A DNA stretch of 47,892 nt from the NCBI GenBank assembly GCA_002753395.1, contig PEAB01000019.1, positions 1 to 47,892 of the forward strand. The letters run 5' to 3'. Source of the DNA: Nitrospirae bacterium MYbinv3 (lineage in GTDB: Bacteria > Nitrospirota > Thermodesulfovibrionia > Thermodesulfovibrionales > Magnetobacteriaceae). The translations under genes and the position numbers were made by a program. Below the pieces are notes generated by a model. The model was not told where the DNA came from. It worked only from the letters and a program-made list of their open reading frames with translations, and searched no databases. Below, one piece after another: positions 1 through 47,892 of the stretch. Each line of letters begins with the position of its first letter. Position 1 is the first letter of the stretch.

Positions 1-119
1 ACATATTTTTAGGGAGAATGCTGCGTAGTTTTCTCTTGCTCTCAATCCATACAGTCACCCCTTTGCCAATTGAACCCCACAAAGATATATCTCCACTCTT
101 CAATGAGAATTACTGTAAT
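1..119. other. Window edge, downstream of binding-protein gene
   Basis: The minus strand stays open from about position 108 to the window edge (reading ..SLWGSIGKGVTVWIESKRK..), so a gene running off the left side may start here, with TTG or GTG as the possible first codon. No ribosome binding site or recognisable family is visible, and the stretch is too short to call a gene. Confidence 0.2.
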
Positions 120-1883
120 CTATGGGTCGAGGTTGTTTTTTTGTTGGTTTTTTAGTACGTACCACTTATTGAGGTTGTAGCCTATTCCGATGGGAGAGGG
201 GGCTATCCCTTTGAACCTCTTGTGGACTATCGGCAGGGCGTCGGGCACATACAAGAACACGTAGGGGACATCATCGGCAAGCATCTCTTGCAGTCTGTAA
301 TAGGCCTTCTTGCGTTTTTCTATATCAAAGGTTCGTCTGCCCTCTTCTAATAAGCGATCTACATCGTAGTTTTTGTAACTTATGAAGTTGAACTCCTTTT
401 CCCTTGTCTTACTCGAGTGCCATATATCATACTGATCTGCATCCATTCCGATTGCCCATCCTAAGAGTACGGCTTCAAAACGCTTCTTGTCGATAAACTC
501 GTTTATAAACGTGCTCCATTCAAGCGTACGGATGTTGACCCTTATGCCAACCTGTTTAAGCCGCCACTGAATAATGGTAGAGGTCTTAAGCCGTGCACTG
601 TTACCCATGCTCGTAAATATAGTAAACTCAAAGGGTCTCCCATCTTTGTACAGCACGCCGTCGCCGTGGGAGACCTTCCAGCCTGCCTGCGTGAGAAGCT
701 CCCTGGCCTTTTGCGGGTTGAACTCATAGCGCTTGACGTTAGGATTGTAGGGCCACGTATCTGGCACATAGGGACCGGTTGCCTCGCGACCAAGACCCAA
801 AAGGACTATACTTACAATCTCCTCCTTGTCTATGGCGTGGGCTATCGCCTGTCTCACTAATTTGTCTTTAAAGAGGGGGTGCTTGAGGTTAAATCCAAGA
901 TATGTGTATGTAAATACAGGGTAACGGTACTTATTAAAGTTCTCTTTGAAATACGCTGAATCTGTTTGCCTCTTGTATTGTACAGGCGTAAGCGGCATGA
1001 AATCTATACCGCCAGCCTTGAGCTCTAAAAACATCGTTGACTGATCTGGGATTACACGGAACAGGTAGTTGTCAATATATGGCCTGCCCTCAAAGTAATC
1101 GTGATTGGATGCAAGTAGCACCTCCTGACCAGATGTCCATTTTTTGAGCTTATACGGCCCCACGCCTACTGGGTTTCTAGTTAAGGGGCTTTTCGTTATG
1201 TCATTGCCATCAAGCAGGTGTTTGGGCAACACCGCCAGCGCACCCCAACTGATGAGGGCTGAGGCAAAGGGCTTGTCATAGGTCACCCTGAACGTGTATC
1301 TATCAATGACCTCAGCCTTCTTTACCTGCAAGAAGTCTTCTTTATAGGCTGTAGGAGTTTTCTCATCAATTATGGTCTTATACCCATACATAACGTCTTC
1401 TGCCGTGAACTCAACACCATCTGTCCATCTAACGCCTTTTCTGAGATGAAACGTAATCGTCAGGCCATCTATATCCCAACTCTCTGCAAGGTCACCTGTT
1501 ATAGAAAGATCAGGGGCATACTTGACAAGCCCGTTAAAGATTAATCCCGCCACCTCATGCGATATACTGTCTCCCGCAAGCATTGGTATCAGGATGCTGG
1601 GCTCTGCCGTAGTTGCCTGTATAAGGGTATCTCCGTAGGCTGATTTAGTGTCGTTTGATGGTGGGACATTGTCTGTCCTTGCAGTGTCAGAGAAAAGACA
1701 TAAAAATACTATGGCAACAAAAATACCCTTTAGCCCTATATACAGTTTATTGAAATTACGGGTGCGTAAGAAACTTGTGAGCTTGTCAAAAAAGGGGAGG
1801 CTCTGCCTCCCCTCAGACCCCTCCGCAAGGGGACCAGTCCCCTTGACCCCCTTAAAATAAATCTTTTTTCCCATTAATTTCAT
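120..1883 (-). CDS. Peptide-type ABC transporter substrate-binding protein (SBP family 5) with repeat-derived N-terminus
   Basis: Periplasmic binding protein of the DppA/OppA/NikA type, which captures peptides or similar solutes for an ABC importer. Family signatures are the segment around EPSILIPMLAGDS, the NGLVKY and LAESW blocks, the FHLRKGVRWTDG motif and AIDKEEIV. A hydrophobic signal segment (KLYIGLKGIFVAIVFLCLFS) starts only near residue 46. Residues 1 to about 41 are encoded by a dispersed repeat (1760-1893), including the only ATG upstream of the signal segment. No ribosome binding site precedes that ATG, and no ATG, GTG or TTG lies between repeat and signal segment. The native start was therefore probably lost. 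It lies 12 bp after the DUF401 second fragment on the same strand. No permease genes are in the window, so the transported solute is unknown. Family call is firm; start and expression are doubtful. Confidence 0.85.
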   Translation of the reverse strand: MKLMGKKIYFKGVKGTGPLAEGSEGRQSLPFFDKLTSFLRTRNFNKLYIGLKGIFVAIVFLCLFSDTARTDNVPPSNDTKSAYGDTLIQATTAEPSILIPMLAGDSISHEVAGLIFNGLVKYAPDLSITGDLAESWDIDGLTITFHLRKGVRWTDGVEFTAEDVMYGYKTIIDEKTPTAYKEDFLQVKKAEVIDRYTFRVTYDKPFASALISWGALAVLPKHLLDGNDITKSPLTRNPVGVGPYKLKKWTSGQEVLLASNHDYFEGRPYIDNYLFRVIPDQSTMFLELKAGGIDFMPLTPVQYKRQTDSAYFKENFNKYRYPVFTYTYLGFNLKHPLFKDKLVRQAIAHAIDKEEIVSIVLLGLGREATGPYVPDTWPYNPNVKRYEFNPQKARELLTQAGWKVSHGDGVLYKDGRPFEFTIFTSMGNSARLKTSTIIQWRLKQVGIRVNIRTLEWSTFINEFIDKKRFEAVLLGWAIGMDADQYDIWHSSKTREKEFNFISYKNYDVDRLLEEGRRTFDIEKRKKAYYRLQEMLADDVPYVFLYVPDALPIVHKRFKGIAPSPIGIGYNLNKWYVLKNQQKNNLDP

Positions 1884-1893
1884 ATGCGCACGT
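1760..1893 (-). repeat. Dispersed G/C-rich repeat (family B) inserted at the 5' end of the binding-protein gene
   Basis: On the plus strand it opens with GGGTGCGTAAGAAA and closes with TTTCATATGCGCAC, imperfect inverted ends matching those of the copy at 8940-9097. The interior holds the shared palindromic core (GGGGACCAGTCCCC type) and a GGGAGGC/GCCTCCC hairpin. The copy lies in an open frame with the downstream gene and carries its ATG. Confidence 0.75.
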
Positions 1894-1895
1894 TA

Positions 1896-2411
1896 TTATC
1901 TATAAGCATTAAGGATCACGTATTGCGCCAGTGACACTAGAAAGATCAGTAGTGTTGCAGGGATCGTCTTTTTATATATCCCCCACATGTCTGCCTTAAA
2001 AAACTCCCGCGTAAGTATCAGACACACGTGTACGGGGGAGAGAAGCACCCCGATAAAACCACAAGCAAAGGCAAGCGAAAAGGCATAAGGGGTCATCTCC
2101 GGCATACTGACAAACAGGGGAAAGGTGCTGCCGACAAAGGCCAATGTAAACCCCGTCAAAAGCCCGCCGACAAAGGGCAAGATAATGACAATTGACAACA
2201 GCGGTATATGATACTGCGTAAAAAATCTACTCAGATTACCCACAGCGCCAGATGCTTCAAGCGTCTCCTTAAACAAGACTACACCAAGGATAAGCACAAG
2301 GAGATCCAAAGAAAAACCATACTTAAACACCTTTAAGATCGATTCAAAATTGTATCTATAATAAACAAGCAGCAGCGATACCACAACAACCAATCCAACG
2401 GATAACCTCAC
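1896..2411 (-). CDS. DUF401 family membrane protein, C-terminal fragment after in-frame TAG
   Basis: This 171-residue reading frame continues the DUF401 protein encoded at 2412-3092 in the same frame; only one TAG codon (2412-2414) separates them. It would restart at a GTG directly after the stop. It contains about four hydrophobic helices (VGLVVVVSLLLVYY, LDLLVLILGVVLF, LLSIVIILPFVGGLLTGFTLAFVG and a C-terminal one) and a conserved GLLTGFTLAFVGSTFPL stretch typical of this transporter-like family. Added together the two parts are about 398 residues, the usual full length. No ribosome binding site of its own is seen. It may be a dead fragment, a translation restart product or part of a readthrough protein; a nonsense mutation or sequencing error is the simplest reading. 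Confidence 0.6.
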   Translation of the reverse strand: MRLSVGLVVVVSLLLVYYRYNFESILKVFKYGFSLDLLVLILGVVLFKETLEASGAVGNLSRFFTQYHIPLLSIVIILPFVGGLLTGFTLAFVGSTFPLFVSMPEMTPYAFSLAFACGFIGVLLSPVHVCLILTREFFKADMWGIYKKTIPATLLIFLVSLAQYVILNAYR

Positions 2412-3092
2412 CTATAACACCATTACCATAACAATGAGCGCCAGCAACGGCAGGAAACTCAGAAGAGCCCTTTTATTAAACCTTCCTTCAACCTTAAACG
2501 TCCCCGTAACGCCCTTCATGCTAAACATATGCCCTATCAACAGCATAGTGACAGCAAAGCTCATATTGAGGGCAATAAACTGCCTCAATCCGATGCTCGT
2601 AACCAGCGAGGCAAGCACGATGCCCGGATACAGGGGGAGTATAAACTCCCAGGGGTGTCTGTACCAATAGTTGGTAAAGGCCTTGTCCTCCTGCGATAGG
2701 TCAAGCCCCTTGGCGGATTCCTCCACCATCGGGCATGAAAAATACGCCCCCCCAACCGAGGGCAACATCCCTATCAAAAGGGGCATCGATACTATCACAA
2801 AACGCTTGTTTCTCAAAACTCCCCTCATGGTCTCAGACATGTTCTTTAATACATCGTTTTCTCTAAGTATCAATTCAAACATGCGTATAAACGTCAACGC
2901 CACGGTCAACTCTAAGGTCACTTTTGACGTTAGAGAACCGTATAAGGTCTTGAGTACATGGACAGGCGTCATAAGATACAATAGACAGACAAGGGCCGAT
3001 GCCCCCAATAGTACGTAGCCGACGTTCCATTTCCTTCGCAGCAGAATGACAATAGCGATAAAGGTCAGCGTTATCTTTGCAATGTCATACAT
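2412..3092 (-). CDS. DUF401 family membrane protein, N-terminal fragment
   Basis: A 226-residue integral membrane protein with about six hydrophobic segments and the segment MPLLIGMLPSVGGAYFSCP, a DUF401 signature; the family (about 400 residues) is uncharacterised but transporter-like. The frame ends in TAG at 2412-2414 and continues in frame for 171 further codons. TAG also ends the neighbouring binding-protein gene, so TAG is a normal stop in this genome, which argues against recoding. The start lies 2 bp after the stop of the CCA-adding enzyme gene, so the two are probably cotranscribed. Function of either half alone is unknown. Confidence 0.6.
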   Translation of the reverse strand: MYDIAKITLTFIAIVILLRRKWNVGYVLLGASALVCLLYLMTPVHVLKTLYGSLTSKVTLELTVALTFIRMFELILRENDVLKNMSETMRGVLRNKRFVIVSMPLLIGMLPSVGGAYFSCPMVEESAKGLDLSQEDKAFTNYWYRHPWEFILPLYPGIVLASLVTSIGLRQFIALNMSFAVTMLLIGHMFSMKGVTGTFKVEGRFNKRALLSFLPLLALIVMVMVL

Positions 3093-3094
3093 GT

Positions 3095-4555
3095 TTATGC
3101 CGTTACCCTATGCTCTAAGTAGGCATTTACGACAGAGAGCGCCTCCTCCCTTGAGTTAATTACACCCTCAAGCGCCATTTCATTTACGTGTTCCAGGATT
3201 AGCTTAAAATCAGACGACGGCCTTAGACCAAAGCCCTCAATCAGGTCATGGCCAGTAATAAAGCGCTGCCTCTGACTACGAGGCATGTACTCCTCGTTGT
3301 AAAATCTCAGTAACTGTCGTGCCGTTTGCATAACGTCATCCGTATAGGGTAACGCCTTTGCCTTGGTATCTGCAAGTGCAATGATTATCATGGCATATAC
3401 ATCTGCCCCAACCTTGTTCAATAGCCTCACCATCGCACGCTTTTTATCAAAGTGATTTGCCATCACCTCCGAAATAGAAGGATTCAGTCTCATGTGATTG
3501 AATACGAGCCTGCCAGCGTGCTCCACCTCCCGCTGAGAGGCCTTAAACCGTAGGAGTATGTCCCTGGTCAGGTCAGCGCCAACAGCGCTGTGTCTATGAA
3601 AGGTAACTCGTCCATCAGCATCGACCGCCCTTGTCGAGGGTTTTCCCACGTCGTGAAGCAGGATGGCCAGCTTTAGAATCGGTTTAGTGCCGGAGGGGGT
3701 GCTGAGGTATTGTCTAAACCCATCTGAATAAGGAAGGTCTTCAAGGCTTCTGAGCACCGCCTCGGCAGCCTTGTATGCCGCCATCGAGTGCTGCAATACG
3801 TCTAAGCTGTGGTATTGGTTCTGCGTTACCCCTTTTGCGGCATACAGCTCAGGGATTAGCTCAAATAAAAGGCTGTTGTGTATCATCGACTCAAGGGCAG
3901 CAGTAGAGCTGTCTGAGGCAAGGATCGCCTTTAACTCGCTCCATATCCTCTCAGAGGCTGCCCTGTGAATCAACGACTTTAACTCTTCGATTGTGCGTAA
4001 GGTGACGGCCTCGATCTTAAATCCAAGTTGAGAGCTAAACCGATATGCACGTAAAAGTCTCAAGGGGTCATCTACAAGGTTTTCCCTTAAGACCATTCTT
4101 ATAACACCACCCTTTAGATCGTCTAACCCTAACGTAACATCCACGGTTGCGTTTATCTCATAGCGGGTGAGGTTATCCAGGGGCATGGCCAGGGCGTTGA
4201 TCGTAAAATCCCTGCTTAGGAGGTCTGTTTTGATATCTCCCCCCCGCAGCGCAGTAAAATCAAACACGCAGTCGCCCTTAATTACCCTGGCTGTGGGAAA
4301 CCTCTCATGCAGCCATACGAAGCTGCCCCCGATTGCTCGTGCACATGCCTTCGCAACGACAACTGGGTCTCCCCTTAGCGCAACGTCTACGTCCTTAATC
4401 TCCCGTCCCATAAGGAGGTCCCTAACCGTGCCACCCACAGCATACATCTCCCCTCGCGGATAGGCATCAAGCAGATAGTCAATAATGGTGGATTGTAGTT
4501 TGTTTAAACTAACAACGTTCTTTTCCATATGTTCGCAATATAATGTCTGAACCAT
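3095..4555 (-). CDS. CCA tRNA nucleotidyltransferase / poly(A) polymerase family protein with HD domain
   Basis: Adds or repairs the 3' CCA of tRNA (class II nucleotidyltransferase), or could be a poly(A) polymerase of the same family. The head domain has the diagnostic GGTVRDLLMG (residues 41-50) followed by KDVDVAL with metal-binding Asp55 and Asp57. The RNA-binding region DDPLRLLRAYRFSSQLGF and an HD phosphohydrolase domain (LLHDVGKP, His301-Asp302) follow, as in bacterial CCA enzymes carrying 2'-phosphodiesterase-like HD modules. Length 486 is normal. The first ATG is used here; a second in-frame ATG at 4528 is equally plausible because neither has a clear ribosome binding site. It heads a tight minus-strand run with DUF401. 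The tRNA gene in this window lacks an encoded CCA, consistent with need for the enzyme. Confidence 0.88.
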   Translation of the reverse strand: MVQTLYCEHMEKNVVSLNKLQSTIIDYLLDAYPRGEMYAVGGTVRDLLMGREIKDVDVALRGDPVVVAKACARAIGGSFVWLHERFPTARVIKGDCVFDFTALRGGDIKTDLLSRDFTINALAMPLDNLTRYEINATVDVTLGLDDLKGGVIRMVLRENLVDDPLRLLRAYRFSSQLGFKIEAVTLRTIEELKSLIHRAASERIWSELKAILASDSSTAALESMIHNSLLFELIPELYAAKGVTQNQYHSLDVLQHSMAAYKAAEAVLRSLEDLPYSDGFRQYLSTPSGTKPILKLAILLHDVGKPSTRAVDADGRVTFHRHSAVGADLTRDILLRFKASQREVEHAGRLVFNHMRLNPSISEVMANHFDKKRAMVRLLNKVGADVYAMIIIALADTKAKALPYTDDVMQTARQLLRFYNEEYMPRSQRQRFITGHDLIEGFGLRPSSDFKLILEHVNEMALEGVINSREEALSVVNAYLEHRVTA

Positions 4556-4710
4556 GATTGAACAGATTAAAGGATTGACAGGATTGAGAAAAAGGCTTTA
4601 TCTTTACTTTCCTGTTAATCGTTTAATCCGTGTAATCCTAGTTCAGACAACTTCTCTGTTTGCTCTAATCTGACATTGTCAGGTTAAGCGAATCGACAGG
4701 AAACAAGCAA
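4556..4710. repeat. Short imperfect inverted repeat in intergenic gap
   Basis: The segment from about 4557 to 4655 holds inverted arms: TGAACAGATTAAAGGATTG on one side and, on the other, AATCCGTGTAATCCTAGTTCA, whose reverse complement resembles the first. This style of AT-rich palindrome is widespread between genes in many genomes; it may act as a weak terminator or be a dispersed repeat. No other copy was recognised here. Confidence 0.4.
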
Positions 4711-5166
4711 TTACAGCAGATTTCTGTGTTTAAGGGCTTCTCTTACGTCAGGGTTCTTTGCAGCCAATTCCTTAAGGACTTCCACAATCAATTCGGAGCG
4801 TTCATAGACTTCTTTGGTTTTTCGGATGGCAGGGACCAGGGCGGTACGTCTATCCCATAATACAAACCCCATTAAAATCCACATACCGCTAAAGAGTACT
4901 CCAAAACCCCATATCATCACTGTCATTATCTCGGACTTCATGTTTTTCATGTCTACTCTCAGATCGTCTATCCGCTGGTTTGTGGCCTTTAGCCCTTCGT
5001 CTATCCGCTGATTTGCGATTTTTAGGCCATCTTCGAGTTTGCCCTCAAGTCTCACTATCCGATCCCTGTCTTCCTGCGTGAAGGGTACGTCCCTGGCTTG
5101 TGAGATACTCTCGGCAGCCAGAACAACTACCACTACCGTTAACAAGATCGCTATCGTCTGTCTCAT
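4711..5166 (-). CDS. Small membrane protein with signal segment, coiled coil and one transmembrane helix
   Basis: Unrecognised 151-residue protein. It begins with a signal-like segment (ILLTVVVVVLAAESISQA) followed by a polar stretch, then heptad-like repeats (GLKIANQRIDEG, GLKATNQRIDD, two near-identical 11-residue units) indicating a coiled coil, one membrane helix (VMIWGFGVLFSGMWILMGFVLW) near residues 83-104 and a charged C-terminus (KELAAKNPDVREALKHR). Such proteins are found as hypothetical genes in several environmental genomes; partner and role are unknown. The repeated NQRID unit suggests growth by tandem duplication. It stands apart from both neighbours, about 100 bp from the acetate kinase fusion. 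Confidence 0.7.
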   Translation of the reverse strand: MRQTIAILLTVVVVVLAAESISQARDVPFTQEDRDRIVRLEGKLEDGLKIANQRIDEGLKATNQRIDDLRVDMKNMKSEIMTVMIWGFGVLFSGMWILMGFVLWDRRTALVPAIRKTKEVYERSELIVEVLKELAAKNPDVREALKHRNLL

Positions 5167-5267
5167 AGTTAATTATAACATAATACTGCGCTTGTCAATG
5201 ATGCTTGAGACTACCCAAGTCTGTCTGAAAATCCGTCAGGAAGTCCACAATGAAGGTAAGCCATGTC

Positions 5268-7565
5268 CTATGTATAGCATCGTGACTGTATGCCTTCCAG
5301 GTATCCAATGGTCTTATCTGTTATCTCAGCCGAGTTTGCCTCATCTGTATTTATGTGCATCTCTAACCTGTACTTAGGGCTTACCATAACAAGGCAGTCA
5401 CCAAAAACAACCTCTCTATCACCTGCTACCCTCACCCTTATCACGTCTCTGTCTCGGAGACCAAAACGCATGGCGTCCTCAGGACTCATATGCACATGCC
5501 TCCTGACACATATAACACCCTTATCTAACTTCAACTGCCTGCTATCTGACCGAAGTATAATACCTGGCGTCCCCTCGATATCACCAGAGTTCCTGATTGG
5601 TGCGTCAACACCCAGCCTGAACTCCTCTGTCCTTGATATCTCTACCTGCGTCTCATCTCTAAAACCACGGGCCAGTCTTACCGCCTCGAGCTTGCCCTTT
5701 GGACCAATAAGGTCTACGCTCTGACAGACAGCCTGGCCGATTTGGCCTTCTGCTCCTAAAAGCGTGTTATAGTCTCTCTCACTTAAGTGCACGTGGTGTG
5801 TTGATATGGTTATGGGGATCTCATTTTGGATGTGCCCTTTAATATCTTCTGAAGTCTTTGATCTATTCACTGCATGGATGATCTCTCTGGCAATCATGCG
5901 TTCCTCATCGGCTGCCACGACTAGTATCTTGACACTTGAGCCTTCCTGGGAGATGTCGGATATACAGCCGCGTTGTACCCTTGCGCTTCTGTTGACCTCA
6001 ACGTCAAGGATAATGCCAAGATTATCAAGTCCCTGACATATCCTCGCCCTTATTTCGGCTGAGTTCTCTCCAATTCCCCCTGTAAAGAGCAGCACATCTA
6101 GACCTCCCAATGCCGCTATATATGACCCAATATACTTCTTCGCCCGGTAACAGAACGAGCTTAGTGCCCTCTCTGCCTTGACATTACCAACCTCGGCGGC
6201 TGCAAGTATCTCTCTCATGTCATTACTAAGCCCGCTAACTCCCTTTAGACCGCTTTCCTTGTTCAGTATCTTGTCGAGCTTATCCACGCCCAAACCGTTT
6301 TGCAGTAGGTACAATACAAGACCTGGGTCGATGTCCCCGCACCTTGTCCCCATCACAAGCCCTTCTAACGGCGTTAGTCCCATTGTGGTATCGAGACTCC
6401 GTCCGTGGTCTATGGCGCAGATTGACGCCCCGTTTCCTAAGTGGCACGATATTATCTTTAGCCCATCGACGGGACGTCTTAAGTAGACTGAAGCCATCAT
6501 GGCAACAAAGTGATGGTTTGTTCCATGAAAACCGTATCGTCGTATGTACCTCTCCTTTGACAACTCATAAGGGAGGGCGTAATTATAAGCCTTCTGCGGC
6601 ATGGTCTGATGAAACGCTGTATCAAAGACGGCCACAGATACGGCATTGGGCAGGAGCCTTTCCATCTCCTGTATACCAGCCATGTTGTAGGGATTGTGCA
6701 GGGGGGCCAGGGCTGCACAACCCATGATGGCCTCTTTTACCTCTTTGGTTATGACCACGGAGCCAGAAAACCTGTTCCCGCCATGTACTACCCTATGACC
6801 AACTGCCTGTATTTCGCTAAAATCAGTAATAACACCGATTACTGTATCTGTGAGTGCATCTACCATAGCCGAGAAGGCTGCTGCTATGTCCTTAACAACA
6901 TCGGGGCGCTGCACCTTGCCATTTATCGCCTTGATTTTATGGATTGAGTTGGCAGCACCTATGTTTTCAACCAAGCCTTCAAACATGGGTTCAGACCTGG
7001 ATGTGTCAAACAACGAATATTTTAAAGAAGAGCTTCCGCAGTTGATAACAAGGAGTTTTAGCGGTTCTTTCACTGACGAGAAATTCAGATCATAGGGGTC
7101 GGAGTTATACACAAACAGCGACCTTTGTCTTTGCCTGAACTGGGTGTTTTGTTCTCTGATGGTGAACCTCTCTGTTATTAAGCTCGCAAACTTTGTGAGT
7201 GTTGATAGATTTTGTAGCATTACCAGTGAAAAGACCTCCCTTGGCAGTTTAATGACACTGGCCTCCTGTACTGCAACAATATCTGCAATAGCAGGTTCGC
7301 CAGTCACTACGGAAATTTCACCAAATACATCCCCCCTGTAAAGATTGTATAGTATGACACAACTGTCATCCTCTTCAGAACAAGTGACTTCTAATTTACC
7401 ATTATAAACTATCCATAGATATCTGCCAATTTCGCCTGCCCTCATAACATACTGCGATGGCTTATACTCAACAATCTCAGAAGCCTGCCACAGTCGTTTA
7501 AGCCACTCTTCGCTTAAGTCCGAGAACACCTCCACGCCCGATAGAAACCTTATTAAGTCCTTCAT
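5268..7565 (-). CDS. Fusion: cyclic-nucleotide-binding-like domain, acetate kinase, PduL phosphotransacylase
   Basis: One chain appears to carry both steps of acetyl-CoA to acetate conversion with ATP formation. Counting from an upstream GTG (7604): residues 15-150 form a CRP-type sensor fold (GDVFGEISVVTGEPA, 91-105), though the usual ligand-binding Arg is replaced (EPAIAD). Residues 182-580 are acetate kinase with NCGSSSLKYS (188-197), GHRVVHGG (269-276), FDTAFHQTMP, YGFHGTNHHF, HLGNGAS, TPLEGLVMGTRCGDIDPG and FTGGIGENSAEIR, so catalytic motifs are present. Residues 595-770 are a PduL phosphate acyltransferase with zinc-ligand motifs HHVHLS (603-608) and RHVHMS (702-707) and the H-x3-DEAN end (750-757). 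Start placed at ATG 7565 because AAGGAG sits 7 bases upstream; the GTG at 7604 has no such site. Inferred role: substrate-level phosphorylation, perhaps gated by a small ligand. The sensor has no DNA-binding domain. Confidence 0.9.
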   Translation of the reverse strand: MKDLIRFLSGVEVFSDLSEEWLKRLWQASEIVEYKPSQYVMRAGEIGRYLWIVYNGKLEVTCSEEDDSCVILYNLYRGDVFGEISVVTGEPAIADIVAVQEASVIKLPREVFSLVMLQNLSTLTKFASLITERFTIREQNTQFRQRQRSLFVYNSDPYDLNFSSVKEPLKLLVINCGSSSLKYSLFDTSRSEPMFEGLVENIGAANSIHKIKAINGKVQRPDVVKDIAAAFSAMVDALTDTVIGVITDFSEIQAVGHRVVHGGNRFSGSVVITKEVKEAIMGCAALAPLHNPYNMAGIQEMERLLPNAVSVAVFDTAFHQTMPQKAYNYALPYELSKERYIRRYGFHGTNHHFVAMMASVYLRRPVDGLKIISCHLGNGASICAIDHGRSLDTTMGLTPLEGLVMGTRCGDIDPGLVLYLLQNGLGVDKLDKILNKESGLKGVSGLSNDMREILAAAEVGNVKAERALSSFCYRAKKYIGSYIAALGGLDVLLFTGGIGENSAEIRARICQGLDNLGIILDVEVNRSARVQRGCISDISQEGSSVKILVVAADEERMIAREIIHAVNRSKTSEDIKGHIQNEIPITISTHHVHLSERDYNTLLGAEGQIGQAVCQSVDLIGPKGKLEAVRLARGFRDETQVEISRTEEFRLGVDAPIRNSGDIEGTPGIILRSDSRQLKLDKGVICVRRHVHMSPEDAMRFGLRDRDVIRVRVAGDREVVFGDCLVMVSPKYRLEMHINTDEANSAEITDKTIGYLEGIQSRCYT

Positions 7566-8365
7566 CTTAGCACTCCTTAAATCTGCTGTAAAAAGATTGC
7601 TCACCGTCGCTGCAATGACAATCAGACTTATTTTACAACAGTATTAGATTATATTGATAGGGAACAAAGATAAATGGTGCATAAGAATCACCATGACCTT
7701 ACGGACACAACAAGCAATGAAAGTCCTTGATTATGTAGGATATTTTTAGACTTTCATATAAAAGTCGTGGGAAATTATGTCATTCCCCTGCTCAAGCTAG
7801 GGGCAGGCTCTGCGAAAGCAGGAATCTATTAGCTTGTGGATTACCCTGTCTTGCACGGCAATGACAAGACGCCCCATGAGTTTCTTATGCGCCCAATATA
7901 AAGCTATAGGCCTCTCGTTGAACGTGGCATGTTTTATGCAATTACCTATGGCATGGAAAAAGAAGTCGTTATAGGATATATAGCAGTTATGCAGGTTAAG
8001 GGTAATATGTTAATAATAGGATTACCAGTATCTGAAAGCATTGATTGTATTATAGAGCATATGCAAGATACGTATTCGGCAGTTGTAGTTAACATCAAAG
8101 ACATGTGGATTAACTGATAAAGGCATAGAGGTAAAATTTTCCTTTGAATGAATATATTTCACTGTGTTTAGGTAATATTAGACTATTAACTCGGAGATAT
8201 ATTAAGGTATTGCCTTTTTTAGATAGTTTATATCGTTTAAGCGAGCTATGGTGATGTAAATGCCAATATTATTAACTATATGACCTGTAATACAGCGTGT
8301 AGAGAGAGTTTAACTGGCGCTCTTTTCAGGACTGATTATTATGTGGGTTAATTGTTGAAAAAAAC
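7566..8365. other. Gene-poor stretch with repeat remnants
   Basis: About 800 bp with no convincing gene. An AT-rich segment follows the start of the acetate kinase fusion, then a repeat at 7676-7894. An open frame at 7929-8117 (plus, 62 codons, ending VVVNIKDMWIN) has no ribosome binding site and no recognised family; it may be a remnant. The rest (8120-8360) is AT-rich with no signal seen. Confidence 0.4.
7676..7894. repeat. Repeat bounded by GGTGCATAAGAA / TTTCTTATGCGCCC ends, with nested palindrome
   Basis: The ends match the inverted termini of the element at 8940-9097, but the interior differs: it carries a hairpin (GACTTTCATATAAAAGTC) and a palindromic unit beginning GGGAAATTATGTCATTCC that recurs, inverted, near 25870-25910. 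It therefore looks like a composite or nested insertion. Confidence 0.5.
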
Positions 8366-8551
8366 GTATCCTCTTTAAAAAGCGTTATATTGCTTATGAT
8401 TTCAAGATTATAGATTCCCACTTTCGTGGGAATGACAGTAATGGCCGTTTTCCAAATATGTCATTCCACAGCCTGCCCCTGGCTTGAACAGGGGTAAACA
8501 GGAATCCAGAAAGCGTAAAAGCATCGTTACCATGAAATATAAAGAAGATAC
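8366..8551. mobile_element. MITE-like element, family A, copy 1 (186 bp)
   Basis: Begins GTATCCTCTTTA and ends TAAAGAAGATAC, imperfect inverted termini. The interior has two hairpins (ATTCCCAC-TTTC-GTGGGAAT and CCCCTG-loop-CAGGGG) shared nearly base for base with copies at 29401 and 41435. Flanks are AAAAAAAC on the left and AAAAAAAAC on the right, a near-perfect target duplication blurred by the A-run. No coding capacity. Confidence 0.85.
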
Positions 8552-8648
8552 AAAAAAAACTTCTTTACAAAACCAGCAATTTTATATTAATATATCAGAG
8601 TACATTTAACAGTGTGGAAATGTTGTAAGATTGGTATGTAAGGAAGGT

Positions 8649-8721
8649 GCCGCCGTAGCTCAATTGGCAGAGCAGCTGATTTGTAATCAGCAGGTCGCGG
8701 GTTCGAATCCCATCGGCGGCT
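8649..8721 (+). tRNA. tRNA-Thr (anticodon TGT)
   Basis: Cloverleaf of 73 nt: acceptor stem GCCGCCG/CGGCGGC, D arm around GCTCAATTGGCAGAGC, anticodon stem GCTGA/TCAGC with loop TTTGTAA giving anticodon UGU, and T loop TTCGAAT. The T stem has one C-A mismatch and one G-U pair. Discriminator base is T and CCA is not encoded. It stands alone between repeats. Confidence 0.95.
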
Positions 8722-8939
8722 TCAATAAAACCAGCGATTAACAGAGCTGGACTAAAGGGCAGCAAGAAACCCCCTACCCACAAATATTACTCCTTGTTAT
8801 AACCATAATAATATTATATTATTACTACAAAGGAGTACATAAAGATTACTTTTTAGCGTGTAACAGATTATCAAACTGTTCGTTATAGACTCTTGCTTTA
8901 CCAGGAACGACAATAATGCTTTAACAAAAGGGGATGTTG

Positions 8940-9097
8940 GGGTGCATAAGAAATTCTTGGGGACAAGAAATATATAATGGGGTCAAGGGGACTAGTCCCC
9001 TTGTTGGGTGGGTCTGAGGGAGGGGGTTGCGAACCCCTGCGGCAGAGGCAAAGCCCTCCATTCTATTACAAAATCCACACGACTTTCTTATGCGCCC
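8940..9097. mobile_element. MITE-like element, family B (158 bp)
   Basis: Ends are GGGTGCATAAGAAA (8940-8953) and TTTCTTATGCGCCC (9084-9097), inverted with one mismatch. The interior holds the palindrome GGGGACTAGTCCCC and a G-rich tract running into GGGTTGCGAACCC. The same layout occurs at 1760-1893 and partly at 15775, 32010 and 36860. No clear target duplication was found and no protein is encoded. Confidence 0.7.
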
Positions 9098-9195
9098 GGG
9101 TGAGCTTAATCACTGTCAATTATGAGCCTGCTTTTATTATAATATACAAGTCTTGATCAAGTATAAAGTGAAATCTTTAAAGTGAGGAAAACTAA

Positions 9196-11178
9196 ATGAA
9201 ATTTGGAGCAATAACACACTACCTAACCGGTGTGGCAGTACCAGTCTTTTCACTCAGGACTGTAGAAGGCTGCGGTATAGGTGAATTCCTTGACTTAGTA
9301 CAGTTTGGAACCTGGTGTAAAAAAGTCGACTTTGATGTGATACAAATCCTGCCTATCAACGATACCGGCGGAGACTCCTCCCCATATAATGCCCTAAGCG
9401 CCTTTGCCTTACACCCTATCTATATCCGTCTACAGGCGTTGGCAGATGATCACCTCAACTGGAAAGCTGAGTTTGAACAGGAGATAAAAGAGGCCGCTGT
9501 CAGGTTGAATGCACTTGCAGGCGTAAACTACAAGGAAGTCGGTCAGTTCAAGTTCGCAATGCTTAAGAAGATATATAAGTTAAACAGAGACAAGATACAT
9601 GCCAATCATGCCATCCTCTCATGGATTAAGTCAAAGCCCTGGTTAAAACAGTACGCCGTCTACCGCGTCTTGAAAGACATCAATGAGCAAAGACACTGGA
9701 AGGACTGGGATAAACTCAACAACCCAACAAATGAAGATATAGACCTCTTCTGGAACAAAAACATTGATGATGTAATGTTCTATGCCTGGATACAGTACGA
9801 ACTGGAAGACCAGTTGATAAAGACCTCCAAAACCCTTGAAGGCATGGGGCTGCGCCTCAAAGGCGACATACCAATACTCATCAACGAGGACAGTGCCGAC
9901 GTTTGGGCACAGCGCCAATACTTTGACCTGAGCATGAGGGCAGGGGCGCCGCCGGACATGTTTTCTGACAGGGGACAAAACTGGGGCTTCCCTTGCTACA
10001 ACTGGGCAGTGCTGGAGAAGGAAGACTATAAGTGGTGGCGTCAAAGGTTAAAACAGGCAGCAACCTTCTATCACGCCTATCGCATAGATCACGTCCTAGG
10101 CTTCTTCCGCATATGGCAGATACAGGAGTTAGAACGCAACGGCGTCTTAGGCAGCTTTGAACCGGCCTCATGGATATCAAACAAAGAACTTAACAATGCC
10201 GGTTTTGATGACGAAAAGATAAAGCGGTTTCAGATACCAACCCATCCAAGATCCTATGTCAGAAGCCTCTTTGGTAATGCCTCCGAACACGTCATTAATA
10301 AATATTTCGTAAACAGCGACACCGACAACATCATATTTTCTGCCAACATATCCAGTGAATATGACATATTATCTCTACATGAGGAATCATATATAAAGGA
10401 CAAGCTGTTGGAGCTATACTGGGACAGACTACTGATTGCAAACCCAAAGGGGAAGAATCAGTATCAACTTACGTGGTTTTACTACAGGACAAGGGCATTC
10501 AATAACCTGTTTGAAGAAGAACGAAGACAGTTAAGCCAGATTTTTGAGCGAAACAAGGCCAGACACGAAGAGGTATGGCGGGTCAATGGCCGGAGGCTCT
10601 TAAAGATGATGGCAGAGACAACAGATATGCTTGTCTGCGCCGAGGACCTTGGGGCAATACCTGAGTGCGTACCTGATGTCCTTTCAGAACTTAAGATACT
10701 TGGTCTGAGAATCGAACGATGGGCCAGGGAATATAAAAAACCAGATGCCCCATATATAGATCCGGCCAACTATCCGCGCCTTTCTGTGGCCTCACCCTCA
10801 GTGCACGACACATCTACCTTGAGGGGATGGTGGGAGGAACATAACTGGGATAGGAATTACTACTTCTCCTTGCTCGGATTAAATGGAAATATGCCTGAGT
10901 ATTTGACAACAGAGGTCGTCGCTAGGATTATCAGGAGAAACCTGAATGCTAACTCACTTATAACTATAATATTGCTGCCCGATCTGCTGTCTCTATACTA
11001 TAACCTCAGAACTGCCAGCGCAGAGGAAGAGAGAATAAACGTGCCGGGCACCTGCACCGATAAGAACTGGACGTATCGGATGAAAGACCCTGTACAATTC
11101 CTCATAGAGTATAATGAATACAACATGTATTTAAGAGGCATTGTAGATGAACGCCGCAACCGGCCCCTGAGCGAATAG
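9196..11178 (+). CDS. malQ: 4-alpha-glucanotransferase (GH77)
   Basis: Transfers maltodextrin segments between alpha-1,4-glucans in the cytoplasm. GH77 signatures: LPINDTGGDSSPYNALSAFA near the N-terminus, GDIPILINEDSADVWA, the GQNWGFPCYNW block, the nucleophile region YRIDHVLGF (Asp298), the acid/base region CAEDLGAIPE (Glu483) and SVHDTSTLRGWW (Asp538). At 660 residues it is longer than the basic 500-residue amylomaltases and resembles the extended forms. GTGAGGAAAA about 6 bases before the ATG is the likely ribosome binding site. First of three consecutive alpha-glucan genes (38 bp before glgX), all plus strand, so probably an operon. Together they fit glycogen restructuring and breakdown; no synthase, pyrophosphorylase or phosphorylase is in the window. 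Confidence 0.95.
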   Translation: MKFGAITHYLTGVAVPVFSLRTVEGCGIGEFLDLVQFGTWCKKVDFDVIQILPINDTGGDSSPYNALSAFALHPIYIRLQALADDHLNWKAEFEQEIKEAAVRLNALAGVNYKEVGQFKFAMLKKIYKLNRDKIHANHAILSWIKSKPWLKQYAVYRVLKDINEQRHWKDWDKLNNPTNEDIDLFWNKNIDDVMFYAWIQYELEDQLIKTSKTLEGMGLRLKGDIPILINEDSADVWAQRQYFDLSMRAGAPPDMFSDRGQNWGFPCYNWAVLEKEDYKWWRQRLKQAATFYHAYRIDHVLGFFRIWQIQELERNGVLGSFEPASWISNKELNNAGFDDEKIKRFQIPTHPRSYVRSLFGNASEHVINKYFVNSDTDNIIFSANISSEYDILSLHEESYIKDKLLELYWDRLLIANPKGKNQYQLTWFYYRTRAFNNLFEEERRQLSQIFERNKARHEEVWRVNGRRLLKMMAETTDMLVCAEDLGAIPECVPDVLSELKILGLRIERWAREYKKPDAPYIDPANYPRLSVASPSVHDTSTLRGWWEEHNWDRNYYFSLLGLNGNMPEYLTTEVVARIIRRNLNANSLITIILLPDLLSLYYNLRTASAEEERINVPGTCTDKNWTYRMKDPVQFLIEYNEYNMYLRGIVDERRNRPLSE

Positions 11179-11216
11179 ACAACAATAGCCAGGAATAAAG
11201 GAAAGGATAGACATAA

Positions 11217-13310
11217 ATGCTTTATTTAAAACGAGTAGGAAACCTGGAGATATTCAGAGGCAGTCCTCTGCCAATGGGCACTACGGTAAAGAGGGAAGGG
11301 GTCAACTTTTCTGTATTCTCAAAACACGCCACTGCCGTAACACTCGTGATCTTTGCATCAGGGGAAAGAGAGCCTGTAAACAGGGTTAAACTACATCCAT
11401 GTTTCAACAAAACAGGGGATATCTGGCATGTATTTGTCAAGGGCATAGGCGCTCAAACACGCTACGGCTATTGCATGGATCGCAATGAGTCAGACATGTA
11501 TCCTATACACCGGTTCAACAAAGACAACGTTCTGATAGACCCGTATGCAAAGGCGCTAACTGGAGCCTCCACCTGGGGTAAGATTTATACACGCAGGGGA
11601 GACGACCAACAGCATGCTTACATAAACACCCGCCGCTCCCTGGTATTAGATGACGATTATGATTGGGAATACGATAAACCCTTAGAGATACCTCTGCGAA
11701 ACTCAATAATTTACGAGGTACATGTGCGCGGCTTTACCGCCCATCCCTCATCAAACGTACAGTCTCCTGGCACATACGCAGGGATAATCGAAAAAATACC
11801 CTACCTTAAGAATTTAGGGGTCACAGCCATTGAACTATTACCAATAGCAGAGTTTGAGGAGATGGACTCAGACCGTATCAATCCGGCCACAGGTGAAAAG
11901 CTTATAAACTTCTGGGGCTACCAGCCTATCTCCTTTTTTGCACCAAAGGCATCGTATGCATCTGACAGCATAAACGGTCAGCAGACTAGGGAATTTAAGC
12001 ACATGGTCCGTAAGCTCCACGAAGCCAACATCGAGGTAATCTTGGACGTTGTCTTTAACCACACCGCCGAGGGTAACGAGATGGGGCCGTCATTCTCCTA
12101 CAAGGGCATTGATAACTCAACATACTACATCGTCGACCCGATAGACGGGCACTATCACAACTACTCAGGTTGTGGAAACACGCTAAACTGCAACCATCCC
12201 GTGGTACGCAACATGATCCTGGACTGCCTCAGATACTGGGTAACCGATATGCACGTAGACGGTTTTAGATTTGATCTTGCCTCGATACTTGGACGCGGCC
12301 GAAACGGTTCAGTACTAAGTGATCCACCGCTCTTAGAGAGGATAGCGGCCGATCCCATACTGGCCAACACAAAGCTGATAGCAGAGGCGTGGGATGCAGC
12401 CGGCCTGTACCAGGTTGGAACGTTCCCTAACTGGGGACGCTGGGCAGAGTGGAATGGGAAGTTCCGTGATGACATTAGACGCTTTGTCAGGGGAGAAAGC
12501 GGCATGGTTCAGCACCTGGCCGCCAGGCTCATTGGCTCTCCAGAGCTGTATAAGGAAAGCAATCGAGCGCCTTATCACAGCATAAATTTCATTACCAGTC
12601 ACGATGGCTTCACACTCTATGACCTTGTCTCTTATAATGCGAAACATAACACTAACAACGGCGAGCAAAATAGAGACGGCATGGATGAAAACCTCAGTTG
12701 GAACTGTGGCTGGGAAGGACCAACTGACTCCTACGATATAAACACTCTTCGTAAACAGCAGATGAAAAACTTTGCCACACTCATGTTGATGTCCCACGGT
12801 GTTCCTATGATCCTTGGCGGTGATGAGATAGGCCGTACTCAGTGCGGCAACAATAATGCCTATTGTCAGGACAATGAGATCAGTTGGTTCAACTGGGAAT
12901 TGACTAAAACAAATGCAGACATCTTTAGGTTCTTCAAACTGTTAATCCAGTTTAGAAAGCTGCATCCCCTCTTGAGACCTGAGAGCTTCTTAGACGATGA
13001 TACAACCTCTGTTTCATGGCACGGCATCAGAGTCGATAGACCTGATTTTTCTTTTGATTCAAGGTCGCTTGCAATGATGTTATGCGGCGAGGGGGTACAG
13101 AGCGATATCTATCTTATAGCAAACTCATACTGGGAGGTTCTGAACTTCAGACTGCCAAGACCCTACACCGGCAGAAGGTGGTTCAGGTTTATTGACACAG
13201 CACAGGAACACCCCTATGATATCTCAGAGATAGATAACGAGGTCTTTCTAAATGACCAAACCTACTACAAGGTCTGGCCACGCTCTGTAGTTGTGCTGGT
13301 GAGTAAGTAA
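11217..13310 (+). CDS. glgX: Glycogen debranching enzyme, isoamylase type (GH13)
   Basis: Hydrolyses alpha-1,6 branches of glycogen. Residues 10-110 form the N-terminal carbohydrate-binding fold (GATVKREGVNFSVFS-like, here MGTTVKREGVNFSVF). The GH13 barrel follows with YEVHVRGFT, DVVFNHTAEG, nucleophile VDGFRFDLAS (Asp353), acid/base IAEAWDAAG (Glu390) and transition-state TSHDGFTLYD (Asp463); GGDEIGRTQ and NEISWFNW are GlgX/TreX signatures. Length 697 is typical. A purine-rich AAGGAAAGGA precedes the ATG. Lies between malQ and glgB and most likely shares their mRNA. Catalytic residues are all present. Confidence 0.95.
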   Translation: MLYLKRVGNLEIFRGSPLPMGTTVKREGVNFSVFSKHATAVTLVIFASGEREPVNRVKLHPCFNKTGDIWHVFVKGIGAQTRYGYCMDRNESDMYPIHRFNKDNVLIDPYAKALTGASTWGKIYTRRGDDQQHAYINTRRSLVLDDDYDWEYDKPLEIPLRNSIIYEVHVRGFTAHPSSNVQSPGTYAGIIEKIPYLKNLGVTAIELLPIAEFEEMDSDRINPATGEKLINFWGYQPISFFAPKASYASDSINGQQTREFKHMVRKLHEANIEVILDVVFNHTAEGNEMGPSFSYKGIDNSTYYIVDPIDGHYHNYSGCGNTLNCNHPVVRNMILDCLRYWVTDMHVDGFRFDLASILGRGRNGSVLSDPPLLERIAADPILANTKLIAEAWDAAGLYQVGTFPNWGRWAEWNGKFRDDIRRFVRGESGMVQHLAARLIGSPELYKESNRAPYHSINFITSHDGFTLYDLVSYNAKHNTNNGEQNRDGMDENLSWNCGWEGPTDSYDINTLRKQQMKNFATLMLMSHGVPMILGGDEIGRTQCGNNNAYCQDNEISWFNWELTKTNADIFRFFKLLIQFRKLHPLLRPESFLDDDTTSVSWHGIRVDRPDFSFDSRSLAMMLCGEGVQSDIYLIANSYWEVLNFRLPRPYTGRRWFRFIDTAQEHPYDISEIDNEVFLNDQTYYKVWPRSVVVLVSK

Positions 13311-13363
13311 ACACAAAAATAAACGCAACAGTGAACTTAGAGAAAAAATAAAAGGAGGCAAGA

Positions 13364-15763
13364 ATGAATCTACAAGAACAGATCGATCAAGTTATCAATG
13401 CAACCAGTTCAGACCCATTCTCCGTTATTGGTAGTAACCCAATTCAGTTGAACAACAGTGATGCCATAGCAGTAAGGGTATTCAACCCAGATGCTAAAGA
13501 GGTGTACGTGGTACGAACAGATACCACAAAGAAGATGTATCAAGCTACCAGACTTAGACAGGAGGGTTTTTTTGAGGCAATAGTTGAAAAAACTAATGTC
13601 TTCTTCCCGTACAAGTTAAACGTCGTATACCATGATGACACAAGTGCAGACCTGTATGATCCTTACTCATTCGGGCCCGTGCTGTCTGATTATGACCTGC
13701 ACCTCATAAGCGAGGGCACTCACTATAAGAAGTATGAGAAGTTAGGTGCTCATGTCACTACGATAAACGGCATCTCTGGCGTGTTTTTTGCCGTTTGGGC
13801 GCCAAACGCACTGAGGGTGAGCGTAATAGGCGATTTTAACAAATGGGACGGAAGAAGACACCAGATGCGCTTACGCGGATCTTTTGGCATCTGGGAGATC
13901 TTTATACCAGAACTGAAAGAGGGCGACATATACAAGTTTGAGATAAGGGGGCGGTACGGCGACTACCTAGGGATCAAGTCAGACCCATATGGTTTCTACG
14001 CAGAGGTTAGACCCAAAAGCGCATCCGTTGTCTATGACATCAACAAATATATATGGAACGATGAGGAATGGCTTAAGAATCGCAGACAGCGTAACTGGCT
14101 TGAAGAGCCGGTCTCCACGTACGAGGTACATCTCGGTTCATGGCGCAGGATCCCAGGTGAGGACAACCGGTGGCTAACCTATAGGGAGTTGACAGAAACG
14201 CTTATTCCATACGTTAAATACTTAGGCTACACCCACATACAGTTACTACCAATAACGGAGCATCCACTTGATATCTCGTGGGGATATCAGCCAGTTGGGT
14301 ATTTTGCATGTACCTCACGCTATGGCACACCAGATGATTTCATGTATTTTGTTGATAAATGCCATGAAAACAATATAGGCGTCATAATGGATTGGGTGCC
14401 TGCTCACTTCCCAAGGGATTCACACGGACTTTCCTATTTTGATGGCACAGCCCTGTACGAACATGGTGATCCACGTAGAGGCGAACACAAGGATTGGGGC
14501 ACTCTGATCTTCAATTACGGAAGAAATGAGGTTTCCAACTTCCTGATAGCTAATGCCCTGTTCTGGCTGGACAAGTACCACCTGGATGGTCTGAGGGTGG
14601 ACGCCGTTGCATCTATGCTCTATCTTGATTATTCAAAAAAACAGGGTGAATGGCTCCCAAATAAGTACGGCGGCAAGGAAAATATCGAGGCTATAGACCT
14701 TTTAAGACGATTCAACGAGGTCTTACATGGTTATCATCCGGGGATATTAACGATAGCCGAGGAGTCAACATCGTGGCCTATGGTGTCGCGTCCAACGTAT
14801 TTAGGGGGTCTTGGATTCAGTCTAAAATGGAATATGGGCTGGATGCACGACATGCTTTTGTATTTTCAGAAGGACCCGGTGCACAGAAAATATCACCAAA
14901 ATAGCCTCACGTTTGCCCTTCTTTATGCCTTCACTGAAAACTTTGTCAACGTCTTTTCACATGACGAGGTGGTACACCTTAAGCGTTCCATGTTAGATAA
15001 GATGCCTGGAGACATGTGGCAGAAGTTTGCTAACCTCAGAACTCTTTATGCCTACATGTACGCTCAGCCTGGCAAGAAACTCCTCTTCATGGGCAGTGAG
15101 TTTGGTCAATGGAAGGAATGGAATGTCGACGTTAGTCTGGACTGGCATCTGACCGATTATGAGCCTCATAAGAAACTCATGGATTTTGTCAGAGACCTAA
15201 ACCACATATATAAGGAAGAGAGGGCCTTGTACGAGGTAGACTTCAATCATCAAGGCTTTGAATGGGTCGACTTTAGCGATTATACAAACAGTATTGTGTC
15301 ATTCATAAGAAAGGCAAAGGATTCGGATGATTTCATCCTATGCGTGTTTAACTTCACCCCTGTGTCTAGAACAAACTATAGGGTAGGCGTGCCCAAGGGC
15401 GGTTACTATAAAGAATTGCTCAACAGCGATAGTGAAAGATACTGGGGCAGTAACGTCGGTAACTGGGGCGGCTTTCACGCCGACAACGTCTGGTGGCAGG
15501 GGCGGCCTTTCTCGCTAAACTTACAGATCCCTCCTCTAGGCGCCGTATTTATGAAACCGTTTAGAGAAGAAGTAATTACTATCACACCAGAACCAGTATG
15601 CGATGTTAGCGATACAACTGAACAACAGCAGACTGCTGTAGACACTCCCCAGCAGCTTGAACACTCACAGGCTCCAACAGAAAAACCAGTTGAGGCAAAG
15701 ACAGAAATCACTGATAAAGAGACTAATAGCACCAAAGAAACAGTTATAAAAATAAGCAAATAG
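13364..15763 (+). CDS. glgB: 1,4-alpha-glucan branching enzyme (GH13) with unusual C-terminal tail
   Basis: Introduces alpha-1,6 branches into glycogen. Two N-terminal beta domains are present (first around DPFSVIG, residues 17-23; second around VFFAVWAPNALRVSVIGDFN), then the barrel with YEVHLGSWRR, GYQPVGYFACTSRYGTPDDF, nucleophile LRVDAVASML (Asp413), AEESTSWP (Glu466/467) and SHDEVVH. The enzyme body ends near residue 740 (GAVFMKPF). About 55 further residues rich in Thr, Glu, Gln, Pro and Lys follow (STKETVIKISK end), with no known fold and absent from most GlgB proteins. AGGAGG precedes the ATG by 6 bases. Last gene of the malQ-glgX-glgB set, 53 bp after glgX, immediately followed by a repeat tract. 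Confidence 0.95.
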   Translation: MNLQEQIDQVINATSSDPFSVIGSNPIQLNNSDAIAVRVFNPDAKEVYVVRTDTTKKMYQATRLRQEGFFEAIVEKTNVFFPYKLNVVYHDDTSADLYDPYSFGPVLSDYDLHLISEGTHYKKYEKLGAHVTTINGISGVFFAVWAPNALRVSVIGDFNKWDGRRHQMRLRGSFGIWEIFIPELKEGDIYKFEIRGRYGDYLGIKSDPYGFYAEVRPKSASVVYDINKYIWNDEEWLKNRRQRNWLEEPVSTYEVHLGSWRRIPGEDNRWLTYRELTETLIPYVKYLGYTHIQLLPITEHPLDISWGYQPVGYFACTSRYGTPDDFMYFVDKCHENNIGVIMDWVPAHFPRDSHGLSYFDGTALYEHGDPRRGEHKDWGTLIFNYGRNEVSNFLIANALFWLDKYHLDGLRVDAVASMLYLDYSKKQGEWLPNKYGGKENIEAIDLLRRFNEVLHGYHPGILTIAEESTSWPMVSRPTYLGGLGFSLKWNMGWMHDMLLYFQKDPVHRKYHQNSLTFALLYAFTENFVNVFSHDEVVHLKRSMLDKMPGDMWQKFANLRTLYAYMYAQPGKKLLFMGSEFGQWKEWNVDVSLDWHLTDYEPHKKLMDFVRDLNHIYKEERALYEVDFNHQGFEWVDFSDYTNSIVSFIRKAKDSDDFILCVFNFTPVSRTNYRVGVPKGGYYKELLNSDSERYWGSNVGNWGGFHADNVWWQGRPFSLNLQIPPLGAVFMKPFREEVITITPEPVCDVSDTTEQQQTAVDTPQQLEHSQAPTEKPVEAKTEITDKETNSTKETVIKISK

Positions 15764-15774
15764 TTGTAAACAGC

Positions 15775-16026
15775 GAAGGGGACTCAGGTCCCCTTGCGCC
15801 GGGCTCTGAGGGGTAATGCTGTTGGCTTAAGTATTAGGTATACGCTCCTTAGTAACAGTAATAAGCAATCACGCTGGACATCTACGGGGTCAAGGGGCCA
15901 TCGACCCTGGCTCAATGGGGGACGAGTCCCCTTGTGGACGGGCCTATGGAGGGCAAAGCCCTCCCTATTTTTCATCAGCAGGGAGGAGTTTGCAACCCCC
16001 TGCGTAAGTAGGCAGAGCCTCCCCTT
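15775..16026. repeat. Composite repeat tract (families B and C remnants)
   Basis: Contains a GGGGACTCAGGTCCCC palindrome, then at 15814-15831 one terminus of the family C element (TAATGCTGTTGGCTTAAG, one base different from 29678), followed by interior similar to the 29678 copy (GGGGTCAAGGGG, then a GGGCAAAGCCC hairpin) but without the matching right end, and a further TTTGCAACCCCCTGCG segment. It fills the gap between glgB and the convergent kinase gene and reaches the kinase stop codon; the hairpins could also terminate transcription. Confidence 0.6.
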
Positions 16027-17544
16027 CTAAAAACTATATTTCTTAGAAACCCACTTTAGGGCTTCTCTAAATTCATCGGCTGTTTGGTAGCGTTTATCTG
16101 CTTCCTTCATAACAGCTTTATCTATAACCTGAGCCAACTGAGGTAAAAGGTCATTTTTGCGCTGTAGTATTGGAGTAGGCGCATCCTCAAGGATAATCTC
16201 CACGGGATGGCGAACCCTTTTAGGGCTATCAGCACCATGCCCGCCTGAATTCATCTTAGGTACTGTGACTGTATATCTGCCGGTGAGCATGTAATATATG
16301 CTGACCCCAATTGCATAAACATCAGAGGGTGGTTTAACAAACTTATAGTTTGTTATCTGCTCAGGTGGCATATACATCAATGAACCGCCAAACTTACCTG
16401 TTTGCGTATAATCATACAAGGAGTTACCGGCATCCTCATAAGACTTAGCCAAACCATAGTCGCTTATCTTAGCCATACAATCTGGATGGTCATAGGAGCG
16501 GCTTAAGAGAAAGTTCGACGGCTTAAGATCTCTATGTATGAAACCCCGACTGTGAAGGGAGCTTAAACCTTTTAGAAGTTGTAGTGTGATCCGCACGGCA
16601 AGGGCTGCAGGCAGAGGGCCTTTAAAGACCTTTCTCATAAGATTTGAAACATCACCACCAGCTAAAAACTCTGTAACAAAGAAGGGTACATTACCTACCT
16701 GACCCTTTTCTATGTTTCTTACCAGATTTGGATGGACAACCTTAGCCTGCACCTCCATCTCACGTTCAAACAACCTGCGGCTGTCCTCACTTCTTACAGC
16801 ATCAGAGTGTATCTGTTTGACAGCGTAAATCCTTCTGCTACGATTGTGTACAACCTTAAACACTATGCCCATAGCGCCCTTTCCCAACTCACATAAGACA
16901 AAATAATCTCCCATCGTCTTATACGGTATTGGGTGCACTTGTTCCTTTTTAGCACAACCATCACAGATGTAAAGCGAATCGTGAAACTCATGGGCACATC
17001 CATCGTTATCAGCAACATCTGAGAGGTCCGTCTGACAACATACACATTTGAGATTGGGTGTAAACTCTGGTTTAGCCTTTTCCTTAATTACACGCTGTTT
17101 TCTCTCCTGTTCCTCTCTTTGACACTTCTTACAGGTATAAACAGCATATTTAATCTCATCTTCTGGGACGTTGTTCAGTTCATCACATACATCATTACCA
17201 CAAACTGAGCACAAGACTGTGTAGACTTTTTCCGTGTCGTCTTCATCAATTTTTACACCTATAAGAGTATTACCCACCCGTATGAGGTCACCGTCAAACA
17301 GCTCCATCCTGTGAATACGTTTATCGTTTACGAGGGTTCCATTAGTACTATTGAGGTCAGTGATAATACAAATGTTTGAACGTATTTCAAGGATAAAGTG
17401 AGTCCGGGAGAGATAACGATCAGCTTCAGGGCCCAACCTAAGGTGTGCCCTCTTCGATCTACCAACAAGAAACGTATCGGGTTCTGTGAAGTATAACTTC
17501 CTGCCGGCCCCGGGTCCTTCTAACAGATTCAACGTAACCTTCAT
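16027..17544 (-). CDS. FHA-domain, zinc-ribbon serine/threonine protein kinase
   Basis: Eukaryotic-type protein kinase. Residues 1-97 are an FHA phosphothreonine-binding domain (GRS 28-30, SRTHF 46-50, NSTNGT 65-70). Residues 110-200 hold two Cys-rich segments: C112-x2-C115 with C138-x2-C141, and C167-x2-C170 with C194-x2-C197, probably zinc ribbons. The kinase domain follows with GKGAMG (221-226), AVKQ (Lys243), HRDLKPSN (337-344, Asp339) and MPPEQ. The Mg-binding motif is DYG (362-364) rather than DFG. No transmembrane helix is seen, so it is cytoplasmic. It lies 92 bp downstream of motB on the same strand, so transcription may be linked to the stator genes; a role in motility or storage metabolism is only a guess. 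Confidence 0.92.
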   Translation of the reverse strand: MKVTLNLLEGPGAGRKLYFTEPDTFLVGRSKRAHLRLGPEADRYLSRTHFILEIRSNICIITDLNSTNGTLVNDKRIHRMELFDGDLIRVGNTLIGVKIDEDDTEKVYTVLCSVCGNDVCDELNNVPEDEIKYAVYTCKKCQREEQERKQRVIKEKAKPEFTPNLKCVCCQTDLSDVADNDGCAHEFHDSLYICDGCAKKEQVHPIPYKTMGDYFVLCELGKGAMGIVFKVVHNRSRRIYAVKQIHSDAVRSEDSRRLFEREMEVQAKVVHPNLVRNIEKGQVGNVPFFVTEFLAGGDVSNLMRKVFKGPLPAALAVRITLQLLKGLSSLHSRGFIHRDLKPSNFLLSRSYDHPDCMAKISDYGLAKSYEDAGNSLYDYTQTGKFGGSLMYMPPEQITNYKFVKPPSDVYAIGVSIYYMLTGRYTVTVPKMNSGGHGADSPKRVRHPVEIILEDAPTPILQRKNDLLPQLAQVIDKAVMKEADKRYQTADEFREALKWVSKKYSF

Positions 17545-17636
17545 TTAACACATCCAAGGGACCAACATCATAGGCATAAACTCACCCTCATTGCGCAGGG
17601 TATCAACAGCAATAGGTTGGCTTTGATCCTTGCAGA

Positions 17637-18464
17637 TCAATTAGCCTTAGGCCTTGGGACACCTACCTTTACACCTAATTTTTCAAGCTTCTCCGCATTT
17701 GTTGCAGAGAAAACCATTATACTAATCCTTCTGTTTCTTGGATCATAAGGATCAGTCTTTATCAGTAGATCTGTTGCCGCAAAACCGGATACTTTAGCTA
17801 TATTGTCTGGGTTCAATCCAAAACGTTCGAGTTCCTTTCGTGCTGTTGAGGCTCTGTCAGTGGAGAGCTCCCAGTTTGTATATTTAGCAGTCGAGTAATT
17901 GAGAGCATCGGTATGACCTTCAATAGTTACCTTTGAGTCTTTTAAGTCCTTTATGTTCTCTGCTACTATCTGTATTATCCTTTTTGCATCATTGGTCAAC
18001 TCGGATTTTCCTAGAGCAAACATAGGTTTGCCCTCTTTATCCACCAGTTGTATCCGCACGCCACCGTCAACAACATCAATTAGCACTTGGTCTTTAACAT
18101 CAGCGAGTTTTTTACCTATCGCCTTTTCTAACGATTTTGTTAAACCTTCCTTCTGCATGGCGTAATAGCTGCCGGACTGCTTTTCTGACGGCATTAGATC
18201 ACTCCTGGGGAGTTGAGTCTCTAGCACCTCTGCACCCTTGCCCAAGAAGGAAACCCCTAAGTTGTCATACACTGAGACGTTTTGGAAATAGTTTGCCAGC
18301 TTTGCCCGTTTTTCTGGTGAGACCATCGAAAGCAGCCACATCAGTAGAAAAAACGCCATCATAGCCGTAACGAAGTCCGCATACGCCACCTTCCACGACC
18401 CGCCGTGCCCGCCGCCATGCCCGGCTTTTTTGACCTTCTTTATTATAATACTTTGTCCTTTCAT
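17637..18464 (-). CDS. motB: Flagellar motor stator protein MotB
   Basis: Ion-channel and peptidoglycan-anchoring half of the stator. A Lys/Gly/His-rich cytoplasmic start (KKAGHGGGHGGSWK) leads into the single membrane helix YADFVTAMMAFFLLMWLL with the proton-binding Asp30. The plug region follows, then an OmpA-like peptidoglycan-binding domain (VTIEGHTDA, then LSTDRASTARKELE) ending near residue 255. Length 275 is normal. The start overlaps the motA stop by 4 bp (ATGA), so translation is coupled. Sequence around the channel Asp looks H+-type rather than Na+-type, which is an inference. Confidence 0.95.
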   Translation of the reverse strand: MKGQSIIIKKVKKAGHGGGHGGSWKVAYADFVTAMMAFFLLMWLLSMVSPEKRAKLANYFQNVSVYDNLGVSFLGKGAEVLETQLPRSDLMPSEKQSGSYYAMQKEGLTKSLEKAIGKKLADVKDQVLIDVVDGGVRIQLVDKEGKPMFALGKSELTNDAKRIIQIVAENIKDLKDSKVTIEGHTDALNYSTAKYTNWELSTDRASTARKELERFGLNPDNIAKVSGFAATDLLIKTDPYDPRNRRISIMVFSATNAEKLEKLGVKVGVPRPKAN

Positions 18465-19306
18465 TTCCTGTTGGCCTCCTCAAGCTCGGAAAATCCAGGT
18501 CGTTCAGCGCTGGGAATCGCCCTTCTACCTGATTCAACGGCCATCTGTGGTGCAGCGCCGCCAACAAAGGCAACTAGTGCCACCTTTATAACCTGAAAAT
18601 ACACCTCGTCTTCTTTGGCCCTGAGTTCCATATTAGCAGCGATAGGTCCAACAAAGCCGTAACACAAGAGAACCCCTAAGAAGGTACCTACCAGCGCTGC
18701 TCCTATGCTATGGCCTAAAACAGCGGGCGGCTCATTGATCTTTCCCATTGTTAGAACAACACCCATAACTGCCGCTACTATCCCAAACCCTGGAAGGGCG
18801 TCAGCCATCTTCTGAATACTCATCGACGGCAGCATCTCCTCGTGTGAGCGAGCCTCTATGTCTGTTGATAAGAGTTCGTCGAGCTCATGAGTAGGCATAC
18901 TGGTAGTTATTATCACCTTTAGGTTATCACATATGAAGCCCAGGGCGCCCTTATTTGCAAACACGCTCTTATACTTCATAAATATAGCGCTCTTACTAGG
19001 ATCTTCAACATCCTGCTCAATAGAGATCAGCCCCTCCTTTCTCACCTTTGAGAAGATAAGAAACAGGAGCGCTAGTAGCTCAAGATAGGCCTCTTTCGTC
19101 GCTGAAGCGCTAAACATAGTCTTTAACTTTTCTAACGTAAGGTGTATAACCTTTTTGGGTGAGGCAACTACAAACGAGCCAACGGCAGCACCTCCAATTA
19201 TAAAAAACTCTGCTGGATTCACTAACAACGCCAGATTGCCGTGCTCCATCAAGTACCCCCCAATCACGGCTGTCATAACTATTACCATGCCTGCTATTAT
19301 TGTCAT
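18461..19306 (-). CDS. motA: Flagellar motor stator protein MotA
   Basis: Four-helix stator subunit: helices near residues 1-20, 31-48, about 150-175 (PGFGIVAAVMGVVLTMG) and about 195-215 (ALVGTFLGVLLCYGFVGPIA). The cytoplasmic loop carries charged residues of the type that contact FliG (KVRKEGLISIEQDVEDP). Length 281 is normal. Forms the ion channel with MotB, encoded directly downstream with a 4-bp overlap. Upstream 200 bp before the PilZ gene is AT-rich and probably contains the promoter, though no box is clear. Confidence 0.95.
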   Translation of the reverse strand: MTIIAGMVIVMTAVIGGYLMEHGNLALLVNPAEFFIIGGAAVGSFVVASPKKVIHLTLEKLKTMFSASATKEAYLELLALLFLIFSKVRKEGLISIEQDVEDPSKSAIFMKYKSVFANKGALGFICDNLKVIITTSMPTHELDELLSTDIEARSHEEMLPSMSIQKMADALPGFGIVAAVMGVVLTMGKINEPPAVLGHSIGAALVGTFLGVLLCYGFVGPIAANMELRAKEDEVYFQVIKVALVAFVGGAAPQMAVESGRRAIPSAERPGFSELEEANRK

Positions 19307-19508
19307 CTATATTATTCTGTCCATTTCTCCTTGAATTATCAGGTTCAATATAAACCGTTGCCTTACTATTACTTTATTTATTCTTTTATGAAATATAGCT
19401 CTTACGAAATGCGAGTCGTCATACTCTTGTGCTTATACTAGACATATAAAACATACTATTTCTTACTTTCTCCACATTATAAGATCTTTACATGCTGGTT
19501 CTTACACA

Positions 19509-20303
19509 TTAGTGTGTTCTTTGTCTTCTTAAAATCTCTCGCTCTCTTTTCAAGGTGTACTGTATCAGTTCATCCTTTACATCTTCTTCCATGTCAACAA
19601 ACGCTATACCGATCTCATAAGCCGGCATATCCTTCAACTCATAAGCAGGGGGCAGCCCTACCTCTTTTACCCTGACAACTATACCATAGACAACGATCCC
19701 CACTGGTGGTGAAGTCTGTAGCAGCAACTTTACCTCTACGCAATCTCTTACCTTAAATCTCTCTTTAACGTTAAGACTAACACCTGCTGCACTAAGGTTT
19801 AATCGTGTCTCTTCTGCATTCATCAAGCCCTCTTTACCTAGCGTAAGCATGTCAAGTATCATACTTAACTTCGTGCTTATCTCAACAAGCATCTTCCACA
19901 GTAGAGGGTTTATTGTCTCATCGGGGACGTCAATAGCAAACTTTCGCAGGGATGTCAGTTCAACACCTCTTTCAGAAATAACCTTAGCTCTTTTTATGTA
20001 TATACCCTCATCTATTTTTTGTATTATTACAGGCATGACATCTTCGACATGAAAAGAACCTCTCTCTTCAGAGGTTACATACCTCATAGAGATTTTATCA
20101 CCTTCGACATCTTTTATTTCTGCAAGGTAACCTTCCCTCTCAAACACAAAAAAAACACTCTGCCCTTTAAACACCTTTGTAGGCACATGTTCTCTCTGAC
20201 GTACTACGATGTCCACATCACTTAGTGACAACACCTCTGTCTTGTACTGCTCGCATCTATTTTGATACTTACAGAATATAATATCACCTATCTTAAGCGG
20301 CAT
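19509..20303 (-). CDS. PilZ-domain protein, possible c-di-GMP-responsive motility regulator
   Basis: 264 residues. An N-terminal beta-rich domain (about 1-115) of the YcgR/PilZN type is followed by a helical segment (NPLLWKMLVEISTKLSMILDML) and a C-terminal PilZ-like barrel with the NLSAAGVSL motif corresponding to D/NxSxxG. The partner RxxxR motif is not obvious: only SLRKFAID occurs at the expected side, so cyclic-di-GMP binding is uncertain. Location between motAB and fliS-fliD-flaG-flagellin suggests a brake or regulator acting on the motor or flagellar assembly. It is separated by about 130 bp from fliS and by 200 bp from motA, so it may have its own promoter. Confidence 0.75.
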   Translation of the reverse strand: MPLKIGDIIFCKYQNRCEQYKTEVLSLSDVDIVVRQREHVPTKVFKGQSVFFVFEREGYLAEIKDVEGDKISMRYVTSEERGSFHVEDVMPVIIQKIDEGIYIKRAKVISERGVELTSLRKFAIDVPDETINPLLWKMLVEISTKLSMILDMLTLGKEGLMNAEETRLNLSAAGVSLNVKERFKVRDCVEVKLLLQTSPPVGIVVYGIVVRVKEVGLPPAYELKDMPAYEIGIAFVDMEEDVKDELIQYTLKREREILRRQRTH

Positions 20304-20434
20304 AATAGAGCTTTCTACTCACTTTCTCGTTCTAATTAAATATCTAACTGCCACGAACACAACAACGATGCTATGTTACCACATCCCTCTATATAAGTCA
20401 ATCCTGCCTCAGTGTTTGTGCTATAAATCTATAA

Positions 20435-20857
20435 TCAGCAGGTCTTTGCTGCAATCTGCTGTCTTGCGATCTCAGTAGCCGGCACAGTGGTTTTGATCTC
20501 AAACCAGGCGCTTCTAATGGTCTTTAGTAGCTCCTGAATGTGATATATCTTATCGATAGAATCTGATGCGTTTGCTCTAGTAAGCTCAATCAACATATAG
20601 GTATAGAGGTCTTGCAGGTTTAAGGCTACCTCGCCTCCATCTTCAATATTTAGAGAGAAAAGAAGCTCCTCAATAATCATCCTGCTCCGATTTAAATACT
20701 GAATCTTCTGTACCTTGTCCTTCTTGTTTATTGCCGTAACAGCTTTGTTCAGGAAGCTAATAGCTCCATCATAGAGTTTGATTATGAGATCGAGTGGCGT
20801 TAGGTTACTTATATCCATACTGATATAAGCCGCTTGTGCGTAAGTCGTATTTGTCAT
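20435..20857 (-). CDS. fliS: Flagellar export chaperone FliS
   Basis: Cytoplasmic helical chaperone that keeps flagellin unfolded before export. FliS features: the TYAQAAY start, the LTPLDLIIKLYDGAISFLNKA helix and LNIEDGGEVALNLQDLYTYM, a family signature. Length 140 is normal. AAGGAGG lies 7 bases before the ATG and just after the fliD stop, 11 bp away, so it is cotranscribed with fliD. Partner flagellin is encoded at 22730-23740. Confidence 0.95.
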   Translation of the reverse strand: MTNTTYAQAAYISMDISNLTPLDLIIKLYDGAISFLNKAVTAINKKDKVQKIQYLNRSRMIIEELLFSLNIEDGGEVALNLQDLYTYMLIELTRANASDSIDKIYHIQELLKTIRSAWFEIKTTVPATEIARQQIAAKTC

Positions 20858-20868
20858 TATTTTCCTCC

Positions 20869-22194
20869 TTAATTACTCGAATTGTTTGATAGCTGGTTTT
20901 GCATACTTGTACTTTGATTTTGTAAAGCCGCAATGGTTGCCTCCATAGCGGCAAACTTCTTAACATAAGACTCTCGTGTCTTCTCAAGCGAAGCTGTCAA
21001 CCTTGAGGCATCCTCGTCTATCCTCTTAATGTTTCTATTGATTGTTTCTTTTCTAGCTGGTATCAGATCTATAATGACATTCTTTAAGGTAGTATCGAAA
21101 CTCGAACTCAACTGATCCATCATGCTATAAAAGCCACCTTGATCTGCTGCTACCGAACTGTCTAACTTTGATGATTCTACCTGCATCACACCATACTTGT
21201 CATGACTGATACCAAATCGCGCAAGCGACGCCCCCCCGTAAAGGTTTGTTGTAACATTCTCTAATTGCGACTTAATAGCTCTCACCGTACGATCATGCTC
21301 AAGAGGTTTACCATCCGCCGTAAGCTCCTTTATCTTGGACACTGCCGCATTATAGGAATCAACGAATGTCTTTATGTTTGCAGATTCTGACATAGAACCC
21401 TGTGAAACCGAAAGCTGAACCGTCTGACCAGGAGCGGCCTTTTTTAAGTCAATGGTCAATCCGCTTATTGTGTCTGTTAACGTGTTTGACTTACTGGTAA
21501 CGCTTAGCCCGTCAATTTTCACAGCAGCATCCTGCCCCTTCTGTATAACAGACATGTAACCCACACCAAACTCAGCATCAAAATTTAGATCAGTCAGGCT
21601 CTGACCTGTTGGACCCAGATCATTTCCAACGATAGTCACTGCACCTGAGGCCCCGGAGTCCTTTGCTGTTACCACCAACCTGTATCCAGAACTATCTTTT
21701 ATAATCGATGCGCGAATACCAACACCAGAACTGTTTATCGCATCCTTTATACCCGTTAAGGTGTTATTCTTATAGTTTATGTCTATCGTCGCCGTATTAG
21801 CTCCCGAGCGAACAGTAAGCGTCCCAGTCTTGAAGACCTCTTTATCGCTGCTATAAACCTTTGAGCTGATCTTTTGATCCTGGGCCAATTGCGTAACCTC
21901 TATGCTGTAGTTTCCCGCTGAGGCCTTTACCCCGGCTGTCCCCTTCAATACGGTCTCGTCTGAAGAAGTTACCGTAAAGGATGCTATGTTTCGTGACTTC
22001 AGCCCCTGCACCGCCGTCCTAAGAGTAGATATGGCTGATGACACCTCTCCATAGGAGCTTATCTCATTTTGATAGTCGCTCTTCTTCTGATTTAACTTAT
22101 CAAGCGGTTTCTGATCGATAGCCATCAGCTTATCGATTATATCGGCTGTATTTATACCAGAGTATGCTCCAGTAGTTGTCGTTACTGTAGACAT
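20869..22194 (-). CDS. fliD: Flagellar filament cap protein FliD
   Basis: Hook-associated protein 2, which caps the filament and helps flagellin fold as it emerges. N-terminal part shows GINTADIIDKLMAIDQKPLDKL, central FliD domains follow (AQDQKISSKVY, then the domain with GLTIDLKKAAPGQTVQLSVS) and the C-terminal coiled coil ends MEATIAALQNQSTSM, a typical FliD finish. Length 441 is normal. AAGGAGG, which lies inside the last codons of flaG, precedes the ATG by 5 bases; flaG stop and fliD start abut. Role and location are well supported. Confidence 0.95.
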   Translation of the reverse strand: MSTVTTTTGAYSGINTADIIDKLMAIDQKPLDKLNQKKSDYQNEISSYGEVSSAISTLRTAVQGLKSRNIASFTVTSSDETVLKGTAGVKASAGNYSIEVTQLAQDQKISSKVYSSDKEVFKTGTLTVRSGANTATIDINYKNNTLTGIKDAINSSGVGIRASIIKDSSGYRLVVTAKDSGASGAVTIVGNDLGPTGQSLTDLNFDAEFGVGYMSVIQKGQDAAVKIDGLSVTSKSNTLTDTISGLTIDLKKAAPGQTVQLSVSQGSMSESANIKTFVDSYNAAVSKIKELTADGKPLEHDRTVRAIKSQLENVTTNLYGGASLARFGISHDKYGVMQVESSKLDSSVAADQGGFYSMMDQLSSSFDTTLKNVIIDLIPARKETINRNIKRIDEDASRLTASLEKTRESYVKKFAAMEATIAALQNQSTSMQNQLSNNSSN

Positions 22195-22629
22195 TTAAAC
22201 CTCCTTATGAAATACCTTCTTATAAACTTCTTCCAAACGACGCACCGATTTTTTATAATCATCTGGCGGTATCTGCTTTAAGAGTTTTCCTTCAGCATCC
22301 ACCACCTTAATCACTATTTTGTCATCATCATCGATCTCAAAGTACGCCTTATTTTGCTGCTTATCACCCGCACCTTTTACATCGCCTTCCTTACTTATAT
22401 AGCCTTTTACGTCTTCAACATGACTTTTATCATTATTACCAGAAACCACTCCCACCTGGTCAACGATGCTGTCAACATCACGTCCCTTTGTGCTACGCTC
22501 AGCATCTACAGCAACACTGCTACTGCCCCACTGCTTCAAGCCCCCCCCTTGCGTTTCGTACCCGCTGCTTGAAGTCTCTACCTTCATTGTCATGCCCACC
22601 GGCATCACCTGAGCTACCGCATTAATCAT
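22195..22629 (-). CDS. flaG: FlaG family flagellar protein
   Basis: C-terminal domain has the FlaG pattern: YFEIDDDDKIVIKVVDAEG, then KLLKQIPPDDY and a terminal helix. FlaG affects filament length in several bacteria. The first 60 residues are Ser/Gly-rich and low in complexity. Start set at ATG 22629, which has GAGAGGTGA upstream; a TTG two codons earlier is also in frame. Sits between flagellin and fliD, the usual location, and its end provides the fliD ribosome binding site. Confidence 0.88.
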   Translation of the reverse strand: MINAVAQVMPVGMTMKVETSSSGYETQGGGLKQWGSSSVAVDAERSTKGRDVDSIVDQVGVVSGNNDKSHVEDVKGYISKEGDVKGAGDKQQNKAYFEIDDDDKIVIKVVDAEGKLLKQIPPDDYKKSVRRLEEVYKKVFHKEV

Positions 22630-22673
22630 TATCAATCACCTCTCTCTCTTTCCTATAATGACCAGCTTAATGA

Positions 22674-22711
22674 GAGAATAGGAGAGGACGATGTTGCCCT
22701 CTCCATTTCTC
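22674..22711 (-). terminator. Stem-loop between flagellin and flaG
   Basis: Arms GAGAATAGGAGAGG (22674-22687) and CCTCTCCATTTCTC (22698-22711) pair with 2 mismatches in 14 around a 10-base loop, just after the flagellin stop codon. No T-run follows, so it may be a partial terminator or an mRNA-stabilising hairpin that lets flagellin be made in excess over flaG-fliD-fliS. Confidence 0.5.
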
Positions 22712-22729
22712 ATAATACTGTAACAGTTT

Positions 22730-23740
22730 TTACCTTAATAGGGCAAGTATATTCTGCTGTTGGCTATTAGCCTGAGCAAGAACCGATATCCCAGACTGTT
22801 GCAGTATCATTCCCTTTGTCATATTTGCCGTCTCAGCAGCGAAGTCGGCATCCATTATCCTGGACCTTGCACTGTATGTTGTCTCGATTACGTTTTCAAC
22901 GTTGCGCACAATAGCTTCCATCTGATTGGCTCTTGCACCCATCTTTGCCTTCTCTGACAGAACATAATTCAATGCACCATCGACAATGGCTATAGCGTTA
23001 GACGCCATCGATGAAAAACCGCTTGTTTGCGTCGAATCGTTAACCCTAAGTGCGGCAGAGCCCGTATAGGTGATCTTTGCACTTGCGGTATAACTCCACG
23101 TCGGAGCTGCGCCACTACTGACTGTAAAGGTGGCGTCGCCAGCAAGATTTACACCAGACGTAGTGGCCGTGTGTATGTCTTTCAGATACGACAAGGCACC
23201 GTTTTTGCCTGTGGCTGTAAAGATGTTACCACCAAGATTATCGGTATTCATCGATCCAATTATCATCCTTACCGAAGCATCGCTGGCAGCGTAACTTACA
23301 TGCAAGGCCGAACTGAACGTACCAGCCAAAAGCCTCTTATCGTTAAACTTCGTCTGCTCTGAGATCCTGCCGACTTCCTCGATAAGAGCGTCTACTTCCT
23401 TCTGCATATACGCTACATCCGTAATACCGTACTGACCACTCATTGCCTGAACTGCAAGCTCTCTGACTCTGTGCAGGTTATTGGTTATTTCGTCCATCGC
23501 GCCCTCTGCGGTCTGGGCTATCGAAAGACCATCATTTGCGTTTCTTACTGACACCGTTAGACCACGTGTCTGAGTCGTCATTCTTGTTGCAATCGCCAAA
23601 CCTGCTGCATCGTCCTTGGCCGAGTTAATCCTGTAACCTGAGGACAACCTCTGCATAGCCTGCTGCAAAGCCGGCTGCGTCTGCCTCAGATTCCTCTGAG
23701 CTGTTAGAGACATAACGTTTGTTTGAACTGAAAATGCCAT
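22730..23740 (-). CDS. fliC: Flagellin
   Basis: Filament subunit of 336 residues. The N-terminal D0/D1 region shows QTNVMSLTAQRNL, RLSSGYRINSAKDDAAGLAI and NDGLSIAQTAEGAMDEI; the C-terminal D1/D0 region shows GARANQMEAIVRNVEN, then DADFAAETANMTKGMILQQ and ANSQQQNILALLR. Between them is a short variable domain (about 150-240), Ser/Thr/Ala-rich and so a candidate for O-glycosylation. GGAGG lies 8 bases before the ATG. A 284-bp upstream gap probably carries the promoter, but no good sigma-28 or sigma-54 site was found. Only one flagellin gene is present in the window. Confidence 0.97.
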   Translation of the reverse strand: MAFSVQTNVMSLTAQRNLRQTQPALQQAMQRLSSGYRINSAKDDAAGLAIATRMTTQTRGLTVSVRNANDGLSIAQTAEGAMDEITNNLHRVRELAVQAMSGQYGITDVAYMQKEVDALIEEVGRISEQTKFNDKRLLAGTFSSALHVSYAASDASVRMIIGSMNTDNLGGNIFTATGKNGALSYLKDIHTATTSGVNLAGDATFTVSSGAAPTWSYTASAKITYTGSAALRVNDSTQTSGFSSMASNAIAIVDGALNYVLSEKAKMGARANQMEAIVRNVENVIETTYSARSRIMDADFAAETANMTKGMILQQSGISVLAQANSQQQNILALLR

Positions 23741-24024
23741 TTTCTTACCTCCATGTAAATTTGATAGTATTTCATTATATAGCTTCCCGCTATTCCTTTA
23801 ATTCAGGTCTTGTACCTTAACCCCTTACATTCAGGGCTTTCTGCTCTTCCTTCCACACCCCCTTCTTTGGCATCGTTTTCTTGACCTTCATATTAGCCTC
23901 TGTCCATCACTCTTTGGTTATATTATCGGTTATCTGTTACAAAACTTTAACCACTGCATTTAATTCTTTTCATACACAGTACAACCACATAGCACTTCTG
24001 TGTATGTTTACAGGCACTTAAAGG

Positions 24025-25194
24025 TCAACTATGCCTTCTGGCAACACTTGTTATGATATCAGACAGACAGACGAGCAACTTTTTCTTTTCATAACCCAAC
24101 ATCACCATCTTCCTCAAAGCCTCTTTAGAGCTTATAAACGTCACATTCTTTTCAAAGATTCCCTTGTCGTTCAGTGGATTATAGACAATACATAACTTGT
24201 TATAGTCTGCGGCAAACCCAAGGGTTGACAGATAGGAGGGCGATATTATTATGTCAGAGATCATCAACAGGTTACCCTTAGCGTCAGACTCCATCACAAA
24301 GGAGCGCCCCTTGACCTTCTTAATATCATCAATAAAGAGATCGTTTATTATCTCCTCTTCGGATAATTCCCTTATGACAAACTTTCTCTTCAAGAAAAAC
24401 AACGTCTTAGGTATATTCATCGGCCCTATAACCTCAAGGATGTCTTTGACACAAAACCGCAGCCGCGGATGATTTATAACCAGGATGGCCAGCTCCTCTT
24501 TGGGTACCTCGACAATGGGATCTAGTAAAAAGTCCAGATACTTATCCTCCACGGTGTTAACGAAATATGTCTCCATATCGTAGTTAAGGACAAATGCCTT
24601 GTCTAGGTCAAACCCATACTCTTTTAAAAACTCCTTCTCATACTCTTCCTTTATGATCAGATAATCAATCACGGTCAGAAATATGGGCGGCGTCTGGATC
24701 ACAGGAAAGACCTGTAGACCTATGATTGGTATTTTATTGTCCTTGGCATAGAAGCACACAGTTGAGTAAAAGATATCACTATCGTTAAGCGGCGGTATCT
24801 CTATCGAGGGTATCGGCAGCAAAACCATATTGTAAGCGGAAAGATCTACCTCGGGATATGTAAAGCTGGCGATATGCCCCCTGAAATCGTCAAACGCCGT
24901 TACCTTGTACAGTTTCAAGTCGGTCTGAGGCAGATACATGTCATAGGTGAGCTTTATAAACGTATTCACTAATGAGGGGATGTGATGGTAGTTCAAGGGT
25001 TGATTGCTCACATGTATTACCCTGGTAGACTTTACTTCTTTCAACACATCACTAGCGAAATTGAATACTGATTTGCTATACGTAATTATATCGATTGTAT
25101 GCCCTTTAACAGCAAGGGTCTTGGCAACAAAGATGAGCCTCCCGTTTGTAGCCTGCATCTCTCCTTCACCAAGCGGTATAAGCATTTTTGACAT
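24025..25194 (-). CDS. Uncharacterised protein, possible GT-B-fold glycosyltransferase
   Basis: Not confidently recognised. The start (ATNGRLIFVAKTLAVKGHTIDIITYS) resembles the first Rossmann unit of GT-B glycosyltransferases, where an alanine/glycine-rich loop is followed by a helix and a GHxVxxxT strand. The C-terminal half has DIIISPSYLSTLGFAADYNKLCIVYNP, reminiscent of the second GT-B unit that binds a nucleotide sugar, but the usual E-x7-E motif is not visible. No signal peptide or membrane helix. It lies 18 bp downstream of the helical-repeat gene and about 285 bp upstream of flagellin, all on one strand, which suggests flagellin glycosylation or another flagellar role. That role is inference from position. 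Confidence 0.6.
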   Translation of the reverse strand: MSKMLIPLGEGEMQATNGRLIFVAKTLAVKGHTIDIITYSKSVFNFASDVLKEVKSTRVIHVSNQPLNYHHIPSLVNTFIKLTYDMYLPQTDLKLYKVTAFDDFRGHIASFTYPEVDLSAYNMVLLPIPSIEIPPLNDSDIFYSTVCFYAKDNKIPIIGLQVFPVIQTPPIFLTVIDYLIIKEEYEKEFLKEYGFDLDKAFVLNYDMETYFVNTVEDKYLDFLLDPIVEVPKEELAILVINHPRLRFCVKDILEVIGPMNIPKTLFFLKRKFVIRELSEEEIINDLFIDDIKKVKGRSFVMESDAKGNLLMISDIIISPSYLSTLGFAADYNKLCIVYNPLNDKGIFEKNVTFISSKEALRKMVMLGYEKKKLLVCLSDIITSVARRHS

Positions 25195-25212
25195 AGAGCT
25201 AAAGTTCCTTTA

Positions 25213-25776
25213 TCAATTAGATGTTTGGTCAATGGCACGCATAACATTCAAAGCGCTTTCGATATACTGCCCTGACGTAATCTCTTTCATTCTTATCAAC
25301 GTGTTTTCAATAACCTCAATGACCTTGTCATGATTTTGGGTATTGGTATAGGCGATGTGAAGATAGACGTTCAGCATCTCATTAATGGCGGCATCGTTTA
25401 CGAATTCATAATCGTAGCTGTCTGTATCTGGCAGATCAACCGAGATCAGGTACCCTATAATAGATGTCAACATGTCGCCATACTTGTGCAGTACCTTAAA
25501 AATAAGGGTGTTTAGAAAGAGGAAGTCCGAGTAGAATTTCTTTAGCTTTAGCCCTTCGCCTATATAGTACATCGCCTTTGCATAATCCCCTTCCTCGATG
25601 GTAAACCTTGCCGATAGAGCAAGAATCCTGAGGTAGGTGTTATTTTCTGCCACCTTATCCTCTGCCGGCACCTGCGACAGTGCTGTTTTTAATGACGACA
25701 CGGCATCGTTTCTCTGCTCCTGCCTTAGATAGACAATAGTCGTCTCTAAATTCGCCTCATAGTCCTTCTGCACCAT
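25213..25776 (-). CDS. Helical-repeat (TPR-like) protein
   Basis: About 187 residues of amphipathic helices resembling tetratricopeptide units, for example NTYLRILALSARFTIEEGDY, where AKAMYYIGEGLKL makes the second helix of a pair, and LNVYLHIAYTNTQNHDKVIEVIENTL. Such proteins act as scaffolds. Start set at ATG 25776, since AAGGAG lies 8 bases upstream; a GTG three codons earlier overlaps that site. Cotranscribed with the possible glycosyltransferase downstream. No family name can be given. Confidence 0.65.
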   Translation of the reverse strand: MVQKDYEANLETTIVYLRQEQRNDAVSSLKTALSQVPAEDKVAENNTYLRILALSARFTIEEGDYAKAMYYIGEGLKLKKFYSDFLFLNTLIFKVLHKYGDMLTSIIGYLISVDLPDTDSYDYEFVNDAAINEMLNVYLHIAYTNTQNHDKVIEVIENTLIRMKEITSGQYIESALNVMRAIDQTSN

Positions 25777-25844
25777 AACAAACACTCCTTATATATAAAT
25801 TGATATCCCTTATTATTATAAACATGTCGGCGTTTTTTTGTTCA

Positions 25845-25925
25845 AATATTTGTCAAAACTGCATAGATTCCTGCTTTCGTAGGAATGACATAATTTCCCG
25901 CGACTTTTATATGCACCCGCAAGAA
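25845..25925. repeat. Palindromic intergenic repeat (TTCCTGCTTTCG type)
   Basis: Contains ATTCCTGCTTTCGTAGGAAT, a perfect short hairpin, then AATTTCCCGCGACTTTTAT and a GCACCC end. Its reverse complement matches the interior of 7740-7840 and the hairpin recurs near 30045-30065, so it is a dispersed unit. Confidence 0.6.
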
Positions 25926-25933
25926 AAATGATG

Positions 25934-25963
25934 TTGACAGGAACACTCAGTTGCCCTTAGTAT
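25934..25963 (+). promoter_or_regulatory. Candidate sigma-70-type promoter before the Rpn gene
   Basis: TTGACA (25934-25939), then 18 bases and TAGTAT (25958-25963). The ATG at 25970 is so close to the -10 box that the transcript would be leaderless or nearly so; no ribosome binding site is seen. Candidate only. Confidence 0.35.
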
Positions 25964-25969
25964 ATAACC

Positions 25970-26809
25970 ATGCGCCAGAAGTTTGACATAGCACTAAAGG
26001 ACATTATTAAAGATGTGCCGCGGACGTTTCTCAAGCTCCTTACGGGATATGATTCCGGTAAGTTCATAGACATCCAATTCCCAGACATACAGTTAAGACA
26101 GCCTGATATTGTAATTGAAGCGCCGGATGGCAATATAATCCATTTAGAGGTGCAATCGACAAACGAAAAGATAATGCTAGAGCGTATGTTTCTCTATGCC
26201 GGGTTTATATACAACCAACACAAGAAACTGCCAATACAGATTGTGTTATATGTTGGCAATAGGCCATTAAAGATGGCCAACAGTGTTGAATCTGATATGA
26301 TAAGGTATGCCTACAGGCTAAGAGATATACGTGAGATAGACTGCAGCCAGCTCCTTGTCAGCAATGCCCCAGAGGACGTCTTGCTGGCTATTCTGTGTAA
26401 GACCGACGATGTGGAAGGTGCTATAAAGAAGATTCTTGATAGGTTTTACCTAATGCCTCCCAAAGAGAGAGAGAATTATATAAGAAAATTACTATATCTC
26501 TCAGAGTTAAGAATGTTGTATACTAAAGTAAAAGCGGAGGTAATGAACATGCCGATAACCATTGATATAGAAGATAGCAAGGTCTTTAAGGATGTATTCA
26601 TAAAGGGCAAGCGGGAAGGCAAACTGGAAGGCAAACTGGAAGGTATGTTAGAAGGAATGCTTGATCTCAAATATGGCTCGGAGGGGCTTGAGCTTATGAA
26701 AATGGTTAAGAACATTGATAAGACAGACATATTGGAGGAGTTTAAGGAACTTATAAAAAGATCCACGTCGGTAATTGAGTTGCAAGCGTATCTGAATAAA
26801 AACGTTTGA
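25970..26809 (+). CDS. Rpn family PD-(D/E)XK nuclease / putative transposase-like protein
   Basis: 279 residues of the recombination-promoting nuclease (Rpn) type, a PD-(D/E)XK fold. The active site is visible as QPDIVIEAPDGNIIHLEVQS: Asp46, Glu60 and Gln62 form the D..ExQ variant. Flanking RMFLYAGFIYNQH and LPIQIVLYVGNRP are usual for the family, as is the C-terminal run of GK(R/L)EGKLEG repeats (residues 210-224). These proteins are DNA endonucleases linked to RecA-independent recombination or toxin-like activity; exact role here is unknown. There is no second ATG until residue 69. A promoter-like sequence lies directly upstream. Stands alone between repeats and glycosyltransferase genes. 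Confidence 0.85.
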   Translation: MRQKFDIALKDIIKDVPRTFLKLLTGYDSGKFIDIQFPDIQLRQPDIVIEAPDGNIIHLEVQSTNEKIMLERMFLYAGFIYNQHKKLPIQIVLYVGNRPLKMANSVESDMIRYAYRLRDIREIDCSQLLVSNAPEDVLLAILCKTDDVEGAIKKILDRFYLMPPKERENYIRKLLYLSELRMLYTKVKAEVMNMPITIDIEDSKVFKDVFIKGKREGKLEGKLEGMLEGMLDLKYGSEGLELMKMVKNIDKTDILEEFKELIKRSTSVIELQAYLNKNV

Positions 26810-26859
26810 GCTTGCCACTGCAAAACCTCCTCTTGCTTCTTATGTTATAATTACTCCTA

Positions 26860-27528
26860 ATGAAAGACGTATTTATAATCCTCTGTACTGAGGACATGTA
26901 TCACCCTGTCACAAGACAGTGTATAGAGCATATAAAGGCTGCCGACCTAACGATAGCTGAACTGATAGTCTATGACAACGCCTATAATCCTGCCTTTGTG
27001 CTGGCTGACATCTACGAGGACGTCGTAGACTACTGTGAAGGACGGCCTATAATATTGCTTAATGATAGGGTCATAGTAAAAGACCCCCTATGGGTGTATA
27101 GGCTTATGGAGTGCAGTAACAGCGCCGGCGCTTCTATTGTTGGCTGCATACATAGTTATAGAGATGAAACAAATAGCTATTACGGAATAGATTTCAGACA
27201 AGATGCCCACCTCAATTTTCTAGATCTCAGTTTTCTAGATGTTTATAACTCTACGTTGACTGATTACACCTATGTTTGCGCCCTTGCCGGCCCTGCCATC
27301 TTGCTTATGAAACCTAACACCATTCATTTTGATCCAGACTATCACACCGATCACATTCATCTTGACATCTGTATGCAGGAGTGGCTTAAGGGCAGACGTG
27401 TTGCAGCTTCTTTAAATCTCAATGTGACCAATGTTGGAGACCCTCTACATGACCTGCAGTATTTTAAGGACAAGTGGGGAGACTTTATAAAAAACGAGCT
27501 TCGTTCAAAGATTGAATCGAATGGATAA
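26860..27528 (+). CDS. Glycosyltransferase family 2-like protein, short and divergent
   Basis: 222 residues, paralogous to the next gene along its whole length. GT-A-like features: DVFIILCTEDMYHPVT (first strand), ELIVYDNAYNPAF, IILLNDRVIVKD at the position of the DxD metal site, and FDPDYHTDHIHLDICMQEWLKGRRV, the family's acceptor-loop ED-type region with HLD. The DxD position reads LNDR, so metal binding may be weakened. Ends overlapping the next gene by 8 bp, so they are translationally coupled. Substrate unknown; surface glycan or protein glycosylation is inferred. Confidence 0.7.
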   Translation: MKDVFIILCTEDMYHPVTRQCIEHIKAADLTIAELIVYDNAYNPAFVLADIYEDVVDYCEGRPIILLNDRVIVKDPLWVYRLMECSNSAGASIVGCIHSYRDETNSYYGIDFRQDAHLNFLDLSFLDVYNSTLTDYTYVCALAGPAILLMKPNTIHFDPDYHTDHIHLDICMQEWLKGRRVAASLNLNVTNVGDPLHDLQYFKDKWGDFIKNELRSKIESNG

Positions 27529-28552
27529 AAAAGACACCCTAATTGTCATGTGCTCCCCAAATCTCAGACTTGTGAGTGCAAAGAGGGCTGTTGGTTCACT
27601 CAAGGCCACAGACCTGCGCCGTGCCGAGCTTATCTTACTTGACAACTGCTACGACAAGGGTTTCTCTCACCCAATCATCTTAAACAAGATGCTCAAGATA
27701 GCCGTAAGGCGTCATAAAAACGTGATCTTTCTGGATGACGATATAGAGGTCTATGACTATCACTGGATCGACCGTCTGTATGATGTTTCAACCAAACTCA
27801 ACGCCTCCGTCATCGGTTGTGTAAATATCTTTGAGGATGGCGAGATAAACAACGCCGGACACTTCGTAGACTCAGACGGCGTATACGAATCAATGTGCGA
27901 TTTTATGCACGATCACATTGATATATTTAACAATGCTGTATACGTACCCACGGTCTGCAGTGCAGTTATGCTTGTAAAAAATTGCGACTCATTCTACTTT
28001 GACACACGATATCTAAAGGAGACCCACGACCTTGACTTGTGTATCCAGGCCTGGTACACGGGTAAGAGGGTGGCCTGTGCCCTAGACCTAAAGATCGTAC
28101 ATCACCATAGCTACGTTGCACAGAACAATCCTGACTACAACAGTGTCTACTACCACGACTGCTCACATTTCTCGAAAAAATGGTCTGACTTCTTGCCCTA
28201 TCTCCTAAACGTTCCACAACTGAAGCAGTACAAAAGGTACGGACAAAGGCAGACGTGGACACACTACTACTTCAGGGCAACAAGGATGAAGCTCATAGAC
28301 AAGCAAAGGGCAATCGAGATGTTTACACGTATCACCACAGATTGCTACAACGAAAGGACGAGGGCAAATGCCTACTATCACCTCTATCAAATTGAGGGCA
28401 ATCACACCCTCCTAGAGCAATGTCTACAGGCAAACCCGTGCCACAAGACAGCCGCTGAGCAACTGGTTAGACTGACTGGCGCTGAGTACCGGCCATTAAG
28501 TAACTGCAAATATAAGTTTAACTGTAAGCGGTGCCACTTAAAAAAACTATAA
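27521..28552 (+). CDS. Glycosyltransferase family 2-like protein with C-terminal extension
   Basis: Paralogue of the preceding gene, but with an intact metal motif: VIFLDDDIEVYD (Asp75-Asp77 counted from an upstream TTG). YFDTRYLKETHDLDLCIQAW gives the acceptor-side ED/HDLD motif. Beyond residue 225 an extra 120 residues form helices (RATRMKLIDKQRAIEMFTRI, NAYYHLYQIEGNHTLLEQCL), TPR-like, ending in a Cys cluster (NCKYKFNCKRCHLKKL) that could bind zinc. Start set at ATG 27521, which overlaps the upstream stop; a TTG at 27512 is also in frame. Probably a glycosyltransferase acting with its paralogue; the substrate cannot be told. Confidence 0.75.
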   Translation: MDKKDTLIVMCSPNLRLVSAKRAVGSLKATDLRRAELILLDNCYDKGFSHPIILNKMLKIAVRRHKNVIFLDDDIEVYDYHWIDRLYDVSTKLNASVIGCVNIFEDGEINNAGHFVDSDGVYESMCDFMHDHIDIFNNAVYVPTVCSAVMLVKNCDSFYFDTRYLKETHDLDLCIQAWYTGKRVACALDLKIVHHHSYVAQNNPDYNSVYYHDCSHFSKKWSDFLPYLLNVPQLKQYKRYGQRQTWTHYYFRATRMKLIDKQRAIEMFTRITTDCYNERTRANAYYHLYQIEGNHTLLEQCLQANPCHKTAAEQLVRLTGAEYRPLSNCKYKFNCKRCHLKKL

Positions 28553-28626
28553 ATTAGTTGCCTTGATAAGCGCTTGTACAAGAGCGTGGTACGCCGCTTT
28601 GCAAACGATAGACGAGAGAGATTTGT

Positions 28627-28926
28627 ATGACCACTGACTTCGTACCTAGGCCTGACATCCTACCCCCGTCTCAGCGTCGTCTGTGGGACGAGTCGGCCGC
28701 CGTACCTGCTGAATTTGTACTCTATGGTGGGACGGCCATTGCGCTCCACCTTCCACAAATCACTTTGAAAGCCCTTTCCTACTTTGACGATGGCAATCTA
28801 CACTCTCTACCCCTACCTCTCAAGGATCGTTTGATTAAAGCTGTGTGCGAAGTCGATCTTGATCGATTGCCTGTGATTGCAGCGCCCTACCTTGCCGCCA
28901 TTTCTAATCGGGGGTTTACACAATGA
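28627..28926 (+). pseudogene. Nucleotidyltransferase AbiEii/AbiGii-toxin-like gene with internal deletion
   Basis: The 99-residue product starts like this family (FVPRPDILPPSQRRLWDE, then FVLYGGTAIALHL) and ends like it (ITLKALSYFDDGNLHSLPLP). Full proteins are roughly 220 residues: the part that should follow GGTAIAL, with the metal-binding DFDFF-type segment, is missing, and the two ends are joined in frame around residues 45-47. The product therefore lacks the nucleotidyltransferase core and should be inactive. The stop overlaps the next gene's start by 4 bp. The pair looks richer in G and C than its neighbours, suggesting transfer. Family recollection of the full length is from memory; the join itself is inferred. 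Confidence 0.65.
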
Positions 28927-29219
28927 AGCTCATCCCCCTGACGCCAGTTACGGAGGCTCTAGAACGTCGACTTCTGTGGTTTGAGCAACCGGCTGAGGCT
29001 TTGTCGGACACATTCCGTTTCGTCGCCTATGCGCTGGCACAAGCTACGCACGAGGACATGGAGTTGCTAAGAACCTTTCTGATCGACGACGATCTACGAG
29101 ATGCTCTCGACCATGCACCGGCGGGGATTATCGATCCACGCTCGTGGGCATACTGGAACGCCAAACTCGGACGCTATCCTGCACCACCCTTACCAACACG
29201 CCAATTAGATCGAGGATAA
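28923..29219 (+). CDS. Partner protein of AbiEii-like nucleotidyltransferase (putative antitoxin-side gene)
   Basis: 98 residues: the WFEQPAEAL start, an EDMELLRTFLIDDDLRDAL helix pair, then IDPRSWAYWNAKLGRYPAPP, a very conserved ending in proteins encoded next to AbiEii-like nucleotidyltransferases. Its function is not established; an antitoxin-like or accessory role follows only from this gene pairing. It begins inside the preceding stop (ATGA), so the two were one operon before the toxin-like partner decayed. Frame and length appear intact. Confidence 0.7.
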   Translation: MKLIPLTPVTEALERRLLWFEQPAEALSDTFRFVAYALAQATHEDMELLRTFLIDDDLRDALDHAPAGIIDPRSWAYWNAKLGRYPAPPLPTRQLDRG

Positions 29220-29400
29220 TAACGTCGTTCTGCATAGATAATGAGACACTGCCACGCTTTTATGCCATGGAGCGGCATGTCCCCCCTGGCTAGAACAAAC
29301 CTTCAACCGCCTTGATGTCCTCAGCTTTTATTAATGCCTCGACTATTGCAGGTGCATAATTTTATCATGTTAAGTACGTCATTCCCTAAAAGGTAAAAAC
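29220..29400. other. Intergenic, no gene seen
   Basis: AT-rich spacer with no open frame of note. It ends in GTAAAAAC (29393-29400), the left target duplication of the element at 29401. Confidence 0.5.
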
Positions 29401-29588
29401 GTATCCTCTTTAAAAAGCATGGTAAAAATTTTTATGGTTCCAAGACTATGGATTCCCACTTTCGTGGGAATGACAGTAATAGCCGTTTTCCAAATATGTC
29501 ATTCCATAGCCTGCCCCTGGCTTGAACAGGGGTAAACAGGAATCCAGAAAGCGTAAAAGCATAGTTACCATGAAATATAAGAAGATAC
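29401..29588. mobile_element. MITE-like element, family A, copy 2 (188 bp)
   Basis: Starts GTATCCTCTTTA and ends TATAAGAAGATAC. Flanked by a perfect 8-bp direct repeat GTAAAAAC (29393-29400 and 29589-29596), the mark of transposition. Interior nearly identical to copies at 8366 and 41435, with the same two hairpins. Encodes nothing. Confidence 0.92.
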
Positions 29589-29677
29589 GTAAAAACTATC
29601 ATGCATTGTAGATATAATTCTTTGGTAGTCTTGTACAAGTAGTGGTGACAGTAAACTTAACACCCTCCCCTAACCCC

Positions 29678-29841
29678 TAATGCTGTTGACTTAAGCATTA
29701 ATATGTATGCACATGGGCGATATTTTAAGCAACCACTCCTGACATTTACAGGGTCAAGGGAACAAGTTCCCTTGTGGAAGGGTCTAAGGGAGGGCAAAGC
29801 CCTCCTTTTTTCATCTTCACAACCTTAAGTCAACAGCATTA
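29678..29841. mobile_element. MITE-like element, family C (164 bp)
   Basis: Perfect 18-bp inverted ends: TAATGCTGTTGACTTAAG (29678-29695) and CTTAAGTCAACAGCATTA (29824-29841). The flanks carry an 11-bp direct repeat CCCCTAACCCC (29667-29677, 29842-29852), probably the target duplication, though the sequence is itself repetitive. The interior contains the GGGTCAAGGG core and AGGGCAAAGCCCT hairpin seen in family B. No coding capacity. Confidence 0.85.
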
Positions 29842-30120
29842 CCCCTAACCCCTCACATAAAGGGAGGGGGATTGAATATCACTACCTCTGCGGGACTACC
29901 AATTCTTGATTAATCTATACTTCTGCACTTTTTTATAAACCAGCATTTTATGCAGCTCTTGAAAATAGATTCCCGCTTACGCTGGAATGACAGGAAATGG
30001 CGCATTTAGCCCCTCTATGCCTGCCCCTGACCTGAGCAGGGGTCATTCCTGCGAAAGCAGGAATCCAGAAAGTGCAAAACTATAGATTAACCTCAGTTTC
30101 GTTTTTTGTACCATAGTGCA
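29842..30120. repeat. Palindromic repeats in the gap before the radical SAM gene
   Basis: Two features lie here. The segment around 29880-29915 (ACTACCTCTGCGGGACTACC) recurs at about 41690-41715. Then, at 29950-30075, inverted units ATTCCCGCTTACGCTGGAAT and ATTCCTGCGAAAGCAGGAAT flank a CCCCTGACCTGAGCAGGGG hairpin. Both resemble elements elsewhere in this window. No gene seen. Confidence 0.55.
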
Positions 30121-30123
30121 CTG

Positions 30124-30153
30124 TTGTGAGTTTTTCAACAAACATAGTATAAT
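30124..30153 (+). promoter_or_regulatory. Candidate promoter for the radical SAM gene set
   Basis: TTGTGA (30124-30129), 18-base spacer, TATAAT (30148-30153), about 27 bases before the ATG. The -10 box is a perfect sigma-70 consensus. It would drive the three genes from 30183. Confidence 0.5.
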
Positions 30154-30182
30154 TTAGAAATGATTAAGAACAGGAGTTGATG

Positions 30183-31988
30183 ATGCGCGTATTGTTTGCA
30201 AACGTCCCGTGGCATGACATAGATGAGACAGGCAGGGGATGGCGGGGGATAAGGGCCGGTTCACGATGGCCTCATACGCTGCCTTGCTATGGGCAGGATA
30301 TGGTTGGCGGCTATCTGCCATTCCCTATATTTCTTGCAACCGCCTGTGCTCTGTCACAAAGAAGCGGATTTGAGGCCGTTGTCAGGGACTGCATCGCAAC
30401 GGGTGAAGGCTACGATGTTTTTTACAGATACATAGAGGGCTACAATCCAAGCGCCATAGTTATAGAGACCTCAACGCCAAGCCTGAAAAATGACCTTGAG
30501 GTTGCACAAACCATTAAGGCCATGCTGCCACATACGGTTGTCATCTTTACGGGCATCCACTTTGAGCTTGAACAGGAGGGGTTTCTATTAAGCCATCCAG
30601 AGGTGGACTTTGCAGTCTATGGGGAGTACGAGGTTCCGGTAAACGATCTGCTAATAAGCCTTAGAGACTCAAAAGGGTTTAATGGACTTACAAACCTGCT
30701 CTATAGAGTGGGGCACAGTGTGATGAAAACCCCAGCCGGTGAACTCGTCGATCTAAAGCAGCTCCCTTGGCCAAAGCGCGATACCCTGCCATTTGATAAC
30801 TACTACGATGGTGTGTGTGGTCTTGCGCGCCCGCAGCTTCAAATAACCTCAACTCGCGGCTGTCCTTTTAAGTGTATATTTTGTGTGTGGCCACAGGTGA
30901 TGTATCGAAGCAACAAATATCGAATGCGGCAGCCCCTTGACGTGGTGGAGGAGATCGCTGTCAACATAGCCAACCATCCCTACAGGAGCTTCTACATAGA
31001 TGACGATACATTTAACGTAAACCGCAGACACGTCCTTGAGACAGCCAGGTTGATCAAAGAGCGGGGGCTGGACAACATCCCCTGGGGCATAATGGCCAGG
31101 GCCGACCTCATGGATGAGAATATGCTCACGGCACTAAAAGACGCCGGTCTGTACAGCCTAAAGTACGGCGTTGAGTCGGCAGATCAGGCTGTGCTTGATG
31201 AGATCGGCAAGCGATTGGATCTGGACCGTGTTGCGAGGATCGTCCGCTTTACAAAGGACATAGATATAAAGGTACATCTGACCTTCACCTTTGGGCTTCC
31301 AAGCGATACGGTTGAGGGGATAGAACGTACCATTGATTTGGCATGTAGTCTGCCGGCTGATTCTGTGCAGTTTTCAATAGCCACACCCTTTCCTGGAACT
31401 ACGATGTATCAGACGTATCAGGACAGGGGATGGATAACCACACATGACTGGCAACGATACGACGGGGCAAAGAGCGCCGTCTCACGTACGGATCAGTTCA
31501 GCGGCGAGGAGCTTGAGGGCTTTGTACGACTGGCCTATCACAGGTGGGGTAGGGCAAAGGCAGAGTGTATGGCCTTAAGCAGTGAGTTCAGGGAGAGGTT
31601 TAGGAGCAGGTTGAGCGCTCAGTTGTCCCCAGGTGCAAGGGTGTTGCTGTTTCAGTGTGCCACTTATACGTTGACGCAAGGGCTGCTTGCACTGCTTAAC
31701 GACATGCCATATGAGGTTCATCTGATGCTTCATGAGAGATTTACCGGCAGCTTTACTGGCCTGATTGATACACGGCGGATGCACGTCTTCACTCATCCTG
31801 CCGATTTTAGGTACAAACAGCTTCGCAATTTTGCTGTGGAACTTAAGGAGAAGTACCAGTTTGACGGTACCGTAATCCCCTACAGCAATCCAAATGGCAG
31901 CGGCTACGACGAGGTGGAACAGCTAGCCCTGGAGGCCGGTGCACAGATCGTAGCAGGGGTCGCAAACGATGGTAAGATTGTTAAATAA
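30183..31988 (+). CDS. B12-binding-type radical SAM protein with unknown C-terminal domain
   Basis: Radical SAM enzyme of the cobalamin-binding-domain class. Residues 1-195 (counting from the TTG at 30177) form an N-terminal Rossmann-like region (AIVIETSTPSLKND, VVIFTGIH), but the DxHxxG cobalamin motif is not seen. The 4Fe-4S motif CPFKCIFC gives Cys229, Cys233, Cys236. FYIDDDTFNVNR, LKYGVESADQAVLDEIGK and TFGLPSDT are standard for this barrel. From about 470 a further 130-residue alpha/beta segment with no known match follows. AGGAG sits 6 bases before the ATG at 30183; ATG 30180 and TTG 30177 are alternatives. First of three plus-strand genes likely forming a modification pathway. Substrate unknown. 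Confidence 0.88.
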   Translation: MRVLFANVPWHDIDETGRGWRGIRAGSRWPHTLPCYGQDMVGGYLPFPIFLATACALSQRSGFEAVVRDCIATGEGYDVFYRYIEGYNPSAIVIETSTPSLKNDLEVAQTIKAMLPHTVVIFTGIHFELEQEGFLLSHPEVDFAVYGEYEVPVNDLLISLRDSKGFNGLTNLLYRVGHSVMKTPAGELVDLKQLPWPKRDTLPFDNYYDGVCGLARPQLQITSTRGCPFKCIFCVWPQVMYRSNKYRMRQPLDVVEEIAVNIANHPYRSFYIDDDTFNVNRRHVLETARLIKERGLDNIPWGIMARADLMDENMLTALKDAGLYSLKYGVESADQAVLDEIGKRLDLDRVARIVRFTKDIDIKVHLTFTFGLPSDTVEGIERTIDLACSLPADSVQFSIATPFPGTTMYQTYQDRGWITTHDWQRYDGAKSAVSRTDQFSGEELEGFVRLAYHRWGRAKAECMALSSEFRERFRSRLSAQLSPGARVLLFQCATYTLTQGLLALLNDMPYEVHLMLHERFTGSFTGLIDTRRMHVFTHPADFRYKQLRNFAVELKEKYQFDGTVIPYSNPNGSGYDEVEQLALEAGAQIVAGVANDGKIVK

Positions 31989-32004
31989 AGCAAAAACAAA
32001 AAAT

Positions 32005-32085
32005 AAGGGGTGACTCTGTCTCCCCTTAAACCCCTCTGCAAGGGGACCAGTCCCCTTGACCCCGTAAATTTTCATCTGCGTATAT
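32005..32085 (-). repeat. Family B repeat fragment overlapping the CgeB-like gene start
   Basis: Carries the GGGGACCAGTCCCC palindrome and ends TTTTCATCTGCGTA, close to the right end of the element at 1760-1893 (TTTCATATGCGCAC). The left end lacks a clear terminal repeat. The first two dozen codons of the long frame beginning at 32010 lie in it. Confidence 0.6.
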
Positions 32086-34010
32086 TGATGGTGGGGGCGC
32101 TTTCTATTCGATACATACGAGACAACTGGGTTGAGACGGTTAGGCGGATGTATGACGCGGGCTTTATTGACGTCTCACCAATGCTCAGTGTTTATAAGAA
32201 CGGCTACCACGAGAAGTATATCCTTAAGGTCTTGAGGGAGAGGCAGTATGACTGTCTGTTTTTCTATACTGATGCGATAAACTCCGATTTTACGGATGGT
32301 TTTTTCGATCTGGTCAGGGCTGGAGGTACTCCGGTAGCGGCCTTTTACGCCGATGACGAGCCGGAGATGTGGTACAGGCAGAACATGCCCTACGACCACA
32401 GATTCGATGTGGTTGGTACGCACTCGCTCAATGCCCTCAGGCGGCGTCAGGCGGAGGGTCGTGGGGGGAACTTTATCTTTCTGCCCTGGAGTTTCAATCC
32501 CCTGATATTTAATCGGAGGGAGGATGTTGAGAAATCCTATGATGTCCTGTATGTGGGTGAAAATCTGATAAGCAGGGAAGACGCCAGCCTCTGTCTGCGT
32601 GACGGGCGGCTCAGGCAGGTGGTTCTTGAAGGTGTGTACAGGCACAGCAGACAGCACGGCTACAGCTTCAAGGTCTTTGGCCCAGGGTGGGACAGACATC
32701 CATTGATCAAGGAGTGTTACGCCGGTATACTATCGAGTGAACAGATGGCCGAGGCCTATAACAGGGCAAAGATAGTCCTCAACTTTGGCTTCTCCGGTGA
32801 TGGTGATACTGACCTGTTGAGTTATCAGACCAAGCTGCGTCATTTTGAGGCGGCGGGATGTGGGACATTTCAGCTTGTCAATAATAACCCCGAACTGGCT
32901 GGATTATTTCCAGAAGATGCCGGGATTGCATATTTCAGCAGTCTTGAGGAGTTAAACAACAAGATCCTCTATTACCTCAAACATGATGGAATAAGGCAGG
33001 AGATGTGTGATCGAGTCTATGAAGTTGCACATGAGCAGCACACGATACAGAATCGTCTACAGACGCTATTTGACAATGTTAAGTTCAGGCAGGCCAAGGC
33101 AAGGGAGTGTATGACTAGTAAACTAAAGATTAAGACCATCTTTTATGACAGCAATGAAATGGCGATGGAGCTCCTTGATGAGATTTCAAGATACAAGGAG
33201 TCAGATGATTATTATAATGCCTTTCATTTCGTTCCCACTGCATTAGAGAGGTATGATACAGACTACAGTCTGTTGAGCAACTGTATATATCCCGCTGAAA
33301 CAGCCATAATAGGGGTGAGGATGTTTTTGCAACTTGCCTACCTCTATCACAACCCGTTACAGAGAAAGAAGGAGAACATCACAGGCGTTATGATAAACGA
33401 AAAGGTCAACAGGCGTCTCTTAGACGAGCGGATTTTAGGCTATCTACGTTCAAACGTGCCTGTTATCGACGACGGGGATTACGTTATACCTTTAATCAAC
33501 CTTATAATCCCCCTGGAATACATAGCGGGAGTTGCGGCTGCATTTGCCGCCAATGACTCCGTTGGTTTTGCTGATCTTCCGTTTTATTACAGTGGTCTGA
33601 TTGTAAATGACATGGGTATTGGCAGTACCGAGAAGATAGACTTTGCGCCCCTCTACATAAAGAGCTTAGAACGTGTACTTGGCAATATGCTTATGAATAA
33701 GGAGCGCATCCTTATCTATGGCGGGCGCGGCACGATGGCTAACAACGTGATTGCACTATTTAATAAGTATGAGAGACTAAACGTGCTTGGCATCGTGGAC
33801 AGAGACATCAAGCAAGAGAAGGTTGGTCGTTATCCTGTATACAAGTATGAGGATATTGAGACCTTACAACCAGACGTTATCGTTATAACAGCAGAGTACT
33901 CCGGGCGTAAGATATATGATGCTATAAAACACCTTGAGGGGACAACAACAATCCTGCCCCTTTACAACCTCACCGAGCCAATCTGGAGCGTGCTATTGTA
34001 TGATGTATGA
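32010..34010 (+). CDS. CgeB/DUF3880-type glycosyltransferase with C-terminal Rossmann domain
   Basis: Glycosyltransferase of the CgeB/Glyco_trans_1_2 type. N-terminal half: RILMVGALSIRYI (first strand), VAAFYADDEPEMWYR, PWSFNPLIF, and YDVLYVGENL; the donor-site region is YQTKLRHFEAAGCGTFQLV, then NNNPELAGLF. A middle segment of unknown fold (about 370-560) follows. The last 100 residues form a nucleotide-binding Rossmann unit (RILIYGGRGTMANNV, VDRD, then PDVIVITAEYSG) like that at the start of the next gene. Start is uncertain: the GTG at 32010 lies in a repeat, and codons 1-25 are probably not original. An in-frame CTG (32076) or ATG (32088) is closer to the family start, but neither has a ribosome binding site. 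Coupled by position to the flanking radical SAM genes. Confidence 0.82.
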   Translation: MTLSPLKPLCKGTSPLDPVNFHLRILMVGALSIRYIRDNWVETVRRMYDAGFIDVSPMLSVYKNGYHEKYILKVLRERQYDCLFFYTDAINSDFTDGFFDLVRAGGTPVAAFYADDEPEMWYRQNMPYDHRFDVVGTHSLNALRRRQAEGRGGNFIFLPWSFNPLIFNRREDVEKSYDVLYVGENLISREDASLCLRDGRLRQVVLEGVYRHSRQHGYSFKVFGPGWDRHPLIKECYAGILSSEQMAEAYNRAKIVLNFGFSGDGDTDLLSYQTKLRHFEAAGCGTFQLVNNNPELAGLFPEDAGIAYFSSLEELNNKILYYLKHDGIRQEMCDRVYEVAHEQHTIQNRLQTLFDNVKFRQAKARECMTSKLKIKTIFYDSNEMAMELLDEISRYKESDDYYNAFHFVPTALERYDTDYSLLSNCIYPAETAIIGVRMFLQLAYLYHNPLQRKKENITGVMINEKVNRRLLDERILGYLRSNVPVIDDGDYVIPLINLIIPLEYIAGVAAAFAANDSVGFADLPFYYSGLIVNDMGIGSTEKIDFAPLYIKSLERVLGNMLMNKERILIYGGRGTMANNVIALFNKYERLNVLGIVDRDIKQEKVGRYPVYKYEDIETLQPDVIVITAEYSGRKIYDAIKHLEGTTTILPLYNLTEPIWSVLLYDV

Positions 34011-34025
34011 GGGGGTACAACACCC

Positions 34026-35201
34026 TTGTCACAAGATATGACAATAGCAGTTTACGGTTCGTTGGGGATAGCGCAGCACGTCTTGGAGGCTGCAAGAGAG
34101 CGGGGTATATCTGTTACCGCCGTCGTTGACAGTGATCAGAGGCGGCATGGACAGAGCCTGTGCGGTTACACCGTTGAGCCGCTTGAGCGTCTTAGAGCCG
34201 TTGCCTTTGACGGGATCGTAATTGCCACATTTGACTGGCGTACAGCTATAGACGCCCTTTGGGGTATTGGCTGTACCCAGGATGATCTGTATGACGGCGT
34301 GTTTTGGGAGCCGTTTTTTATGCAGATAGAGCCTACAACAATGTGCACCTACACCTGTCCCTCATGCAGCAGACACACTCTGCCTAAGGGCAGGAAGAAC
34401 CGCAACATGCCTTTGGGGGACTTTGAGAGGCTGCTCGATAGTTATCCGCATGTTAAGAGGTTACAGCTTCAGGGGCTTGGCGAGCCTACCATAAATCCGG
34501 AGCTTATTGAAATGCTCAGGGTCAGTAAACTCAGAGGGATAAGCACCTCGATAACAACCAACGCATATGCCCTGAGACGCGACATCGAAAGAGGGCTATT
34601 AGATCACCTCGATAAGTTGATCATCTCCATAGATACACAGGGGCAACGTGATGTAAGACAGCATTATCTATCAGATATTTCGTCTGCTCTAAGCCGGATA
34701 ACCGACAGACGACCAAAGGTTGTCTTTAACTTTGTCGTTAGCCATGAAAACATTGACGAGCTTGAATCGGTCTACGATTTTGTGGTTCAGGCATCACCTG
34801 ACCAGCTGCACATACAGTTTTTAGAGAACTGGTACGTCCCGGGGCAGGAGGGGTTTGATCAGATGGCAGCATATGTGGCACAGTCGCAGGGGATAGAGGG
34901 TGAGATCATCAAACGGATACACTTACACGCCGCCAATCTGCAGAGAGCCGGCACAACGCTTACGTATACTGGTTCACAGGAGAGGCGGGGGGTATGTTGG
35001 TGGCCTTTTTTTGGTTGTTTTGTCTCCTGCGACGGCTACGTTACGCCCTGCTGTATAAGGATGCACCCAGAGGTATTTAACCTCGGCAACGTCCTAGAAG
35101 AGGACTTCAACAGCATCTGGAACAGTGATATCTATAGCTCCTTCAGGAAAAACATGTTCACAGAACACGGTACAAATGTCTGCACTTTTTGTCCTCGGTA
35201 G
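34026..35201 (+). CDS. Radical SAM/SPASM protein with N-terminal Rossmann domain
   Basis: 391 residues. Residues 5-95 make a nucleotide-binding Rossmann unit (TIAVYGSLGIAQHVLEAA, VVDSD, FDGIVIATFDW), matching the end of the preceding protein. The radical SAM domain has CTYTCPSC (Cys107, Cys111, Cys114) and the LQGLGEPTINPEL motif. The C-terminal SPASM-type auxiliary cluster shows Cys residues in VCWWPFFGCFVSCDGYVTPC and CTFCPR. SPASM proteins modify peptides, proteins or sugars. First codon TTG at 34026 or ATG at 34038; GAGGGGG upstream could serve either. 15 bp after the CgeB-like gene, so cotranscribed. With its neighbours it suggests modification of a sugar or glycosylated protein, which is inference. 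Confidence 0.85.
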   Translation: MSQDMTIAVYGSLGIAQHVLEAARERGISVTAVVDSDQRRHGQSLCGYTVEPLERLRAVAFDGIVIATFDWRTAIDALWGIGCTQDDLYDGVFWEPFFMQIEPTTMCTYTCPSCSRHTLPKGRKNRNMPLGDFERLLDSYPHVKRLQLQGLGEPTINPELIEMLRVSKLRGISTSITTNAYALRRDIERGLLDHLDKLIISIDTQGQRDVRQHYLSDISSALSRITDRRPKVVFNFVVSHENIDELESVYDFVVQASPDQLHIQFLENWYVPGQEGFDQMAAYVAQSQGIEGEIIKRIHLHAANLQRAGTTLTYTGSQERRGVCWWPFFGCFVSCDGYVTPCCIRMHPEVFNLGNVLEEDFNSIWNSDIYSSFRKNMFTEHGTNVCTFCPR

Positions 35202-35250
35202 GTGAGGTGTGCAGGGAGAAGAGGTCTAAGGACAACCTCAAGTGAAACAA

Positions 35251-35273
35251 AGGCTCCACAGAGGATGGAGCCT
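35251..35273. terminator. Bidirectional terminator between radical SAM gene and catalase
   Basis: Perfect 8-bp stem AGGCTCCA (35251-35258) with TGGAGCCT (35266-35273) and a 7-base loop. A short T-rich tract follows on each strand (ATTTTAC; TTTGTTTC). It lies between the convergent stop codons at 35201 and 35303. Confidence 0.8.
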
Positions 35274-35302
35274 ATTTTACCCAATTAGCTAACATTTGTC
35301 TA

Positions 35303-36751
35303 TTACGTAACCTCGTTCAAAGGGATACCTAGTGCCATTGCTACTCCTTCACCGTAAGACGGATCGGCCTTGAGGCAGTTGCTAATATGGCGGATCTTGA
35401 TTTCCTTTGGTGCATCTCCCATAGCACGGGCAGTGTTACCAAACAGCTCATTCTGCTGTTCGGCACTCATCAGACGGAACAGCTTTCCAGGTTGAGAGTA
35501 GTAATCCTCGTCTGTGCGGTGGTTCCAGTGATCAGCGGCCCCTTGCAAGTTCAGTAGTGGTTCAGTGAATTCTGACTGCTGCTGCCACTCCCCGTAGCTG
35601 TTTGGCTCGTAACCAAGTGTGCTGCCGTAATTGCCATCCACTCGCATAGCGCCATCTCGGTGATAGCTATGAAAGGGGCATCGGGAGGCGTTTACAGGGA
35701 TAAGATGATGGTTTACACCAAGACGGTAGCGTTGGGCATCACCGTAGGCGAACAATCTTCCCTGTAGCATCTTGTCAGGTGAAAAACCAATGCCTGGCAC
35801 TATGTTGGCTGGGTTGAAGGCAGACTGTTCGACCTCGGCGAAATAGTTCTCAGGGTTGCGGTTCAGTTCCAACACACCTGCTTCGATCAGGGGATAGTCT
35901 TTGTGAAACCACACATTGGTAAGGTCGAAGGGGTTGTATGGACATTTGGCAGCATCCTTTTCTGGCATAACTTGGATGAATAGTTTCCATTTCGGGAAGT
36001 CCTTCTTTTCGATGCTCTCGTACAGATCCCGTTGGTGGCTCTCACGATCATTGGCAATGATAGCCGCGGCTTGTGCATCCGTAAGGTTCTTGATACCCTG
36101 TTGTGTATCGAAGTGGAACTTGACCCAGTGGCGTTCGTTGTTGGCGTTAATAAGGCTGAAGGTGTGGCTGCCGAAACCGTTCATATGGCGATAGGTAGCT
36201 GGAATGCCACGATCACTCATAACAATGGTGATCTGGTGTAACGCCTCTGGTAATGAAGTCCAGAAATCCCAATTGTTCTTGGCGCTGCGCATATTGGTTC
36301 TGGGATCACGCTTAACTGCGTGGTTTAGATCAGGGAATTTTAGTGGATCACGCATAAAAAACACTGGCGTGTTGTTACCGACTATGTCCCAGTTGCCTTC
36401 CTCAGTGTAGAACTTGATGGCAAAGCCTCGGATATCACGCTCAGCATCCGCAGCGCCTCGTTCCCCTGCCACTGTGGAGAAACGGACGAAGAGATCAGTT
36501 TTCTTGCCGATTTCTGCAAATATGTTCGCTTTGGTGTAACAGGTGATGTCGTGGGTAACGGTGAAATTACCATACGCCCCAGAACCTTTGGCATGCATTC
36601 TCCGTTCAGGGATTACCTCTCGGTCGAAGTGGGCGAGCTTTTCCAAGAACCAAACATCCTGTAGCAACATTGGGCCATACGGGCCAGCGGTCATGACGTT
36701 CTGGTTGTCGGCAATCGGAGCGCCAGCGTTATTAGTGAGTTTATTCCCCAT
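35303..36751 (-). CDS. katA: Catalase, monofunctional heme type
   Basis: Breaks down hydrogen peroxide in the cytoplasm. Heme-catalase signatures: [10 protein letters not shown], the catalytic-His region [14 protein letters not shown] (His53), [13 protein letters not shown] with the catalytic Asn, and the heme Tyr region [17 protein letters not shown]. Length 482 fits the small-subunit clade 3 type. AAGGAGG lies 5 bases before the ATG. No linked peroxide regulator is seen. Single gene bounded by a terminator downstream and a repeat upstream. Base use looks different from neighbours (longer G/C-rich third positions), so gain by transfer is possible but was not measured. Fits a microaerophile or an oxygen-exposed anaerobe. 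Confidence 0.96.
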
Positions 36752-37085
36752 ACTTCCTCCTTATTAATTAAATTGTAGTTTCACGCTTTCTAACTATAAA
36801 ACAAGGCTCTTATAGATGCTAACATTAAGAATAAAAATTCTGCAAATATTTGGATTATGGGGGTGCATAATAAATTCAGGGGGACAATAAAATTTAATGG
36901 GGTCAAGGGGGTGTGACACCCCTGTCTCAAAGGGACTGGTCCCCTTGTGGGTGGGTCTGAGGGAGGGAGTTTGCAAACCCATGCGTCAGTAGACAAAACC
37001 TTCCCTTCTTTTCCCTTTACTTAGTATATAATATTTTTGACAGCTCATGCTTGCTAAATAGCGTTTAAGACTGCTATAGTATTTA
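36752..37085. repeat. Family B repeat copy between catalase and radical SAM gene
   Basis: From 36860 a GGGTGCATAATAAATTC end, then GGGGTGTGACACCCC, AGGGACTGGTCCCCT and a G-rich tract to GTTTGCAAAC near 36980. It matches 8940-9097 in order of parts but lacks a clear right terminus. The rest (37010-37085) is AT-rich leader of the next gene. Confidence 0.65.
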
Positions 37086-39632
37086 GTGAACTTATCGCGA
37101 TTTAGAAGACCGAGCAGGTACATAAACAGCGAACTTAACGCAGCATACAAACGGGGGTTCATTCGTGTAGCCCTGTGTTTTCCCGATGTATATGAGATTG
37201 GGATGTCTCACCTCGGTCTTAAACTCCTATACAAGATAATCAATGACATCCCCTACGCCTCCTGTGAGCGAGTGTTTGCTCCGTGGATAGACCTGGAAGA
37301 GTACATCAAACGAGAAGGGATACCCTTGACCTCACTTGAGAGTAAAACCCCGTTGGCCGATTTTGACATCGTCGGCTTTAGTCTCCAGTACGAGTTATCT
37401 TACACAACAGTTTTAAACATGCTGCACCTTGGCGGGATCCCAATAAAGGCACAGATGCGCTCAGATACTGACACCGTGGTCATTGCCGGTGGCCCCTGTA
37501 CGGTCAACCCCTATCCGGTAATGCCATTTTTCGACGCGTTTGTCATAGGCGATGCGGAGGAGAGCATCAAGGAGATCCTCGACGTCTGCGTCGCATACAA
37601 AAGAGACGGAGAGGTCAGGCGACAGGATCTCTTAAAAGGTCTCAGCGATATCGATGGCGTGCTTGTACCAGCCTTCCCCAAGGCCATGGTACGACGAAGG
37701 TACATAACAGACCTCGATGTTGCAGGATATCCGTGCGCCCCTGTTGTGCCATATACGGAGGTTATCCATGATCGAATAAACATAGAGGTCTCCAGGGGAT
37801 GCAGCCTGGGCTGCCGATTCTGCCAGGCCGGGGTCATCTACAGACCAGTCAGAGAACGCGACCCGGCTGCCATCTTGGCCATAGCCGAGGAATCACTAAA
37901 GAACACAGGTTACAACGAGGTCTCTTTTACCTCCCTCAGCGCCGGAGACTACTCAAGACTACATGAGGTGTTGAGGCTGTTTAACAAGAAGTTTTCACAT
38001 AGACATGTCTCTTTTTCCCTGCCATCGCTCAGGATTAACTCGGTAACAGAGGACCTCATTATAATGACCAAGTCGGTCAAAAAAAGCGGCTTCACCATCG
38101 CCGCAGAGGCCGCTACCTCACGCCTGAGACAGGTCATCAACAAGGACTTTGAACAGGACGACTATGAAAGGATTATAAATACAATATTTAAAGAGGGCTG
38201 GCTCAACCTCAAGCTCTATTTTATGATAGGACTGCCTACGGAGAGGGACGAGGATGTTGAGGCCATACCTGCGATGGTCTACAGGGCGCTCAAGACCGCC
38301 AACAGATTCACAAAACGCTCTGTAAATATCAGCGTTGGCGTCTCGGCCTTTATACCAAAGGCTCACACTCCATTTCAGTGGTGTGAGCACTCATCTCTTG
38401 ATGAGATCTTTAGAAAGAAAGATTATTTAAAGAAGAACCTAAATAAAAAGGCGATAAAGATTAAGGAGCAGGATGATCGTATGTCGCTGCTTGAGGCCCT
38501 GTTTGCCCGCGGCGGGATGGGCACGGCGGAGCTAATAGAGGTGGCATGGCGTGAGGGGGCAAGATTGGATGCCTGGTCAGAGGTGTTTGACTACAACAAG
38601 TGGCTTAACGCCATGGATAAGACTGGCATTGACGGCGCCGCCATTGCAACAAAGGGTTTCCTGGATGACAAGCAGCACCACTTTGAATGGGATGTGATTG
38701 ATACCGGTGTAAGTAAAGATTATCTGTGGAGGGAGCTGCAAAAGGCCCTGGCTGAAAACCGGACACCCGACTGCAAAAGCTCCTGTATGGCCTGCGGGCT
38801 TGGCTGCAAGAGTGGAGAATATCTATCAAAAAGCGGTATGTCTTGTCTTACCGATGTATCTGCCAGTTACACAAAGTCGTCAGGGGACAGACCCTTTTCG
38901 GCAGTACGGGTGAGGGTGATGTTTTCCAAGAGTGGTGCGCTGCGTTACCTCTCTCACCTTGAACTGATGTTGGCACTCCTTAGAGGATTGCTGAGGGCCT
39001 CTGTGCCGTTGGTCTACTCAAAGGGGTTTAACCCAATGCCGGGTATATCCTTTGGCCCTGCACTGAGCGTTGGAGTTGGCGGAGAACGTGAGTTTTTCGA
39101 TTTGGAGGTATATCCTCCATGCAATATAGAAAGGGTTACCGAGGAACTTAACCTGACCCTTCCGCAGGGACTCAGGATACTAAATATGTCTTTCATTCCA
39201 AAGGACGCCCCATCTCTTGGGAAGTTCGTCAACACATACAAGTATGAAATAGCATTTAATAGCGTGGTGCATCCTCAGACAAAGAGCAAGGTCTTAACCA
39301 AACAAGACGTAGAAGCTGTCTTACAGTTGCCTGACAACAAATGGTTAGTTCCTATTTTGATAGAATTTGATATAATTGATGATAGGCTGATCCTGCTTTT
39401 AAGGGATACACAGAACAAGGGTGTAAAGATAGCGGCAGTGATAGAGGCCGTATTAGGGTGTAGGATGGAGGACGTTGAGGTGGTGAGAACGGCTATGTAT
39501 GGCTGGTTGAAGGATCGCTCCGTAAGGACAGGGCTACACGCAGAGGACCTTCAGGCAGGCAGGTTGGTACAGCCCGATGATCAAGCCTTGTTTGCAGATG
39601 GTCGCACAGCATTATCAGAGAAGACTTTATAG
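37086..39632 (+). CDS. TIGR03960-type B12-binding radical SAM protein fused to DUF2344 domain
   Basis: 848 residues. Region 1-215 is the N-terminal Rossmann-like part (VALCFPDVYEIGMSHLGLK, VVIAGGPCTVNP). The radical SAM core has RGCSLGCRFCQ (Cys239, Cys243, Cys246) with PVRERDP after it, and SFTSLSAGDYS. From about 630 the DUF2344 domain begins (VRVRVMFSKSGALRYLSHLE, then YSKGFNPMPGISFGPALSVG). Family members sit directly before RNase G, as here (3 bp spacing), and are thought to act in RNA or ribosome-related modification, though no reaction is proven. A DxHxxG motif for cobalamin is not seen. Start is a GTG; no ribosome binding site is clear. Confidence 0.92.
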   Translation: MNLSRFRRPSRYINSELNAAYKRGFIRVALCFPDVYEIGMSHLGLKLLYKIINDIPYASCERVFAPWIDLEEYIKREGIPLTSLESKTPLADFDIVGFSLQYELSYTTVLNMLHLGGIPIKAQMRSDTDTVVIAGGPCTVNPYPVMPFFDAFVIGDAEESIKEILDVCVAYKRDGEVRRQDLLKGLSDIDGVLVPAFPKAMVRRRYITDLDVAGYPCAPVVPYTEVIHDRINIEVSRGCSLGCRFCQAGVIYRPVRERDPAAILAIAEESLKNTGYNEVSFTSLSAGDYSRLHEVLRLFNKKFSHRHVSFSLPSLRINSVTEDLIIMTKSVKKSGFTIAAEAATSRLRQVINKDFEQDDYERIINTIFKEGWLNLKLYFMIGLPTERDEDVEAIPAMVYRALKTANRFTKRSVNISVGVSAFIPKAHTPFQWCEHSSLDEIFRKKDYLKKNLNKKAIKIKEQDDRMSLLEALFARGGMGTAELIEVAWREGARLDAWSEVFDYNKWLNAMDKTGIDGAAIATKGFLDDKQHHFEWDVIDTGVSKDYLWRELQKALAENRTPDCKSSCMACGLGCKSGEYLSKSGMSCLTDVSASYTKSSGDRPFSAVRVRVMFSKSGALRYLSHLELMLALLRGLLRASVPLVYSKGFNPMPGISFGPALSVGVGGEREFFDLEVYPPCNIERVTEELNLTLPQGLRILNMSFIPKDAPSLGKFVNTYKYEIAFNSVVHPQTKSKVLTKQDVEAVLQLPDNKWLVPILIEFDIIDDRLILLLRDTQNKGVKIAAVIEAVLGCRMEDVEVVRTAMYGWLKDRSVRTGLHAEDLQAGRLVQPDDQALFADGRTALSEKTL

Positions 39633-39635
39633 AGA

Positions 39636-41249
39636 ATGGCAAGTGAGATAATCGTAAACGTAACCCTTGACGAGGTAAGGGTAGGTCTCTTGGAAGGTGG
39701 GCAGCTTGTAGAGTTCTACGTGGAAAGGAAAAAGGATGCAAGCCTGGTGGGTAACATCTACAAGGGTAAGGTGGTCAAGATACTGCCAGGGATGCAGTCG
39801 GCCTTCATAGACATAGGGCTTGAAAAGGCGGCATTTCTCTACGTTGACGATATAAAGGCCGACGTGGAGGACTTCACGGAGTTTCTAGAAAATGGTGACG
39901 ACCCTATAGCATTGACCTCTCAGCCTTATGAAGAGGATGTACCGCATTCTCTATCGCAGCGGTTTGCAACTGCCTCTTTGTCTCAGGATGGAGAACCGGC
40001 CCGCGTTCTTTATCGAGGTGGATTTCAATCACGCCGCCCCGACAGATCAGACATCACCATCAACGAATTGATACAGGAGGGACAGGATGTCCTCGTACAG
40101 GTCTCAAAGGACCCCATCGGAACAAAGGGGGCACGTGGCACCTCCTACATAACGATACCAGGCAGATACCTGGTTCTGATGCCAACCATAGACCACATCG
40201 GCATATCCAGACGCATAGTCAAAGCCGAGGAGCGGCAGAGACTCAGGGGTATCGTTGATGAGATAAAACCCAAAGGCTATGGTTTGATTGTCAGGACGGC
40301 CAGCGAAAACGAGGACAAGGAAGAGCTAAGCAAGGATATGGAGTTTCTCCAGCTCATATGGGAAAACATCTTGAAGAAGAAGGAAAAGGTGTGTGCTCCT
40401 GCCATGTTGTACAGCGACCTGGACCTGATCTACAGATGCGTACGCGACCTCCTCAACAACGAGGTCGAACGCCTTGTCATAGACTCCAAAGATGAGTTTG
40501 AACACATCCAGGACTTCGTCAAGCACTTCTTTCCTAAGCTCTACAACAAGATCGAACTATACGACAGGCGGGAGACCATCTTTGATTACTTTGGTATAGA
40601 ACTCGATATATACAAGGGGCTTGACAGGCGTGTATGGCTAAAATCAGGCGGCTACATAGTCATAGACCAGACAGAGGCCATGACCGTCATAGATGTCAAC
40701 ACCGGTAAGTACGTCGGGAAGGAAGACCTTGAAGACACAATCCTCAAGACAAATCTTGAGGCCGTAAAGGAGATAGCCTATCAGATCAGATTGAGAAACC
40801 TGGGCGGCATCATAATCATCGACTTTATAGATATGGAGATAACCGAAAATAGAGAGAAACTCTACTGTGCCTTTGTAGAGACAATGAAAAAGGACAGGGC
40901 AAAAAACACCATATTTAACGTCTCCGAGATTGGTCTGATCCAGATGACAAGAAAGCGCATCCGCGAGAGCCTGGGACGAACCCTGTGTGAGACCTGCCCC
41001 ATGTGCGAGGGCAAGGGCTTTGTCAAATCCACCAAGACGGTCAGCTACGAGATCTTCAGAAGGCTAAAACGCATCCCCCTGCATAAAGGCGCAAAGGTGA
41101 CCATAACGGCTCATCCGCTCGTTGCAGAGTATCTGTCAGATGAGCAGCGGCACGGACTGGAGGAGTTTGAGGTTACCAACGACATTATACTGATTGTTAA
41201 AGCAGACTCCAAGCTCGTACGTGAGAACTTTGATATATCCATAATTTGA
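39636..41249 (+). CDS. rng: Ribonuclease G/E family endoribonuclease
   Basis: Endoribonuclease for rRNA maturation and mRNA decay. The N-terminal S1 RNA-binding domain spans about 35-130 (GNIYKGKVVKILPGMQSAFIDIG), with an inserted acidic/Ser-rich loop (about 88-140). The catalytic DNase I-like part contains MTVIDVNTGKYVG and GGIIIIDFIDM, giving the two metal-binding Asp residues, and the zinc-link CETCPMCEGKG holds the dimer. 537 residues is close to RNase G size (no long RNase E tail). Stop of the radical SAM gene is 3 bp before the ATG, so one transcript is likely. Confidence 0.95.
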   Translation: MASEIIVNVTLDEVRVGLLEGGQLVEFYVERKKDASLVGNIYKGKVVKILPGMQSAFIDIGLEKAAFLYVDDIKADVEDFTEFLENGDDPIALTSQPYEEDVPHSLSQRFATASLSQDGEPARVLYRGGFQSRRPDRSDITINELIQEGQDVLVQVSKDPIGTKGARGTSYITIPGRYLVLMPTIDHIGISRRIVKAEERQRLRGIVDEIKPKGYGLIVRTASENEDKEELSKDMEFLQLIWENILKKKEKVCAPAMLYSDLDLIYRCVRDLLNNEVERLVIDSKDEFEHIQDFVKHFFPKLYNKIELYDRRETIFDYFGIELDIYKGLDRRVWLKSGGYIVIDQTEAMTVIDVNTGKYVGKEDLEDTILKTNLEAVKEIAYQIRLRNLGGIIIIDFIDMEITENREKLYCAFVETMKKDRAKNTIFNVSEIGLIQMTRKRIRESLGRTLCETCPMCEGKGFVKSTKTVSYEIFRRLKRIPLHKGAKVTITAHPLVAEYLSDEQRHGLEEFEVTNDIILIVKADSKLVRENFDISII

Positions 41250-41258
41250 CAATATCAT

Positions 41259-41382
41259 GAGCCTCTTGCAAAAGTACATGTTATGTAAAATATAGCAAAA
41301 AACTCATTTTGTAAGTAGTTGATATTAAATAATATTTTGGGGGCACGATAATTGCCTGATTTGAGTTTTGCAAGAGGCTCTA
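41259..41382. mobile_element. MITE-like element, family D (124 bp)
   Basis: Perfect 15-bp inverted ends: GAGCCTCTTGCAAAA (41259-41273) and TTTTGCAAGAGGCTC (41368-41382). The AT-rich interior encodes nothing. No clear target duplication. A related, shorter copy with imperfect ends is at 47793-47861. Confidence 0.75.
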
Positions 41383-41434
41383 TTAGTTTACATATGTTTG
41401 CAAGAAAAGGTAGTCATGCAAAGGTCGTAATATT

Positions 41435-41623
41435 GTATCCTCTTTAAAAAGCAGGGTAAAAATGTTCATGGTTTCAAGACTATGGATTCCCACTTTCGTG
41501 GGAATGACAGTAATGAGCGTTTTTCAAATATGTCATTCCACAGCCTGCCCCTGGCTTGAACAGGGGTAAACAGGAATCCGGAAAGCGTAAAAGCATAGTT
41601 ACCATGAAATCTAAAAAAGATAC
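41435..41623. mobile_element. MITE-like element, family A, copy 3 (189 bp)
   Basis: Starts GTATCCTCTTTA and ends AAAAAAGATAC. Perfect 8-bp direct repeat GTAATATT flanks it (41427-41434 and 41624-41631). Same interior as the other two copies. Just 50 bp from the family D element, so this gap collects insertions. Confidence 0.92.
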
Positions 41624-41631
41624 GTAATATT

Positions 41632-41770
41632 CAACACCCCTCCCTTCTTAAGTCAACAGTAATAGGGGTTAGGTGAGGGTGTTTCAACACTACTAGTGCA
41701 GGACTACCCAATCTTGAACTAAAGTAACATATTGTGTATTACATTGTCCTGAAATGTTCCAGACATATCC
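41632..41770. repeat. Palindromic tract with single family C terminus
   Basis: CTTAAGTCAACAG (41647-41659) is a lone family C end. Around it AACACCCCTCCC and GGTGAGGGTGTT form an imperfect inverted repeat. The segment after it (ACTACTAGTGCAGGACTACC) matches 29880-29900. No gene seen. Confidence 0.5.
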
Positions 41771-42880
41771 CTAAAGCTCTATCCTGAACTCGGCTCCACT
41801 GTTAATGTTTCTTGCCGTCAGTTTGCCATTCATATCCACCTCGATAAAATGCTTTGCAATATATAGCCCAAGACCAGTGCCTGACGAATACCCCTTGGTT
41901 GATTGATATGGTTCAAATATCTTGTCAATCAGAGGCTCCCTTATCCCGCCTCCGTTGTCCTGAATAGTTATGACCGGTCTATTGTTTGCACTAAAGACAC
42001 ATATGTTGATCTGTCTGTCTGTTTGTCGGTTTTCCAGGATGGCATCACGTGCATTATTGATTATCTGCCAAAGTGTCTCAACCAGCTTGGTACGGCAGCC
42101 TGTGATTTTGTGATTTTCTCTGACCTCTACCTTTACGTCTATGCAACAGTCTCTGAGGGTCTCTCCAACTAGGGTCAAGACAATGTCTATCACCCCTGCA
42201 AGATCAAATGTTACATCCGTATCATACCGTGGCATGGAGGTCAGGAACAGCCCAATCGTGTTGGACATCCTTTTAATCACAGACATTGACTGTTCAATGA
42301 ATTCACCTAGGAACTTTTTATCTAACGATCCTTCATCGTAGGCATACTCGATATTTTGAATCAACAGACCGACCTCATTGAGCGGGTTTCTCCAGTGATG
42401 TGCGATGTTTTTAAACAGCTCGTTTATAGCGGAGAGTCTTATCTTAAAGACGTTACACCGCATGTACTCTTCCTCGTACTTTATTGCCGTGCATACCTTA
42501 AGCAGGACGTCCAATAGTTGCTCGTTGTTAATGGGTTTTGTTATAAATTTCTCAATCCCTATGTTGATCAACTCAAGCAGGTATTCGGCATCACTGTAAG
42601 CAGAGGTGACCAATATCGGCTGTTTTCTGTTAATCGCCTTAATCTCCTTGGATAGACAAATACCATCACATATGGGCATCTTTATGTCCGTGATGACAAT
42701 ATCGTATCTCTCCCTCATGTACATATCCAACGCCTCCCTGCCATTGCAGGCCAAATCCACTTTTCTGAAAAACTCTCTGTAGAACTTACTATATTCAATA
42801 CGAATATTATCTTCGTCCTCAACGTATAGGGCGCTCAATGTTTGGGCTAGTTCCTTTAATAACACGATCTTTATCTTCAT
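41771..42880 (-). CDS. Receiver domain fused to histidine kinase (response regulator-kinase hybrid)
   Basis: Signalling protein of 369 residues. An N-terminal receiver domain (15-130) has VEDED, phospho-acceptor Asp65 (VITDIKMP), and Lys115 (ITKP). It is joined to a histidine kinase: phospho-His candidate His161 in IAHHWRNPLNEV, N box (WQIINNARDAI, about 271-281), DNGGGI (308-313) and GTGLGLYIAK (334-343). The HHWRNPL motif matches that of the second kinase in the upstream gene (IAHQWRQPL). No sensor or membrane part, so it is a soluble relay. The start overlaps the hybrid kinase stop by 4 bp (ATGA); GGGAGAA lies 10 bases upstream. Likely target of phosphate from the large kinase; output not evident. 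Confidence 0.93.
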   Translation of the reverse strand: MKIKIVLLKELAQTLSALYVEDEDNIRIEYSKFYREFFRKVDLACNGREALDMYMRERYDIVITDIKMPICDGICLSKEIKAINRKQPILVTSAYSDAEYLLELINIGIEKFITKPINNEQLLDVLLKVCTAIKYEEEYMRCNVFKIRLSAINELFKNIAHHWRNPLNEVGLLIQNIEYAYDEGSLDKKFLGEFIEQSMSVIKRMSNTIGLFLTSMPRYDTDVTFDLAGVIDIVLTLVGETLRDCCIDVKVEVRENHKITGCRTKLVETLWQIINNARDAILENRQTDRQINICVFSANNRPVITIQDNGGGIREPLIDKIFEPYQSTKGYSSGTGLGLYIAKHFIEVDMNGKLTARNINSGAEFRIEL

Positions 42881-45800
42881 ACAGATTCATTCTCCCTGTT
42901 AAACTGCTTTGGCAGTTTTATACTTATACAGGCGCCATCATCGACGTTTGAGACCTCGATATGACCCCTCAAATGGTCATCTATGATTATTTTACAAATG
43001 TACAGACCTAACCCAGTCCCCTTTGCCTCACTCTTAGTGGAAAAGTATTGTTTGAATACATCTTCAAGGACATAATCAGAAAACCCTCCACCGTTGTCTA
43101 TTACCTTGACATAGATGTAGTCATAGTCTTCGTCTTCGATTATTCTTATCTGCGGATTGGCTATTTCCTTTTCTTTTATAGCCTCCAGGGAGTTTGAGAA
43201 TATGTTCAGAAAGACCTGCAGCAACTCGTTAGGATACGTCTGAAAAACAGACGCTATCTTCTTGTTATAGGTTATCTGCACATGGTTGTCTCTCAAAGGA
43301 ATGGCTACGATATTTAAGCTCTTTTCTATAACATCCTGCAGCAGTATAGGCTCAGGCTTCTTATTTGTCTTGAAAAAATTTCTGAAATCGTTGATTGTCT
43401 CAGACAAGAACGAGACGTGTGTCTCTATCTTATCAAAACCCTCGTTGATGTCATCTTCCGATACCCTGGACATTGCCATCTTTACCTTTAACGTAGCAAC
43501 GATAGCGTTAATAGTGGCCAGGGGTTGTCTCCACTGATGTGCTATTAGACTTAACATTTCACCCATCTGAGCCTGTCTCATCTTCATCAGAAACAACCTG
43601 TCCTTATTTTTTTGCTCTGTAATATCCCGTCCTACAATTATTATTACCATGCTGTTGTCAACCCCCCTTGTACAACTGGAAAAAGATACAAACATAGGGA
43701 CCTTTATGCCGCTCTTTGTATGGTAGATTATCTCATCGGCAAGTTGACTGAGGTCAAGATTACATATAACATCTATCTTTTTCCCTATTATCTCGTTTTC
43801 ACTGTACTCAAGCAGGGTGCAGGTGGCTATGTTTATAGTCTCTATTATTCCCTCTTGCGTGACTACGATGAGCGAGTCTTGCATGTAATTAATTATGTTA
43901 CTGTAGTAGTCCTTCTGAGAACAAAGGAGCTGTTTTTGGAGTTCTTTCTGTTCTGTAATGTCAACAATCCCTGCCATTGTTCCGTCATAAGAGCCACCAT
44001 TGTCAATAATAGGGGATGCCACTACCGCTACGCAAATGATGGCGCCATCCTTTCGGAGAAGTTCCAACTCAAACTGCTGAGGCACCATATCCAGCCTTAA
44101 ACGCCCCAATGATATATCAAAGATATCCGCCCATTCCTTAGTCATATATCTGCACAGATGTGTCTTTTGAACCTCCTTAATGTCGTATCCTATCATCTCT
44201 GCCATGCGTGGATTTACCAGTGTTGTTACGCCATCCTTGTCTATGGTCCAGATCCCAGCGTGTGACAGCTCAAACAACTGACGATATTTGTGTTCGCTGA
44301 ACTTTAACTCCTTTTCTATTCTCTTGCGCCTTATGTTTTCATTCAACAGGTCAGAGTTGACCTTTGTCAACTGTTGCACCAACTGTTTTTCTTTCAGCAT
44401 CTGTCGTTTTAGCGCCAAGTGATTTTTCACACGCAGCCTCACTACGTCTGGATTAACAGGCTTTGATATATAATCTACAGCACCTGATTTCAGGCCAAAG
44501 ACTTCTTCGTCACTCTGGTCCATAGACGTTAAAAAGATAACCGGCACATCCATCAATGAAGGCTCTTTCTTAAACTTACGACACAGATCGTATCCACTGA
44601 CATCAGGCATTATGACATCAAGCAGGATCAGGTCTGGCTTTATCGACAAGGCTATATCTAAGGCATCCACGGCGTTAGTGGCAAAGTACGTTTTGTAGGT
44701 ATCTTGCAATGCAGCATTGGTTATCTCAATATTTGATATCGTATCATCCACTATCAGGACAGTTTCTTTTTCTGTGACGTCAAGAGAGTTCGCAATCCCT
44801 TTTAAAATTAACATGGCCCCTTTAAAGTCTAGTTTGTTGATACGGCTGTCTAGCTCATCGATCTGTTTTTCACTTGAAGCTGATATCAAAAATGAGCGGT
44901 TTTTAGCGAAATAATTCTTCACCTGCAGGGAGTTATGTTGCAGCAAACGCTGCAACTGTGAGATAACTGCATTGAGTTCACTTACCTCAACAGACGTATT
45001 TGCCTTTACCGAATTCCCTTCCACGACCAACATCTCCAATGTACTTGCCGATTCAAATACTATATGCAGCTCTCTTGTCATCCTTTTCAGGCATCCTGGT
45101 ATCTCTCCTGAATCTTCTTTTTTCAACAGGCCTTCAAGCTCCTTGATAACGCCAAATAACTCCATCGCCGATATATTACCAGCCATGCCCTTAAGGCCAT
45201 GTACCAGGTTACTGGCGCTCTTGTAATCTCTTTTCTGAAGCGCTGCCTCTATGTCATCAAGTATACAGGTATTAGCGTTTTTGAAATCTATAATGACCTT
45301 TTGAAGAAGTTTTTTATTGCCGCCTAGTCTCCTAAGTCCTGAAACCATATCAATGCCGGGGAGGTTATCTTCCGGCAGACCTTCTTCCGGCCTATACGGG
45401 ACAGGCTCTGCCTCGTGGACATCCAGTGCAGATGGCTGTATCCACCTGAGCAGCGTGTTACAGAGGTCTTTGATGTCTACTGGTTTGGAAACATGGTCGT
45501 TCATCCCCGCCGCATAGCATTTATCCTGCTCTTCCTTCATCACGTGGGCGGTCATCGCAATTATTGGCAGCTCTTCCATGGAAATACTCTCTCTGATTTT
45601 CCTAGTGGCCTCAAGGCCGTCCATTTGCGGCATCTGTATATCCATCAGGACGGCGTTATATTCCTTGGTCTCTACAGCGTGCACTGCCTCAAGTCCGTTG
45701 CTGGCTAACTCAACAACAAACCCCGCGTCTGTCAAGACCTCAAAGGCAACCTGTTGATTTATGTAATGGTCCTCCACGAGCAATAATCGTGCACCTTTTA

Positions 45801-47835
45801 TTGTTGACAATCTTTTACTTTCAGGGTTGCCGTTTTCATACCGCTTTGCCTGATGCCTTGTATTCTTACCAAAGGCCTCAATAATTGTGTTAAACAGCAT
45901 TGATTTCTTAATCGGTTTTGTGAGGAAAAACCTTATGCCAATCTCCCTGGACCTTTGCCTGACATCTTCATTACTGTGGGCAGTTACCATAATTATGACC
46001 GGCTGGTTGGTTATTTTAGGGTCAGAGAGGATATACCTTGTTGTCTCAAGGCCATCCATCCCTGGCATCTTCAGGTCAATAAGCAGCAGTTTGTATTGCT
46101 GCTCCATTGGCATCTCACAAGCGCATTTCAATTGCTCTATGGCCGCCATACCACAATCAACGGCCGTCACATCCATGGTGAAGCCCTCCAGTATATCCTT
46201 GAAGATATCCCTGGTGCTTGCGTTGTCGTCAACCACCATGACCCTCATCCCAATAAGGTCGGGTGGTATCAGGTAATTTGCACTAATTGGTTGCCGGTAG
46301 ATCGTCTTTAGCGTAAATGTAAACTCGCTTCCCTTACCGTACTCGCTTATTACATTGATTTCGCCATTCATTAACCCTATCAATTTTTTGCATATACTCA
46401 ACCCAAGCCCCGTACCGCCATACCTCCTTGTCGTTGAGCTGTCGGCCTGTGAAAACGGTCTAAACAGATTTGGTATTACATCAGGCTTTATGCCAACCCC
46501 TGTATCTTTGACAGAAAAACCAAGGGTGACCTCTTTATCATCTATCTCAATAACCTTGATAGCGAGAATAATCTCTCCCTGTTCAGTGAACTTGATTGCG
46601 TTGCTGAGAAGATTGGTAATTACCTGAGTCATCCTCAACGGGTCGCCGGTGAGGAGGAAAGGCACGTCCTTGTCGATAGAGAGCATTAACTCTATGCCCT
46701 TTTCCTCTGCCTTTAAGGTCAGCATGTTGACTATATTATCTAAGATGCTGTTGAGGTCAAAGTCAACTATATCCAGATCCAATCTGCCGGCCTCTATCTT
46801 TGACAGGTCAAGCAGGTCGTTAATGAGGAACAATAGCGAATTTGTTGAGGACTGTATCTTATTGATGTAGTCTCTCTGTTGTGCCGAGAGCCCTGTTTGC
46901 AGTATTAAACGCCCAAGGCCAACAATGCCGTTGATAGGTGTACGGATTTCATGACTCATGTTGGCAAGGAACACGCTTTTGGCGCAATTAGCGTTGTCTG
47001 CCTCCTGCTTTGCCAAAATGAGGGTGGTCTCCATTTCTCTGCTTTGAGTTATATCCTCTCCGGCCCCCATTATTGACGTGATATTTCTATGCTCATCGTA
47101 AAGTGGTGTTACATGCCATAAAATGAGTAGTTTCCTGCCATCCTTTGCAAGAACATTGTTCTCATATAACTCAAAAGATACCTTGCCTGCTAAGAAATCA
47201 TTAAAAGAGCTTCTGTCAGCTTCACGATTATGCGCAGGTATACAGAGATCAAACCAGTCCTTACCCAACATTTCACTTTCGTGGTACCCAAGGAGATCAC
47301 ATCCCCTTTTGTTAATGAGTTCGATTATATGGTCCGAATTCACGATTACTATCATAACACCTGCCACATCAAGGTATCTCTGTGCGGCTTCCTTTTCCCT
47401 TCTTAAGGCATCCTCCGTTTTCTTTCTGTCGGTGATGTCCCAAATTATACCAAGCATACCAACAATGACATCATTGTCATCATGGACGGGGGTCAGTACC
47501 GCATGGATTGCACTTTCCATCCCATTACTTACATAAGGCTCATCAAAACTCTCTGTAGCCCCTGATTCCATGATACGGATATCGTTTCTGCGGAATTGTT
47601 CTGCCAGGTGACTGGGGAAGAAGTCAAAGGCTGTCTTGCCTATCATATCGGAAGGTTTTAGATTAAATTCCGCTGCAAAAGCTCGATTAACGGCTACGTA
47701 AACGGAATCCTTGTTTTTATAAAACACCTTCTGCGGGATATTGTTCAGGAGCAGCCGGTATTTCTCTTCGCTTTGGGTAAATCGTTTTTCAGTAGAGCCT
47801 CTTGCAAAAAGAAAATAGAAGAACTTTAAAAACAT
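42877..47835 (-). CDS. Giant hybrid sensor kinase with two complete kinase modules
   Basis: 1652 residues. Order: PAS (22-140), PAS (148-265), histidine kinase with His295 (MSHEIRTP) and ATP domain (NLLSNAIKFT 408-417, DTGVGI, GGTGLGLS 473-480), receiver 1 (Asp587), receiver 2 (Asp732), HPt (His879, VHGLKGMAGN), a linker, receiver 3 (Asp1073), PAS (1180-1297), PAS (1305-1407), and a second kinase of the HQWRQPL type (His1433) with ATP domain (DNGGGF, GTGLGLYICK 1606-1615). All expected phospho-sites are present. It looks soluble: no convincing sensor domain or membrane segment apart from a hydrophobic first dozen residues, which come from a repeat. The first 14 codons (MFLKFFYFLFARGS) lie in the element at 47793-47861, so a longer original N-terminus may be lost. 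Weak ribosome site. Operon with the 369-residue receiver-kinase. Confidence 0.92.
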   Translation of the reverse strand: MFLKFFYFLFARGSTEKRFTQSEEKYRLLLNNIPQKVFYKNKDSVYVAVNRAFAAEFNLKPSDMIGKTAFDFFPSHLAEQFRRNDIRIMESGATESFDEPYVSNGMESAIHAVLTPVHDDNDVIVGMLGIIWDITDRKKTEDALRREKEAAQRYLDVAGVMIVIVNSDHIIELINKRGCDLLGYHESEMLGKDWFDLCIPAHNREADRSSFNDFLAGKVSFELYENNVLAKDGRKLLILWHVTPLYDEHRNITSIMGAGEDITQSREMETTLILAKQEADNANCAKSVFLANMSHEIRTPINGIVGLGRLILQTGLSAQQRDYINKIQSSTNSLLFLINDLLDLSKIEAGRLDLDIVDFDLNSILDNIVNMLTLKAEEKGIELMLSIDKDVPFLLTGDPLRMTQVITNLLSNAIKFTEQGEIILAIKVIEIDDKEVTLGFSVKDTGVGIKPDVIPNLFRPFSQADSSTTRRYGGTGLGLSICKKLIGLMNGEINVISEYGKGSEFTFTLKTIYRQPISANYLIPPDLIGMRVMVVDDNASTRDIFKDILEGFTMDVTAVDCGMAAIEQLKCACEMPMEQQYKLLLIDLKMPGMDGLETTRYILSDPKITNQPVIIMVTAHSNEDVRQRSREIGIRFFLTKPIKKSMLFNTIIEAFGKNTRHQAKRYENGNPESKRLSTIKGARLLLVEDHYINQQVAFEVLTDAGFVVELASNGLEAVHAVETKEYNAVLMDIQMPQMDGLEATRKIRESISMEELPIIAMTAHVMKEEQDKCYAAGMNDHVSKPVDIKDLCNTLLRWIQPSALDVHEAEPVPYRPEEGLPEDNLPGIDMVSGLRRLGGNKKLLQKVIIDFKNANTCILDDIEAALQKRDYKSASNLVHGLKGMAGNISAMELFGVIKELEGLLKKEDSGEIPGCLKRMTRELHIVFESASTLEMLVVEGNSVKANTSVEVSELNAVISQLQRLLQHNSLQVKNYFAKNRSFLISASSEKQIDELDSRINKLDFKGAMLILKGIANSLDVTEKETVLIVDDTISNIEITNAALQDTYKTYFATNAVDALDIALSIKPDLILLDVIMPDVSGYDLCRKFKKEPSLMDVPVIFLTSMDQSDEEVFGLKSGAVDYISKPVNPDVVRLRVKNHLALKRQMLKEKQLVQQLTKVNSDLLNENIRRKRIEKELKFSEHKYRQLFELSHAGIWTIDKDGVTTLVNPRMAEMIGYDIKEVQKTHLCRYMTKEWADIFDISLGRLRLDMVPQQFELELLRKDGAIICVAVVASPIIDNGGSYDGTMAGIVDITEQKELQKQLLCSQKDYYSNIINYMQDSLIVVTQEGIIETINIATCTLLEYSENEIIGKKIDVICNLDLSQLADEIIYHTKSGIKVPMFVSFSSCTRGVDNSMVIIIVGRDITEQKNKDRLFLMKMRQAQMGEMLSLIAHQWRQPLATINAIVATLKVKMAMSRVSEDDINEGFDKIETHVSFLSETINDFRNFFKTNKKPEPILLQDVIEKSLNIVAIPLRDNHVQITYNKKIASVFQTYPNELLQVFLNIFSNSLEAIKEKEIANPQIRIIEDEDYDYIYVKVIDNGGGFSDYVLEDVFKQYFSTKSEAKGTGLGLYICKIIIDDHLRGHIEVSNVDDGACISIKLPKQFNRENESV

Positions 47836-47861
47836 CTACTTTACTACTTTCAAAAGGTCTA
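47793..47861. repeat. Short family D-like repeat at the hybrid kinase start
   Basis: Left end TAGAGCCTCTTGCAAAA (47793-47809) matches the family D terminus; right end TTTCAAAAGGTCTA (47848-47861) is an imperfect inverted match. It contains the kinase ATG (47833-47835). Confidence 0.55.
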
Positions 47862-47892
47862 TTGTGTATTTATTAACGCAAAAAATACTCAA

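Follow-up and report, generated by a model that had tools for sequence, protein, structure and literature searches.

Paired copies of a sensor-like, acetate kinase and PduL fusion in a Nitrospirota family, changed in opposite enzymatic halves

Channelling inside a single polypeptide is the usual explanation for fused enzymes. Multidomain proteins in which PduL (PF06130) is fused to acetate kinase (AckA), without an encapsulation peptide, were mentioned in 2016 by Erbilgin et al., whose remarks on these proteins suggest channelling (PMC4784909). The two-metal site of PduL comprises His48, His50, Glu109, His157, His159 and His204, with Arg103 and Ser127 as phosphate residues (PMC4784909). For AckA, individual residues have been given roles in binding acetate, the transition state and the metal (PMC3475010; PMC4390882).

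We analysed a stretch of 47,892 nucleotides from Nitrospirae bacterium MYbinv3 (the window), which encodes an AckA-PduL fusion preceded by a sensor-like domain. An earlier, sequence-only reading of the window had supposed that AckA-PduL fusions might already be annotated; they were indeed mentioned in 2016. Relative to those remarks (PMC4784909), the fusion itself was known before; what is new is that paired copies have decayed in opposite halves.

Architecture and distribution of the fusion

The window gene is a single frame on the minus strand (5271-7565, 765 aa) without internal break (Table 1), and its start at ATG 7565 is taken as right because a ribosome-binding site, AAGGAG, lies 7 nt upstream (7573-7578). 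Pfam, with NCBIfam in agreement, places cNMP_binding, Acetate_kinase and PTAC/PduL domains in that order, with 62.8 bits for PF00027 (cut-off 27.5), 478.7 bits for PF00871 (cut-off 22; TIGR00016, 476.8 bits, cut-off 293.4) and 172.2 bits for PF06130 (cut-off 25). The sequence-only reading had seen a CRP-type ligand fold, AckA and PduL in one 765-residue frame; Pfam confirms all three, and the 765 codons run uninterrupted from one part to the next. All three domains are also folded in the AlphaFold model (pLDDT 82.9, pTM 0.78).

Table 1. Features of the window and of related loci (locus handles precede positions outside the window).
Feature	Position	Strand	Remarks
Substrate-binding-protein-like gene	120..1883	(-)	Third conserved neighbour, 6 copy-B loci; named from sequence
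DUF401 membrane protein gene	1896..3092	(-)	Conserved copy-B neighbour; orthologue L134 5285-6511
CCA-adding (tRNA nucleotidyltransferase-like) gene	3095..4555	(-)	Conserved neighbour of copy B, 10 genomes; named from sequence
Three-domain fusion gene, copy B	5268..7565	(-)	ATG 7565, stop at 5268; coordinates with stop
PduL/PTAC domain, residues 584-748	5322..5816	(-)	Pfam PF06130, 1e-50
Site of 9-residue deletion in PduL loop with Gln74, residues 608-613	5727..5744	(-)	Alignment; model pLDDT <50
Acetate kinase domain, residues 170-560	5886..7058	(-)	Pfam PF00871, 1e-143, full length; active-site residues all intact
cNMP-binding-like domain, residues 32-118	7212..7472	(-)	Pfam PF00027, 3e-17
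Phosphate-binding cassette region, FGEISVVTGEPAIAD	7257..7340	(-)	Ribose Glu83 kept; Ala92 for phosphate Arg
Third-protein genes of genus g2	L128 8457-9509; L132 8462-9520; L148 8291-9358; L151 6057-7109	(-)	

The FGE motif is retained in the sensor-like domain, which is followed by AckA and not by the C-terminal helix-turn-helix of CRP/FNR proteins; no HTH family scored above cut-off in the window protein (Pfam, NCBIfam). Across 33 aligned fusions the ribose-binding Glu83 is invariant, and the residues listed for the phosphate-Arg position of the cassette do not include Arg; fusions other than the window protein carry Ser, Thr, Ala or Glu there, among others. The earlier remark that the Arg-for-ligand position is substituted is right, the window protein having Ala92. 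That the Arg is missing across three phyla argues against ordinary cAMP or cGMP, and to judge by the cassette the domain probably has another ligand, or none.

Among 18 relatives tested in the family of the window's genome (f1), 17 have at least one fusion gene or part of one, the exception being a genome that is 56% complete (G003). In a search of 396 genomes from the phylum, 13 genomes of this family had PduL, and outside the family only two had it, as a standalone protein. Matches to magnetochrome (PF18509) in 12 of 12 family genomes tested, against 0 of 7 other members of the order, lead us to infer that the family is magnetotactic. Outside the family the three-part order recurs in frames of 770-837 aa, in at least 8 of 294 Planctomycetota genomes (counting G402) and 5 of 395 genomes of Desulfobacterota, the phylum of a Smithella MAG, and two-part AckA-PduL forms are likewise present; we therefore rejected the idea that the fusion is unique to the family. 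Most genomes compared here are draft assemblies, several of them incomplete, and two copies (copy A of G006 and of G004) are cut by contig ends. A sequencing, assembly or binning artefact was nonetheless rejected, since three-domain proteins recur in many genomes, including on contigs of 4-6.8 Mb: the homologues are not separate genes only, and the fusion of three parts is genuine and of long standing. The sequence-only reading knew of no described three-part version. In the open-licence literature searched, neither a three-part form nor an AckA pseudoenzyme turned out to be described; the protein itself, however, is not unique, being common in the family and present in two more phyla. In one genome of the Desulfobacterota set (G708, L227 2094-4543), the cNMP-AckA and PduL parts lie in overlapping, different frames, which is either a frame error or a natural split.

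Opposite halves of copies A and B

The window's genome holds a second full-length fusion (contig 162), 52% identical to the window protein, which we call copy A. Copy A forms one clade in both the AckA tree (100/99) and the PduL tree (97/80); because this clade contains six genera, the duplication predates them. Copy B is not a single supported clade in the AckA tree, and the AckA-only genes of genus g2 were assigned to it by exclusion. Synteny at the copy B locus extends over ten genomes from four genera, in which the fusion or AckA gene is accompanied by the CCA-adding enzyme and DUF401 genes. We identify the window gene as copy B of this duplicated fusion of cNMP-like, AckA and PduL domains. 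In the window the DUF401 gene is split by an in-frame stop at about 2412-2414, either a sequencing error or a young pseudogene. On the other side, genes for a GH77 4-alpha-glucanotransferase, an isoamylase/GlgX-type enzyme and GlgB stand in a row at 9196-15763 (+), with a tRNA-Thr (8649-8721) between them and the fusion gene. We rejected these glycogen genes as an operon of the window copy, since they lie on the opposite strand, 1.6 kb off and behind a tRNA, and do not belong to the conserved neighbours of copy B.

The AckA domains of the fusions were aligned to some 65 standalone AckAs and numbered after the M. thermophila enzyme, with the 47 positions conserved in at least 97% of the standalone enzymes as the invariant set. 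Copy B (17 genomes) is changed at 0-2 of these positions, and none of the 17 proteins departs from wild type at more than one of 20 active-site positions; the window domain is changed at 0 of 47 and has N7, R91, D148, H180, N211, R241, D283, R285, G331 and E384. In contrast, copy A (14 genomes) is changed at 2-8 positions. G9R, replacement of D283 (by Tyr in 13 proteins, Cys in one) and replacement of R285 (by Lys, Glu, Thr or Leu) occur in 14 of 14, and N211H in 13; in the M. thermophila enzyme, N211S and N211T cause 200-fold and 44-fold losses (PMC4390882). The copy A residues for acetate (V93, F179, P232, R241), the transition state (R91, H123, H180) and the metal (N7, K14, D148, E384) are retained apart from isolated exceptions: R91, H123, H180 and D148 are present in 14 of 14 and R241 in 13 of 14, R241M being found in copy A of the window's genome. 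L122 is Phe or Met in some copy A proteins. Judged by these residues, copy A AckA has lost its nucleotide side and retained its acetate side. In single-copy proteins (G007, Desulfobacterota and most Planctomycetota) both active sites are kept, with E334Q and changes at N335 common to several of them.

A copy A AckA still active with another phosphoryl acceptor, for instance phosphate or pyrophosphate as in the Entamoeba enzyme, would suit a domain that keeps its acetate-side and transition-state residues, is changed only on the nucleotide side and is under strong purifying selection. Yet the marks published for PPi-dependent acetate kinases (PMC5517563), a longer PHOSPHATE2 loop and the absence of Gly331, are not seen in copy A, and its G9R and S10 changes fall in PHOSPHATE1, in which Ser10 is important for the M. 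thermophila enzyme (PMC4390882). We regard this reading as very improbable.

For PduL, the fusion domains were aligned with a small reference set of about 26 standalone PduLs and mapped to R. palustris numbering, and 33 positions conserved in at least 97% of that set were taken as invariant. Copy A is changed at 0-1 of the 33 positions, and every catalytic residue present is kept in 14 of 14 genomes (one is cut by a contig end); copy A of the window's genome has the metal ligands, Arg103 and Ser127, as well as Q74, P101, G143, A154, R194 and D206. Copy B PduL, in contrast, is absent in 7 of 17 genomes, missing from G001/G002, G006 and genus g2, and changed at 4-18 positions in the other 10: genus g3 has R103K, G009 has S127A and a broken loop, and G008 has lost five of the six metal ligands together with Arg103. 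On the tree this amounts to at least four outright losses or inactivations and three partial ones. In genus g2, a third protein of about 350 aa (Table 1) has an intact PduL, preceded by what little is left of the C-terminal part of AckA; it is apparently a fusion reduced to PduL. The window PduL has kept equivalents of the six metal ligands, Arg103 and Ser127. Among the 33 invariant positions, however, five are changed (R194M, P101G, G143R, A154V, D206N) and one is deleted with the Gln74 loop segment, and its branch in the PduL tree is 0.63 long, against 0.01-0.28 for copy A tips. It is a PduL homologue by sequence, with its activity in doubt.

These results bear on the earlier proposal that the window protein alone carries the whole route from acetyl-CoA to acetate, acetyl phosphate being passed from PduL to AckA in one chain and the sensor adjusting the flow. 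Both enzymatic domains are present, with all AckA residues and the PduL metal and phosphate residues; the genome has retained a PduL part where the sister species G001 and G002 have none; and AMP-forming Acs is not found here although 11 of 11 other family genomes searched have it, so pressure for such a route may be higher. The proposal is weakened, however, by the nine residues missing from the Gln74 loop and the low model confidence there, by the five substitutions and the long branch, and by the paralogue: the window PduL is the eroding half of a pair in which copy A, with a nucleotide-blind AckA, already supplies an intact PduL to the same genome. A self-sufficient window enzyme seems unlikely to us.

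In pairwise comparisons, AckA has a dN/dS of 0.05-0.13 in copy A and copy B alike, whereas for PduL it is 0.03-0.13 in copy A and 0.13-0.33 in copy B; in several pairs dS approaches or exceeds 1, but the pairs with low dS give the same picture. Identity to the intact PduL of a Desulfobacterota genome (G903) is 67-74% for copy A and 37-58% for copy B. Together these figures indicate that the altered AckA of copy A is under strong purifying selection, maintained and not drifting, and that copy B PduL is under relaxed selection. The copy A AckA domain seems, from this selection, to be retained as a structural or regulatory domain. In the AlphaFold model of copy A (pLDDT 84.5, pTM 0.81) all three domains are folded, matching acetate kinase 1g99 with TM 0.91 and PduL 5cuo with TM 0.95-0.96. 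Low confidence in the AckA loop at 395-412 was rejected as proof of decay, as copy B is low there too.

Simple gene decay would make the dead halves roleless leftovers and the pair two separate enzymes with useless appendages. It accords with the repeated loss of copy B PduL, with the dead look of that domain in G008, and with the genus g2 protein that keeps a mere AckA remnant. But copy A AckA is full length in 14 of 14 genomes, carries specific substitutions shared among them and evolves as slowly as copy B AckA, unlike neutral leftovers. We hold decay alone to be possible but doubtful.

A proposed divided route to acetate

No true Pta was found with PF01515 in 11 of 12 family genomes tested, the window's included. 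A Pta doing the job was rejected because the family's matches, except in G009, reach 28-36 bits in frames of about 345 aa; we read these as PlsX-like. The only true Pta among the family genomes tested (G009:C72:18957-19919, 433 bits) is in a genome whose copy B PduL is among the most eroded. CODH/ACS is present in the window's genome. AMP-forming Acs (TIGR02188) had no match in that genome (96.6% complete), either a gap or a true loss. One marine magnetotactic member of Nitrospirota is reported to differ from its freshwater relatives by possessing a Pta-AckA pathway (PMC10278575); the relatives compared here carry a putative AckA-PduL route, which a Pta search would miss.

The explanation we favour, and think reasonably probable, is a division of labour at the level of domains, in which acetyl phosphate would be made on copy A and used on copy B, possibly in mixed oligomers. 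An ancestral fusion would have carried both working enzymes and been duplicated in the ancestor of the family. Copy A would then have become a phosphotransacetylase (acetyl-CoA + Pi to acetyl phosphate + CoA) whose AckA, having lost the nucleotide site, was retained as a folded domain that possibly senses acetate or acetyl phosphate; copy B would have become an acetate kinase (acetyl phosphate + ADP to acetate + ATP), its PduL eroding or gone. Acetyl-CoA, with CODH/ACS present, would thus reach acetate by A and then B. The two probably need each other, and they might plausibly assemble by dimerisation of their AckA, PduL or sensor domains. We infer the activities, their direction, the partnership and its regulation; the architecture, paralogue pair, residue pattern, selection and lack of Pta are observed in the sequences.

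Several points count against such a division. The window PduL, with its six metal ligands, Arg103 and Ser127, may be active; R285 changes alone lower kcat of the M. thermophila enzyme only about 7-9 fold (PMC4390882); and copy B lacks support as a single clade in the AckA tree, in a comparison of mostly draft assemblies where some pairs have a dS close to 1 or higher. A more elaborate version, which we consider rather unlikely, is an obligatory mixed complex of the two fusions, each with one half blind to nucleotide or substrate, in which copy A AckA would bind acetyl phosphate or acetate without nucleotide and gate PduL, copy B would be the kinase, and a ligand other than a cyclic nucleotide would set the flux at the sensor; if true, it would be a domain-level duplication-degeneration-complementation of a channelled pathway.

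On the division of labour that we prefer, duplication of a fused two-step route was followed by loss of one step from one copy and of the other step from its twin, repeatedly in one of them, while the altered kinase half of the other has stayed conserved. The family thus offers a replicated natural test of what a fusion serves once catalysis is lost, a candidate nucleotide-free sensor of acetate or acetyl phosphate derived from a kinase, and a putative acetate route in organisms without Pta. It would be misleading to annotate these genomes as encoding two bifunctional enzymes that are both complete, or as lacking a Pta-AckA route.

Comparison with known systems

In Planctomycetota the fusion adjoins phosphoketolase, GlgX-type and glycogen phosphorylase genes, and acetyl phosphate may therefore come from phosphoketolase there, as in the phosphoketolase-AckA pathway. 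The window's family differs: phosphoketolase was found in only 1 of 12 genomes searched and was rejected as its source of acetyl phosphate. A GlgX homologue flanks the fusion in three Planctomycetota, and one neighbouring frame (L220 1994-5311 (+), 1106 aa), close to phosphoketolase and glycogen phosphorylase genes, combines RpiB, transaldolase and phosphoglucose isomerase domains.

The sensor-like domain has the fold and FGE motif of cyclic-nucleotide-binding domains (PKG, the PKA regulatory subunit, CRP), but those have the phosphate Arg and the fusions do not; the cAMP-independent PKA regulatory subunit of trypanosomes (6h4g) likewise departs at this Arg, which we take as a lead only. Compared with the acetate kinase of Methanosarcina thermophila (1g99, 1tuy), the window AckA has the same active-site residues, whereas copy A is without the nucleotide-side ones. 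Compared with R. palustris PduL (5cuo), the fold and metal ligands are the same, but in the fusions PduL stands behind AckA, and in the window copy its loop is shortened. Finally, the AckA-PduL proteins of Erbilgin et al. are among the nearest described relatives, and the 2016 remarks on them (PMC4784909) make no mention of a sensor domain, duplication or complementary decay, the features that set the present pair apart.
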